Source: Pseudomonadota bacterium (GTDB taxonomy: Bacteria > Desulfobacterota > Syntrophorhabdia > Syntrophorhabdales > Syntrophorhabdaceae). Taken from it: DNA of 46,730 nt. The stretch is from NCBI GenBank assembly GCA_026388275.1, contig JAPLKB010000031.1:1-46730 (forward strand), read 5' to 3'. Below the pieces are notes generated by a model. The model was not told the origin of the DNA. It was given only the letters and a program-made list of their open reading frames with translations, and made no database searches. Both the position numbers and the translations under genes were made by a program. Positions 1 through 46,730 of the stretch are shown in pieces. Every line of letters begins with the position of its first letter. The first letter of the stretch is position 1.

Positions 1-143
1 CCGGGATGTATGCGAAATCAGATATTCAGACATTTCTTGATGAACTGAGGGTTTTAGTCTCATTCATAGAAAAGCAGGTTGAAACAGCCCCGGAGATTGT
101 ATCGGTGAAACAAACAGATAAGAAGCCTGTTCCGCAGGTGTAA
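1..143 (+). CDS. C-terminal fragment of an unknown protein
   Basis: An open frame enters from the left edge and ends at TAA 141-143, giving about 46 residues (ending DKKPVPQV). The composition is ordinary for a soluble helical tail with many charged residues, but I recognise no family. An ATG at position 6 is in frame, but no ribosome site can be seen because the window starts there, so I treat the gene as truncated by the window edge. The roughly 200 bases after it hold nothing I can name. Confidence 0.4.
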   Translation, partial: GMYAKSDIQTFLDELRVLVSFIEKQVETAPEIVSVKQTDKKPVPQV

Positions 144-343
144 CAGGGTGCTTTCGGCTAATATAGCTGCCCTTACCCTAAATGGTAAGAGTTAGCGGTT
201 GATCTGATGAGAAGGGTAGAGAAAATCCTTAAGAGCAAGGATTAACTAAAAAATGCGGTTGTTAAGTTCTTATCTATGTTTTAATTATTACCATTTGCAA
301 CCTTGTAGTCTTTGCAGAAATCAATTTTATTTAGTATAGGAAG

Positions 344-598
344 TTAGGTACAGTTATGAGTGACAATTTCAATTTTATTTTCCTTCGGCGCTTGCTTAAC
401 GATATATTCCAATCTCATTGCCTCAGATTTACTCATCATAGATGATGTTGCAATAAGGCTGAAAGGTAAATGTGCCCTTACGTGTTTGCTTCCCTTTCCA
501 GACTTGTAAGCCTCAAGCCTCTTTTCAAGATTATTAGTTACACCACAGTATAGTGTGTTTTCGTTGCATTTCAGGAGATATACAAGCCAGTTATCCAT
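344..598 (-). CDS. GIY-YIG nuclease-fold protein (YhbQ/UPF0213 type)
   Basis: An 84-residue single-domain protein. The N-terminus VYLLKC matches the GIY position of the fold, YCGVTNNLEKRL the YIG strand and following helix with its arginine, and SKSEAMRLEYIVKQ carries the conserved glutamate region of the stand-alone YhbQ-like proteins. Members are small putative endonucleases whose cellular role is mostly unknown. Its start overlaps the end of a small broken ORF by 8 bases, which suggests co-transcription. It sits among remnants of mobile DNA, so horizontal acquisition is possible. The family call is firm; the function is not. Confidence 0.8.
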   Translation of the reverse strand: MDNWLVYLLKCNENTLYCGVTNNLEKRLEAYKSGKGSKHVRAHLPFSLIATSSMMSKSEAMRLEYIVKQAPKENKIEIVTHNCT

Positions 599-728
599 TT
601 ATAATTTTGCTTCTTGTCTCCTCAAACCACTGTTCTATTGTTTTCTTGATCTGGATCTTGCCGACAACATCTCCATTATCATTATAGAAGACGGCATAAG
701 ATGTACCATCCTAATCTAAAATCTTCAT
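591..728 (-). pseudogene. small ORF (45 codons) with an in-frame amber stop
   Basis: Reading from ATG 728 (preceded by AGGA at good spacing) gives MKILD, then TAG, then about 39 residues including DGTSYAVFYNDNGDVVGK and ending in TAA at 591-593, overlapping the next gene start by 8 bases. The sequence after the TAG reads as a natural small protein, so codon 6 looks like a nonsense mutation rather than a true end. No family recognised. Pyrrolysine decoding cannot be excluded from sequence but nothing here supports it. Confidence 0.4.
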
Positions 729-758
729 CTGATTTTTTTCCTGGTCGGTATCAGGCAA

Positions 759-974
759 TTAGTATCTCACTTTTAATTGTTCTGAATGCTCCTTGTGCTT
801 CAGGAAATTACCTATAAAGTTCTTAAGCATAACCGTAATAATACCTTCCCGGCTGCCCCTGATAATCCTTTTCGTATCGTTTACAAACCTATTTACCCCA
901 CGCAACATTATATCTGAATAAATTACTTCCTCATTCTTATCAACCACGAAAGTAACAAATGGAACATCTGAAGC
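759..974 (-). pseudogene. C-terminal remnant of an unknown gene cut by the IS3-like remnant
   Basis: The frame is open from 974 to TAA at 759-761, about 71 residues (contains FVVDKNEEVIYSDIM and GSREGIITVMLKN). It meets a stop exactly where the IS3-family remnant begins (about 972-977). That boundary suggests the 5' part of the gene was lost when the element inserted or the region rearranged. An internal ATG at 947 could start a 62-residue product, but no good ribosome site is visible. No family assignment. Confidence 0.3.
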
Positions 975-1296
975 TCATCCGTGGAACTCCGATGTCATCT
1001 GTGTAGACAACGGCAGCGAGTTTGTGTCAAGATCAATAGACAAGTGGGCATATGATAACGGGGTAAAATTGAGTTTCTCAATGCCGGGAAAGCCTGTAGA
1101 TAATGCGTTTATAGAATCCTTTAACGGGAGCTTCAGGAATGAATGCCTCAATGTAAACTGGTTTTTATCTATCGAAGATGCAAGGGAGAAGATTGAAAAC
1201 TGGCGGAAGGATTATAATGGGTTCAGACCTCACAGTTCCCTTGAGAATATGACACCCGATGAATTTGCAGAATGCAGCCTCCGGAGAGTGGCTTGA
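973..1296 (+). pseudogene. IS3-family OrfB transposase, C-terminal fragment
   Basis: About 107 residues of the DDE integrase core: VICVDNGSEF (second acidic residue), then GKPVDNAFIESFNG with the third catalytic acidic residue, then FRPHSSLENMTPDEF, the usual C-terminal signature of this family. The first acidic residue and the N-terminal half are missing, so the fragment cannot be active. Stop TGA at 1294-1296. Confidence 0.8.
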
Positions 1297-1396
1297 AGGC
1301 CGGAAGACTAACATTAAGGGCTGACCAGTTTTTGGGGAGCGGTTATCGAATACAAAACCTCTAAACTGGAGTTGTGCTAAAGAAGGGGTGCGGTCA
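973..1396 (+). mobile_element. truncated IS3-family insertion sequence (right part only)
   Basis: The segment holds the last third of an IS3-type OrfB transposase followed by about 100 bases of non-coding end finishing GGGGTGCGGTCA at 1385-1396. The terminal TCA is what IS3-family right ends show. The left end and OrfA are absent, so the element is dead. Its left boundary abuts the broken minus-strand ORF at 759-974. Confidence 0.65.
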
Positions 1397-1492
1397 GAAT
1401 AGGTAAAATGTGTTGTTAAAATATCTTTTTTATTTAAATGCAATAATAATTACAAACTCTTTTAACTTAATATAGAAGACCCCGATGGTCTT

Positions 1493-1987
1493 TTAATTCA
1501 GATAATTATTCAGTTTCTGATAACTGCGAAAATCTGAATCTATAAAACATGCACTAATTTTAGTCTCTACCTCATCACCATTTATTGTACACGCATTACA
1601 TTTGAAATTTACAGGTGTTTTTTCATTGGGCAATACAAAATGCAAATCAAAAGTCAGTGAAGAATCATCTTCAATTATTTCAAAATCATTCCCTTTGGGG
1701 ATAGAAACTCTGATTCCTCCTGCAGAAATATCAACGATAATACCAGGCTGAAGGTTTTGCTTGTTTGTATCCGGTATGGAGATGTACGCAGGAATACTTA
1801 CTTGCTTCCTGGGATTACGACGTCTTTCCTTTTTCCCCTCCAGTATCATATTTTGAGACTTTAAGTAATCATAAAGAATTGTTTCAATTGATGACGATAG
1901 AGACCTTCTCTGGCTTGCAGCATAATGCTCAATAGCAATGCGTAATTCTTCACTAGTCCTGAAACAAATGAGATAGTCTTTTTTCAT
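1493..1987 (-). CDS. PilZ-domain protein with N-terminal ribbon-helix-helix-like region
   Basis: A 164-residue cytoplasmic protein. Residues about 1-45 (FRTSEELRIAIEHYAASQRR) resemble a CopG/ribbon-helix-helix segment. From about residue 54 a PilZ domain follows, with the arginine motif ERRRNPRKQ and the DISAGGIRV motif (DxSxxG) that together bind cyclic di-GMP in this family. It would be a cyclic di-GMP receptor, perhaps DNA-binding, although the N-terminal assignment is weaker. It is transcribed alone, with long AT-rich DNA upstream. Its target is unknown. Confidence 0.75.
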   Translation of the reverse strand: MKKDYLICFRTSEELRIAIEHYAASQRRSLSSSIETILYDYLKSQNMILEGKKERRRNPRKQVSIPAYISIPDTNKQNLQPGIIVDISAGGIRVSIPKGNDFEIIEDDSSLTFDLHFVLPNEKTPVNFKCNACTINGDEVETKISACFIDSDFRSYQKLNNYLN

Positions 1988-2348
1988 TTATCACCCATTA
2001 TTATATAGTATTTTTTAACTTTCATTAATTATCTCATTAATGTACAAATAAATAAATAAAAATCTTATTAATTTTAAACCAAAATCTCAAATTTTAAATA
2101 TTTTTCTGAATATTTTCTCCATCTATTGTAATTAACATTGTTCTAAATTAACTTTTAATTTTTAATATGTATGTAGGATAAGTACGATATGTTGTGTAGG
2201 ATATGTCATACAATGTTATTCTTTTAAACTTACATTGTTTGAAGATTCTTGTAGGATTCTCAAATTATGGATTAAAATGGACTGTGGACATCTTACAACA
2301 TAAATCGGATATTGTTTTTGTAACTATTTGATATCATAATGCTAATTA
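1988..2348. other. AT-rich intergenic stretch
   Basis: About 360 bases between the PilZ gene and the end of the PAS-LuxR gene. The DNA is very AT-rich, with several short runs of A and T and a loosely repeated GTAGGATA motif near 2170-2205. I see no ORF, tRNA or strong hairpin. It presumably carries the promoter of the PilZ gene at its left side. Confidence 0.5.
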
Positions 2349-3299
2349 TTATTTCAGCCCCTGTAAGTAAGATTGTAGATTGGTCTTCTTGTTATTTAAG
2401 CCAATTTTTTTTCTTATCTTGTTTCTGTGGGCATCAATAGCACATGGCGACACACCCATAATCTCGGCTATCTCCTTGGTTGATTTCTTATCTCTTATAA
2501 GTGACACTACCTCTATCTCTTTAGGGGTGAAATTAAACTGACTTACCATGCTCAGGAATGGGGAGATAACATTTTTAAGGTTGGTCTCCATAATGTCCAG
2601 GTAAGCCTTTTGCTCAGCATCAAGTCGATGCTTTTGTATCTTTTCAGTATAAGGCAGCACAAGGGTTTTTACATTGGAAACAAATTTTTCCTCAAGAGCT
2701 TTTCTATCTGTCTCCATCTGCTTTAGCAATACTCTAAGAGCAATATTCAATTCTTCAAGATTCTTTGATTTAATGGCTAATTCCTGTTCCATTGCTTTAA
2801 TTGCCTCATTTACAAGCTTACGTTCTGTTATATCCTGCCTTGTACCCTCGTAATATATAACATTCCCGTTTTTATCACGAACTGCGATGGCGTTTAAGAT
2901 CCCCCATCTCAATACACCGTCCTTGCCACGAAACTGAACTTCAAAGTTACTAAGAAAACCTTCTTCCAGGAGCTTGCGCATCGCCTCATTACTATCCTCA
3001 GGCCTGGCATATAGTTGTGTACCAATATCACTAATGGAATCAACCATTTCTTCGTGCAATAAATAAGCTTCTAAAGAAGCTTTGGCAGGATTTGAATTTA
3101 GAGAACATCCTTCCGGTGATATCCGGTATATACTTATTTGGCATTTCTCAAATAGATTACTGTATTTCTCTTCTATTTTTTGCAGAGCTTCTTTCAAAAA
3201 CTTATGCTCAGTCTCATATTTCTCAAGTTCGTCAACACGCTTTTCCAAGTCTGCTATATAATCCAGCAACTGTCCTATGGTTTTATTTGTATAATCCAT
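2349..3299 (-). CDS. PAS-domain LuxR-type transcriptional regulator
   Basis: A 316-residue cytoplasmic protein. Residues about 1-50 form a coiled coil, about 50-160 a PAS fold closing with the PAC signature YYEGTRQDITERK, about 160-215 a second coiled coil, and about 250-312 a LuxR helix-turn-helix (FTPKEIEVVSLIRDKKSTKEI, split here only by length, then AEIMGVSPCAIDAHRNKIRKK). It should sense a small ligand or redox cue through PAS and bind DNA directly, without a kinase. It is monocistronic and its targets are unknown. Confidence 0.8.
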   Translation of the reverse strand: MDYTNKTIGQLLDYIADLEKRVDELEKYETEHKFLKEALQKIEEKYSNLFEKCQISIYRISPEGCSLNSNPAKASLEAYLLHEEMVDSISDIGTQLYARPEDSNEAMRKLLEEGFLSNFEVQFRGKDGVLRWGILNAIAVRDKNGNVIYYEGTRQDITERKLVNEAIKAMEQELAIKSKNLEELNIALRVLLKQMETDRKALEEKFVSNVKTLVLPYTEKIQKHRLDAEQKAYLDIMETNLKNVISPFLSMVSQFNFTPKEIEVVSLIRDKKSTKEIAEIMGVSPCAIDAHRNKIRKKIGLNNKKTNLQSYLQGLK

Positions 3300-3490
3300 T
3301 TTTCAGGCTCCTTGAAACGCTTTCAGAGAATTAAAAGTATACAATGTTCACAAATAAAATGCTTCTAAAAATATAATAACCCACCATTATCCGTTACCTA
3401 CTTTTAATGGATAACATGATGGTCCTTCCGGTGGTCTATGCACAGAAGTGCCGGCAGCTTTTCCGTTTTTTTCTCTGTGCCCGGCTTATG

Positions 3491-3745
3491 TTAAAATTTA
3501 AGGGACACCATTACATTTTCCATGATATTTAAGGTCGGGGTTAGATGCAAGTTCTGGAAGATATAACCGAATGTCTCCCTCCTTATTTTTGTCAATTTAC
3601 ATTCGGAAAGGCTATTTCTGTTGCCGAAGATTGATCGGTCATCGAGGTAATACCCCCCCGGTCATGGGGATTATGAGAAAGTTGATCGGTACAGTTTTGA
3701 CTGACCCTGATGACCCAATACCGGCAAGATTAAAAGTAATCAAAT
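3491..3745 (-). pseudogene. decayed ABC-transporter ATPase fragment
   Basis: On the minus strand pieces of a LolD/MacB-type ATPase can be read: GSSGSVKT (a Walker A in which the third glycine became valine), PMTGG, then after a one-base shift in a run of seven G (plus-strand C at 3653-3659) YYLDDRSIFG, LTKIRRETFGYIFQ (Q-loop) and LTPTLNIMENV, ending in TAA 3491-3493. About a dozen residues are missing after Walker A, and everything after the Q-loop (signature motif, Walker B) is absent. It is a clear remnant, not a gene. Confidence 0.6.
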
Positions 3746-3827
3746 CCGTTGCACGTCAAACCGGATTGCCAAAGACCTCCAAAACCTAATAATGTTCATT
3801 GTCCTGCCTAAAATCAATTCATGATTC

Positions 3828-3856
3828 TTGACATTGTGCCGTTCTCTTTGTAGTAT
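3828..3856 (+). promoter_or_regulatory. sigma70-type promoter of left leader
   Basis: TTGACA at 3828-3833, a 17-base spacer, then TAGTAT at 3851-3856. The right-hand leader has a promoter starting with the same ten bases (TTGACATTGT), which supports both. Transcription would start near 3863 and give a leader of about 300 bases before the MauE gene. Confidence 0.6.
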
Positions 3857-3870
3857 ATATAGTTGTAACT

Positions 3871-4050
3871 CAAAAAGAAGGTTAAAAGAGAATGCGCGAA
3901 AAAATACAGATGTTTGCTCCATTAGACTGAGAAAAGCACAGGGAGCCCGTGCGGCTTCCCCTTGTGACTGTGTTCGCAGTTTCTCCGTCTTAATCCTTAC
4001 ATATTGCCTCTCAGGAGTCCGGCGCTGAAATCAGCGGCCGGATTTTTTTA
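3871..4050 (+). ncRNA. conserved structured leader, copy A (candidate riboswitch or attenuator)
   Basis: This stretch is closely matched by the minus strand of 9372-9547. The best conserved blocks are ATTAGACTGAGA, GGGAGCCCGTGCGGCTT, TGTGA, CGCA, TTTCTCCG, CTTAA, TGCCT and TCCGGCG. Differences cluster in loops, and some may keep pairing, as expected of a selected RNA. GGGAG and GTGCG can pair with CTCC and CGCA further on. It ends in an intrinsic terminator and lies between a promoter and coding sequence, the architecture of a metabolite-sensing leader. I cannot assign a known riboswitch class. Confidence 0.6.
4018..4049 (+). terminator. intrinsic terminator in leader A
   Basis: TCCGGCGCTG pairs with CAGCGGCCGGA (one bulged G) around a short AAAT loop, followed by seven T at 4043-4049. 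It lies upstream of the coding sequence, so it acts as the off state of an attenuator rather than an operon end. Confidence 0.75.
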
Positions 4051-4065
4051 TTTTGAGAGGTTTTC

Positions 4066-4158
4066 TTGTTAAATTACACACAAATGTGGTTGTATCCAAG
4101 CCTTGGTTTGAAGGTCATTATAGGTTTACTTATATCCTGTAACAATATATGGAGATAA
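4066..4158 (+). pseudogene. degenerate gene start, paralogue of the stub at 9214-9321
   Basis: Just after the leader terminator a frame TTG TTA AAT TAC ACA (LLNYTQMW...) runs 30 codons to TAA at 4156-4158. It aligns in DNA and in position with the ATG TCA AAT TAC ACA start of the stub downstream of leader B, including the GAGAGG/AGGAGG ribosome site. The start has drifted from ATG to TTG and the rest no longer resembles a protein. It stops ten bases before the MauE gene. Confidence 0.45.
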
Positions 4159-4168
4159 TAAAAAACCA

Positions 4169-4672
4169 ATGAAAAAACGGACAATGTCTCAAATCAGGGG
4201 TTTTATTTTAAAAATTCTGTTATCAGGCAGGCTTTATCTGCTTGTGCGAATCGCCTTGGCTGTTCTTTTTATTTATGCAGGAACATTAAAACTGATGAGC
4301 CCTAAAGCATTCGCCCGGGTCATTTCTCAGTATGATCTTTTGCCTGAACCTCTTTTACCTGTTGTTGCCATCGGACTTCCTATTATCGAAGTGCTTGCCG
4401 GCATCGCCCTTATTTTTGACCTCCGTTCGGGCCTTCACGGCGTTTCCGGCCTGATTTTACTCTTTGTTTTTGTCCTTGGATACGGAGTCTATAATGAAAT
4501 GGATGTTGACTGTGGCTGCTTCGGACCTGAAGAACTTGCAAATCAAAGAAGTCTGGTGCGGGCATTATATCGTGATCTCGCGCTCCTGGGTGGCGCCGCC
4601 TTTCTTTACTTGTCTCGACTGTCCCGTGGGCGTCGTTTTCTAAATGAATCTACACAAAATATAACCAAATAA
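4169..4672 (+). CDS. MauE/DoxX-family inner-membrane protein
   Basis: A 167-residue protein with about four hydrophobic membrane segments (near 24-42, 64-82, 88-107 and 135-150) and the loop motif DVDCGCFG typical of MauE-like proteins. MauE relatives are thought to handle disulfide or thiol exchange across the membrane for periplasmic partners. Here the partner is probably the secreted rhodanese that starts 14 bases downstream. Expression should depend on leader A. Start ATG 4169 has GGAGA 13 bases upstream, a rather long spacing. The exact substrate is unknown. Confidence 0.75.
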   Translation: MKKRTMSQIRGFILKILLSGRLYLLVRIALAVLFIYAGTLKLMSPKAFARVISQYDLLPEPLLPVVAIGLPIIEVLAGIALIFDLRSGLHGVSGLILLFVFVLGYGVYNEMDVDCGCFGPEELANQRSLVRALYRDLALLGGAAFLYLSRLSRGRRFLNESTQNITK

Positions 4673-4686
4673 AAGGAGGAGTTGAA

Positions 4687-5202
4687 ATGTTGTTTAAAAA
4701 AAGAATGGTTGTTTTATCAATTGCAATGCTGGCATTTTGTTTTATATTGTCAGGGGATGCTCTTGCTGCCTGGGGTGGAAAAGAGCTTGAGACGGAAAAG
4801 ATTGCCGTTACATTCGAGAAGGAAGTTGCACGGGGAGGCTACAAGGTCGTATCGACTGAAGAACTGAAGGGTTGGATCGACCAGAAAAAAGAAATGCTCA
4901 TCGTTGATACCATGCCTTTTGAAGCCAGCTACAAGAAAGAGCATATTCCCGGAGCTGTCAATTTTGTTCTGCCTATCCCTGAGATGACTCAGATGGACGA
5001 CAAGACCAAAGCTGACTTCGAGAAAATGCTCGGGCCGAACAAAGACCGGCTGATAGTTTTCTACTGCGGTTTTACCAAATGCACCCGCAGTCACAACGGC
5101 GCAATGTGGGCAGTTAAGCTGGGATACAAGAACATTTATCGTCAGCCCGGTGGAATTAAAGCTTGGTCTGAAGCCGATTATCCTGTAGAAAAAGTGAAAT
5201 AA
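4687..5202 (+). CDS. exported rhodanese-domain sulfurtransferase
   Basis: A 171-residue protein with a signal peptide ending ALA at about residue 27, so it is periplasmic. The rhodanese domain covers about 52-168: EELKGWIDQKKEMLIVDT, HIPGAVNF, then the active loop FYCGFTKCTRSH with Cys127 as the likely persulfide-bearing residue and Cys132/Arg134 in the loop, then a terminal GGIKAWSEADYPVEK. AGGAGG lies just before ATG 4687. It should carry sulfane sulfur (or selenium) in the periplasm, paired with the MauE-like protein. The second cysteine could form a disulfide with the first, which fits a thiol-relay role. Confidence 0.85.
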   Translation: MLFKKRMVVLSIAMLAFCFILSGDALAAWGGKELETEKIAVTFEKEVARGGYKVVSTEELKGWIDQKKEMLIVDTMPFEASYKKEHIPGAVNFVLPIPEMTQMDDKTKADFEKMLGPNKDRLIVFYCGFTKCTRSHNGAMWAVKLGYKNIYRQPGGIKAWSEADYPVEKVK

Positions 5203-5212
5203 TTTACAATGA

Positions 5213-5274
5213 TTTTCCCGTTTACGGTCAGGCCCCTGCAAGGGGCCGGCAAACGGGAAACCCCGGTTTGCCGG
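5213..5274. terminator. two mutually exclusive hairpins between convergent genes
   Basis: The first hairpin (5213-5260) pairs TTTCCCGTTT with AAACGGGAAA around an inner GGCCCCT/AGGGGCC stem. The second (5246-5274) pairs CCGGCAAAC with GTTTGCCGG and shares the 3' arm of the first. No long T run follows on either strand. It lies between the convergent rhodanese and radical SAM genes, where a bidirectional terminator is expected. Confidence 0.5.
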
Positions 5275-5298
5275 AGATCATGGCGGAAGAGGCAAACG

Positions 5299-6264
5299 TC
5301 ATATTGTCTGTCCCTGACAGGAACTGCCCGAACCGGCTGTGCAGCCGTAACAGTGATCCCCGACTATGATTTGACGGGCAGCAAGTTGTCCCATCTCAAA
5401 AGCGGAGATGTGATGCGGCGCACCATGATCTATCGTTAGGCCCAGCATCTGGTTAAAATCACAGTCATAAAGCATTCCATCCCAACCGACTGAGACGGTT
5501 GTCTTACACATCAATCCATTAAGGCTTGCCGGGTTGAAGGCTTTGATCAAGGTCTTCATATAACCCGCATAGTTGCCTGTCTTGAGAAGATAGTCCAGAT
5601 ATCGGCCTATGGGCATGTTTGTAATGCAGAATAAATGATTGAAATTTACCCCGTATTTTTCTCTGAAAGTTTCCCTATAAAGTAATTCCAGGCTGGCCTG
5701 GGAACCGGGAAGATAGGGGCCTGCAGGATTATGGACAAGGTCAAGGACAAGATCACTTCTATCCTGCCCGTAGCCCCTCGTGTTGAGTCTACGTATGACC
5801 TCAATCAATCTGGCGAATACGCCTCCCCCTCTCTGCCGATCAGTTATACGTGGGTCGACATGTGGTAAAGAAAGAACAATTTCAATATGATTGTCAGCAT
5901 AGAAATTAAATAATCCTTCATGCTCCTTATCGAGAAGAATCGTACCGTTGCTTCTCACAAGGACACGCCGATTCAGGGCAACACATTCCTGCAGAAACCA
6001 TCTGAAACGAGGATGCAATTCAGGGCTGCCTCCGGTTATATCGATGGCAGGTATGGGATGGTTCTTAAATACCTTGAGACACTGTTCCATGACCTCCCCG
6101 GTCATAATCTCAGGTCTTTGAGGCCCTGCTTCAACGTGACAGTGCCTGCATTGCAGATTGCACCGATAGCCTACATTTATCTGAAGAATTTCAACGCTTA
6201 CCGCATTGACCGGTTCCTGAACCTTTTGCTCAAATGACGGCACGGTCCTTGAGACATCCACCAT
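5299..6264 (-). CDS. ArsS-type radical SAM protein (radical SAM/Cys-rich, DUF3641)
   Basis: A 321-residue protein. The radical SAM cluster motif CNLQCRHC lies near residue 34, followed by GGSPELHP. The C-terminal Cys-rich DUF3641 part ends HCYGCTAGSGSSC, the usual ending of this family. Some family members carry selenocysteine, but here all positions are cysteine. The family is annotated as arsenosugar biosynthesis ArsS, though no ArsM methyltransferase is in the window, so arsenic chemistry is not proven here. AAGGAG precedes ATG 6264, only two bases after the upstream gene, so the two are translationally close. It is the last gene of the leader-B operon. Confidence 0.85.
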   Translation of the reverse strand: MVDVSRTVPSFEQKVQEPVNAVSVEILQINVGYRCNLQCRHCHVEAGPQRPEIMTGEVMEQCLKVFKNHPIPAIDITGGSPELHPRFRWFLQECVALNRRVLVRSNGTILLDKEHEGLFNFYADNHIEIVLSLPHVDPRITDRQRGGGVFARLIEVIRRLNTRGYGQDRSDLVLDLVHNPAGPYLPGSQASLELLYRETFREKYGVNFNHLFCITNMPIGRYLDYLLKTGNYAGYMKTLIKAFNPASLNGLMCKTTVSVGWDGMLYDCDFNQMLGLTIDHGAPHHISAFEMGQLAARQIIVGDHCYGCTAGSGSSCQGQTI

Positions 6265-6266
6265 TA

Positions 6267-6599
6267 CTACATCTCCTTCTTTTTAATGATCTTCCTCATC
6301 TGGGTCGAATGGGCAAGAACAATCCCCGCTACCATGGCAGCCCCCACATGAACGGCCTCCATCATCTCTTCACGAGATATGCCCAGCGACAGGCATTGGT
6401 TGGTGTATGCGTCAATACAATAGGGGCACTTCTGTGTCGCAGCTACAGCAAGCGCAATGAGTGATTTTTCCCTTTCACTCAGCTTGCCGGCTTTCATCGC
6501 ATCATCGTAATAGTCAAAATACTTCTGTCCCAACACCGGTGCATATTCCCCTATATTCTCGAAATCCTCAAGATCCTTCTTTTCATAATATTCTTCCAT
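6267..6599 (-). CDS. carboxymuconolactone decarboxylase-like (AhpD-fold) protein
   Basis: A 110-residue all-helical protein. KSLIALAVAATQKCPYCIDAY holds the CxxC redox pair of the AhpD fold (split: CPYC then IDAY), and the following helix EEMMEAVHVGAAMV is typical. Family members next to ArsS are annotated as arsenosugar-associated peroxidase-like proteins. It probably catalyses a thiol-dependent redox step. I chose ATG 6599, with AGGAG five bases upstream, over the GTG two codons earlier. It is followed directly by the radical SAM gene. Confidence 0.8.
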   Translation of the reverse strand: MEEYYEKKDLEDFENIGEYAPVLGQKYFDYYDDAMKAGKLSEREKSLIALAVAATQKCPYCIDAYTNQCLSLGISREEMMEAVHVGAAMVAGIVLAHSTQMRKIIKKKEM

Positions 6600-6668
6600 A
6601 AGCACTCCTCTCTGATTTTTATGTTTTTTGCCCTTGCATCTGGTCAGTCATATAACAATGACCTCTCT

Positions 6669-7307
6669 TCACTTTTTTGCATTGAATATAATAACAACGA
6701 GTGTGCCATCAGGCGGCAAGAGTTCCTTATTCGCTGTAAAGATCACTTCATTCCGTAGGTCAATTGCTCCATAAGTATAGGCAGAGTTGCTTGTAATACC
6801 AACAGGACAACTGTCGAGACACACAAGACACCCGGTCTTCTTTTTGAGCGCATTTACAAGGTTACCGCCAAAGCGAATAGCAAGAGGTTTTCCATTACTA
6901 TCTTTGATCATCTCATCCAGGCGATAGATCCTTTTTGCACCCTCCCATGTCACAAACACGTCAAGAAGATCTCCCTCCACGAAGGTTTTTTCCTTGTTAC
7001 TCATAGTCATATTATTGCCCGGCTTCAAGCCGATGTTCACAAGGCTTTCATGGAACGCCTTCGGGTCAGCTAGCCCGGCAAAAATAGCTTTATGGTCCAG
7101 CTTGCCCCCCTTGAATACTACACCGTGATGTGTTCGCTCGGGATGTTGATTGTTGACTTCTGCAAGGATGGAGACGCTCTTTTCTTTTGTATTAATGTTG
7201 AGCGGGTTATAAATTGTCAATATTGTTGCCTGTGAAAAAACTGAAGACGACACTAATAATGCACACAAAACAAATATCAGGGTCAATAAAAGCAGCTCCT
7301 TCTTCAT
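6669..7307 (-). CDS. secreted YdjY-domain protein
   Basis: A 212-residue protein with a signal peptide (hydrophobic residues about 4-25, SSSVFSQA cleavage region). The mature part resembles the YdjY domain: VVFKGGKLDHKAIFAGL, then FVEGDLLDVFVTWEG, and a conserved LVCLDSCPVG that may bind metal or be redox active. Such proteins sit beside anaerobic redox systems, with unknown biochemical role. I chose ATG 7307, with GGAGG ten bases upstream, rather than the earlier ATG 7346. It lies between the Fe-S/TVP38 fusion and the CMD-like gene on the same strand. Confidence 0.65.
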   Translation of the reverse strand: MKKELLLLTLIFVLCALLVSSSVFSQATILTIYNPLNINTKEKSVSILAEVNNQHPERTHHGVVFKGGKLDHKAIFAGLADPKAFHESLVNIGLKPGNNMTMSNKEKTFVEGDLLDVFVTWEGAKRIYRLDEMIKDSNGKPLAIRFGGNLVNALKKKTGCLVCLDSCPVGITSNSAYTYGAIDLRNEVIFTANKELLPPDGTLVVIIFNAKK

Positions 7308-7366
7308 ATCTGATTTTCCTCCATAATGGATAATTCCGGTCTTCATAGGCGCACATTAAAAACAGC

Positions 7367-9211
7367 TCATACCGGATGATCGTCCTCCCCCCGTTTAGCC
7401 TTGTACCACCGATAAAAAAGTGGGAATAATGAAACGAGTACAACAAGGACAAGACCGATAACGAAGGTCAGAGAAATTCTCCCTCGGATCAGATCGAGAA
7501 GAGAACTCGAAAAAACTATGAAGGCAATGCACGCGGGAAGCATGCAGAAAAAGGTGGTAACCGCATATTGCCGGAACCCTATTTTTGTAAGGCCGAAAGC
7601 GTAGTTGAGAAGATTGAACGGGAAAAGGGGGATAAGGCGAGTAAAAGCAACCACCTTCCATCCATGCTTCTCAACCCCTTGGTCAAGCCTTCTCCAGCGA
7701 GGACTTTTAAGCTTCCCCTCGACCCATTCACTTGCAAGGTACCGGGAAACAAGAAATGCCACACAGGCGCCTGCAGTGGAACCTGTTATTGTATAAACTA
7801 CTCCCCACAAGGGCCCAAAGAGAATGCCGCCGACAATAGTAATGGGAAGACCAGGAAGAAAGAAGGCAGGGGCAATGGTATAAACGAGCATGTAGACAAT
7901 CGGCGCCAGCGAGCCATAGCTCCCGATCCAGGTCCTGAGTGCTTGCTGTTCCAAGTATCGTGAAACGCCCGAAGTCTTAACCACTACAATGACAGCCGCC
8001 AGAAAAAACAGGAAGACAAGGAGCTTGGCCATTCCGCCTTTCTTCTGCTCTTCTGCCCCGGTGAATGTCCGTTCACGAGTGATTGTTGCAGGGACATGTT
8101 TCTTAAACCATTTTTTCATCCTAATCCGTTTCCAATAAGTAAGGGGAGGCTTCGTAACTTTTGCCTTGCCTGCATCGCTTTCCCAAAGGGTATCGAGGAT
8201 ATGTGCAGTCGGGCCAAGGCTGGAAAGCTTATTTGCACATCCTGCACAGTAAGTCACGATTTTTTTGCCACCGGTTTCCTCCTGACGGAGTCTCCCCCAC
8301 TTTCCTGCCAGATTATGATCAAGGGCGCTTACAGCTCCGCCCTCGCCACAGCAAAGTGTCCGGCAGCCGGCATGAGACATTTCTTCTACTATATATCCTT
8401 GTTTCTCGATGAGTTTTCTCACCGATTCGTGGATGGCAACCTCAAACCTGACCGCGCATGGATCATGGACAGTCACCTTGCCCTTCTCACCGTCGTTTAC
8501 ATCAATACTGCTCTCAGCAAGCACTTCGTAGATCGTTTTCGTTGAAAGACCTTTTCCGTAACGTGCAAATATCTTATGACAATTGGGACAGGCTACAATA
8601 ACATTCTTGACCCCATGTTCCACAAGGTAATCCCTCATCTCCCCGAACATAGATGTGAAGTGCTCTTCTCTGCCCAGATCGTGGGAAGGTTTTAAGCAGC
8701 AGTCGAGTACAATGCCGAGGGAAGATATCTTCTCTTTTAGCTTCTGGTACGAAAGGATTACCTTTTCAGACCTGGTACCCGATAGTGTACAGCCAGGAAA
8801 AAAGACTGTATCGCAGCCCTCCGGGAGTCCATAGTAGGAGTAGGTACGGGATGTGCCTCGCCGTTCGTAGCCCTTCAACACGTTGTGTTCCGGCAAGTCT
8901 CCTTTGCCACGCTTAACAGCCTCCTTTCGCATTTGAAGAAAGAGTTCGGCAGGGTCAACACCTGTGGGGCATACGGCGGTGCAGAGCCCGCAGAGGCTGC
9001 ATTCGAAGGGCATACCCTGGTCCTCTTTTCGCGCTGGGTCGTAATGATCCGCGATATCTTTCGGCTTCCCGTATTTTTTCAGGAACGCACACTCTTTCTG
9101 GCAGAGATCACACCTGATGCAGGCACCTGAAACCGTATCCAGTTTAAAACGCATTGACTGGCTTGATTCGGCCTGACTGTCCGGGGATATTTCTCTCTTC
9201 CTATCTGTCAT
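7367..9211 (-). CDS. Fe-S oxidoreductase (HdrD/GlpC-like) fused to a TVP38/DedA membrane domain
   Basis: A 614-residue protein with two parts. Residues about 30-105 hold two [4Fe-4S] motifs (CIRCDLCQKEC and CSLCGLCTAVCP). Residues about 135-340 hold two CCG-type domains (FFPGCTLSG, LDCCLKPSHDLG, HDPCAVR, CRTLCCGEGG). After a basic linker, residues about 390-610 form a TVP38/TMEM64 membrane domain with several helices (PGLPITIVGGILFGPLWG; FTRLIPLFPFNLLNYAFGL). The fusion suggests cytoplasmic electron transfer coupled to a membrane process. I favour ATG 9211, which follows the upstream stub's stop at once; ATG 9226 is also possible. Confidence 0.8.
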   Translation of the reverse strand: MTDRKREISPDSQAESSQSMRFKLDTVSGACIRCDLCQKECAFLKKYGKPKDIADHYDPARKEDQGMPFECSLCGLCTAVCPTGVDPAELFLQMRKEAVKRGKGDLPEHNVLKGYERRGTSRTYSYYGLPEGCDTVFFPGCTLSGTRSEKVILSYQKLKEKISSLGIVLDCCLKPSHDLGREEHFTSMFGEMRDYLVEHGVKNVIVACPNCHKIFARYGKGLSTKTIYEVLAESSIDVNDGEKGKVTVHDPCAVRFEVAIHESVRKLIEKQGYIVEEMSHAGCRTLCCGEGGAVSALDHNLAGKWGRLRQEETGGKKIVTYCAGCANKLSSLGPTAHILDTLWESDAGKAKVTKPPLTYWKRIRMKKWFKKHVPATITRERTFTGAEEQKKGGMAKLLVFLFFLAAVIVVVKTSGVSRYLEQQALRTWIGSYGSLAPIVYMLVYTIAPAFFLPGLPITIVGGILFGPLWGVVYTITGSTAGACVAFLVSRYLASEWVEGKLKSPRWRRLDQGVEKHGWKVVAFTRLIPLFPFNLLNYAFGLTKIGFRQYAVTTFFCMLPACIAFIVFSSSLLDLIRGRISLTFVIGLVLVVLVSLFPLFYRWYKAKRGEDDHPV

Positions 9212-9213
9212 CT

Positions 9214-9321
9214 TTACACCTGCCATGTAACCTGACAGATACCACTCAGGATAGATAGGAGTACATCATGGGTTTGAAGATTTAGACCTAAATCCTGCCA
9301 TATTTTTGTGTAATTTGACAT
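9214..9321 (-). pseudogene. 35-codon stub resembling the start of an HgdB/BcrC-type reductase
   Basis: A perfect AGGAGG precedes ATG 9321, and the frame reads MSNYTKIWQDLGLNLQTHD, then about 16 more residues to TAA 9214-9216. The first 28 or so residues resemble the N-terminus of 2-hydroxyacyl-CoA dehydratase/double-cubane reductase subunits, which begin with a similar KIWxxLGxxLxxHD stretch. The rest of that gene is missing and the stop lies two bases before the next ATG. It could still act as a translated leader peptide coupling ribosomes into the downstream gene. The homology is from memory and rests on a short segment. Confidence 0.45.
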
Positions 9322-9371
9322 TAAACCTCCTATGCGATAAATCACCCTGTCAGGGTATTAGCCCAAGGGGT

Positions 9372-9547
9372 AATAAAAAATCCGGCCGCTGGTTTCCGCG
9401 CCGGATTCCATGGAGGCAACTCAAGGGTTAAGGCGGAGAAATTGCGGTGACAATCACAAATGAAAGCCGCACGGGCTCCCAATATGTCTCTCAGTCTAAT
9501 GGGATAAAAATATCTGCTATTCTGTGCATAGTCTTTCCACCTTTTTG
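9372..9547 (-). ncRNA. conserved structured leader, copy B (candidate riboswitch or attenuator)
   Basis: Second copy of the leader seen at 3871-4050, in the opposite orientation. It shares long identical blocks (ATTAGACTGAGA, GGGAGCCCGTGCGGCTT, CAGCGGCCGGATTTTTT) and the same order of shorter ones. It lies between promoter 9556-9585 and the stub plus Fe-S/TVP38 operon, so it should control the minus-strand operon down to the ArsS-type gene. A test against riboswitch covariance models would settle its class. I see no match to TPP, cobalamin, glycine or SAM signatures. Confidence 0.6.
9375..9405 (-). terminator. intrinsic terminator in leader B
   Basis: On the minus strand TCCGGCGCGG and CAGCGGCCGGA pair around a GAAACC loop and are followed by six T. 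It matches the terminator of leader A in sequence and place, before the coding region. Confidence 0.75.
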
Positions 9548-9555
9548 AAAAAATA

Positions 9556-9585
9556 ATTTTAACTGAATAAGTTCTACAATGTCAA
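9556..9585 (-). promoter_or_regulatory. sigma70-type promoter of right leader
   Basis: On the minus strand TTGACA (9585-9580), an 18-base spacer and TAAAAT (9561-9556). The first ten bases equal those of the left promoter. It overlaps the 3' end of the preceding glycosyltransferase gene. Confidence 0.6.
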
Positions 9586-10263
9586 GCGCTTGTATAATTC
9601 GTTGCACTGCATATACTTCATAGTTGCCGATTTGGCAAAAAGCGTATTTTGGCTATTCAAAAAAAGCGCTTTGAGATCGGCAAAAGTATCGATATCCCTC
9701 CATTTAGGGAGGATATGGACCCGAAGGTTTGCTTTTACCAGGACATCCAGGGTCTGCACAAATACTCCCGGGGTGCTCCAGGGGATTTCATCGAAGGCCC
9801 GGGGCAGAAATGTCTCTGTCCTGAACCCGATCAGGTAGTATCCTCCATCGTATGAAGGGCCCACGACCGCATCATGATCCTTCAACGATGTCAGCGCCTC
9901 ATCAATGATAAGTGCTGGGAGGTCAGGACTGTCGCTACCGATAAGAAGGGCCGGGCTGTGACCTTGAGAGAAAATCGTCTTAAAGGCATTTTTCATCCTT
10001 TCCCCAAGATCGTTCCCTGTCTGGGGAAACAGCGTGTGTTCATTTCCCAGCCATTGAATGATTTTTTGCTTTGACTCCGGAGGATAAAAGAATATGATGA
10101 GAGGGTATCCGCCTTGCGCGAGCATCCCCATTGTATCACTCACAAAAAATTTATAAAGGTCAGGAACAACGACCTCCTGAAGGGTTGCAGCAAGTCTGGA
10201 CTTAACCATCCCCCGCTCGGGCGACTTGACGAACATGACGACATAATAGTTATCATCCCACAT
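9574..10263 (-). CDS. DUF2064 nucleotidyl/glycosyltransferase (TIGR04282-type)
   Basis: A 229-residue protein with a GT-A-like fold: VVMFVKSPERGMVKSRLA near the N-terminus is the nucleotide-binding start, LLIGSDSPDLPA the metal-binding DSD-type segment, and GPSYDGGYYLIGF the family signature. Members are annotated as glycosyltransferases linked to arsenosugar synthesis. It is the third gene of a minus-strand set whose first gene is the TIGR04283-type glycosyltransferase. Its start overlaps the DUF3047 gene end by 11 bases. The sugar donor and acceptor are unknown. Confidence 0.8.
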   Translation of the reverse strand: MWDDNYYVVMFVKSPERGMVKSRLAATLQEVVVPDLYKFFVSDTMGMLAQGGYPLIIFFYPPESKQKIIQWLGNEHTLFPQTGNDLGERMKNAFKTIFSQGHSPALLIGSDSPDLPALIIDEALTSLKDHDAVVGPSYDGGYYLIGFRTETFLPRAFDEIPWSTPGVFVQTLDVLVKANLRVHILPKWRDIDTFADLKALFLNSQNTLFAKSATMKYMQCNELYKRLTL

Positions 10264-11008
10264 CTTTGAAAACCTCGATGAAGCCCAAGTAAGAAACTGA
10301 TGCTTGCCCGGTATTGTCGGAATCGTTCATAATCGCGATACTTGCAGATGCAGGAGGATCTGCTCCGAAAGCTGCCCTGTAATCCTGAAGGATGTTGACC
10401 TCTTCCTGCTGCCATATCCCCACCCTCCCCTTTCCCTTTTCAAGAGCAATTAATCTGGCCTTGTCCGTGTAAGGACTTGTCATGATCTGTTTCTGCTCGT
10501 CACTATTGGCCCAGACATAAATCAATGTGCTGTGAGGTGGATATTCACCATACAGCTTCTTTGCGATTCCGTATTTGACCTTGTCCAGGGCATGGGCTGT
10601 CTCGGGATCATACTTAAAAATAATATACACACGGATGGGGTAGTCATCTCCGGATTTCGTTTCCGGGACAGCGTTCTGATAGACGTTATTTACCTTCCAC
10701 CTCCACCTCGCCTGCGGGTAGTCGTATATGTTAAAGTCCTCTTTATATACAAGTGCCGATGCGGATGCATTGCTCTCAGCCTTGAGGAAGCTTTTGCCTC
10801 CGTTCGTTTCAACAGTGTACGCGGTGTGTCTTGATATCTTCGGAAAATAAATGGGACGCCAGTTCTCAAGGTTATTAAAGTCTTCCCGGAAGAGAATCCT
10901 TGCGCCCTGTGAATACGATAGAGGTACAGCAAGAAAAATGAAGAATGCTGCAATGAAGAAAGCGAGCAAAGTTTGGCGAGATAAAACGTGTTGTCTGAAT
11001 GTGCTCAT
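10253..11008 (-). CDS. exported DUF3047 protein
   Basis: A 251-residue protein from the ATG at 11008, with a signal peptide (LLAFFIAAFFIFLAVPLSYS). The mature domain is DUF3047: FREDFNNLENWRPIYFP, WRWKVNNVY, YPIRVYIIFKYDP, and TLIYVWANSD, patterns of a beta-rich carbohydrate-binding-like fold. Function is unknown. The longer frame back to 11137 would overlap the upstream glycosyltransferase by nearly 100 bases and has no better ribosome site, so I prefer the shorter start. It lies between two glycosyltransferases, which suggests a surface-glycan or glycolipid role. Confidence 0.7.
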   Translation of the reverse strand: MSTFRQHVLSRQTLLAFFIAAFFIFLAVPLSYSQGARILFREDFNNLENWRPIYFPKISRHTAYTVETNGGKSFLKAESNASASALVYKEDFNIYDYPQARWRWKVNNVYQNAVPETKSGDDYPIRVYIIFKYDPETAHALDKVKYGIAKKLYGEYPPHSTLIYVWANSDEQKQIMTSPYTDKARLIALEKGKGRVGIWQQEEVNILQDYRAAFGADPPASASIAIMNDSDNTGQASVSYLGFIEVFKDVG

Positions 11009-11039
11009 CAACTCATTATATTCTTGATCCGCAAGGTTT

Positions 11040-11765
11040 TCAACCATTGTGCCGGTAAAATTTTGAAAGCCTGTGAGGTGAAATGCCAAGCATGTAAAAT
11101 ATTTGAAGAAGCCAGTTACGGAAAGTGCAATGGACAATACCTTCCTGCTCCCATCTGCGGGACGATGTATAAACCCTTTGGTTGATTATGGATATTTTAT
11201 CTCCTCTTTTCTTGATTCTCTTCATGATTTCAACATCTTCCATGATGGGTATGTCTTTATATCCGCCGATTTTATCGAAATAATCTTTTTGCATAAAGAT
11301 CGCTTGGTCTCCAAAGGGAATTTTTGTTAAACGGGAACGCAGTGATGCCACAGATTCGATGATTCGGAAAATAAACTTTCCGGACTTGATGCCCAGGTCG
11401 AAGGCGCCTGCCACATAACGCTTGTTTTGCATAACAGTTGCAATGAGCCTTAATGCGTCTAAAGGCAATTCAGTATCAGCATGGAGAAAAAGGAGGATAT
11501 CCCCCTTTGCATTTTTTGCGCCTTCGTTCATCTGTATTCCACGGCCCTTGGATGACTTTAGTTTCCTGACATCAGTATGGTCATGTGAGATTGCCCCCAA
11601 TGTCAGCCCTTCCGGATCACCATCGACCACAATGATTTCTGTTTCTTCAACCCCTTCAAGGCCATGGAGATGATCGATGATATCGTTTATAAGAGGGGCC
11701 TCATTTAAAACAGGCATGATAATGGAATAGGGAGTATTCTTTGGCAAATAGTGCATTACAATCAA
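11040..11765 (-). CDS. family 2 glycosyltransferase (TIGR04283-type)
   Basis: A 241-residue GT2 enzyme: SIIMPVLNEAPLINDII at the N-terminus, EIIVVDGDPEG, GRGIQMNEGAKNAKGDILLF, then LHADTELP (the DxD-like metal site) and FGDQAIFMQKDYFDKIGGY, IMEDVEIMKR acceptor-site motif. Members are annotated as arsenosugar-associated glycosyltransferases. The start is uncertain: TTG 11765 has AGGAAGG 11 bases upstream, while ATG 11756 is three codons later but badly spaced. First gene of the three-gene set ending at 9574. Confidence 0.8.
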   Translation of the reverse strand: MIVMHYLPKNTPYSIIMPVLNEAPLINDIIDHLHGLEGVEETEIIVVDGDPEGLTLGAISHDHTDVRKLKSSKGRGIQMNEGAKNAKGDILLFLHADTELPLDALRLIATVMQNKRYVAGAFDLGIKSGKFIFRIIESVASLRSRLTKIPFGDQAIFMQKDYFDKIGGYKDIPIMEDVEIMKRIKKRGDKISIINQRVYTSSRRWEQEGIVHCTFRNWLLQIFYMLGISPHRLSKFYRHNG

Positions 11766-12048
11766 TATTAGTTAAACCTTCCTCAACTTCTTTAAGCTTA
11801 CCGATGCAAAAAACGGTATGGCAGGGTTGCCTGAATAGAAATAGCAAAAGGAAGGAAGATGTCAAGTTTTTGTTGCTTCCTTTCGATGTATGATATCGCA
11901 AACGGTATTCAGTAGTTCTAACCATTATTGTTGTTTACAAATTAACTAAAATTATTGGACAATAAAACCAATAAAGGACGAATATACAGAAATATTGCTT
12001 GGCAAACTTTTATTTTTCTGGCACTATAAATAATCATAGGAAGGCCGG

Positions 12049-13641
12049 ATGAAAGATTTACTCAGAACAAAACCAGAACTGATCAAAGAGGATTCCTTAC
12101 TAAAACAAAAAACCAAAGAGCTGGAAGAGTCTAAGACAAGATGCAATAAGGACGATGGAACCTTTTGGAAGAGTGATTACCTTTATCATGCTTTTTTTGA
12201 TCTCGCCCCGGACCCCATGGCAATTACCGATTTTGATAATGGGCGTATAATTGACGTCAATCAGGCTTTTGTAGCATGGTCTCATCTCTCGCGAGATGCA
12301 TTGATAAGCCACACCACCACAGAACTCGGTTTTTGGGTTAACAATAAGAGCAGGGATGCAATTCTTGATCAATTACACAATAAAGGGTTTGTTGGTAATG
12401 CTGAAATAGAATTGAAGAGAGGAAGGGATGAGCTCCGGCAAATTATTTTTTTCGGAAAGCTTATAGAGATAGAGAATAATAAATGTTTCTTGTTTGTTGC
12501 TCGTGACATCACCGAACGAAAGCTTGTAGAGGAGGCGTTGAAACAATCGGAGCATAAATTGTCAGACATCATTGAATTCCTTCCTGATGCTACCTTTGTC
12601 ATTGACGCAGACGGAAAGGTCATCGCCTGGAACAGGGCTATAGAACAGATGACCGGGGTTCTTAAGGATGAGATGATCGGCATGGGAAATCATGAATACG
12701 CCATTCCATTTTATGGTCATCGCAGACCGCTTCTCATAGACCTTGCCTTACTGCAGGATGAGGATTTCGAAAGAAATCATTATGAAGGTATTTATAGACA
12801 AGGCGACACTCTGTATGCAGAGGCTTATGTTCCACAGACATATAGAGGGAAAGGTGCATCTTTGTGGGGCACGTCTTCAAGATTGCGTGACGCTTATGGA
12901 AATATCGTCGGTGCTATAGAATCCATACGTGACATTACCGACCACAAACGGGCCGAAGAAAAGTTGAAGGACTCTTACGAACAGCTGCGCATGTTGTCGG
13001 CTCACATACAGGAAGCAAGAGAGAAAGAACGAACAGGAATCGCCCGGGAACTCCATGACGTTCTGGGACAGATCCTCACTGTTATTAATATGGATCTTTC
13101 CTGGATGAACAAAAAAATACCTGCTCAGGAAAAAGAGTTGCTCGGCAAGGTTTCCTCTACACGTACGCTGGTCAAGCAAGCCATTAAGACCGTGCAAAAG
13201 GTGTCGGCGGGTCTAAGGCCCATAATTCTCGATGATTTTGGCATAGCCGAGGCAATCGCCAACGGCGTTAAAGAATTTCAGGATCAAACAGGCATAGACG
13301 CCAGCTTTACGATGGACCAGACTATAGACATCGATAAGGAAAGCGGCAGTTCACTCTACAGGATATTCCAGGAAGCCCTTACCAACGTTATACGCCATGC
13401 TAAAGCAACGAAACTTGAGGTCTCTTTATGTAAAAACATCAGCAGCATACAATTGACAGTGAAGGACAACGGACGTGGGATCTCAAATATGGAGATATCC
13501 GATAAAAAATCGTTCGGCATCCTGGGGATGCAGGAGAGGGCATCCTTTATCGGTGGGCACCTGGAGATCTCCGGGTCAAAGGACCTGGGAACACGGATAA
13601 TGGTCGAAATTCCTTTGAAAAAGAGCGAAGCAGAACAATGA
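12049..13641 (+). CDS. PAS-domain sensor histidine kinase of the NarX/DegS (HisKA_3) type
   Basis: A 530-residue protein without membrane segments. A coiled coil (1-35) precedes PAS domains at about 45-155 and 170-300, each ending in a PAC-like RDITERK or RDITDHK. A HisKA_3 dimerisation domain holds ARELHDVLGQ, where His336 should be phosphorylated. The ATPase domain has FQEALTNVIRHAKA (N box), DNGRGIS (G1) and GILGMQERASFIGG (G2). Such kinases signal to NarL/FixJ regulators, but the gene that overlaps its stop by ATGA is only a broken stub of one, so the kinase may be orphaned or use another partner. Confidence 0.85.
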   Translation: MKDLLRTKPELIKEDSLLKQKTKELEESKTRCNKDDGTFWKSDYLYHAFFDLAPDPMAITDFDNGRIIDVNQAFVAWSHLSRDALISHTTTELGFWVNNKSRDAILDQLHNKGFVGNAEIELKRGRDELRQIIFFGKLIEIENNKCFLFVARDITERKLVEEALKQSEHKLSDIIEFLPDATFVIDADGKVIAWNRAIEQMTGVLKDEMIGMGNHEYAIPFYGHRRPLLIDLALLQDEDFERNHYEGIYRQGDTLYAEAYVPQTYRGKGASLWGTSSRLRDAYGNIVGAIESIRDITDHKRAEEKLKDSYEQLRMLSAHIQEAREKERTGIARELHDVLGQILTVINMDLSWMNKKIPAQEKELLGKVSSTRTLVKQAIKTVQKVSAGLRPIILDDFGIAEAIANGVKEFQDQTGIDASFTMDQTIDIDKESGSSLYRIFQEALTNVIRHAKATKLEVSLCKNISSIQLTVKDNGRGISNMEISDKKSFGILGMQERASFIGGHLEISGSKDLGTRIMVEIPLKKSEAEQ

Positions 13642-13730
13642 TTACGATCCTCATCGCTGTTGACCATTTTATCATTCGTCATTGCTGTCTGATTCGCACA
13701 TTGCTGAGTGTATGGCAGCCAAGGGCTTGA
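13638..13730 (+). pseudogene. truncated start of a NarL/FixJ-type response regulator
   Basis: ATG 13638 overlaps the kinase stop (ATGA). The frame reads MITILIAVDHFIIRH, which is a receiver-domain start where the usual acidic pair ADDH has become AVDH, then drifts and stops at TGA 13728-13730 after 30 residues. The phosphoryl-accepting aspartate and the whole DNA-binding domain are absent from the following bases. The overlap is what an intact kinase-regulator operon would have, so this was probably the partner gene before deletion. Confidence 0.6.
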
Positions 13731-14068
13731 AAATCCGAACCAAACATTATCCACCAAATTACATATCTTAGGTGTTGTAAGGAGATTTGTTTCATAACCC
13801 AGGATGTGAGCGGCAGAGTTTATCGAGCAATGCTATCTTTCGACATTGTTGTCGATATTTTTCCAAAAAATGACAAAAATGTTGGTAAATTATGGTTTGA
13901 TAGATGGTTTCCCTAATGATATCTATTTATTAGAAACAAGTCTTTCTGGTATGAATGTTGCTAAATAAGTAAACAGCCTGGCAAGTTCCTGAGTAATAGA
14001 TGGAATTATCCGGAAAGAATGTTACAAATGGCATAACGTTGGGCCCTTGACAGGGAAGGAGGTACCCA
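13731..14068. other. intergenic stretch without recognised feature
   Basis: About 340 bases between the broken response regulator and the small lipoprotein. It contains AT-rich runs around 13850-13960 and GGAAGGAGG just before the next start, but no ORF with a believable start, no tRNA and no strong terminator. Confidence 0.5.
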
Positions 14069-14320
14069 ATGAAAACAAAAATAATCCTACTTGTATTAAC
14101 CTTTTTGGCAGGATGTGCTATTGTTCCGGTTGCTCCGGTTGCTCCCTATGATGCCTACGGTCCGTATTACTCATCTCCTTACTATGCTCCACCTGTGTAT
14201 GGATACTATGAATACGGTTACTATAGACCCTGGTATAATGGCTATCACGGTACTCGATATGATAGTTATTATAGAGAAAGAGGATTTGGTTACCATGGTG
14301 GTTATGGACATCATAGGTAA
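14069..14320 (+). CDS. small Tyr/Gly-rich lipoprotein
   Basis: An 83-residue protein with a lipoprotein signal peptide: a short basic start, hydrophobic core, and lipobox LAGC with Cys15 as the lipidated residue. The mature part is extremely rich in tyrosine, proline and glycine (YYSSPYYAPPVYGYYEYGYY) and ends in a His-rich tail. It would be anchored in the outer or inner membrane. AAGGAGG precedes ATG 14069. It sits upstream of DUF3300 and DUF2950 genes, which often occur together in envelope stress contexts. No enzymatic motif. Confidence 0.65.
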   Translation: MKTKIILLVLTFLAGCAIVPVAPVAPYDAYGPYYSSPYYAPPVYGYYEYGYYRPWYNGYHGTRYDSYYRERGFGYHGGYGHHR

Positions 14321-14508
14321 GGAAATTAATGTACCCTTTGAATATTTGACATTAATTGAGAACAATGCCAAGGTAAAACAAGTGTGTTACATAAAGAACT
14401 AAAATAAGGAGACAACATAAGAATTGCTGAATAATTGGCATTATCCCCATGATAAATTATACAACCTTATGACGAACCAGTGGGTGGTACGTGAAAGAGA
14501 GGAAAAAG

Positions 14509-15954
14509 ATGACCGCAAAAACATGTGTTAGGATATTAATATGGGTACTTGTTCTGCTTACAGCAGCACCTCCTGGCGTTTTTGCCCAGAGTAGCGGTGT
14601 ACCGCCAGTGTTTAGGCAGGAACAGTTGGACCAGATTCTGGCGCCAATAGCACTCTACCCGGACTCATTGCTCGTTCAGGTGCTGATGGCCGCCACCTAT
14701 CCAATAGAGGTTGTTGAGGCAAATCGTTGGGCCACGGCAAATCGGAGCTTGAGTGCAGGCCGGTTTGCTGCTGCTCTGGACCAGCAGAACTGGGATCCGA
14801 GCATCAAGTCGTTAGTGAATTTTCCCTCAGTTCTGGGGATGATGGACCAAAGACTTGATTGGACACAAAGACTGGGAGATGCATTCTTAAGCCAGGAAGA
14901 TCAGGTAATGGCCACGGTTCAGAAACTGAGAGCAGTAGCACAGGCCCAGAATACGTTGCTAAACACAAACCAGCAAAGAGTGATAACCCAGGGCCAGATT
15001 ATTGTGATTGAGCCCGTCAATCCTCAGGTTGTTTACGTGCCCGCTTATGACCCCATGATCGTATATGGTCCTTGGTGGCATCCCGCCTACCCTCCTTACC
15101 GTTGCTATCCGGTAGGAACAGTAATAACGGGCAGCATTATCTCCTTTGGGCTGGCCGTAGTCATCGGAGCAGCCTGGGGCTATGCTTGGGGCGGCTTTGA
15201 CTGGGGACACCATCGCGCAACCATCAATGTATATCAGAACACATATGTCAACAACCGCTATATAAACCGTAATGTGTATGCCAGTCGCTATAGTGGTGGC
15301 CATGGCGCATGGCAGCATGACCCGGTTCACCGAAAAGGTGCCATATATAGGGATCAAAATGTAGCCCAGCAGTTCGGACAAGTGCCTAAGGGTAATCCTG
15401 ATGAGAGACGTGACTTCAGAGGCCATACTCCGGACACTACTGGAATGTCGCAGACCCGGAATAGGGGTGACGTGCAGGGGCATAGAGATGTTTCAGGAAC
15501 TAACCGACCACCGGCACAGAGAGATATAAATGCTACCGCACGTCAGGTGCCTCAACAACAGAGAGTGCAGGCACATCAACAACAAGCGCGGGTACCTCAG
15601 CAGCAGAGAGCCCAGGTACCCCAACAGCAGAGGGTTCAAGCATCTCAACAGCAAGTTCAGGTGCCTCAGCAGCAGAGAGCCCAAACACCTCAACAACAGA
15701 AAGTACCCACTGTCCTTAACGGTGTCGGCAATAGTGGCCGTGAGGTAAAGACGCAAAGTGACCGCGGCCTTGCAAGCCGCCAAACTGTGATCACCCCGAA
15801 AGTTGGCCTGGCAACCCAAAGTGCAAACGTGAGTCGTCCCGGGGGTACGCAAGGAACCCAGCCGAGCAATGTAAATGTAGGTCGTCCAGGAAGTGAAAAG
15901 GGAAACCAGCCAGGCGGTGCAAACGCAGGTCGTCCCGATGGGAGTCATCCTTGA
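14509..15954 (+). CDS. secreted DUF3300 protein with glutamine-rich repeats
   Basis: A 481-residue exported protein (signal peptide about 1-27, ending VFAQ). The DUF3300 core runs about residue 30-250: LDQILAPIALYPDSLLVQVL, VVEANRWATANRSL, SLVNFPSVLGMM, then PQVVYVPAYDPMIVYGPWW, followed by a hydrophobic glycine-rich segment. From about residue 345 a low-complexity tail carries seven PQQQR-like repeats and then three RPG repeats. I start at ATG 14509 with AGAGGA upstream; the GTG 18 bases earlier is poorly placed. Function unknown, envelope-associated; paired with the DUF2950 gene 52 bases on. Confidence 0.8.
   Translation: MTAKTCVRILIWVLVLLTAAPPGVFAQSSGVPPVFRQEQLDQILAPIALYPDSLLVQVLMAATYPIEVVEANRWATANRSLSAGRFAAALDQQNWDPSIKSLVNFPSVLGMMDQRLDWTQRLGDAFLSQEDQVMATVQKLRAVAQAQNTLLNTNQQRVITQGQIIVIEPVNPQVVYVPAYDPMIVYGPWWHPAYPPYRCYPVGTVITGSIISFGLAVVIGAAWGYAWGGFDWGHHRATINVYQNTYVNNRYINRNVYASRYSGGHGAWQHDPVHRKGAIYRDQNVAQQFGQVPKGNPDERRDFRGHTPDTTGMSQTRNRGDVQGHRDVSGTNRPPAQRDINATARQVPQQQRVQAHQQQARVPQQQRAQVPQQQRVQASQQQVQVPQQQRAQTPQQQKVPTVLNGVGNSGREVKTQSDRGLASRQTVITPKVGLATQSANVSRPGGTQGTQPSNVNVGRPGSEKGNQPGGANAGRPDGSHP
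15544..15710 (+). repeat. tandem PQQQ-repeat region within the DUF3300 gene
   Basis: About seven imperfect 24-27-base units encoding (V/T)PQQQR(A/V)Q or close variants. Codons vary between CAA and CAG and spacing is irregular, so the units look old rather than newly expanded by slippage. Confidence 0.7.
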
Positions 15955-16006
15955 TAATCATTCGGCCAGAACCACTTACAAATATCCACTTAAGGAGGAA
16001 TAACAT

Positions 16007-16972
16007 ATGATTCAGATGATTTCATATAAGAAACATATTTCTGTATATCGGCTCACTCCGGCGGCTATCTTCGTTCTCATGATGACCATCTTGCTTATTC
16101 ACTCCCCTGCCAATGCTGCAGCTACCAGGCAGAAGTTCTTCTCGTCTCCTGAAAGTGCTGTGGAAGCAATGGTCAGCGCATTAAAAAATAATGACCAAAA
16201 AATGCTTACGGCCATCTTTGGACATGGGAGCAAAGACCTTTTTTCTTCCGGCGACGATGTTGTCGATAGGGAAGATCGTGAACATTTTTTAAGGTCCTAT
16301 GAGGAAAATAAGAGACTGGAGAAAATGGGAGACAAAAAGGCAATATTCCATGTTGGAAACAAAGACTGGCCTTTTCCCATACCTATTGTGAAGAGAGGCA
16401 GATCATGGTTTTTTCATACCAAAGAAGGCAAGGAAGAGATCATTAACAGAAGGATTGGGAAGGATGAGCTTAATGTTCTCCGGGTATGTATGGCCTATGT
16501 GGATGCTCAGCGGGAATATGCACTCAAGGATCGCGATGGCGACAAGATTTTGGAATACGCCGGGAAGTTTGTAAGTGATCCTGGAAAGAAAGACGGCCTT
16601 TACTGGGAAACAAAGGAAGGTGAGGAGTTGAGCCCTCTGGGGCCTTTCGTTGCAGCAGCCAGAGAGGAAGGTTATGCTACAAAGGAGCCTTATAGCAAAC
16701 CTATACCCTACCATGGTTACTATTACAAGATTCTTACGGCCCAGGGAAAGAATGCTGCTGGAGGGGCTTATGATTATATAGTCAATGGCAAGATGGTCGG
16801 AGGCTTTGCGCTTGTGGCCTATCCTGCCAGGTATGGAAGCTCCGGGATCATGACTTTTGTGGTTAATCAGGATAGTGTGGTTTACGAGAGGAACCTGGGG
16901 AAAAGTACGGAAGAGATCGCACAAGCGATGAAAATATTCGATCCGGACAAGGAATGGAAGAAGGTAGAATAG
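16007..16972 (+). CDS. secreted DUF2950 protein
   Basis: A 321-residue exported protein with a signal peptide ending PANAAA near residue 38. The mature part fits DUF2950: FSSPESAVEAMVSALKNND, a central MAYVDAQREYA, then GLYWETKEGEELSPLGPFVA and PYHGYYYKILTAQG, closing with YGSSGIMTFVVNQDSVVYE. The family has no known activity and is typically encoded next to DUF3300, as here. AAGGAGG lies seven bases before ATG 16007. I infer that the two act together in the periplasm or envelope. Confidence 0.85.
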   Translation: MIQMISYKKHISVYRLTPAAIFVLMMTILLIHSPANAAATRQKFFSSPESAVEAMVSALKNNDQKMLTAIFGHGSKDLFSSGDDVVDREDREHFLRSYEENKRLEKMGDKKAIFHVGNKDWPFPIPIVKRGRSWFFHTKEGKEEIINRRIGKDELNVLRVCMAYVDAQREYALKDRDGDKILEYAGKFVSDPGKKDGLYWETKEGEELSPLGPFVAAAREEGYATKEPYSKPIPYHGYYYKILTAQGKNAAGGAYDYIVNGKMVGGFALVAYPARYGSSGIMTFVVNQDSVVYERNLGKSTEEIAQAMKIFDPDKEWKKVE

Positions 16973-17063
16973 GTACCTCTTTAGTCCATGATCACCTGTA
17001 AGGAGAAAAAGAACGGGGTGACAGGTAAGCCCCCCGCTATATTCTCATGATACATTGCCATTG

Positions 17064-17110
17064 AGTTCCGTATTGTCGAGTGTGTGAAGCACCCTCGACA
17101 ATACGGAACT
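17064..17110. terminator. perfect 17-bp inverted repeat (long hairpin)
   Basis: AGTTCCGTATTGTCGAG and its exact reverse complement flank a 13-base loop in which GTG and CAC can pair again. No T run follows. It lies after the DUF2950 gene and may stop transcription or mRNA decay, but a perfect stem of this length is also typical of a mobile-element end. Confidence 0.5.
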
Positions 17111-17314
17111 ATAAATTATCAAAACATGGACAACATTACCTTGCCTTTTTTGTTACTAAAAGCTCGATAAATAACAGCAAAAAAATAATAAAAACTGTTT
17201 TCAAAAATATTTTGGTATTATCTTTGATTAAATAAGCTTTCATATTTTTTGATAAAATTGTATATAATTCCACAGCAACATCTAAAAAGACTCGAAAACA
17301 ATGGAGGTAAGGGG

Positions 17315-17959
17315 ATGAAGTTCTTTATTGACACTGCAAATATTGCAGAGATTAAAAAAGGTATTGAAATGGGTCTTGTTGACGGAGTTACAACCAATCC
17401 AACACTGCTTTCAAAAGAAAAAAAGGCTCCGGAAGCTGTCATAAAGGAAATTCTATCTCTTGTTGACGGACCTGTGAGCCTCGAAGTAATAGCAACGGAT
17501 TCAAAGGGTATGTGTGAGGAGGCAAGGAATCTGTCCATATTGGGATCAAATGCAGTTATAAAAATACCTATGACCGAAGCAGGCATAAAGGCAGTGAGAA
17601 CGCTATCGCAGGAAGGCATTAAAACAAATGTAACACTGGTATTCCAGCCTCTTCAGGCGCTCATTGCAGCAAAGGCCGGCGCTACATATGTAAGCCCCTT
17701 CATTGGAAGGCTTGATGATATATCGCAAAGAGGTATGGGCATCATCGAAGAGATTGGCACGATATTCAACAACTACGGTTTTGATACGGAAATTATCGTT
17801 GCAAGTATCAGAAACCCTGTTCATGTGCTTGATGCAGCACTCATAGGTGCGGATATCGCGACAATTCCCTTTAATGTCCTGAAACAACTCATCAGCCATC
17901 CATTAACAAACATTGGACTTGAAAGATTCTTAAAAGACTGGAAAAGTATTCAAAAGTGA
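17315..17959 (+). CDS. fsa: transaldolase-like fructose-6-phosphate aldolase (TalC/Fsa family)
   Basis: A 214-residue single-domain TIM barrel, the length of the short TalC/Fsa class. [16 protein letters not shown] starts the fold, [13 protein letters not shown] is the substrate loop, and AVIKIPMT carries the Schiff-base lysine. [20 protein letters not shown] and [11 protein letters not shown] complete the active site. It should act in the cytoplasm on sedoheptulose-7-phosphate or fructose-6-phosphate, serving pentose supply in an anaerobe. I chose ATG 17315, preceded by GGAGG, over the longer frame from 17249, which has no family counterpart. Confidence 0.9.
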
Positions 17960-18153
17960 TTGGAGTTTACTAAATTCTTTCTTTTAATGTGGCCGGAATA
18001 CTCTTTTGCTCCCTGCTGTGGTACTCAACCAGGGGGTAGGTCGTATGCTCGATTCCTGCACCCACCTTCGGCGGGTACCCGCGATTCGTACTCATAGATA
18101 GCACCCAGAGGGCACCAGGGCAACGAAGTTACATGATTGAAGGTGAATTGGTA

Positions 18154-18750
18154 TTAGAGGCTTTTTCTGTTATCTATCGAACTCTTGATGGTAAGAGGGT
18201 CAATATAGACGATATCACCGCCTATGGGTATACCTGACGCTATTCGTGTAATTTTTATATCCAGCGATTTCAAAATTTCGCTGATATAATGGGCTGTTGT
18301 ATTCCCTTCCATATTTGGATTGGTTGCTATGATTACTTCCGTAATCCCTTCCCGGATAATTCTTTCTTTCAGCTCCTTAATCCTCACTTCATCGGGGCCA
18401 ATCCCTTCAATGGGATTGATGACGCCGTGGAGGATATGATACCTGTAATGTCCTGGGTTCGATGACTCAATAACCATCATATGCGATGATTCTTCCACAA
18501 CACATACGGTATGCTTGTCTCTTCTTTCGTCACGGCACGTAAGACATGGGTCAACATCCGTAATATTGAAGCATACGCTGCACAGCTTTATCTTGTTTTT
18601 TACATCCAGCAGGCTTTGAGAAAGTTCGGATATATAACTTTCCTTTGAGTTTAACAGAAAAAAGGACAGTCTCGTTGCTGTCTTTTTGCCTATTCCCGGC
18701 AGTCTGGAAAGGTTTTCTATTAGTCTTTCAATAGGTTCAGGATAAAACAT
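18154..18750 (-). CDS. recR: recombination mediator RecR
   Basis: A 198-residue protein of full family length. LSRLPGIGKKTATRLSFFLL is the helix-hairpin-helix, CSVCFNITDVDPCLTC the zinc finger, and VVEESSHMMVIESS with the following HVLHG-like HYRYHILHG segment the Toprim domain. It works with RecF/RecO in loading RecA at gaps. Its ATG follows the ybaB stop with no gap (TAA then ATG), so the two are translationally coupled, in the conserved dnaX-ybaB-recR order. Confidence 0.95.
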   Translation of the reverse strand: MFYPEPIERLIENLSRLPGIGKKTATRLSFFLLNSKESYISELSQSLLDVKNKIKLCSVCFNITDVDPCLTCRDERRDKHTVCVVEESSHMMVIESSNPGHYRYHILHGVINPIEGIGPDEVRIKELKERIIREGITEVIIATNPNMEGNTTAHYISEILKSLDIKITRIASGIPIGGDIVYIDPLTIKSSIDNRKSL

Positions 18751-19071
18751 TTACAACCCGAAAGGCATTTGTCCGCCGCCGAAACCGGTGACTTTTTCCA
18801 TTTCTTCCTGCATCATATCTTTCGATTTGTTCAAGCCTTCATTCACGGCAGCAACAACAAGATCTTCAAGGAGTTCTTTGTCCTTCTCTTCCCAGATTTC
18901 ATCTGAAATCTTCAACGAGATTATTTCCTGTTTTCCGTTCACCACACAGGAGACCATTCCACCGCCTGATTGGGCTTCAACGGTCCTAGTTGCCATCTCA
19001 GATTGAACTTTCTGGAGTTTATCCTGAATCTTTTTTGCCTGGCTTAACAATTGTCCAAAATTCTTCGACAT
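18751..19071 (-). CDS. ybaB: YbaB/EbfC nucleoid-associated protein
   Basis: A 106-residue protein, the usual length. LLSQAKKIQDKLQKVQSEM is the N-terminal helix, GGGMVSCVVNGKQEIISLKI the central sheet, and LEDLVVAAVNEGLNKSK the C-terminal helix, with a typical FGGGQMPFGL tail. It binds DNA as a dimer with a tweezer-like shape. AGGAGGA lies before ATG 19071. Between this gene and dnaX about 190 bases hold small hairpins (CCGTGCATGACACGG at 19134-19148) but no gene. Confidence 0.95.
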   Translation of the reverse strand: MSKNFGQLLSQAKKIQDKLQKVQSEMATRTVEAQSGGGMVSCVVNGKQEIISLKISDEIWEEKDKELLEDLVVAAVNEGLNKSKDMMQEEMEKVTGFGGGQMPFGL

Positions 19072-19262
19072 ATATCCTCCTCTTCTTTAATTTCAGCGGG
19101 TAAACCCCCGCAGCTTACTGCGCGTTGTCATTCCGTGCATGACACGGGAGTTTTTACTTGCAAAGCAACATCTGGGAAACTAAGTTCACTAAATACTGGA
19201 TCAAATCAGGCATGACATGAACTACCCCGCCTCAAGCGAAAGGGAAAGCTCTTTAGCCATCC

Positions 19263-20795
19263 TCATATCTTAAATAGCGATTCTGCTTCTTTCACATAAT
19301 CTTCAAGCAAATGCCTTTTCTCTCCTGAAACTCTAAAATTAAGACCCATATCTTTGCCAAAAAACACTTTTAAGTGTTGTTTTATTTCTTCTTTCAAATT
19401 CATGTCATTTTTTACAAAAGCATACTTTTTATCGAGCGATATTATAATATTTTCATCTTCTATTTTGAGGTCAAGATTTTCAAGAATACTTCCGATAAAA
19501 GGTTTTTTCTTTCTCAGATACTCAACAAAATCCTGCAAATCTCCCTGTGGCTTAGTTTCATAGTTATGTTCTTCTTTGTGCCCATTTTTATTAGATTCAT
19601 GCTCTGCTGTATTTTCTGTTTGCTCCGGCTTATGATCTGTTCGGTTATCTTCATGTTCCTTTTGTTCACAATTATCCAGGTTATCCAGAATCTTATCAAC
19701 ATCCCTCAATCTCGAAAGATTGTAAAGATTGATATAAAGTACTTCCAGCGAAATCCTGGGGAAAAAACCCTTTATCAGATCTTCAGACTTAAGCAGGTAG
19801 GTAAGCATATTCTGTATCTCATAGTATTCAATATCTTTGAGCATAAAGGTGATTTTATCATATTCCTCCTCGCCCATATGAATAAAGGGCGGCATGGCAT
19901 CATAGACTTTTACTATCATGATGTTTCTGAGAAATGAAATAAGCCCTCCGTACAGATGATATGCATCATAACCTTCATTCAGCACCCTTCCGATTATTTC
20001 CAACCCCAGTTTCATATCCCCATCTATAATAGACTTTACAATATCGTACAACGTATCCTTTTCTATAACACCTATTATGCTTATTACATCTTTTTCGGTT
20101 ATGCGGTTTCCACTGTATGCAATAATCTGGTCCAGAATAGATTCGGCATCCCTCATACTTCCATCAGCCTCTGTTGCTATATAACGGAATGCGCCTTCAT
20201 CATATTCTACGCCTTCTGCCTTGCATACTTTTTTCATCTGTTCTACAATATCTTTCTCTGATATCCTTTTAAAATCAAATCTCTGACACCTTGACATGAT
20301 TGTATAGGGGATCTTCTGGGGTTCTGTAGTAGCAAGGATAAAAATATTATTGCCTGGAGGTTCTTCAAGGGTCTTTAAAAAGGCATCTCTTGCCTGGGGC
20401 GTCAGCATGTGAGCTTCATCAAGGATATATAGTTTATACCTGCCTTTCATGGGCATGTATCTGACTGTCTCCGTCAATTCCCGTATGTCGTCTATCCCCC
20501 TTGTCGATGCAGCATCTATCTCCACTACATCTACGAAGCTTCCATTATCAATTGAAATACAGTTCTCGCAGACGCCGCATGGTTCTTCTTTTGGGCCATC
20601 AACGCAATTGACTGCCTTTGCGATAATCCTGGCCATAGAAGTTTTGCCCACACCTCTCGGACCGGTAAAAAGATATGCATGCGCAATTCTATTGAATTTT
20701 ATAGAATTTTTTATTGTTGTAACTATATGGAGTTGGCCTATTACATCTTCAAGTCTTTTGGGTCTCCACCTTCGCGCTATAACTGTGTAATTCAT
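19263..20795 (-). CDS. dnaX: DNA polymerase III subunit gamma/tau
   Basis: A 510-residue clamp-loader ATPase. YTVIARRWRPKRLEDVIGQ opens the protein, GPRGVGKTSMARIIAKA is Walker A, CGVCENC with an upstream Cys the zinc module, LYILDEAHML Walker B, and TTEPQKIPYTIMSRCQRFDF sensor 1 with the arginine-finger region. After about residue 370 a charged, Glu/His-rich linker leads to a short C-terminal domain. It assembles the clamp loader with HolA/HolB. It follows the SRP RNA gene on the same strand, a common arrangement. Confidence 0.95.
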   Translation of the reverse strand: MNYTVIARRWRPKRLEDVIGQLHIVTTIKNSIKFNRIAHAYLFTGPRGVGKTSMARIIAKAVNCVDGPKEEPCGVCENCISIDNGSFVDVVEIDAASTRGIDDIRELTETVRYMPMKGRYKLYILDEAHMLTPQARDAFLKTLEEPPGNNIFILATTEPQKIPYTIMSRCQRFDFKRISEKDIVEQMKKVCKAEGVEYDEGAFRYIATEADGSMRDAESILDQIIAYSGNRITEKDVISIIGVIEKDTLYDIVKSIIDGDMKLGLEIIGRVLNEGYDAYHLYGGLISFLRNIMIVKVYDAMPPFIHMGEEEYDKITFMLKDIEYYEIQNMLTYLLKSEDLIKGFFPRISLEVLYINLYNLSRLRDVDKILDNLDNCEQKEHEDNRTDHKPEQTENTAEHESNKNGHKEEHNYETKPQGDLQDFVEYLRKKKPFIGSILENLDLKIEDENIIISLDKKYAFVKNDMNLKEEIKQHLKVFFGKDMGLNFRVSGEKRHLLEDYVKEAESLFKI

Positions 20796-20960
20796 CCGGA
20801 TATGCCCTTTTTAGAATGTTGAATGATAAATGAAGAGCACGGAATGGAAAATGGAAAGTGGGGAATCCGTGATAAAAACTCATAACAATTATTAAATAGG
20901 AGCATTATGATTTCCATTTTTAACTTCAGATATTTCGTTCTTAATTCTGCATTTAAAAAA

Positions 20961-21052
20961 CCAGGCTACCTGCGGCACACGGATTAGTTACTGCCGCTGC
21001 TTTCTTCCGAATCTGACGGGGTTCATAACCTCCACGTTGCGCAGGGCCTGGC
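20961..21052 (-). ncRNA. ffs: 4.5S signal recognition particle RNA
   Basis: On the minus strand the conserved domain IV is readable as AACCCCGTCAGATTCGGAAG followed by AAAGCAGC, with the closing strand CCGTGTGCCGC. The ends pair: GCCAGGCCCTGCG with CGCAGGTAGCCTGG. Six T follow at the 3' end (20955-20960 on the plus strand as A). Length about 92 bases fits the small bacterial type. It lies just upstream of dnaX. Confidence 0.85.
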
Positions 21053-21268
21053 GTATTTCATTGCTATTTCTGGGACACCCGCAGGCGGGCACCAGTTTCT
21101 CCCCTCCTACGGTACCAACTGTTTTAGCCGGGTACCCGTGGCTTACCAACTATCAAGAGCGATTACAAACATTACCCACGGGTGGCAGTCCCCTTCTCGC
21201 TCACTGCATGAGCCACATAGACTTTTTAGGATTTACCCTTGGGAATCTATGTTCTGTATACTTATTAA

Positions 21269-21362
21269 TGGCGGAGAGACAGGGATTTGAACCCTGGGTA
21301 CGCGTTTTAGCACGTACACACGATTTCCAGTCGTGCTCCTTCAGCCTCTCGGACATCTCTCC
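21269..21362 (-). tRNA. tRNA-Ser (anticodon GGA)
   Basis: The acceptor stem GGAGAGA pairs with TCTCTCC, followed by discriminator G and an encoded CCA. The anticodon stem-loop reads ACGACTGGAAATCGT with anticodon GGA. A long variable arm (TGTACGTGC / GCGTAC) and T-arm CAGGGTTCAAATCCCTG complete a class II serine tRNA. About 94 bases including CCA. Confidence 0.95.
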
Positions 21363-21458
21363 AGATAAAATTTTATACCATACTTATTAAAAGCTACACA
21401 AGGACTTTCAGAATATACAAAGGACTTATCAAAATGAAATACGAATATCTGATGTATA

Positions 21459-22775
<1,317 letters not shown>

Positions 22776-22958
22776 TTATAATATTTTTTCACAGTAATCT
22801 TCTAATATACCATTGTACTAAAATCAAGCACAATATTCTCTCGGTCTCATACTGTCTTTGACATCCTTCGATACGATATGATATTATTACAATTCCTATA
22901 ATTCAATCATTATAATTGCTTGTTTTATAAATGTTTACACCATGCAGGAGGAACCGAT

Positions 22959-23957
22959 ATGAAAAAAGTAGTAAAAAATAGATTTGATCTGCTCATAATT
23001 TTCACACTACTATCCTTTTTATTTTTTATTGGAATGGAATCTTTTGCTTTTGCCAGAGCTGGCGGGGGAAGATCATCAGGAAGCAGGGGCTTCAGTTCAG
23101 GAGGATCTTACCAAAGAAGCGCTCCATCCGGGACTTACCAGCAGCGTCAGCAGCAGGCTGCACCTCAAAGATCTCCGGTTCAGCAACCCGCTCCTTCATT
23201 CGGCAGGAGTCTGCTTTATGGTATAGGCGGCGGTCTTCTTGGAGGGATGATTGGCAGCATGCTTTTTGGAGGACGTGGCTATGCCGGTGGAGGCGGATGG
23301 GGCGGAGGCGGTGGATTCGGTTTTGGCGATCTTATTATTCTTTTGATCATCGGCGGTATAATTTATTTTGTATTCAAACGCTACCGGGCACGCAAACAGG
23401 AAATGTTGATGAGTACTACAGGGGCGGGTTATGCTTCTTCGCCCTCATATGGCTACAACGAATCTGCACCTGAGACATATGAACCACCAATGCAAGAGAA
23501 TAACGTATCTCAGAACCTTCGTTATATAAAAGATATGGACCCATACTTTGACGAAAACAAATTCAAAGAACTCGCGGAAGATAATTTCTTTAAAATACAG
23601 GGGGCGTGGACAAAACGTGATTTGAGTGGTGTTGGAAACCTTCTTTCACCACAAATGTTTAACACATTTCAGAATGACGTAAACACATACATTGCAAATA
23701 AGCAGTTCAATCGTCTTGAAAACGTTGCAGTTCGACAGGTAGAGATAGTTGACGCTGCGCAGGATCAGGGCGAGGAATATATTACAGTAAAATTTCTTGC
23801 GAACCTGCTCGACTATACCATCGATGAAGTAAGCGGCCAGATAATATCGGGCAGTTCTATGGACCCGGTAAAATTTTGCGAATACTGGACCTTTAATAGA
23901 AAAATCGGCGACAAAAGTTGGGTTCTTGCCGGCATTACACAGGAGAAAGATTATTAA
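22959..23957 (+). CDS. Tim44-like domain membrane protein
   Basis: A 332-residue protein. A signal/anchor segment (LLIIFTLLSFLFFIGMESFA) is followed by a Gly/Ser/Gln-rich region, a glycine-rich membrane segment (about 90-140) with FGDLIILLIIGGIIYFVFKR as a second helix, then a Tim44-like domain from about 195: FKIQGAWTKRDLSGVGNLLS, QEEYITVKF-like strands, and FCEYWTFNRKIGDKSWVLAG. Bacterial members are inner-membrane proteins of unknown function. I chose ATG 22959, with AGGAGG upstream, over the longer frame from 22920. Confidence 0.8.
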   Translation: MKKVVKNRFDLLIIFTLLSFLFFIGMESFAFARAGGGRSSGSRGFSSGGSYQRSAPSGTYQQRQQQAAPQRSPVQQPAPSFGRSLLYGIGGGLLGGMIGSMLFGGRGYAGGGGWGGGGGFGFGDLIILLIIGGIIYFVFKRYRARKQEMLMSTTGAGYASSPSYGYNESAPETYEPPMQENNVSQNLRYIKDMDPYFDENKFKELAEDNFFKIQGAWTKRDLSGVGNLLSPQMFNTFQNDVNTYIANKQFNRLENVAVRQVEIVDAAQDQGEEYITVKFLANLLDYTIDEVSGQIISGSSMDPVKFCEYWTFNRKIGDKSWVLAGITQEKDY

Positions 23958-24050
23958 TTAATCATCCCGCTGCAAACAACTGGGTATACATACCAATTCG
24001 GATTCATAGATAGAACATTGAATGCAGATTGATATCATCTGAAAGGAATA

Positions 24051-24087
24051 AAAAAAAAGGAGCGGACATGATCCGCTCCTTTTTTTT
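24051..24087. terminator. bidirectional intrinsic terminator
   Basis: A perfect stem AGGAGCGGA/TCCGCTCCT with loop CATGA, flanked by A and T runs that extend it and give a T tail on both strands. It lies between the convergent Tim44-like and 3-hydroxyacyl-CoA dehydrogenase genes. Confidence 0.9.
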
Positions 24088-24102
24088 ATTATATATATAT
24101 TT

Positions 24103-24963
24103 TTACTTGTTGTATTCGTACCATCCGGCTCCTGTCTTTCTTCCAAGTCTTCCGATCTTTACCAGATTCTTCAGTTCCAGAGAAGATTCCCATTTCAGTT
24201 CAGCAGGTAACTCTTTTTTTAAATATTCATTAACATGCAAATTAATATCAAGGCCTGTAAGATCCATCAACTCAAAGGGCCCCATAGGGTAATTCAGACC
24301 AAGTTTTGCAGCCTTGTCGATATCTTCTTTTGTTGCAACACCCTGTTCGTAAAGTTTCATTGCTTCAATAAAGTGCGGTATCATAAGTCTGTTCACGATA
24401 AATGCTGGAATATCAATCTTTACTTCGACTCCTTCTTTGCCCATCTTCTTTGTCAGGTCGGCAGTTACTGCATATGTTGCATCACTGGTCAGATGGCCTC
24501 TTACGATTTCCACCAGTTTCATAAGCGGCACAGGATTAAAGAAATGCATACCAATAACTTTGTCCGGTCTCTTTGTTGCCGTTGCAATTTCGGTAATCGA
24601 CATTGATGATGTGTTTGTTGAAAGTATTACATCTTTTCTGGTAATTTCATCCAGTTCTGCAAATACCTTTTTCTTTACATCCATTACTTCGATAATAACC
24701 TCAACGACAAAGTCCACGTCTTTGAGGTCTCCCATCTTGGTTGTACCTTTGATTCTTCCCATGACCTCATTCTTAGCCTCTGCAGTCATTTTTCCCTTTT
24801 CAACGCTCTTTGCAAGAAACTTATCGACGTTCTTTATACCGCTTTCTACGAACCTGTCTTCAATATCTCTCAGAATAACGTTGTAGCCTGCCTGAGCAGC
24901 TACCTGGGCAATTCCATTTCCCATAACGCCTGCGCCTAACACTCCAATAGTTTTGATTTCCAT
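24103..24963 (-). CDS. hbd: 3-hydroxybutyryl-CoA (3-hydroxyacyl-CoA) dehydrogenase
   Basis: A 286-residue NAD-dependent enzyme of the short, stand-alone class. IGVLGAGVMGNGIAQVAAQA is the Rossmann nucleotide site, NTSSMSITEIA and GMHFFNPVPLMKLVEIV carry the catalytic Ser/His-region, and FIVNRLMIPHFIEAMKL with LMDLTGLDI belong to the C-terminal helical domain. It oxidises 3-hydroxyacyl-CoA in beta-oxidation. It lies next to, and divergent from, the bam region, so a role in the pathway after ring cleavage is plausible but not shown. Confidence 0.92.
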   Translation of the reverse strand: MEIKTIGVLGAGVMGNGIAQVAAQAGYNVILRDIEDRFVESGIKNVDKFLAKSVEKGKMTAEAKNEVMGRIKGTTKMGDLKDVDFVVEVIIEVMDVKKKVFAELDEITRKDVILSTNTSSMSITEIATATKRPDKVIGMHFFNPVPLMKLVEIVRGHLTSDATYAVTADLTKKMGKEGVEVKIDIPAFIVNRLMIPHFIEAMKLYEQGVATKEDIDKAAKLGLNYPMGPFELMDLTGLDINLHVNEYLKKELPAELKWESSLELKNLVKIGRLGRKTGAGWYEYNK

Positions 24964-25193
24964 AAATTCCTCCGATTTGTTAATAAATTAAAAATTTCAC
25001 ATTTGGAATATTAACTGTTATTACAGGGAATAGTCAACTGTTTTGTATTCCTTACAATTAATTTATCAAATGATTTATATTCAAACAGCAAGATTAAAAC
25101 CATGAAAAGACAGTATATGGAATTCTTTAAGCTTAAGATAATGGAGCTTCATGAGACGAGGTACGCTTTAGTTTTTTTTATTTTATTTTTTTC

Positions 25194-25233
25194 TTGACAA
25201 ACAGTTTGCGTTTAATATATAAAACATATGTTT
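25194..25233 (+). promoter_or_regulatory. promoter and palindromic operator of the IclR gene
   Basis: TTGACA at 25194-25199 and an AT-rich -10 region (ATATAA at 25217-25222 with a 17-base spacer; neighbouring registers also fit). A perfect palindrome AAACATATGTTT at 25222-25233 overlaps the -10 edge and start region, a place where a repressor would block transcription. Self-repression by the IclR protein is an inference. Confidence 0.55.
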
Positions 25234-25250
25234 GATATAGAGAACAACTT

Positions 25251-26021
25251 ATGGAATCTATTAACCCAAAAGGATTTAAGAGAGTGCCGGCTATCGACAA
25301 GTGTTTTACTCTTCTGGATCTGCTTGTTAAATCTAAAGAACCCATGGGAATCAGCGACATATCCGGGCGACTTGGCATCAATAAGAGCACGGTGTTCAAC
25401 ATCAGTCACACTCTTGTAGATCTCGATGTACTTGAGAATAGCCGTAACGGAAAATTTACCTTTGGTACACGCTTTTATATCTTGGCAAACATGGCTGGGA
25501 AGCGATCAACGCTACTACAGCTTGTGCGCCCTTACCTTGAACATATAAGCGAGAAAACGAATCTGTCTGTTTTCTTAGGACTTCGCTCTGATTGCCAGGC
25601 TATACTAATTGACAAAATAGATTCAGCTCACGGGATCAAAGTATCATCGGAAATAGGCACACAGATGCCAATCCTTGCAGGTGCCGGGATTAAGGCGATG
25701 TTATCCCAACTATCTGATGAGGTAATCGATGAGATTCTGGCTCGAACAGAACTGAAGCGATATACACCCTTATCCATTGTCGACAAGGATGTCTATAAAG
25801 AGGAGATCCTTGAAGTTCGTAAACAAGGTATAGCGTTTGACATAGGAGAATATATTGATGGGATGGTGGGTTTTGCCGTACCTGTCAAGACATATGGCAA
25901 TAATGTTCAAGCTGCTATCTGGGCAGCTGGTCTGGTAGACCAGGTACCCGACTCGTCACGTTTGTGGCTTATAAGTTTGATGAAAAAGATTTGCGAAGAT
26001 ATTAATTGTCGATTACAGTGA
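25251..26021 (+). CDS. IclR-family transcriptional regulator
   Basis: A 256-residue regulator. Residues about 10-75 form the winged helix-turn-helix (VPAIDKCFTLLDLLVKSKEP; GISDISGRLGINKSTVFNIS), and about 85-250 the effector domain (ILANMAGKRSTLLQLVRPYL; SSEIGTQMPILAGAGIKAML; GIAFDIGEYIDGMVGFAVPV). IclR proteins commonly control aromatic degradation and sense a pathway metabolite. The gene directly precedes the bam-like operon on the same strand, so it is the likely regulator of that operon. The ribosome site is weak. Confidence 0.88.
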   Translation: MESINPKGFKRVPAIDKCFTLLDLLVKSKEPMGISDISGRLGINKSTVFNISHTLVDLDVLENSRNGKFTFGTRFYILANMAGKRSTLLQLVRPYLEHISEKTNLSVFLGLRSDCQAILIDKIDSAHGIKVSSEIGTQMPILAGAGIKAMLSQLSDEVIDEILARTELKRYTPLSIVDKDVYKEEILEVRKQGIAFDIGEYIDGMVGFAVPVKTYGNNVQAAIWAAGLVDQVPDSSRLWLISLMKKICEDINCRLQ

Positions 26022-26105
26022 GGATTTGAAAAATATGGACGGCCTGTATAGAACAATAATTTCAGGATGGGTAAGCGGTTCTCCTCTTAACAGGAGTGTG
26101 AAAGC

Positions 26106-26127
26106 ATTCGTGTTTAAAAACACGAAT
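26106..26127. promoter_or_regulatory. 22-bp palindrome upstream of the bam-like operon (candidate operator)
   Basis: ATTCGTGTTT, two bases, then AAACACGAAT: a perfect 10-bp inverted repeat. A weak promoter-like TTGACC at 26152 with CATATC 17 bases later lies just downstream. The place and symmetry fit a dimeric regulator site such as IclR, but the half-site differs from the palindrome in the IclR promoter. Confidence 0.4.
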
Positions 26128-26200
26128 TGCAGATTCCGCTATACAGTTCGTTTGACCTATGGCGGACAGTCCCGCATATCTGTTAAGTCATCTTTCGATA

Positions 26201-26263
26201 GCGAGCACAGCTCGCGAGAGGGGGAGTCTCCACGGGCTTTGCCCGAGGAGGGGGCGACGCGAG
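26201..26263 (+). promoter_or_regulatory. structured leader with competing hairpins before the bam-like operon
   Basis: Hairpin 1 pairs GCGAG with CTCGC (26201-26215). Hairpin 2 pairs CTCCACGGGC with GCCCGAGGAG (one A-A mismatch, 26228-26250). A third pairing, CTCGCG (26211-26216) with CGCGAG (26258-26263), encloses hairpin 2 and excludes hairpin 1. It ends 30 bases before the small ORF. It may be a regulatory RNA switch or a palindromic repeat; no T run follows. Confidence 0.4.
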
Positions 26264-26293
26264 TCCCGGTAAATGATTAGAGGAGGGTAATAC

Positions 26294-26500
26294 ATGTATT
26301 TCAGGGTTTATTGTAACATAAAGGAGATCGAAGCCCCAGATATAGAAACTGCCGAGCAAATTCTAAAAGATTCGTTGCGAGAGGCTATTTGGTTGCTTCC
26401 AATCACAGATACTCCTGTAGCGCCTCCAGCAAGAGCACCTAAAACAGTTGAAGTAAAGGAAAAGAAAGGTGGACATGGTTCAATGACTGCGCGCCATTAG
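26294..26500 (+). CDS. small protein of unknown function, probably frameshifted
   Basis: ATG 26294 follows GAGGAGGG and encodes MYFRVYCNIKEIEAPDIETA and on to 68 residues. The frame ends in low-complexity KKGGHG and TAG, but a one-base shift within the A/G-rich stretch 26453-26470 opens a protein-like continuation (WFNDCAPLENAVEAHEILAA, then DIRLRRDIER) ending in TAA 26575-26577, five bases before bamB. The restored product would be about 94 residues filling the gap exactly. I see no known family. Either a real mutation or a base-call error. Confidence 0.5.
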   Translation: MYFRVYCNIKEIEAPDIETAEQILKDSLREAIWLLPITDTPVAPPARAPKTVEVKEKKGGHGSMTARH

Positions 26501-26581
26501 AAAATGCTGTGGAAGCACATGAAATATTAGCAGCCTGCGCAGCTGACATCAGGCTGCGAAGAGATATAGAGAGGTAATAAA

Positions 26582-28540
26582 ATGAGGTATGCAGAGACAG
26601 GGTATAACTTAGAAATTGATTTGTCACGGGGAAGTATTGATAAGGTAGAGACCGATCCGAAAGATACGGCATTGTATCTGGGCGGTCATGCTATGAATGC
26701 GAAGATTCTATATGATCGAGTTCCTCCGGGCACCGATCCATGGTCTCCCGACAACCTGCTCATATTCGGCAACGGTCTGCTGAACGGCACATGTGTTCCC
26801 GGCGCTAACCGCGTCTCTGTTAATACTATTGCCCCGGTGAACGGATTTTTCGGGCATTCGCTTATGGGCGGATTTTTCGGGGCGGAAATGAAAATGGCCG
26901 GTTATGACAGAATAGTCATAAAGGGCGAGGCGCCCGACCTGGTCTATTTAGCGATACACGATGACAAAGTCGAGATCCGTGATGCCAGACATCTCCGTGG
27001 AAAAGGCATGGTTGATACTCAACGGATGATTCAGGAAGAGTTGAACGACAAAAGGGCCTGGGTGGCTGCCATTGGTCCAGCAGGTGAAAACAGGGTCATT
27101 ATGGCCTCGATTGATTGCGGCAACTCGAGCGCCGCTCGAACCCCCGGACCGGTCATGGGAGCCAAAAAGTTGAAGGCAATTGCCATCCGCGGAACAAAAG
27201 ACGTTAATCTTGCCCACCCTAATGAAATATGGGAGATGTGCTCACGCCTGAGAAAAGAACTTGATGCAAACCCGAATATCGGGGACTGGATGGCGACTGA
27301 TGAAGACGACAGCTTCCATCACAACAATTTCTCATGGGGTAACGCCCGCGTACGCCGGAAGACCTTCTGGAGCGATTCTCTCGAAGAGAGATGGCGGAAC
27401 CTCAAGCACGACCACATGAACCGCTGGACAGGCTGCTGGAATTGCCCGAAAGCCTGCCACAATCTCATTCAGTGGCCGAATCGGCGGAGATTTTCCTATA
27501 AGTGCTACGGAAAGGACACCTATCATATGGCCTCCTTCCAGGAGTTGGACTTCACTTATGAGATACTCCCTGTTGCTATGGACTTGGGGTTTGATTCTTA
27601 CTCAACACCGCAAGTTATCGCCTTTGGCCTTGAACTCCTGGATGCCGGCATTTTAACTGAGAAGGATTTTCCGGGTATGCCCACAGACATTAGAAAAAGA
27701 TTCTACTATCTCCTTCAAAAAATAGCATTCAGGGAAGACATAGGAGATATTCTTGCCCATGGTGTTTCCGGTGCGGCTGCCATAATCGGCAACGGGGCTG
27801 AGCAGTTCGATCACAACACTGTTAAGAAATTCGAGCAGTTGCCCATCAAACTCGGCAAACTCAATCCGGCCTATTTCCTTATGATAGCCACCGGCGAGGA
27901 CATGGCTATAACACAGATCGAAGGTTCTTTCCCGCAAGACCCGATCACGGATCCGGAACTGAGGGAAGAATTCATTAAAAAGTGGGTCGCGGTCCCGGAT
28001 AAAAAGTTCCATGACTGGTTCCGGCAGTGGGTAAAACGTGATCAGTTGCCCGACGATGCCATGTGCGCTATTACCGATTGGAACGAGTGCATGCACTACC
28101 TTGATGATGCCTTGGGATTCTGCGGATTCGTTTCCTCATTCCGGGGCCAGTTTGGTGGCACTACAGGATATCACGTATGGAATATGCCGCAGATAATCAC
28201 CCACGCGACGGGGATCGAGTTTGACAAAGACAGATTATGGGAATGCTTCCAGAGGGACCGGAATCTGATCAGGGCCCTCAATAATAGATTGGGTCTGAGA
28301 AGATACATGGAGAGGCCGCCGGAGGATCACTGGGCGGTCAGGAATGAGGAGTACGAGCAGCAGTTGCTGACCAAATATTATGACTTCAAAGGTTGGACCT
28401 TTGACGGGATTCCGACCAAAGAGAACCTGGAGCGACTGAGCTTGGGCTATGTGGCCGAAGATTTGATCAAGAGGGGCGTTTTAACCGGCAATGAAGCTAC
28501 CGCCCTCAATGATCCCAGGGCCAAGAAAGAGAAGGAATAA
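26582..28540 (+). CDS. bamB: BamB-like tungsten aryl-CoA reductase, catalytic subunit (AOR family)
   Basis: A 652-residue member of the aldehyde:ferredoxin oxidoreductase family, close to BamB of class II benzoyl-CoA reductase. MRYAETGYNLEIDLSRGSI and LYLGGHAMNAKILYDRVPPG open domain 1; SLMGGFFGAEMKMAGYD binds pyranopterin. GCWNCPKACH (Cys285, 288, 292) and Cys308 in SYKCYGKDTYHMAS provide [4Fe-4S] and, by comparison with BamB, a probable tungsten ligand. SFHHNNFSWGNAR contains the histidine segment near the active site. It reduces an aromatic acyl-CoA ring without ATP. Which aryl-CoA it uses cannot be read: such anaerobes often have several BamB paralogues. Confidence 0.88.
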   Translation: MRYAETGYNLEIDLSRGSIDKVETDPKDTALYLGGHAMNAKILYDRVPPGTDPWSPDNLLIFGNGLLNGTCVPGANRVSVNTIAPVNGFFGHSLMGGFFGAEMKMAGYDRIVIKGEAPDLVYLAIHDDKVEIRDARHLRGKGMVDTQRMIQEELNDKRAWVAAIGPAGENRVIMASIDCGNSSAARTPGPVMGAKKLKAIAIRGTKDVNLAHPNEIWEMCSRLRKELDANPNIGDWMATDEDDSFHHNNFSWGNARVRRKTFWSDSLEERWRNLKHDHMNRWTGCWNCPKACHNLIQWPNRRRFSYKCYGKDTYHMASFQELDFTYEILPVAMDLGFDSYSTPQVIAFGLELLDAGILTEKDFPGMPTDIRKRFYYLLQKIAFREDIGDILAHGVSGAAAIIGNGAEQFDHNTVKKFEQLPIKLGKLNPAYFLMIATGEDMAITQIEGSFPQDPITDPELREEFIKKWVAVPDKKFHDWFRQWVKRDQLPDDAMCAITDWNECMHYLDDALGFCGFVSSFRGQFGGTTGYHVWNMPQIITHATGIEFDKDRLWECFQRDRNLIRALNNRLGLRRYMERPPEDHWAVRNEEYEQQLLTKYYDFKGWTFDGIPTKENLERLSLGYVAEDLIKRGVLTGNEATALNDPRAKKEKE

Positions 28541-28557
28541 AGGAAGGGGGCATCACC

Positions 28558-29115
28558 GTGGAGAACAATGTTAAAAGAACAAGAATAGTAAGAAATATAA
28601 AAGTAGATACAAAGAAATGCGTGGGCTGCAAGGCCTGTGAGATAGCATGCTCTGCCTTCCACGCCATACCCAGATACAGCTCGATTAATATTGCACGTTC
28701 CCGGATCATGGTAGTTATGGATGAAATGCAAGATATCTTTGTGCCTATACGTGCGGGCGAATATACTGAAGCAGAATGTAACGGGAGAAATATTTATGTG
28801 ATCGACGGCAAGGAATACAGCGAATGTACCTTCTGCCCGGCTTCCTGTCCCTCAAGAGACGCATTCAAAGATCCCGATTCCGGTCTCCCTCTCAAATGCG
28901 ATATGTGTGACAGTGAACCGCCTCTGGAAAAACCTATGTGCGTAGATGCATGCACCTTTGGCGCATTAACTTATGAAGAAAGGGAAGAAGAGGAAAAAGA
29001 AGTAAAAGAAGTAAAAGTAAAAGGCGATGAAATAGAGATAGGATTAAAATCCTTGATAAGAAAGTATGGACTGAAGAAGATAATGGATACTGCTGCCCGG
29101 GTGTCAAAAGAATAG
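28558..29115 (+). CDS. bamC: BamC-like ferredoxin subunit
   Basis: A 185-residue iron-sulfur protein of the DmsB/CooF type. VDTKKCVGCKACEIACSAFH is the first cluster motif, CTFCPASCPSRDAF a variant second, LKCDMCDSEPPLEKPMC and VDACTFGAL the others, with a charged coiled tail (EEREEEEKEVKEVKVKG). It should sit between BamB and the Hdr-like subunits as electron carrier. The start is GTG 28558 after GGAAGGGGG, 17 bases after bamB. Confidence 0.85.
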   Translation: MENNVKRTRIVRNIKVDTKKCVGCKACEIACSAFHAIPRYSSINIARSRIMVVMDEMQDIFVPIRAGEYTEAECNGRNIYVIDGKEYSECTFCPASCPSRDAFKDPDSGLPLKCDMCDSEPPLEKPMCVDACTFGALTYEEREEEEKEVKEVKVKGDEIEIGLKSLIRKYGLKKIMDTAARVSKE

Positions 29116-29150
29116 ACCATTAACGCAAAAAAAGAGGATTAAGGAAGATA

Positions 29151-30302
29151 ATGGAAACAGTAGCCCCCTTCAAAGAAGTAATTGATGAGATAAATCAGGG
29201 CGGTGGAGATGCCGTCAAATACTGCTATCAGTGCGGAAAATGCGATACGGTGTGTCCCTGGAACAGGGTGAGAAAATTCAGTATGCGCAAGCTTATCCAG
29301 GAGGCTTCACTCGGTTTGACTGAGGTGGAACGTGAGGAAATATGGCGTTGCTCAACTTGTGGAAAGTGCACTCAACAATGTCCGAGAGATGTAAGACAGA
29401 TAAATGATATGGTATCTTTGCGCAGGATGGCTACAGGATACGGTATTTTTCCTGCCGCTGTCAAGCCTGTCCGGGCTGTAAGCTCAGGTCTTACTGCACA
29501 AGGCAATCCCTTCAATGAAGACCGTAAAATCAGGGCAGCTTGGGCAGAAGGTCTCAATGTTAAGCCTTTTGTGGAAGGGATGGATGTTTTATATTTCCCA
29601 TGCTGTTACGCAAGTTATGACCCGAGATTAAAGAGTGTAGCAAAAGCCACAGCCAGAATACTGAATAAGGCAGGAGTAGACTTCGGGGTACTGGGTGAAA
29701 AGGAGAATTGCTGCGGAGAAAGTATTCGCAAAACCGGCAACGAGGAAGTGTTCAAACGCCTGGTTAAGGAAAACAGCAAAACTTTTATCGAAAATGGAGT
29801 AAAGAAAATCGTTGTTTCTTCTCCCCATTGTTATCATACCTTTAAAAACGAATATCCCGAATTCAATGTAAACTTTAAAGTAGTACATATATCCCAGTAC
29901 ATATATGAGCTTATCAATGAAGGAAAGCTTGAAATCATCAAGGAATACGGAAAGAAAATCACTTATCATGACCCCTGTTACCTCGGCAGGCATAATGGCG
30001 TATATGATGAACCGCGGGAGGTTTTAAAGAATATACCCGGTTTGGAACTGGTTGAGATGACTGAATCCCGGCAGGATAGTATGTGCTGCGGAATGGGAGG
30101 AGGCAGGATTTGGATGGAAACCGAAAAGCATGAAAGATTCTCCAACCTCAGAGTGGATCAGGCTCTTGAACTTGGGGCTGAAGAACTGGTCACTGCCTGT
30201 CCTTATTGTATCACCGCTCTTGAGGACAGCAGGTTAGTTATGAATCATGCTGATAATATAGAGATTAAGGATATTACAGAGATTATTCAGGAAGTAATTT
30301 GA
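29151..30302 (+). CDS. bamD: BamD-like HdrD/HdrBC-type iron-sulfur subunit
   Basis: A 383-residue protein. Two [4Fe-4S] motifs, CYQCGKCDTVCPW and CSTCGKCTQQCP, lie in the first 85 residues. Two CCG domains follow: FPCCYASYDP with ENCCGESIRK, and YHDPCYLGRHN with DSMCCGMGGG. The CCG cysteines hold the non-cubane clusters typical of heterodisulfide reductase HdrB. It should take part in the flavin-based electron bifurcation module with BamE and BamF. AAGGAAG precedes ATG 29151. Confidence 0.88.
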   Translation: METVAPFKEVIDEINQGGGDAVKYCYQCGKCDTVCPWNRVRKFSMRKLIQEASLGLTEVEREEIWRCSTCGKCTQQCPRDVRQINDMVSLRRMATGYGIFPAAVKPVRAVSSGLTAQGNPFNEDRKIRAAWAEGLNVKPFVEGMDVLYFPCCYASYDPRLKSVAKATARILNKAGVDFGVLGEKENCCGESIRKTGNEEVFKRLVKENSKTFIENGVKKIVVSSPHCYHTFKNEYPEFNVNFKVVHISQYIYELINEGKLEIIKEYGKKITYHDPCYLGRHNGVYDEPREVLKNIPGLELVEMTESRQDSMCCGMGGGRIWMETEKHERFSNLRVDQALELGAEELVTACPYCITALEDSRLVMNHADNIEIKDITEIIQEVI

Positions 30303-30335
30303 GACGTTTTAAAAATCTGATGAGGGCATAAAGAA

Positions 30336-33300
30336 GTGGAGAAAGAAATAGTGGAAAAAGAACAGATTGAGCAGTTTTGTAAAAGTCTTGCAGACAATAA
30401 TGTCGGAGATGTTATGGTTGTCGGGGGAGGGATCAGCGGCATTCAAGCCTCTCTTGATCTTGCCTCGGCGGGTTTTAAGGTCTACCTGGTTGACAAGTCG
30501 CCTGCTATTGGCGGCCACATGGCTCAGCTTGACAAAACCTTCCCGACCAATGACTGTTCCATGTGTATTGAATCTCCTAAGTTTATTGAATGTCATAGAC
30601 ATCCCAACATAGAAATTTTGACCTATACTGAGGTTGACAGGATAGAGGGAGAAGCAGGCGAATTCAAAGTGACCCTGAATAAAAAACCCAGATATATTGA
30701 AGAAGAGAAATGTACGGGTTGCGGTACCTGTGTAGAATTCTGCCCGATCAATGTCAAGGATGAATATAATCAGAACCTGTCTTTAAATAAAGCCGTTCAT
30801 ATATATTTTTCTCAGGCAGTTCCCCTTGTCACTTATATAGATCCTGAAAAGTGCTCCTTCCTTCAGAACGGGAGATGTACTATCTGTGCAGGTGTCTGTA
30901 AGAATAAGGCAATAAATCTTTATCAAAAGCCGGAAAGAGTAGAAATAGAGGTAGGGGCGATAGTCCTGTCGCCGGGTTTTGATGCCTTTGACCCTAAGTT
31001 AAGAGGCGACTACGGTTATGGTAAGATGGAGAATGTGGTAACAAGCCTCGACTTTGAACGGATATTGTGCGCTACCGGGCCATATGAAGGTGAGATAAGA
31101 CGCCCTTCTGACGGGAGGCATCCGCATAAAATAGCCTGGATTCAATGTGTGGGCTCCAGACAGGTTATTGAAGGCGGCAACAGATATTGTTCAGCTGTAT
31201 GCTGTGCTTACACCCAGAAGCAAGTGATTTTGACAAAAGACCATGATGCCGATGCTGAGTGTACAATATTCCACAATGATATCCGTTCCTATGGAAAGGA
31301 TTTTGAACGATTCTACCAGAGAGCGGAAGACCTTCCCGGAATCAAGTTTATAAGAAGCTATGTATCAATAGGAAAAGAGATCCCGGAAAGCAAGAATGTA
31401 ACTATAAGATACTCTACTTTTGATAATGGAGTTAAAGAAGAAGAATTCGATATGGTAGTGTTGTCGGTTGGGTTAAACCCTCCCGGTGATGCTGAAGAAC
31501 TGGCGAATAAATTCGGTGTCGAACTCGGTCCTCAGGGATTCTGTAAAATTAATCCTTTTAATCCTATGGAGACCTCCCGTCCGGGAGTTTTTATAAGCGG
31601 AGCCTTCCAGGGTCCGATAGATATCCCGGAGTCGGTTGTGACAGCCAGCGGGGCGGATGCCCTTTGCAGTCAACTTCTTGCCGCAAGGCGTGGACAACTT
31701 GCAAAAACAAGGGAATATCCAGCGGAAAGGGATGTCTCGGAAGAGGAACTGAAAGTCGGGGTTTTTGTATGTCACTGCGGAGCTAATATTGGAAGAGTTG
31801 TCAATGTTCCCTCGGTAGTCGAATACGCTCTGACCTTAGATAATGTTGCCCACGCTCAGGAAGCCCTGTTTGCATGTTCTACCGATACTGCCCGGCAGAT
31901 ATCTAATACGATCAAGGAAAAGGGACTCAACCGTGTTGTTGTTGCAGCTTGCACCCCCAGAACGCATGAACCGTTGTTTCGAGACACTGTACGTGAAGGC
32001 GGAATAAATCAATATTACTATGAAATGGCTAATATCAGGGAACATTGTTCCTGGGTCCATTCCCGTGAAAAGGAAGTTGCCACCAAAAAAGCAAAGGATA
32101 TCGTCCGGATGTCTGTAGCACGGGCCTGCTATTTGGAGCCGTTACAGGAATATGAGCTGCCGGTTGACAAAAGAGCCCTGGTGGTCGGAGGAGGCGTGGC
32201 AGGCATGACCAGCGCCCTGAGCATAGCCGAACAGGGATTTGAGGTTTTCCTACTGGAAAAAGATAAGGATCTGGGTGGAATGGCTCGAAGGATTCACTAC
32301 ACGCTTGAAGGTCAGGATGTCCAGGAGTATTTACAAGATCTTATTCACAAAGTTTACAGGCACCCATCGCTTCATGTATTTACCGATTGTACCATTAAAG
32401 ATGTTTCCGGTTACGTAGGAAATTTTATAACCAGAATAACGTCCGAAGGAATGGACAAGGAGATACACCACGGGGTAGCCGTTGTTGCTACAGGTGCTGA
32501 AGAATATAAACCAACCGAGTACCTTTACGGGAAAGATGACAGGGTTATGACTCAGTTGGAACTGGAAGAAAAAATCACGAATGGAGACGAAAGGCTTATT
32601 AACTCCGAGTGTACGGTGATGATACAGTGTGTGGGCTGCAGAAATGAAGACAGAAACTACTGCAGCAGGATATGCTGCAGCGAGTCTATAAAAAATGCTT
32701 TGAAACTGAAAAAAATGAACCCCGGAATGGATATATATATCCTCTACAGAGATATGAGAACCTACGGGTTCAGAGAGGAATATTACTGGGAAGCGGCAGA
32801 TAAAGGCGTAAGGTTCGTCCGCTATGAGGCGGATGATAAGCCCCAGGTCGAAGCTGCTGTTGAGAGCGGCAAAAAAATTCTGAGGGTTACGGTAACACAT
32901 CCTGTTTTAGGTAAGAAACTTGCTATAGACGCAGATTCAGTTGCTCTGGCTGCAGCCGTTATTCCTTCTGAAGGAAACAAGAAAATGGCAGCATTTTTCA
33001 AAGTATCTTTAAACCAGGATGGTTTTTTCCAGGAAGCCCATGTCAAATTAAGACCTGTTGATTTTGCCGCAGATGGTGTTTTCCTCTGCGGGACTGCGCA
33101 CTATCCCAAGCATATACCTGAAGCGATCAGTCAGGCTTATGGAGCAGCCGGCCGGGCTGTAACGATCCTTTCAAAGGATCAGGTCACAGCATCAGGAGCT
33201 GTTTGCGAGGTGAAAGAAAGTGATTGTGTAACCTGCGGGGCTTGTATTTCAGTTTGTAAATATGGCGCTATAGACTTTTATGAAACACAGCAGGGCAGAA

Positions 33301-33440
33301 AAGCCAGGGTTAACCCTATTCTCTGTAAAGGAGACGGTCTTTGTAATCAGAAGTGCCCAACAGGGGCAATTTCTCTGAAACATTTTACCGATGAAGAGCT
33401 TTTCCACCAGATTGATGAAGCGATTCCAGCCCTTATGTAA
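30336..33440 (+). CDS. bamE: BamE-like HdrA-type FAD/Fe-S subunit (two HdrA-like halves)
   Basis: A 1034-residue protein about twice the size of a simple HdrA. The first half has the FAD site VMVVGGGISGIQASLDLASA with IGGHMAQLDKTFPTNDCSMC, then ferredoxin motifs CTGCGTCVEFCP and CTICAGVCKNKA. The second half repeats an FAD site, ALVVGGGVAGMTSALSIAEQ with LGGMARR, plus a VQCVGCRNEDRNYCS-like cysteine set. Two [4Fe-4S] motifs end it: CVTCGACISVCKYGAID and CKGDGLCNQKCPTGA. HdrA-type FAD is the bifurcation centre in methanogens; the same role is inferred here. GTG start at 30336. Confidence 0.88.
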   Translation: MEKEIVEKEQIEQFCKSLADNNVGDVMVVGGGISGIQASLDLASAGFKVYLVDKSPAIGGHMAQLDKTFPTNDCSMCIESPKFIECHRHPNIEILTYTEVDRIEGEAGEFKVTLNKKPRYIEEEKCTGCGTCVEFCPINVKDEYNQNLSLNKAVHIYFSQAVPLVTYIDPEKCSFLQNGRCTICAGVCKNKAINLYQKPERVEIEVGAIVLSPGFDAFDPKLRGDYGYGKMENVVTSLDFERILCATGPYEGEIRRPSDGRHPHKIAWIQCVGSRQVIEGGNRYCSAVCCAYTQKQVILTKDHDADAECTIFHNDIRSYGKDFERFYQRAEDLPGIKFIRSYVSIGKEIPESKNVTIRYSTFDNGVKEEEFDMVVLSVGLNPPGDAEELANKFGVELGPQGFCKINPFNPMETSRPGVFISGAFQGPIDIPESVVTASGADALCSQLLAARRGQLAKTREYPAERDVSEEELKVGVFVCHCGANIGRVVNVPSVVEYALTLDNVAHAQEALFACSTDTARQISNTIKEKGLNRVVVAACTPRTHEPLFRDTVREGGINQYYYEMANIREHCSWVHSREKEVATKKAKDIVRMSVARACYLEPLQEYELPVDKRALVVGGGVAGMTSALSIAEQGFEVFLLEKDKDLGGMARRIHYTLEGQDVQEYLQDLIHKVYRHPSLHVFTDCTIKDVSGYVGNFITRITSEGMDKEIHHGVAVVATGAEEYKPTEYLYGKDDRVMTQLELEEKITNGDERLINSECTVMIQCVGCRNEDRNYCSRICCSESIKNALKLKKMNPGMDIYILYRDMRTYGFREEYYWEAADKGVRFVRYEADDKPQVEAAVESGKKILRVTVTHPVLGKKLAIDADSVALAAAVIPSEGNKKMAAFFKVSLNQDGFFQEAHVKLRPVDFAADGVFLCGTAHYPKHIPEAISQAYGAAGRAVTILSKDQVTASGAVCEVKESDCVTCGACISVCKYGAIDFYETQQGRKARVNPILCKGDGLCNQKCPTGAISLKHFTDEELFHQIDEAIPALM

Positions 33441-33489
33441 AGTTTGCTCATAAACTAAGCAGGGGTTACTGAATTAGTAGGAGATAAGA

Positions 33490-34281
33490 ATGGATACAGG
33501 ATTTGAGTTTAAACCAAGGATTTTAGGTTTTTTGTGCTTTTGGTGAGGATACGGCGCCGCTGACCTGGCTGGAGTTTCCAGACTGCAATATACGCCTGAT
33601 ATCAGACTTATCCGAGTCATGTGCACCGGCAGAGTTGATCCTGCATTTATATTCCGGGCTTTATCAAACGGAGCAGACGGAGTGTATGTCGGCGGGTGTT
33701 GGCCTGGCGAATGCCATTATACAACCGAAGGCAATTATCATGCACTCGGTATGATGCTTCTGCTCAAAAAATTGCTGAAACACATAGGGTTGAACCCGGA
33801 AAGGTTAAGGCTTGAATGGGTATCTGCCTCTGAAGGAATCAGATTCGCCGAAGTTATGAACGACGTTGCCAAAAAAATAAAGGAATTAGGACCTCTTGGT
33901 AAAGGTGAAGGAATGGACGAAAGTGTGCTTAAGTTCAAACTGGAAGCTGTTAAGAATATACTTCCCTATATTAAGCTTGTGGAAAGGGAGAGACTGAGAG
34001 TACCTTTTAATACAGTTGAAGAATATAACAAATTTTTTGCCAGTGATGAGGTAGACAGGATATTCCAGGAAATGATTGTTGATAAACTGGCTGTAAGTGA
34101 AATTATGTTACTCCTTCAGGAAAAACCACTCTCAAGTGGAGAAATTTCTAAGTCTCTCGGCCTGAATTCAACTGATGTGGCAAGACACCTCAGCAACTCA
34201 GTGAGGCAAGGTTTAGTAAGAATTGATGAAAACCAGAAAGTTCTGCTCCCGTTTAAAATGAAAGAGCAGGCACGGGCTTAG
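33490..34281 (+). CDS. bamF: BamF-like MvhD protein with in-frame UGA (selenocysteine)
   Basis: From ATG 33490 (AGGAG seven bases upstream) the frame reads ILGFLCFW, TGA at 33544-33546, then GYGAADLAGVSRLQY, the MvhD motif, where other proteins have CxxC-Y-GADLAGVSR. The TGA stands exactly at the second cluster cysteine, so I read Sec19; Cys16, Cys45, Cys70 and Cys75 (GGCWPGECHY) are the other ligands. Total 263 residues. MvhD-type subunits pass electrons to HdrA. Residues about 190-255 add a winged-helix-like tail (KPLSSGEISKSLGLNSTDVA) not found in plain MvhD. Without Sec insertion only 18 residues would be made. Confidence 0.85.
33547..33596 (+). promoter_or_regulatory. SECIS-like hairpin after the UGA of bamF
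   Basis: CTGGA, GTT loop, TCCAG (33569-33581) gives a five-pair apical stem with G at the first loop position, 27 bases after the UGA, within the spacing known for bacterial SECIS. A lower GGCG/CGCC pairing (33553-33556 with 33593-33596) can close it. Confidence 0.6.
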
Positions 34282-34307
34282 GGGAAAGACGGAGGTTAGG
34301 AAGGAAT

Positions 34308-34760
34308 ATGGATAACGGTAAAATTGATCAGATCATCGACAAATATAAAGGTAATCCCAGTTCGGTAATCCAGGCATTGCTGGAGATTCAGCGTGAAAAT
34401 CGCTGGCTTCCTGGCGAAGTGCTGGAAAAGGTTAGCGAGAAATTAGAAGTGCCTTTGAACCGGATACGGCATATAGTTACCTTCTATAAGGCCTTTAGTT
34501 TAGTTCCAAAAGGGCGTCATGAAATTCATGTATGTATGGGCACTGCCTGTCATGTGCGCGGTGCGCCGCGTGTCCTTGACACAGTTCAGGATCTGACCGG
34601 AATTAAACCCGGCGAAACAAGTTCGGATTTAAAATTCAGCCTGAAGACTGTTAATTGTGTCGGATGCTGTTCTTTAGGGCCGGTAATGGTAATTGATGGA
34701 GAATATCACGGCAAAATGGTGCCGGCTAAGTCGGAAGATGTGTTGAAAAACTACGAATAA
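34308..34760 (+). CDS. bamG: BamG-like NuoE-type [2Fe-2S] subunit
   Basis: A 150-residue thioredoxin-like ferredoxin of the NuoE/HoxE family. IQRENRWLPGEVLEKVSEKL is the N-terminal helical region, and CMGTACHVRG with NCVGCCSLGPVMVIDG holds the four [2Fe-2S] cysteines. It should dock on the NuoF-like BamH to link it to the Hdr module. GGAGG and GGAAGG lie before ATG 34308. Confidence 0.88.
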   Translation: MDNGKIDQIIDKYKGNPSSVIQALLEIQRENRWLPGEVLEKVSEKLEVPLNRIRHIVTFYKAFSLVPKGRHEIHVCMGTACHVRGAPRVLDTVQDLTGIKPGETSSDLKFSLKTVNCVGCCSLGPVMVIDGEYHGKMVPAKSEDVLKNYE

Positions 34761-34769
34761 GGGAAAATT

Positions 34770-36710
34770 ATGACAAAGATAAATTCGCCAGCTGAATTAG
34801 AAGAATTCAGAAAGGGCATCTTATCAAAAAGAAATCCAAATAAACCATGCATTGCCGTATGTACTGGAACAGGTTGTCTTGCTCTCGGAGCTCAAAAAGT
34901 AGTTGCTGCTTTTAAAGAGGAGATAAAAAAACGGGAACTGGAAACTAAGGTAGATATTGTAGATGTCAGAGAAACAGGATGTCCGGGCTTCTGTGAGAGA
35001 GGTCCTGTCATTGTGATATATCCTGAGGAAATATGTTATCTTCAGGTGCAGCCGGGCGATGCAGAAGAGATTATTTCTCAGACTATCATCGGCAGGAAGG
35101 TTATCGACAGACTGCTTTATGTTGATTCCGGCACCGGTGAGAAAGCAGTCCATGAATCTGAGATACCATTCTATAAGAATCAGATGCGTCTAATTATCGG
35201 CAATAATATTAAGATTGATCCGAAGAGCATTGACGATTATATCGCAGTCGGCGGTTATTCCGCACTGGCTAAAGCCTTTTTTGAGTCGACTCCGGAAAAA
35301 GTGATAGATCTGGTGAAAAGCTCCGGCTTAAGAGGAAGGGGAGGCGCCGGATTTTCTACAGGGACTAAATGGGATTTTGCCCGCAGAAGTATTGATGAGA
35401 CAAAATATGTTGTTGTCAACGCCGATGAGGGAGACCCTGGGGCATTTATGGATAGAGCTATCCTTGAAGGCAACCCTCACTCAATTATTGAAGGCTTGAC
35501 CATCGGAGCCTATGCTATTGGCGCGCATCAGGGTTATATATACGTCAGACAGGAATACCCCCTGGCAGTGGAGAATGTCACTATCGCCATCAAGAAGGCT
35601 CAGGAATATGGTCTACTCGGAAAAAATATTCTCGGCTCAGGATTCGATTTCAACGTTGAAGTACAGCAGGGAGCTGGCGCATTCGTTTGCGGCGAGGAAA
35701 CTGCTTTGCTCAGATCGCTTGAGGGCAAGCCGGGTGAGCCGAAAGCAAGGCCGCCATATCCGGCTGTAAAAGGCCTCTGGGACAAACCGACAAATATAAA
35801 TAATGTGGAAACATGGGCTAATGTTCCTTTAATCATTAACAAAGGGGCTGATTCTTTTGCTTCAGTCGGCACAGGCAAGAGTAAAGGCACCAAGATATTT
35901 TCCTTAGTCGGCAAGGTGAACAATACCGGCCTTGTAGAAGTCCCCATGGGCATAACGCTGCGAGATATTATCTATAAAATAGGCGGTGGTGTCCCCGGCG
36001 GCAAGAAATTCAAGGCAGTACAAACAGGCGGTCCATCAGGAGGTTGTATACCTGAAGAACAGCTGGACATTGCAGTAGACTTTGACGAGCTGGCAAAAGT
36101 CGGCGCAATAATGGGTTCAGGCGGCATGATCGTAATGGATGAAGACACCTGTATGGTTGATGTTGCCAAATATTTTCTGCATTTTCTGACTGAAGAATCA
36201 TGCGGAAAATGTGTCCCGTGCCGCGAGGGCATCAGACAGATGCTTAAGATTCTCACCAACATCACAGAAGGAAAGGGAAAAGAGAGCGACATAGAGATTT
36301 TGGAAAGATTATGCAAAACAACCAGCGCGGCCTCTTTGTGCGCACTGGGGAAGACTGCTCCCAGCCCGGTTTTGAGTACACTGCGTTACTTCAGAGATGA
36401 GTATGATGCGCACATAAAGGACAAACGGTGTCCGGCTCTTTCATGCAAGGAACTGATCGCTTACTATATTGACCCGGCGAAGTGCAATGCCTGTATGACA
36501 TGCTTGAAGAAGTGTCCTGCAGATGCGATTTCAGGCGGCAAAAATTTGATACATATAATTAATCAGGATAAATGCACAAAGTGCGGAACGTGTTTTGAGG
36601 TCTGTCCTCCAAAATTCCGCGCAGTCACGAAAATTTCAGGAGTTCCGGTTCCGCCCCCTATTCCTGAAGAAGCAAGAACAATAGTTAGAGGGGGTAAGAA
36701 AGATGAGTGA
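34770..36710 (+). CDS. bamH: BamH-like NuoF-type FMN/NAD(H) subunit with extra ferredoxin domains
   Basis: A 646-residue protein. Residues about 22-125 are a thioredoxin-like [2Fe-2S] domain (CTGTGCLALG; ETGCPGFCERGP). About 145-560 is the NuoF core: SSGLRGRGGAGFSTGTKWDF binds FMN/NADH, VVNADEGDPGAFMDR and GAYAIGAHQGYIYVR follow, and ESCGKCVPCREG binds [4Fe-4S]. The C-terminus carries two more clusters (CNACMTCLKKCPADA; CTKCGTCFEVCPPKF). It would exchange electrons with NAD(H). Its end overlaps bamI by eight bases. Confidence 0.9.
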   Translation: MTKINSPAELEEFRKGILSKRNPNKPCIAVCTGTGCLALGAQKVVAAFKEEIKKRELETKVDIVDVRETGCPGFCERGPVIVIYPEEICYLQVQPGDAEEIISQTIIGRKVIDRLLYVDSGTGEKAVHESEIPFYKNQMRLIIGNNIKIDPKSIDDYIAVGGYSALAKAFFESTPEKVIDLVKSSGLRGRGGAGFSTGTKWDFARRSIDETKYVVVNADEGDPGAFMDRAILEGNPHSIIEGLTIGAYAIGAHQGYIYVRQEYPLAVENVTIAIKKAQEYGLLGKNILGSGFDFNVEVQQGAGAFVCGEETALLRSLEGKPGEPKARPPYPAVKGLWDKPTNINNVETWANVPLIINKGADSFASVGTGKSKGTKIFSLVGKVNNTGLVEVPMGITLRDIIYKIGGGVPGGKKFKAVQTGGPSGGCIPEEQLDIAVDFDELAKVGAIMGSGGMIVMDEDTCMVDVAKYFLHFLTEESCGKCVPCREGIRQMLKILTNITEGKGKESDIEILERLCKTTSAASLCALGKTAPSPVLSTLRYFRDEYDAHIKDKRCPALSCKELIAYYIDPAKCNACMTCLKKCPADAISGGKNLIHIINQDKCTKCGTCFEVCPPKFRAVTKISGVPVPPPIPEEARTIVRGGKKDE

Positions 36711-37317
36711 AATAAGTTTACAGATTGATGGAATAGATATTAAGGCAAAGGATGGGATGACCATTCTTGAGGCAGCAAAAAGCGCCGGGATAAAAATTCC
36801 GACACTTTGTCACTATGAAAAATTGGAACCTTACGGGGCATGCCGAATTTGCACAGTAGAAATAGAATCTCAGGGCAGGAAAAATCTGGTTGCATCCTGC
36901 CTTTACCCGGTAGAAAAAAATCTGATAGTAAAAACAAGAACAGAGACTGTAGATGAAATTCGCAAAATGATCTTGGAACTGCTGTTGGCTCATGCCCCAG
37001 GCGCTCCGGAATTGCAGAATTTAGCGGAAGAATATGGAGCAAACGCAAACCTTTTTGAAAAAGAGCCTTCATTCTGCATTCTTTGCGGTCTATGCGTAAG
37101 ATACTGTACTGAAGTTAAGAAGAAGAACGCCCTTGCATTCGCTGATCAGGGACCAAAACGGGAGATAAACTTCATCACAGAGATAGCATCCAAAGAATGC
37201 TGGAAATGCAAAGAATGTTTTCCGCTCTGCCCCACATCGTATTTACAGGCAGCATTCTTTTTAACCGAAGGGCTCGCATTCCCTGAACATTCACATTCTG
37301 CCACAGAGGAGGGATAG
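36703..37317 (+). CDS. bamI: BamI-like NuoG N-terminal-type iron-sulfur subunit
   Basis: A 204-residue protein. IDGIDIKAKDGMTILEAAKS starts a plant-type [2Fe-2S] domain with CHYEKLEPYGACRICTVEIE and CLYP. A His-Cys type region follows (LLLAHAPG), then CILCGLCVRYC and CWKCKECFPLCPTS for [4Fe-4S] clusters. This equals the front part of NuoG or of formate dehydrogenase alpha without the molybdopterin domain; a separate molybdopterin protein is encoded next. It overlaps bamH, so expression is coupled. Confidence 0.85.
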   Translation: MSEISLQIDGIDIKAKDGMTILEAAKSAGIKIPTLCHYEKLEPYGACRICTVEIESQGRKNLVASCLYPVEKNLIVKTRTETVDEIRKMILELLLAHAPGAPELQNLAEEYGANANLFEKEPSFCILCGLCVRYCTEVKKKNALAFADQGPKREINFITEIASKECWKCKECFPLCPTSYLQAAFFLTEGLAFPEHSHSATEEG

Positions 37318-37405
37318 ACAAGCCTCTTCGGGGACGAGTTTAAACAGAGGGACTGAATCTTCTCTACGGAGAAGGAAGAAATGCTAAACAAGGAGGTACG
37401 GTATT

Positions 37406-39529
37406 ATGGCGACAGAAATAATTAAATCAGACTGTATCATGTGTATCAACAGTTGTGGAATAAATGCCTATGTGGAAGACGGCAAACTGGTCAAGGTCGA
37501 GGGCATGAAGGAGCATCCTATCAGCCTCGGCGAGCTGTGCCCTCGTGGCGCCGCACTGCCTGAGTGGGTGAATTCAAAGGATAGGCTTACCTATCCCATG
37601 AAGAAGAAGACTGACGGCGGGTGGGAACGTGTTTCCTGGGATTGGGCCATAGACACAATAGCACAGAAGTTTCAGGAGATAAAGGACAAGTACGGCGCCA
37701 AGGCGCTCGCTGTCTACACAGGTTCCCTTGGAACAGAGAATATCGAACTCGCAGCTTATGCACAGAGATTCCGTGGAGTCTACGGAACACCCAACCTGTT
37801 ATCAGTTGAGGGCAATTGCTTCCGATCACGCATCATGGCCCGTCAGATGACCTTTGGGGGATATCCCATCGAAGAACCCTGGAACGCTAAGTGCATCATC
37901 GTCTTCGGCCAAAACATGGACAATTCCAGAGTAACTGTGGGCCGGAAGATCTACAAAGCCATGGACGCCGGGACCCTCAAGCACGTCATAATCGTTGATC
38001 CGAAAAAGATCCCCATGGCAGAGAGAGGAATTCATATCCAGATCAGGCCCGGCACAGACACGGCGCTCTGCCTCGGTATGCTGAACGTGATCATAGGGGA
38101 AGAACTTTATGACAAAGAGTTTGTCGGGAAATTCTGCATTGGTTTTGACAAACTGGCTGAGCATGTAAAACAGTACACGCCTGAAAAGATGTCCGAGATC
38201 ACCTGGGTGCCAGCTGACGACATCAGGAGAATAGCACGTCTCTTTGCCATGGTCAAACCTGCTTCCTTAGTACCCGGTACATGTTCGATAGACCAGCATA
38301 TAAATGGTTTCCAGGGCAACCGGGTTCAGGCCATCATACAGGCCATAACAGGCAATATTGATGTCCCGGGCGGGTGGGTAAATATCCCCTTTATTCGTCT
38401 TGGTGACATGAGGGTAACCGAAATCAGCGATCCGATCGGCACTGAAGAACATCCGCTTTTCCGCCGCTTCTGGGGAAGGACATCTCCATACGGCCAGCAG
38501 ATGCTCTTTGCAGATGCAGTGTTGAAAGGCAAACCATATCCCATCAAGGCCATGATCTGCACCGGCGGAAACCCGGCTGTAACGCTGCCCGATTCCGAGC
38601 GCATCCGGGAGGCGATCAAGGCCCTCGAATTTGTGGTGGTATCAGAGTTGTTTATGACGGAAACTGCTAAACTGGCAGATATAGTCCTGCCCGCCTGTTC
38701 ATTCCTTGAGAAGAGCGGCGTTGGTTATGTCTACGGCGTCACAAACTGTATCCCCTACGCAATGGTGCGCAAGAAGGTAATAAATCCGATCGGCGAATGC
38801 TGGCCGGATTGGAAGATCTGGACCGAGATAGCCAGGAGAATGGGCTACGGAGAGTTCTTCCCCTGGAATACTGAGGAGGAGATCATCGACTTCTTCCTGA
38901 AACCGAGCGGACTGACCAGAGAGCAACTGACCAAGGATCATCCGGAAGGTGCGTATTACACGGAAATGAAGTATGTGCAGCAGAAGCGGTACAATACGCC
39001 GTCAGGTAAGATTGAGCTGTTCTCCCAGACATTGGAGGAAAACGGCTACGACCCGCTGCCTCGCCCTGTTGAGCCGAGCAAGAGCCCGGTAAGCTCACCG
39101 GAGATGTTCAAGAAGTACCCGGTTATCCTGACAACAGGGGCAAGGATTCCGGAGTATACGCATACCCAGCTTAGGGGAATACCTTACGTCCATAAGACTG
39201 CGCCTGAGCCTCTGGCCGAGATTCATCCCGAGACGGCAGCTCAGTACGGCATCGCCGACGGCGATATGATGAACATAGAGACACCGAAGGGTAAGATTCA
39301 GATGAAGGCAAGTACCACCAATAAACTGGTTCGTGGTGTACTGAGCGTCCCGCACGGTTGGGATAAAGCAAATGCAAATTTCCTGACCGAACTTGAGCCG
39401 CGCGACCCTGTAACAGGTTACACAGAGATGAAGGCCCTTCTGTGCAGAATATCTAAGGCGTCTCCGGCAGGGGTTGAGGGTGCAGCAGGATCCTATGAGT
39501 GTTTTCCTGCTGACTTGTGCAATACCTGA
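37406..39529 (+). CDS. molybdopterin oxidoreductase (DMSO reductase family, formate dehydrogenase/acetylene hydratase-like)
   Basis: A 707-residue cytoplasmic bis-MGD enzyme, no Tat signal. The N-terminal [4Fe-4S] motif is Cys10, Cys13, Cys17 and Cys45 (CIMCINSCG; LGELCPRGA). RISWDWAID-like VSWDWAIDTIAQKF and GNCFRSRIMARQ follow, the latter with the probable Mo/W-ligating cysteine. C-terminal IPEYTHTQLRGIPYVHK, EIHPETAAQYGIADGD and SVPHGWDKANANFL form the cofactor-binding end. It shares the operon and terminator with bam genes. With BamI it could make a split formate-dehydrogenase-like unit; the substrate is unknown. Confidence 0.82.
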   Translation: MATEIIKSDCIMCINSCGINAYVEDGKLVKVEGMKEHPISLGELCPRGAALPEWVNSKDRLTYPMKKKTDGGWERVSWDWAIDTIAQKFQEIKDKYGAKALAVYTGSLGTENIELAAYAQRFRGVYGTPNLLSVEGNCFRSRIMARQMTFGGYPIEEPWNAKCIIVFGQNMDNSRVTVGRKIYKAMDAGTLKHVIIVDPKKIPMAERGIHIQIRPGTDTALCLGMLNVIIGEELYDKEFVGKFCIGFDKLAEHVKQYTPEKMSEITWVPADDIRRIARLFAMVKPASLVPGTCSIDQHINGFQGNRVQAIIQAITGNIDVPGGWVNIPFIRLGDMRVTEISDPIGTEEHPLFRRFWGRTSPYGQQMLFADAVLKGKPYPIKAMICTGGNPAVTLPDSERIREAIKALEFVVVSELFMTETAKLADIVLPACSFLEKSGVGYVYGVTNCIPYAMVRKKVINPIGECWPDWKIWTEIARRMGYGEFFPWNTEEEIIDFFLKPSGLTREQLTKDHPEGAYYTEMKYVQQKRYNTPSGKIELFSQTLEENGYDPLPRPVEPSKSPVSSPEMFKKYPVILTTGARIPEYTHTQLRGIPYVHKTAPEPLAEIHPETAAQYGIADGDMMNIETPKGKIQMKASTTNKLVRGVLSVPHGWDKANANFLTELEPRDPVTGYTEMKALLCRISKASPAGVEGAAGSYECFPADLCNT

Positions 39530-39568
39530 CCAGATCACTTATAAAAACAGCAATTAAGTATCACTTGC

Positions 39569-39605
39569 AAAAAAACCGCCGTCCCGATGGACGGCGGTTT
39601 TTTAT
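39569..39605 (+). terminator. strong intrinsic terminator of the bam-like operon
   Basis: AAAAACCGCCGTCC and GGACGGCGGTTTTT form a perfect stem with loop CGAT, with a T tail to 39603. It ends the 14-kb plus-strand operon; the A tract makes it usable for the opposite strand too, but the next gene's stop is further on. Confidence 0.9.
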
Positions 39606-39757
39606 GAAATAGGGTTTCCCTAATTAGTAAACCGGATACCTCTCTAACTTGTTCGTGGGCATCCTGTACCTCCCCTTGGAGACTTTATTTTCAGCCCACG
39701 CTTTCTTGTTATTGTTTATATATGAGCTTCAAGCTAAAACGAGTATACCACGATGCT

Positions 39758-41512
39758 TTACACAAGAGTTTCCAGAGACTCTTTCAGCATCTTCTCCAGC
39801 TTTGCCTCCTCTGTCTCATCGGCATACTTGGGCCTCGCGACATCGGGAAAGAGCCGGAATATGCCATTCATGATCACCTCTGCATGGGGTGGGCAACCAA
39901 CCAGTGATGCGCCTTTTTCAGCATGATGGAGTTGGCATATTCCCATGAATATATTAGTTTCTCCGGGATTCGCATCGGCTCCGTCATGGGGACCGAGAAA
40001 AATATTGACCTTCGGTTCGAAGGGACGATTGATCAATAATCTGCTGGGGTCAGCCGGATCGGGCCTTCGCAATTTTTCGAGAACGAAGTGCAGGTAACCT
40101 CTACAGCCGGAACAGGCATTTTCCGCATAGATTCTAAAGTCTTTGCCATTCTCCAGATTAATCACGGGCTGCTTAAATGTACTGGCTACCTTATCAATGG
40201 GGGTACCGAGCACTTCGATCTTCTCAGATTCTATAGGACCCAATCCCTGCAGATATGCCAGCAATACCGGGGGAGACATATGAGGCTTAAGGCCCATAAC
40301 CCTCATGGTAACAGCATCTACAGCAACCGGATTCTCTCCTCCTATCAAGAGATTCATCGTTTTAGGGTTACCCATTACAGGTCCGAAATCCTCTTGTCCC
40401 ACAATGCCGTCAATTATAGTAAGATCGGGCTTAACAACATGATGAATGTTGACAAGATTCTGCCAGAGTCCGAAAAAATGGGTCATATACTTCTCCAGGG
40501 GCGGCATGACCCCCTGAAGATTTTTGATTCCTAGAGAGACGCCCGCCGCAAAATGTATCTTCATGACCGGGAGACTTATGAGGACATCAGCTTCTTCGAC
40601 TGTTCGTGGAACCTTTCGGGACTTCATCCGTTTTCCTGCCGGGACCAATTTTTCCACAAGCTGATCGGCGTTCAGATCAACGAGGCTCACCTTGCCGGGG
40701 TCCAAATCGATCAGTTTGGGATAGCCATAGACCTCAAACATCTTGCCGGTGGCACTCCGGTTGATGGATGATCCCTCGGCCACAATCACTTTTCCCGCAG
40801 TGGGCAGTAGAAGCTCGATGAGGCCCTTCAAGATACGAATATCGGTGACCACTCCGCCGTGATACGTACCTCCCGTCATACCGTGGTCAGCCACCACGTT
40901 CGGCTTGAGGACCACTGTCTGTCCCGGCTTTACGTATTTCCTTATGCCTCCAAGCCTGTCCAGCAAACGCTGGAGTGCTGCCTTTATGTCTGCTTCAGTC
41001 TGACTCTTTGCAACCTCTTCAATGACTACCTTTTCTTTCTTACGATACGCCTTTAAAGGTTTATACTCTCTCAGTTGCCGAAAAAAGACCGACGTACTTA
41101 ATTCCATTTTAACCAAAGAGCAGCCGCAGGCTCTTATTTTCCTGGTAGGACGAAAACCATATTTCACCAGCCAGTCAAATTTCTCCCTGTCATCCTCCAG
41201 TATCTCGGCAGACACAAGACTTTCTCTTGTAATGAGTGCGTCAATGGCCTGCGTTCGAATCATCGGCTGATCCTTGTCGGGATTTACAAATATCTCTTCA
41301 ATAGCACTTGTAGCTTTGTTGTAAATAATCCAGCCAACAGTTTTGTTCTCCTTTCTCACAAGATAGACAACACTGTCAGGACTTTCTTTCCAATGCTCCC
41401 ATCGCGCACTGATACAGGTAAGATCAATACCTGGTATTTTCGAATAATAGCCGCTTGAGCTGTTCCACAGAGTGGAGGACAGTTTCCCTTTTTTCAGCTT
41501 TATATCCAACAT
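39758..41512 (-). CDS. DUF362 protein with N-terminal GNAT-like domain
   Basis: A 584-residue protein. Residues about 20-155 look like an acetyltransferase-type (GNAT) fold: SVVYLVRKENKTVGWIIYNK, IEEIFVNPD and FDWLVKYGFRP. Residues about 180-560 are DUF362: VVLKPNVVADHGMTGGTYHG, KVIVAEGSSINRS, ADVLISLPVMKIHFAAGVSL and GIKNLQGVMP. ACSGCRGYL gives a CxxC pair. DUF362 proteins are often iron-sulfur proteins of unknown role in anaerobes. I start at ATG 41512, with AAGGAGA upstream; an earlier in-frame start at 41593 lacks one. Confidence 0.8.
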   Translation of the reverse strand: MLDIKLKKGKLSSTLWNSSSGYYSKIPGIDLTCISARWEHWKESPDSVVYLVRKENKTVGWIIYNKATSAIEEIFVNPDKDQPMIRTQAIDALITRESLVSAEILEDDREKFDWLVKYGFRPTRKIRACGCSLVKMELSTSVFFRQLREYKPLKAYRKKEKVVIEEVAKSQTEADIKAALQRLLDRLGGIRKYVKPGQTVVLKPNVVADHGMTGGTYHGGVVTDIRILKGLIELLLPTAGKVIVAEGSSINRSATGKMFEVYGYPKLIDLDPGKVSLVDLNADQLVEKLVPAGKRMKSRKVPRTVEEADVLISLPVMKIHFAAGVSLGIKNLQGVMPPLEKYMTHFFGLWQNLVNIHHVVKPDLTIIDGIVGQEDFGPVMGNPKTMNLLIGGENPVAVDAVTMRVMGLKPHMSPPVLLAYLQGLGPIESEKIEVLGTPIDKVASTFKQPVINLENGKDFRIYAENACSGCRGYLHFVLEKLRRPDPADPSRLLINRPFEPKVNIFLGPHDGADANPGETNIFMGICQLHHAEKGASLVGCPPHAEVIMNGIFRLFPDVARPKYADETEEAKLEKMLKESLETLV

Positions 41513-41926
41513 AATATCTGTCTCCTTGATAGAAAATGTTTTGTAAAAATTCTCAAGATCTATATATTGTAACCGTGCCCTATTCTTTTGCAAATATACC
41601 TAAAAATTATAAAGAAATCAAGCCAAGGTTGCAACCCATCCCCCCCGTATTTGAGCCGTGCCGGTTTTTCAGCCGGAATTGTGCTCAAAGCATTTCAAAT
41701 ACTTACGAAAGTGCCTTGGCCCAGAAGCGTTCAACGAAAGCTATTTCGGCGAAAATCTCAGGTAACTCCTGTGCATTTTCCCCTTGACAGGAAAGTAGTT
41801 TTGAATGTATATGTCATAGCACCACCGGACGGAACGCGGTTCCGGCGTAACGGGAGCAAGTTGTCGGGTTTGCACGCTTCTTGATGTGTGACATGCCCCG
41901 ATATTTCACCCAGGAGGTCAGTCGGA
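41513..41926. other. intergenic stretch with a promoter-like sequence
   Basis: About 414 bases. It holds TTGACA at 41784-41789 with GTATAT/TATATG 17-18 bases later, pointing right, and a small palindrome CGGAACGCGGTTCCG near 41839. I found no believable ORF or RNA. The promoter could drive the transglutaminase remnant and the 436-residue gene. Confidence 0.4.
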
Positions 41927-42172
41927 ATGATGAACCAGGATAACCTGAATATCTATCTTCACCCGACTGAAGCGGTCGAATCGGATAACAACAAAATCTG
42001 AGAGATTGCCGGTTGACTCACGACGGGCATTCCCGATCTGGGTCAGAATAGCGTTGCCCCCTTTCACTTTGTATGAGACGAGATTTACTACAGCGTTTGC
42101 ATGACTTCCACATATTTTGAGGATTTCAAGGCGAACGTCACTTTGACGAGAGAGAAGGTGTTACAAACATGA
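41927..42172 (+). pseudogene. transglutaminase-like N-terminal fragment with three in-frame TGA codons
   Basis: ATG 41927 follows CCAGGAGG. The frame reads IYLHPTEAVESDNNKI, TGA, EIAG, TGA, LTTGIPDLGQNSVAPFHFV, TGA, DEIYYSVCMTSTYFEDFKAN and ends at TGA 42170-42172, overlapping the next ATG. It resembles the start of bacterial transglutaminase-like proteins, in which the third TGA position is normally arginine (VRDEI). The catalytic Cys-His-Asp part is missing. All three TGA are one change from the arginine codon CGA. Dead gene most likely; start and stop contexts are oddly well preserved. Confidence 0.55.
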
Positions 42173-43479
42173 TCATCTTTACCCACCACACGGGCGAACC
42201 TCACGGTATCTTAGGAGCCCAGGCTGCTGCAACCTTTTTCACTCACCGGCTCGGCATCCCATCGATTGTAGTAGGCATACTGAGGGAGTTTGACGCTGAA
42301 GCATTATTTCGGTTCGTTGAAGAACACTATCACGACCAAGCGAGAGTTGCTACGTTCTCCCATCTTTGCGGCAGAAAGGATCTGGTGGCATTAGCGGAAG
42401 AGCTGAAGCAACGAGGCTTCCGCAACATACTGGGAGGTCCGCAGGCCCGGGCCGACTATTATGGAGAAGATGGCCAGGATGTCTTTCCTCACCGCTTCAA
42501 GGGTCTGAAACACTGTGTTGACCTTGCCATTCAGGGGCCCATAGACCTCCTCACCGAGGACCAGTTAAAAGCAAAGGGATGTATTGAACTCCCATGGACG
42601 AAAAATATTGATCTTGAGGTTGACTGGTCAAACCTCTATGTCTTCTCCGACTCCTTGTATCAAATGGATATCCGCCTCCCGCAAGTGTTACAGGCGATTG
42701 GTTGCCAATATGCAAACCGCCAGGGTACCGTGGCCCTTCCGCCTCCCTCAATACTCAAAGACCGGCTGGTCGAGACATCGTTTGCCAGCAGGGGCTGCGT
42801 ATTTTGCGACGTCGCGCGGGACAAGGGGTTTCATGGACAGGTCGAAGAGAAGGTACTCATCAGCCAGCTTCACGCCCTGCCCGATGCCGGAGCAAGGAAG
42901 GTGCACTTCGAATTGATTGATGAATATCCAATTCGTTCGCTCAGGCATTTGTTCCTACTCGCAGAGAGAGAAAACATTCATTTGTCGCAGGTCAATCTGG
43001 TATGTAGGGTTGACGATATCAATACTCATTCAGACGAGCTTGAGGAGGCTCTGAAGGTCGCTCAGAGCAAAAGAATGAGCATCATGTTTTCCTCTATTGG
43101 CTTTGAGTCGTTTAGTGATAGGATACTCACCTATCTAAACAAAGGCATCAATGTTCAGGACAACCTCGCCTGTGCCAGGATACTAAGGGATCTCAAGGCC
43201 CGCTACAGAGATACATTGTTGTACTGGCCTAACGAAGGAGCAGTTCACGGATTTATTCACCCTACCCCATGGGATGACGAAGAGACCCTGTCAGAAATGA
43301 ACATGAATATGTATATGTATGGCCTCTTCAAGGATGTACTCCCCGAGCACAGCATACCGTTAATCATCCACCACGCGTCCTGTTTGGGCGATTGGATAAG
43401 ATCGATAGAGGAAAAAGCAGGCGTTAGATTCGGAAGGGACGGCAATTGGATCGAGTGGTGGAATCTACTTGAGGCATAG
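42169..43479 (+). CDS. B12-binding/radical SAM-like protein lacking one cluster cysteine
   Basis: A 436-residue protein. Residues about 1-135 resemble the Rossmann-like B12-binding domain of radical SAM enzymes (ATFFTHRLGIPSIVVGILRE; RNILGGPQARADYYG; VDLAIQGPID). Near residue 205 stands SFASRGCVFCDVARDK, where family members have RGCPxxCxFC: only Cys210 and Cys213 remain of the CxxxCxxC motif. The later part still looks TIM-barrel-like (HFELIDEYPIRSLRHLFLL; MFSSIGFESFSDRILTYLNK). It may have lost radical chemistry or use another ligand. Its stop is six bases from the convergent 383-residue gene. Confidence 0.6.
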   Translation: MIIFTHHTGEPHGILGAQAAATFFTHRLGIPSIVVGILREFDAEALFRFVEEHYHDQARVATFSHLCGRKDLVALAEELKQRGFRNILGGPQARADYYGEDGQDVFPHRFKGLKHCVDLAIQGPIDLLTEDQLKAKGCIELPWTKNIDLEVDWSNLYVFSDSLYQMDIRLPQVLQAIGCQYANRQGTVALPPPSILKDRLVETSFASRGCVFCDVARDKGFHGQVEEKVLISQLHALPDAGARKVHFELIDEYPIRSLRHLFLLAERENIHLSQVNLVCRVDDINTHSDELEEALKVAQSKRMSIMFSSIGFESFSDRILTYLNKGINVQDNLACARILRDLKARYRDTLLYWPNEGAVHGFIHPTPWDDEETLSEMNMNMYMYGLFKDVLPEHSIPLIIHHASCLGDWIRSIEEKAGVRFGRDGNWIEWWNLLEA

Positions 43480-43484
43480 TTGCA

Positions 43485-44636
43485 TCACGCCCTGACAACA
43501 TCAGCCTGCAAACATTTGATGGCAATACCGATCTCCGCATTGTGCTTGTCAAGATGCCTGAGAACAGTTCTGTAATCGGATGAGTCACACTGTTTGATCT
43601 CGACAAGTTGCATCTTGACGAGTGACTCTATCTGGTTGGCACCAAACGATTGCAGTTCTTTAAGAACGTCTGCAACCGAAAAACCGCTCATCTCGCCCCG
43701 CGCCTCTTTGATCCTCAAGCCTTCGAAAAAACCTTTCAGGGCCTCCTCAAGGATAAAACGATCTGCCCATGTGCTATCACCCATTCCCTCCCATTTGTCG
43801 AGACGCATTTTTGTTATGGTCTGGATGCAAAAATCGCAAAGCGATTGCAAGACCTTCTTCTCACTTGAGGGGTGTATGGGCTCATAACCTCGAGCCGTGA
43901 TCAGTTTTACGTCAACACCCGCATCCGACGTCGTGACAATGAAATCACCTCCCCCGTGATGCCAGGGAGTGATGCACCTTGTCGACTCAAGGTCGTAATA
44001 GAGCGTAAGGATACGCGAAGCCTGATACACCATATCTAATGTTTGTATCTTTGTGAGGAAGCGATACCCTCCTCTCATATCCCACAGGAAGGCCCGCGTC
44101 GAACCATCGTGCCTCTGGAAGTGCCACTCTTCATAGCCCTCAAACCATTCCATGAGAACCACAAGGAAGGTCTCCACCTGATCCGATCTATTGACCCTGA
44201 TCTGGTCCTTTTTGTAGACACGGGGAAGATAACCAAAATCGTATTTCTTCTCAAGCTGAGCCAACAGCTCGTACTCACGCTCCAGAGTTTGCTTCGCCGG
44301 CTCCGATAACGCCGCGCTCACGCATATCCTTATAGAACTTCCACCCGCAGATACATCTATACTGCAGATCTGATAGAGCGTCCCATACTTCTCATAACGG
44401 ATTACAATCTCTTCGATATCCTCGCCCTTCACAGGGCGCTGCCATGCCTGGGCAAGGATATCCACAAGCGATGAACCCTTTTCGGGCAGTAGGGACCTCT
44501 TGATGCAGTCAAAGAAATCCCGAAGGGTCATAAATTCATGATACTCGGATGGGCCGATTGCAAACGCTCGCTCGAGCATGCTATCATCGGCAACAATATC
44601 GCCCTGGGGTGATGAGAATCTGTATGCAACGTTCAT
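43485..44636 (-). CDS. protein of unknown function, 383 residues
   Basis: No family recognised. The protein is soluble, with a helical N-terminus (HEFMTLRDFFDCIKRSLLPE), a beta-rich middle (GTLYQICSIDVSAGGSSIRI), then TFLVVLMEWFEGYEEWHFQ and CITPWHHGGGDFIVTTSDAG followed by VDVKLITARGYEP. The WHHGGGDFIV segment followed by a DVKLI strand is faintly like a kinase/aminoglycoside-phosphotransferase active-site region, but without a clear HxDxxxxN motif I do not claim it. It is convergent with the radical-SAM-like gene, six bases apart, which suggests linked function. Confidence 0.6.
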   Translation of the reverse strand: MNVAYRFSSPQGDIVADDSMLERAFAIGPSEYHEFMTLRDFFDCIKRSLLPEKGSSLVDILAQAWQRPVKGEDIEEIVIRYEKYGTLYQICSIDVSAGGSSIRICVSAALSEPAKQTLEREYELLAQLEKKYDFGYLPRVYKKDQIRVNRSDQVETFLVVLMEWFEGYEEWHFQRHDGSTRAFLWDMRGGYRFLTKIQTLDMVYQASRILTLYYDLESTRCITPWHHGGGDFIVTTSDAGVDVKLITARGYEPIHPSSEKKVLQSLCDFCIQTITKMRLDKWEGMGDSTWADRFILEEALKGFFEGLRIKEARGEMSGFSVADVLKELQSFGANQIESLVKMQLVEIKQCDSSDYRTVLRHLDKHNAEIGIAIKCLQADVVRA

Positions 44637-44724
44637 AATAAAGAACCCTTGTATTCTTCTGTTTTATTTTGTACACCTCTATTTTACTCTCTTTACTACC
44701 CAACTTGCAACTATCGTTCGATTA

Positions 44725-44941
44725 ATTAGCGTCCATCCGGAAACCCCGGATGTGACACTATCGGTTTCCGAATCGGAAAGGAGGTTTTTTTCGTTCCGGC
44801 AAGGCAACGAATCACCCCGAGGCAGAGACCGAGGGGAAATCAAGGGATTACGCGGAGACGTACAACATGTACGTCGCACAAGCAAGACCGCAGATTGACG
44901 CTGTCGGGGCGGAAAAGGACCCTTTCCGGACGGAAACTAAT
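44725..44941. repeat. 217-bp element with terminal inverted repeats (MITE-like)
   Basis: ATTAGCGTCCATCCGGAAA at 44725-44743 matches the reverse complement of 44923-44941 at 16 of 19 positions. Inside are CATCCGG/CCGGATG, TTTCCGA/TCGGAAA and GACGTACA/TGTACGTC palindromes. No protein is encoded. It lies 76 bases before the MoeB-like gene, so it could also be a large folded leader. I saw no clear target duplication. Confidence 0.45.
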
Positions 44942-45017
44942 ATCGGGTATTGATAATCAGTCGCTTATCTGGTAAATTATCGTAAGTAAAAGCTATCTTT
45001 CACGAAGAAGGGCAGAT

Positions 45018-45785
45018 ATGGCTGATGACAGTATAAAAAAACCTATAGAACTGAGCGAGCACGAACTTCTCCGCTATGGCAGACAGATTATCATGCCTGA
45101 TTTTGGAGAGGATGGGCAAAGACAGTTGAAACAAGCCCATGTTCTCATTGCTGGGGTTGGAGGCCTAGGCTCACCTGTGGCTATTTACCTCTCGACAGCC
45201 GGTATAGGGCACCTCACGATAGTTGATTGTGATTCCGTTGATGTTACAAATCTGAACAGGCAGATCCTCCACTGGGAGGAGGACGTCAATCGCCGGAAAG
45301 TGGAATCGGCCGAGCAGAAACTGCGCAAGATCAATTCCACGATTGCTGTCGAAGCGGTAGATGTAAAGATAACGGGCGATAACATTGCGGAACTACTGCA
45401 AGGTATAGATCTTGTCATGGACTGCATGGATAATATGGAGACAAGATTCCTCATCAACGAGGCCTGTGTTAAAAAAGGTATTCCCATGATCCACGGCGGC
45501 GTTCGTGAGATGCTTGGAGAGGTAACTACCATAATCCCCGGGAAAACTCCCTGCCTGGAATGCCTTTTGCCCAGAAACCTATCCAAAAAAGAGACATTTC
45601 CCATTTTTGGCGCAACGGCAGCTATGATAGCGTCACTCCAGGTTTTAGAAGCAATAAAGCTTCTTTCAGGCACAGGAAGGCTGCTTACCGATCGTATGCT
45701 GTTTATAAACGGCAGTGATATGGAAATTATGATGATAGACCTGCAAAAAAAGCCAGATTGCAGGATCTGCGGAGGTTTACGATGA
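45018..45785 (+). CDS. MoeB/ThiF-family adenylyltransferase (HesA-like)
   Basis: A 255-residue E1-like enzyme. ELLRYGRQIIMPDFGEDGQ opens it, VLIAGVGGLGSPVAIYLSTA is the ATP-binding Rossmann motif, DSVDVTNLNRQILH the arginine-containing active loop, DLVMDCMDNMETRFLINEAC follows, and CLECLLP with CRICGG forms the zinc site. It adenylates the C-terminal glycine of the MoaD/ThiS-like protein encoded next, for molybdopterin (or thiazole) sulfur transfer. In this window molybdopterin for the W and Mo enzymes is the natural use. The start of the partner overlaps its stop (ATGA). Confidence 0.85.
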   Translation: MADDSIKKPIELSEHELLRYGRQIIMPDFGEDGQRQLKQAHVLIAGVGGLGSPVAIYLSTAGIGHLTIVDCDSVDVTNLNRQILHWEEDVNRRKVESAEQKLRKINSTIAVEAVDVKITGDNIAELLQGIDLVMDCMDNMETRFLINEACVKKGIPMIHGGVREMLGEVTTIIPGKTPCLECLLPRNLSKKETFPIFGATAAMIASLQVLEAIKLLSGTGRLLTDRMLFINGSDMEIMMIDLQKKPDCRICGGLR

Positions 45786-46045
45786 GCATAAATATGACGT
45801 TGCACCCTTATATCAATGGTGTCGAGACGCAGCTTGAGGTCCAGGGAAGTACTGTGGGAGATTGTATTATGGATGCTGCCAAAACATACCCGGTAATGGA
45901 GAGCAAGTTATTTGCTAAACCCGGCAAACTCAAGGGATATGTTGAGATCTACGTCAACGGCAAGCCTACAGTCCCACAAGAACTTGAGTATCCCGTTAAC
46001 GACGGCGATCAAATCAATGTGTTGGTATTTCTTGCAGGAGGATAA
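45782..46045 (+). CDS. MoaD/ThiS-family sulfur-carrier protein
   Basis: An 87-residue ubiquitin-fold protein ending in the diagnostic GlyGly (LVFLAGG), which is adenylated and thiocarboxylated to donate sulfur. VNGKPTVPQELEYPVNDGDQ and the NVLVFLAGG strand match MoaD-like proteins. I start at ATG 45782, overlapping the MoeB-like stop; the longer frame from 45758 lies inside that gene. The pair is a complete small sulfur-transfer unit, probably for tungsto/molybdopterin. Confidence 0.85.
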   Translation: MSINMTLHPYINGVETQLEVQGSTVGDCIMDAAKTYPVMESKLFAKPGKLKGYVEIYVNGKPTVPQELEYPVNDGDQINVLVFLAGG

Positions 46046-46054
46046 TAAAAACTA

Positions 46055-46130
46055 AAGAATGAGGTTCAAGGCACAAGTATCACAGATAAATATATATGTT
46101 TTTGTTCCTTGACCCTCATTCTTCTTTTTT
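46055..46130 (+). terminator. long-loop hairpin with T tract after the MoeB-MoaD pair
   Basis: AAGAATGAGG, one mismatch, TCAAGG pairs with CCTTGA and CCTCATTCTT, enclosing about 35 bases, and is followed by CTTTTTT. A plausible terminator though the loop is long. Confidence 0.55.
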
Positions 46131-46531
46131 CATCTTCTCTTTTCTTTTTTCTTTTACTATATTCCTACTCTTCAGCATTTCTCCTTGTTTCTTGAGACTT
46201 ACTGCATTCCACTCAATTTTTTTACGTGAGGACTTTCTCTTTGTTTGGACGTTTGGCCACTCAATCACTGAGCCATAATGTGTTTGCCATTGACCCTCTT
46301 TTTTTACCCCTTGAATCCTTGAACCCTGTTTTTAAAAAAAAGAGGCACATTCCACCCAAAGGATATCCTTTTGATTTGTGTATCAGACCTTGGCAAATGC
46401 TTAACAAGAGGGCCTTAAAGCTTGAAGTGAATGAGAGAATTAGGCTTAATACGATTTTTTAGGGCCGAAAATAGCTCCTAAATGCTATACTATCAACGCT
46501 TTATCCCATCAAAAATAAAAGGGGCTGTAAA
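46131..46531. other. pyrimidine-rich intergenic stretch
   Basis: About 400 bases. The first part (46105-46200) is strongly T/C-rich on the plus strand with repeated TTCTTTT motifs. Open frames here have no ribosome sites or protein-like composition. The last 70 bases are probably the non-coding left end of the insertion sequence that follows; I could not identify its inverted repeat. Confidence 0.45.
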
Positions 46532-46730
46532 ATGGGTAAAAAAACTGTCCCTATTGCGGATCAAAGAATACCCAGAAGAAAGGTTCATATAAGAATAAAA
46601 TCCGTTATAGGTGCGTTACCTGTGGCAGGCAATTTCAAAACCATTCCAGGAAAGGACAGATAGAGAAAATCATTTGGGACGAATATGTATATCGGCGGCA
46701 GACATTACACACCCTGTCCGAAAAGTACAA
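46532..46730 (+). mobile_element. 5' end of an insertion sequence: zinc-ribbon transposase, frame broken at an A7 run
   Basis: AAAAGGGG precedes ATG 46532. ATG GGT enters a run of seven A (46538-46544). In the frame reached by one extra A the sequence reads NCPYCGSKNTQKKGSYKN, RYRCVTCGRQF and QTLHTLSEKY, the zinc ribbon and first helix-turn-helix of IS1/IS1595-like transposases, open to the window edge. The ATG frame itself ends after 43 uninformative residues. Either a one-base deletion or transcriptional slippage on the A run. Confidence 0.6.

Follow-up and report, generated by a model that had tools for sequence, protein, structure and literature searches.

Two inverted leaders of the window, i.e., the whole stretch of 46,730 nucleotides analysed here (positions 1-46,730 of the forward strand of contig JAPLKB010000031.1, assembly GCA_026388275.1; Syntrophorhabdaceae, Desulfobacterota), are very probably ribosome-mediated transcription attenuators that sense the decoding of Sec at an in-frame UGA. 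Judging from sequence, this reading is carried by a conserved frame and UGA, a hairpin that shows covariation, terminator and antiterminator structures that cannot coexist, the Sec machinery of the genomes and an association with genes for Cys isozymes and selenium functions. As far as the literature was searched, a transcription attenuator operated by a Sec codon is new, and no prior description of such a direct selenium sensor was found there. The two leaders comprise the following elements:

3828..3856 (+): promoter A, with TTGACA (3828-3833), a 17-nt spacer and TAGTAT (3851-3856), read in the sequence.
3892..3993 (+): leader ORF A, MREKIQMFAPLD-U-EKHREPVRLPLVTVFAVSPS-stop, whose frame is kept in 39/39 counted copies.
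3928..3930 (+): in-frame UGA of ORF A, which is proposed to be the Sec codon and to act as the sensor.
3941..3959 (+): SECIS-like hairpin A, GGGAGCC-CGTGC-GGCTTCC, 10 nt behind the UGA, with G as second loop position.
3968..3989 (+): antiterminator strand A, i.e., the last ORF codons (duplex -16.1 vs. terminator -20.9 kcal/mol).
4007..4060 (+): CCTCTCA (4007-4013), whose complement is the Shine-Dalgarno TGAGAGG further downstream (4054-4060), with the terminator between them.
4018..4049 (+): intrinsic terminator A, TCCGGCGCTGAAATCAGCGGCCGGA and T-run.
9580..9585 (-): -35 element TTGACA of promoter B, read in the sequence.
9428..9529 (-): leader ORF B, MHRIADIFIPLD-U-ETYWEPVRLSFVIVTAISPP-stop.
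9491..9493 (-): in-frame UGA of ORF B.
9462..9480 (-): SECIS-like hairpin B.
9432..9453 (-): antiterminator strand B (duplex -18.8 vs. terminator -16.5 kcal/mol).
9375..9405 (-): intrinsic terminator B and T-run.

Over a full-leader alignment, copy A (+, 3871-4050) and copy B (-, 9375-9546) are 75% identical (E = 6e-26), and the operons behind them are convergent. The common promoter start and the near-identical intrinsic terminators pointed out in an earlier note on this DNA are both found: TTGACATTGT provides the -35 sequences of the two copies, and TCCGGCGC..GCGGCCGGA followed by a T-run closes both leaders. The genome contains a third copy at another place (G000:C16), and plain BLAST returned about 20 additional copies in relatives. 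The search of related genomes with a covariance model, which that note had proposed, retrieved 41 hits in 22 of the 46 genomes of the order (Syntrophorhabdales-type Desulfobacterota), with many copies preceding related genes; diverged copies are also present in other orders, and TTGAC(A/T) is conserved as the -35 element in most copies. Scanning genome contigs with a strict pattern, which misses distant forms of the leader, yielded 15 stretches, all from Deltaproteobacteria MAGs, several of them titled Syntrophorhabdus, Syntrophorhabdales, Syntrophaceae or Syntrophus. Such recurrence is far beyond chance. When the leader region of the window was searched against Rfam, no family reached its gathering score and permissive thresholds gave chance hits only, in line with the earlier view that the leader falls outside the known RNA classes. 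Weak covariance model matches in G095 and a matched stretch in G158 look spurious; just downstream of the latter, a leader-like ORF lies upstream of YedE.

The conserved blocks that had been described as unpaired-looking are the codons of a reading frame, which the earlier note had overlooked. An ORF of about 33 codons with an in-frame UGA and, 10 nt behind the latter, the SECIS-like hairpin was found in 39 of the 42 hits examined, ORF A being preceded by the Shine-Dalgarno-like AAGG. Past the UGA, 19-22 codons are open (20 in 36 copies), usually ending in ...AVSPP-stop, and the distance from the UGA to the stop is 63 nt (n = 36), 60 nt (n = 2) or 69 nt (n = 1), the length of the ORF changing only by multiples of 3. 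Between the UGA and the second stop, frame 0 has stops in 0/39 copies, vs. 22 and 12 for the other frames, while the second stop itself varies in identity (TAA 28, TGA 6, TAG 5) at a stable position. Third codon positions are the most variable upstream of the UGA and in the last codons, the hairpin stretch excepted. In view of the open frame 0 and the length changes by multiples of 3, we reject a ligand-binding riboswitch; what stands of the earlier proposal is that both operons share a single type of cis-regulatory leader that includes a terminator, in which codons, a SECIS-like hairpin and an antiterminator take the place of a ligand-binding RNA.

Compared with a bacterial selenoprotein gene, the leader has the in-frame UGA, the open frame beyond it and the Sec machinery in the genome, but lacks Cys homologues at the UGA position (0 leader copies among the hits examined), a lack to be expected of a sensor but not of an enzyme. 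The window genome encodes selB, a tRNA-Sec (UCA) and a Sec-coded selD, and selB or tRNA-Sec scored above cut-off in 21/21 leader genomes tested, a co-occurrence that is uninformative because nearly all relatives carry the Sec machinery. Across 33 sequences, 95.7% of the cells of the SECIS-like hairpin are paired, and its covariation exceeds that of 500/500 shuffles. Sec-coded selD genes of the same genomes read UGA-N11-AGGUC-CGGGU-GACCU, and the leaders UGA-N10-GGGAGCC-CGGGU-GGCUUCC; the leader hairpin shares its spacing and, in relatives, its CGGGU loop with the SECIS of these selD genes. A conserved loop G is described for SECIS elements (PMC1794560). The leader UGA is presumably decoded as Sec. 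An outer stem GAGAAAC/GUUUCUC surrounding the hairpin (85.7% paired) overlaps the antiterminator; it may be real, and our model does not require it.

The last ORF codons are complementary to the entire intrinsic terminator that follows, and terminator and antiterminator are therefore mutually exclusive. Over the family, the terminator is 92.2% paired, and the antiterminator, with its 19 pairs, has 90.6% of its cells paired, vs. 28-48% when slid. The antiterminator duplex averages -24.5 kcal/mol (own vs. swapped partners, z -5.8) and in most copies exceeds the terminator in stability, copy A having a weak antiterminator pairing; the pairing of CCTCTCA with the Shine-Dalgarno also extends across the family (self vs. 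swapped, z -3.9). In fold ensembles, a ribosome on the second stop abolished the antiterminator in 32/32 copies, and a ribosome at the UGA, with the 3' arm unmade, let it form in most copies. In equilibrium folding, more than half of the copies, both window copies among them, favour the terminator over the antiterminator, and the switch would therefore be kinetic or leaky there; whole-leader equilibrium folds mostly show the terminator, which neither proves nor excludes a switch. A long-range pairing between the Shine-Dalgarno region and the last codons, seen in single-sequence folds of the window copies, is by eye not kept across relatives. The U-tract is missing only in diverged leaders, and these may act on translation instead.

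The leader has the anatomy of an attenuator: a short translatable ORF behind the promoter and ahead of the operon, a terminator before the first structural gene, an antiterminator overlapping the ORF and a regulatory codon that fits the metabolism of the downstream genes. Briefly, a ribosome would start the ~33-codon ORF and meet, as codon 13, the UGA followed by the SECIS-like hairpin. With Sec-tRNA delivered by SelB, the UGA would be read and translation would proceed for 20 more codons to the second stop, where the ribosome would cover the antiterminator strand, so that the terminator would fold and the operon be off. When Sec-tRNA is lacking, a release factor would free the ribosome at the UGA and leave the antiterminator strand exposed, which would pair with the emerging terminator and let RNA polymerase enter the operon, which encodes Cys substitutes of selenoproteins together with functions in selenium supply. 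The fold would hence be set by the position of the ribosome, and the signal sensed is most likely charged Sec-tRNA, via the ribosome, rather than a small molecule bound by the RNA. This sign of regulation is suggested by the anatomy and agrees with the gene content, which in the window is as follows:

4066..4113 (+), behind leader A: 5'-end relic of a double-cubane reductase gene (LLNYTQMW..LGL; relatives start with MSNYTQMW..LGL).
4169..4672 (+), leader A: MauE/DoxX-like membrane protein (weak BT_3928-family match).
4687..5202 (+): rhodanese, Cys relative of the selenoprotein TsoB (NF045694, 110.8 bits, below the model cut-off).
9214..9321 (-), leader B: 5'-end relic of a double-cubane reductase gene (MSNYTKIWQDLGLNLQTHDVLLSILSG..), read in the sequence and compared with full-length genes.
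7367..9226 (-), leader B: Fe-S dicluster/TVP38-like fusion protein (NF045663 diclust_near_Sec, partial, below cut-off).
6669..7307 (-): YdjY-domain protein (NF040466).
6267..6605 (-): arsenosugar biosynthesis-associated peroxidase-like (AhpD-type) protein (TIGR04169 perox_w_seleSAM, above cut-off).
5299..6264 (-): radical SAM (seleno)protein ArsS, in a form without internal UGA (TIGR04167 rSAM_SeCys, 412 bits).

That the leaders control operons of thiol or selenium type, as had been suggested, is borne out by the Cys isozymes and selenium genes downstream. The gene order with the MauE/DoxX-like protein recurs behind an independent leader in G430; the window genome also encodes a UGA-containing relative of the rhodanese (G000:C25), and no Sec form of the window ArsS was found in the six genomes searched. 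For HdrA, FdhA and SelD, the leader-linked copies are Cys forms in 15/15 cases, and unlinked relatives contain a UGA in 30/33 (Fisher P 7e-10, in a test that ignores the shared ancestry of the loci). Other genes preceded by the leader are those of YedF, cysteine desulfurase, double-cubane reductase and YedE, and a selC*/selB* pair stands directly behind it in G023 and G012. A distant leader in G432 precedes a Sec-coded SelD, a misfit with a pure Cys-substitute rule. In most loci, the terminator is a few bases away from the downstream gene, with no promoter evident in this gap.

The ORF might encode a genuine selenopeptide of about 33 aa with a function of its own, the terminator ending its gene and the downstream genes being reached by chance read-through. 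The features PL[GD]-U, REP and AVSPP are indeed conserved in 39 copies, but the best-conserved part of the peptide is the terminator-pairing stretch, which RNA pairing explains, and neither the general lack of an evident promoter behind the terminator nor the restriction of the operons to Cys isozymes and selenium genes suits this reading, which we regard as very improbable. The opposite sign, with Sec read-through turning the operon on, e.g., through a second-stop ribosome that makes the Shine-Dalgarno of the following gene accessible, would account for the CCUCC behind the stop, which pairs with that Shine-Dalgarno and would be situated at the border of such a ribosome, and for the one leader preceding a Sec-coded SelD. 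It is nevertheless less probable still: once a ribosome sits on the second stop, the antiterminator strand is masked and the terminator alone is left, and the linked isozymes are Cys forms, i.e., those that related systems produce when selenium is depleted (PMC11097638).

We give the least credence to a 12-aa leader peptide for which the UGA is a normal stop, with the rest a structured RNA, such as an unknown riboswitch. Folding and covariation of the region, for which no Rfam class is known, would fit, but about 20 open codons follow before a second stop that is fixed in position and variable in identity, stops are absent from this frame and present in the other two, and the hairpin has the position and loop of the SECIS in genuine Sec genes.

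Returning to the Sec-decoding attenuator, we lean towards a class of Sec-codon attenuators extending over several Desulfobacterota orders and coordinating a selenium-starvation regulon (Cys isozymes, selenium uptake and mobilisation, selC*/selB* Cys delivery), transcriptional in Syntrophorhabdales and perhaps translational elsewhere, with stop-codon recoding as the sensor. Even for well-studied Sec/Cys isozyme switches, how cells sense selenium has yet to be settled (PMC11097638). If our proposal is true, the leader reads the end product directly, through the decoding of one UGA, which would answer this question for these bacteria, and natural stop-codon recoding would serve as a transcriptional switch. 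The leader would also be of use as a compact reporter of selenium and as a signature with which to search for more regulons, and it might explain the control of selC*/selB*.

Attenuation of the trp/his type relies on a short leader ORF, a regulatory codon, mutually exclusive antiterminator and terminator, and feedback from the supply of cognate charged tRNA, all of which the Sec leader would share. It differs in that its regulatory codon is a recoded stop (UGA/Sec) accompanied by a SECIS-like hairpin, that a single codon suffices, and that failure of decoding would lead to release upstream of the antiterminator instead of stalling on it. The 5' region of E. coli selAB carries a SECIS-like element bound by SelB, which to our knowledge does not involve a leader ORF with an internal UGA and a terminator; the two systems have in common a SECIS-type hairpin in selenium-responsive control, whereas decoding itself is the proposed sensor in the Sec leader. 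In Methanococcus maripaludis, Cys isozymes are expressed at selenium scarcity through the protein repressor HrsM (LysR_Se), selenium sensing and signal transduction through HrsM being unknown (PMC11097638), and selenium control is reported for fdhF_Cys of Treponema primitia (Matson 2010, as cited in PMC6288185). The Sec leader is like both, as far as the citing article describes the latter, in that Cys isozymes would be expressed when selenium is scarce; unlike HrsM, it would need no regulator protein. Finally, the second selC-like tRNA and selB found behind the leader in G023 and G012 resemble, to the extent that the review covers them, the selC* tRNA-Cys and selB* (Mukai 2017, as reviewed in PMC7609411), a pair that the leader would render selenium-responsive.

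The two leaders of the window (copy A, 3871-4050 (+); copy B, 9375-9546 (-)) align from end to end (75% identity, E = 6e-26) and are inverted relative to each other at the heads of two converging operons. Both have a TTGACA promoter element, and their terminators are nearly identical, as the earlier note had described. The Rfam search proposed there was run and returned no matching family for either leader. In the window, the sole Rfam gathering match is the bacterial small SRP RNA (RF00169, 20956-21053 (-)). The leaders are members of a family: in BLAST against 60 related genomes, the genome of the window itself yielded a third copy and other genomes some 20 more. The suggested covariance model search of related genomes, based on 23 leader copies, also yielded many copies (41 matches across 22 of 46 genomes of Syntrophorhabdales-type Desulfobacterota, hereafter the order). 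A strict sequence pattern matched 15 stretches in 257 Gb of named prokaryote genomes, all from deltaproteobacterial MAGs (several bearing the titles Syntrophorhabdus or Syntrophorhabdales), and a broader model extended the family, in diverged form, to further orders of the phylum.

The conserved blocks, initially read as unpaired RNA typical of ligand binding, are in fact a reading frame. It begins with ATG (sometimes GTG or TTG), preceded in most copies by an AAGG-type Shine-Dalgarno, and encodes about 12 residues, typically ending PL[GD], then an in-frame UGA, after which it typically runs on for 20 residues, the last of them AVSPP, to a second stop (TAA, TGA or TAG). Between UGA and second stop, frame 0 is free of stops in all 39 copies, against 22 and 12 copies with stops in the other two frames; 36 of the 39 have 63 nt between the two, and the rest deviate from this by multiples of three only. 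Variation peaks at third codon positions both upstream of the UGA and in the final codons; the hairpin stretch shows no such pattern. UGA or frame is lost in 3 of the 42 leader matches examined, all three degenerate. Among decayed copies, L090 and L093 have UAA in one and CGA in the other in place of UGA.

Ten nucleotides 3' of the UGA lies a SECIS-like hairpin (7 bp, 5-nt loop, second loop base G in all), which is 95.7% paired and whose covariation exceeds every shuffle. Sec-coded (selenocysteine-coded) selD genes in leader genomes carry UGA-N11-AGGUC-CGGGU-GACCU, with spacing and loop as in many leaders. The window genome encodes selB, a tRNA-Sec with UCA anticodon, and Sec-coded FdhA, SelD and HdrA.

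In an unbiased scan of own versus swapped partners, the top segment pair joined the last ORF codons to the terminator (z -4.7). This last part of the frame is the predicted antiterminator strand: ACC-GUG-UUC-GCA-GUU-UCU-CCG-CC is complementary to almost the whole terminator hairpin (mean duplex energy -24.5 kcal/mol; z -5.8 versus swapped partners). By alignment count, the 19 antiterminator pairs are kept in 90.6% of cells and the 10 terminator pairs in 92.2%, both dropping steeply when slid. In ensemble folding, a ribosome on the second stop abolished the antiterminator completely in 32 of 32 copies; with the ribosome at the UGA and the terminator 3' arm unmade, the antiterminator formed in most copies. 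At equilibrium, more than half of the copies, both window copies among them, favour the terminator, so that in these the switch would need to act kinetically. A CCUCC stretch 5' of the terminator is complementary to the Shine-Dalgarno 3' of it.

We infer that UGA is read through as Sec, that ribosome position matters and, from this anatomy, in which direction the operon is regulated. With Sec-tRNA, the ribosome would decode UGA, reach the second stop and mask the antiterminator strand, so that the terminator would fold and the operon be off; without it, release at UGA would let the antiterminator pair with the emerging terminator, switching the operon on. We class this proposed mechanism as ribosome-mediated attenuation that employs a novel type of sensor. 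A literature search, mostly of papers outside subscription, came upon no account of a leader attenuator that depends on UGA/Sec, and the words attenuat-, leader and upstream are all absent from a 2026 review of the prokaryotic selenoproteome.

The thiol-, sulfur- or selenium-type content noted for the window operons (MauE/rhodanese; ArsS) holds, and they fit a selenium theme. ArsS is a member of TIGR04167 (rSAM_SeCys) and the AhpD-like protein one of TIGR04169 (perox_w_seleSAM); the rhodanese is nearest to the selenoprotein TsoB, scoring under the TsoB model cut-off, and has a UGA-containing relative elsewhere in the genome. Relics of the double-cubane reductase start behind both leaders suggest that the leader moved as a cassette copied from that locus:

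4066-4113 (+), relic of double-cubane reductase 5' end, behind leader A
9214-9321 (-), relic of double-cubane reductase 5' end, behind leader B

Other leader-linked genes are HdrA-MvhD-SelD, FdhA, YedF with a cysteine desulfurase, the double-cubane reductase with its activator, MetNIQ-like transporters, and a second selB with a selC*-like tRNA. Within the order, leader-linked HdrA, FdhA and SelD are all Cys forms; of 33 unlinked relatives in the same set of genomes, 30 have UGA at the matching position (Fisher P = 7e-10, ignoring the ancestry of the loci). Outside the order, leaders precede YedE, MauE/rhodanese and double-cubane reductase genes and, in one case (L189), a selD itself Sec-coded by an in-frame UGA (GGG-U-GTKLGPGDL). 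Earlier comparative genomics linked YedE, YedF and their neighbours to selenium (PMC5322559). In other orders, the leader-like UGA/SECIS ORFs that precede YedE-type selenium transporter genes (L187, L198, L197) have hairpins devoid of a clear U-tract. The window has a Cys-type HdrA (30336-33413 (+)) with no detected leader and 68% identity to the leader-linked HdrA; a Sec-coded HdrA lies elsewhere in the genome (G000:C46).

The proposed direction agrees with a demand for Cys isozymes when selenium is limiting, for which M. maripaludis (PMC11097638) and T. primitia (cited in PMC6288185) are examples. In two relatives, 92-nt tRNA-Sec-like genes with a GCA (Cys) anticodon (L083:5402-5493 (+); L084:6507-6598 (-)) lie directly 5' of a second selB and an operon for a Cys-type HdrA, all behind a Sec leader. 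This tRNA and second selB resemble the selC* tRNA-Cys/selB* pairs covered in a review (PMC7609411).
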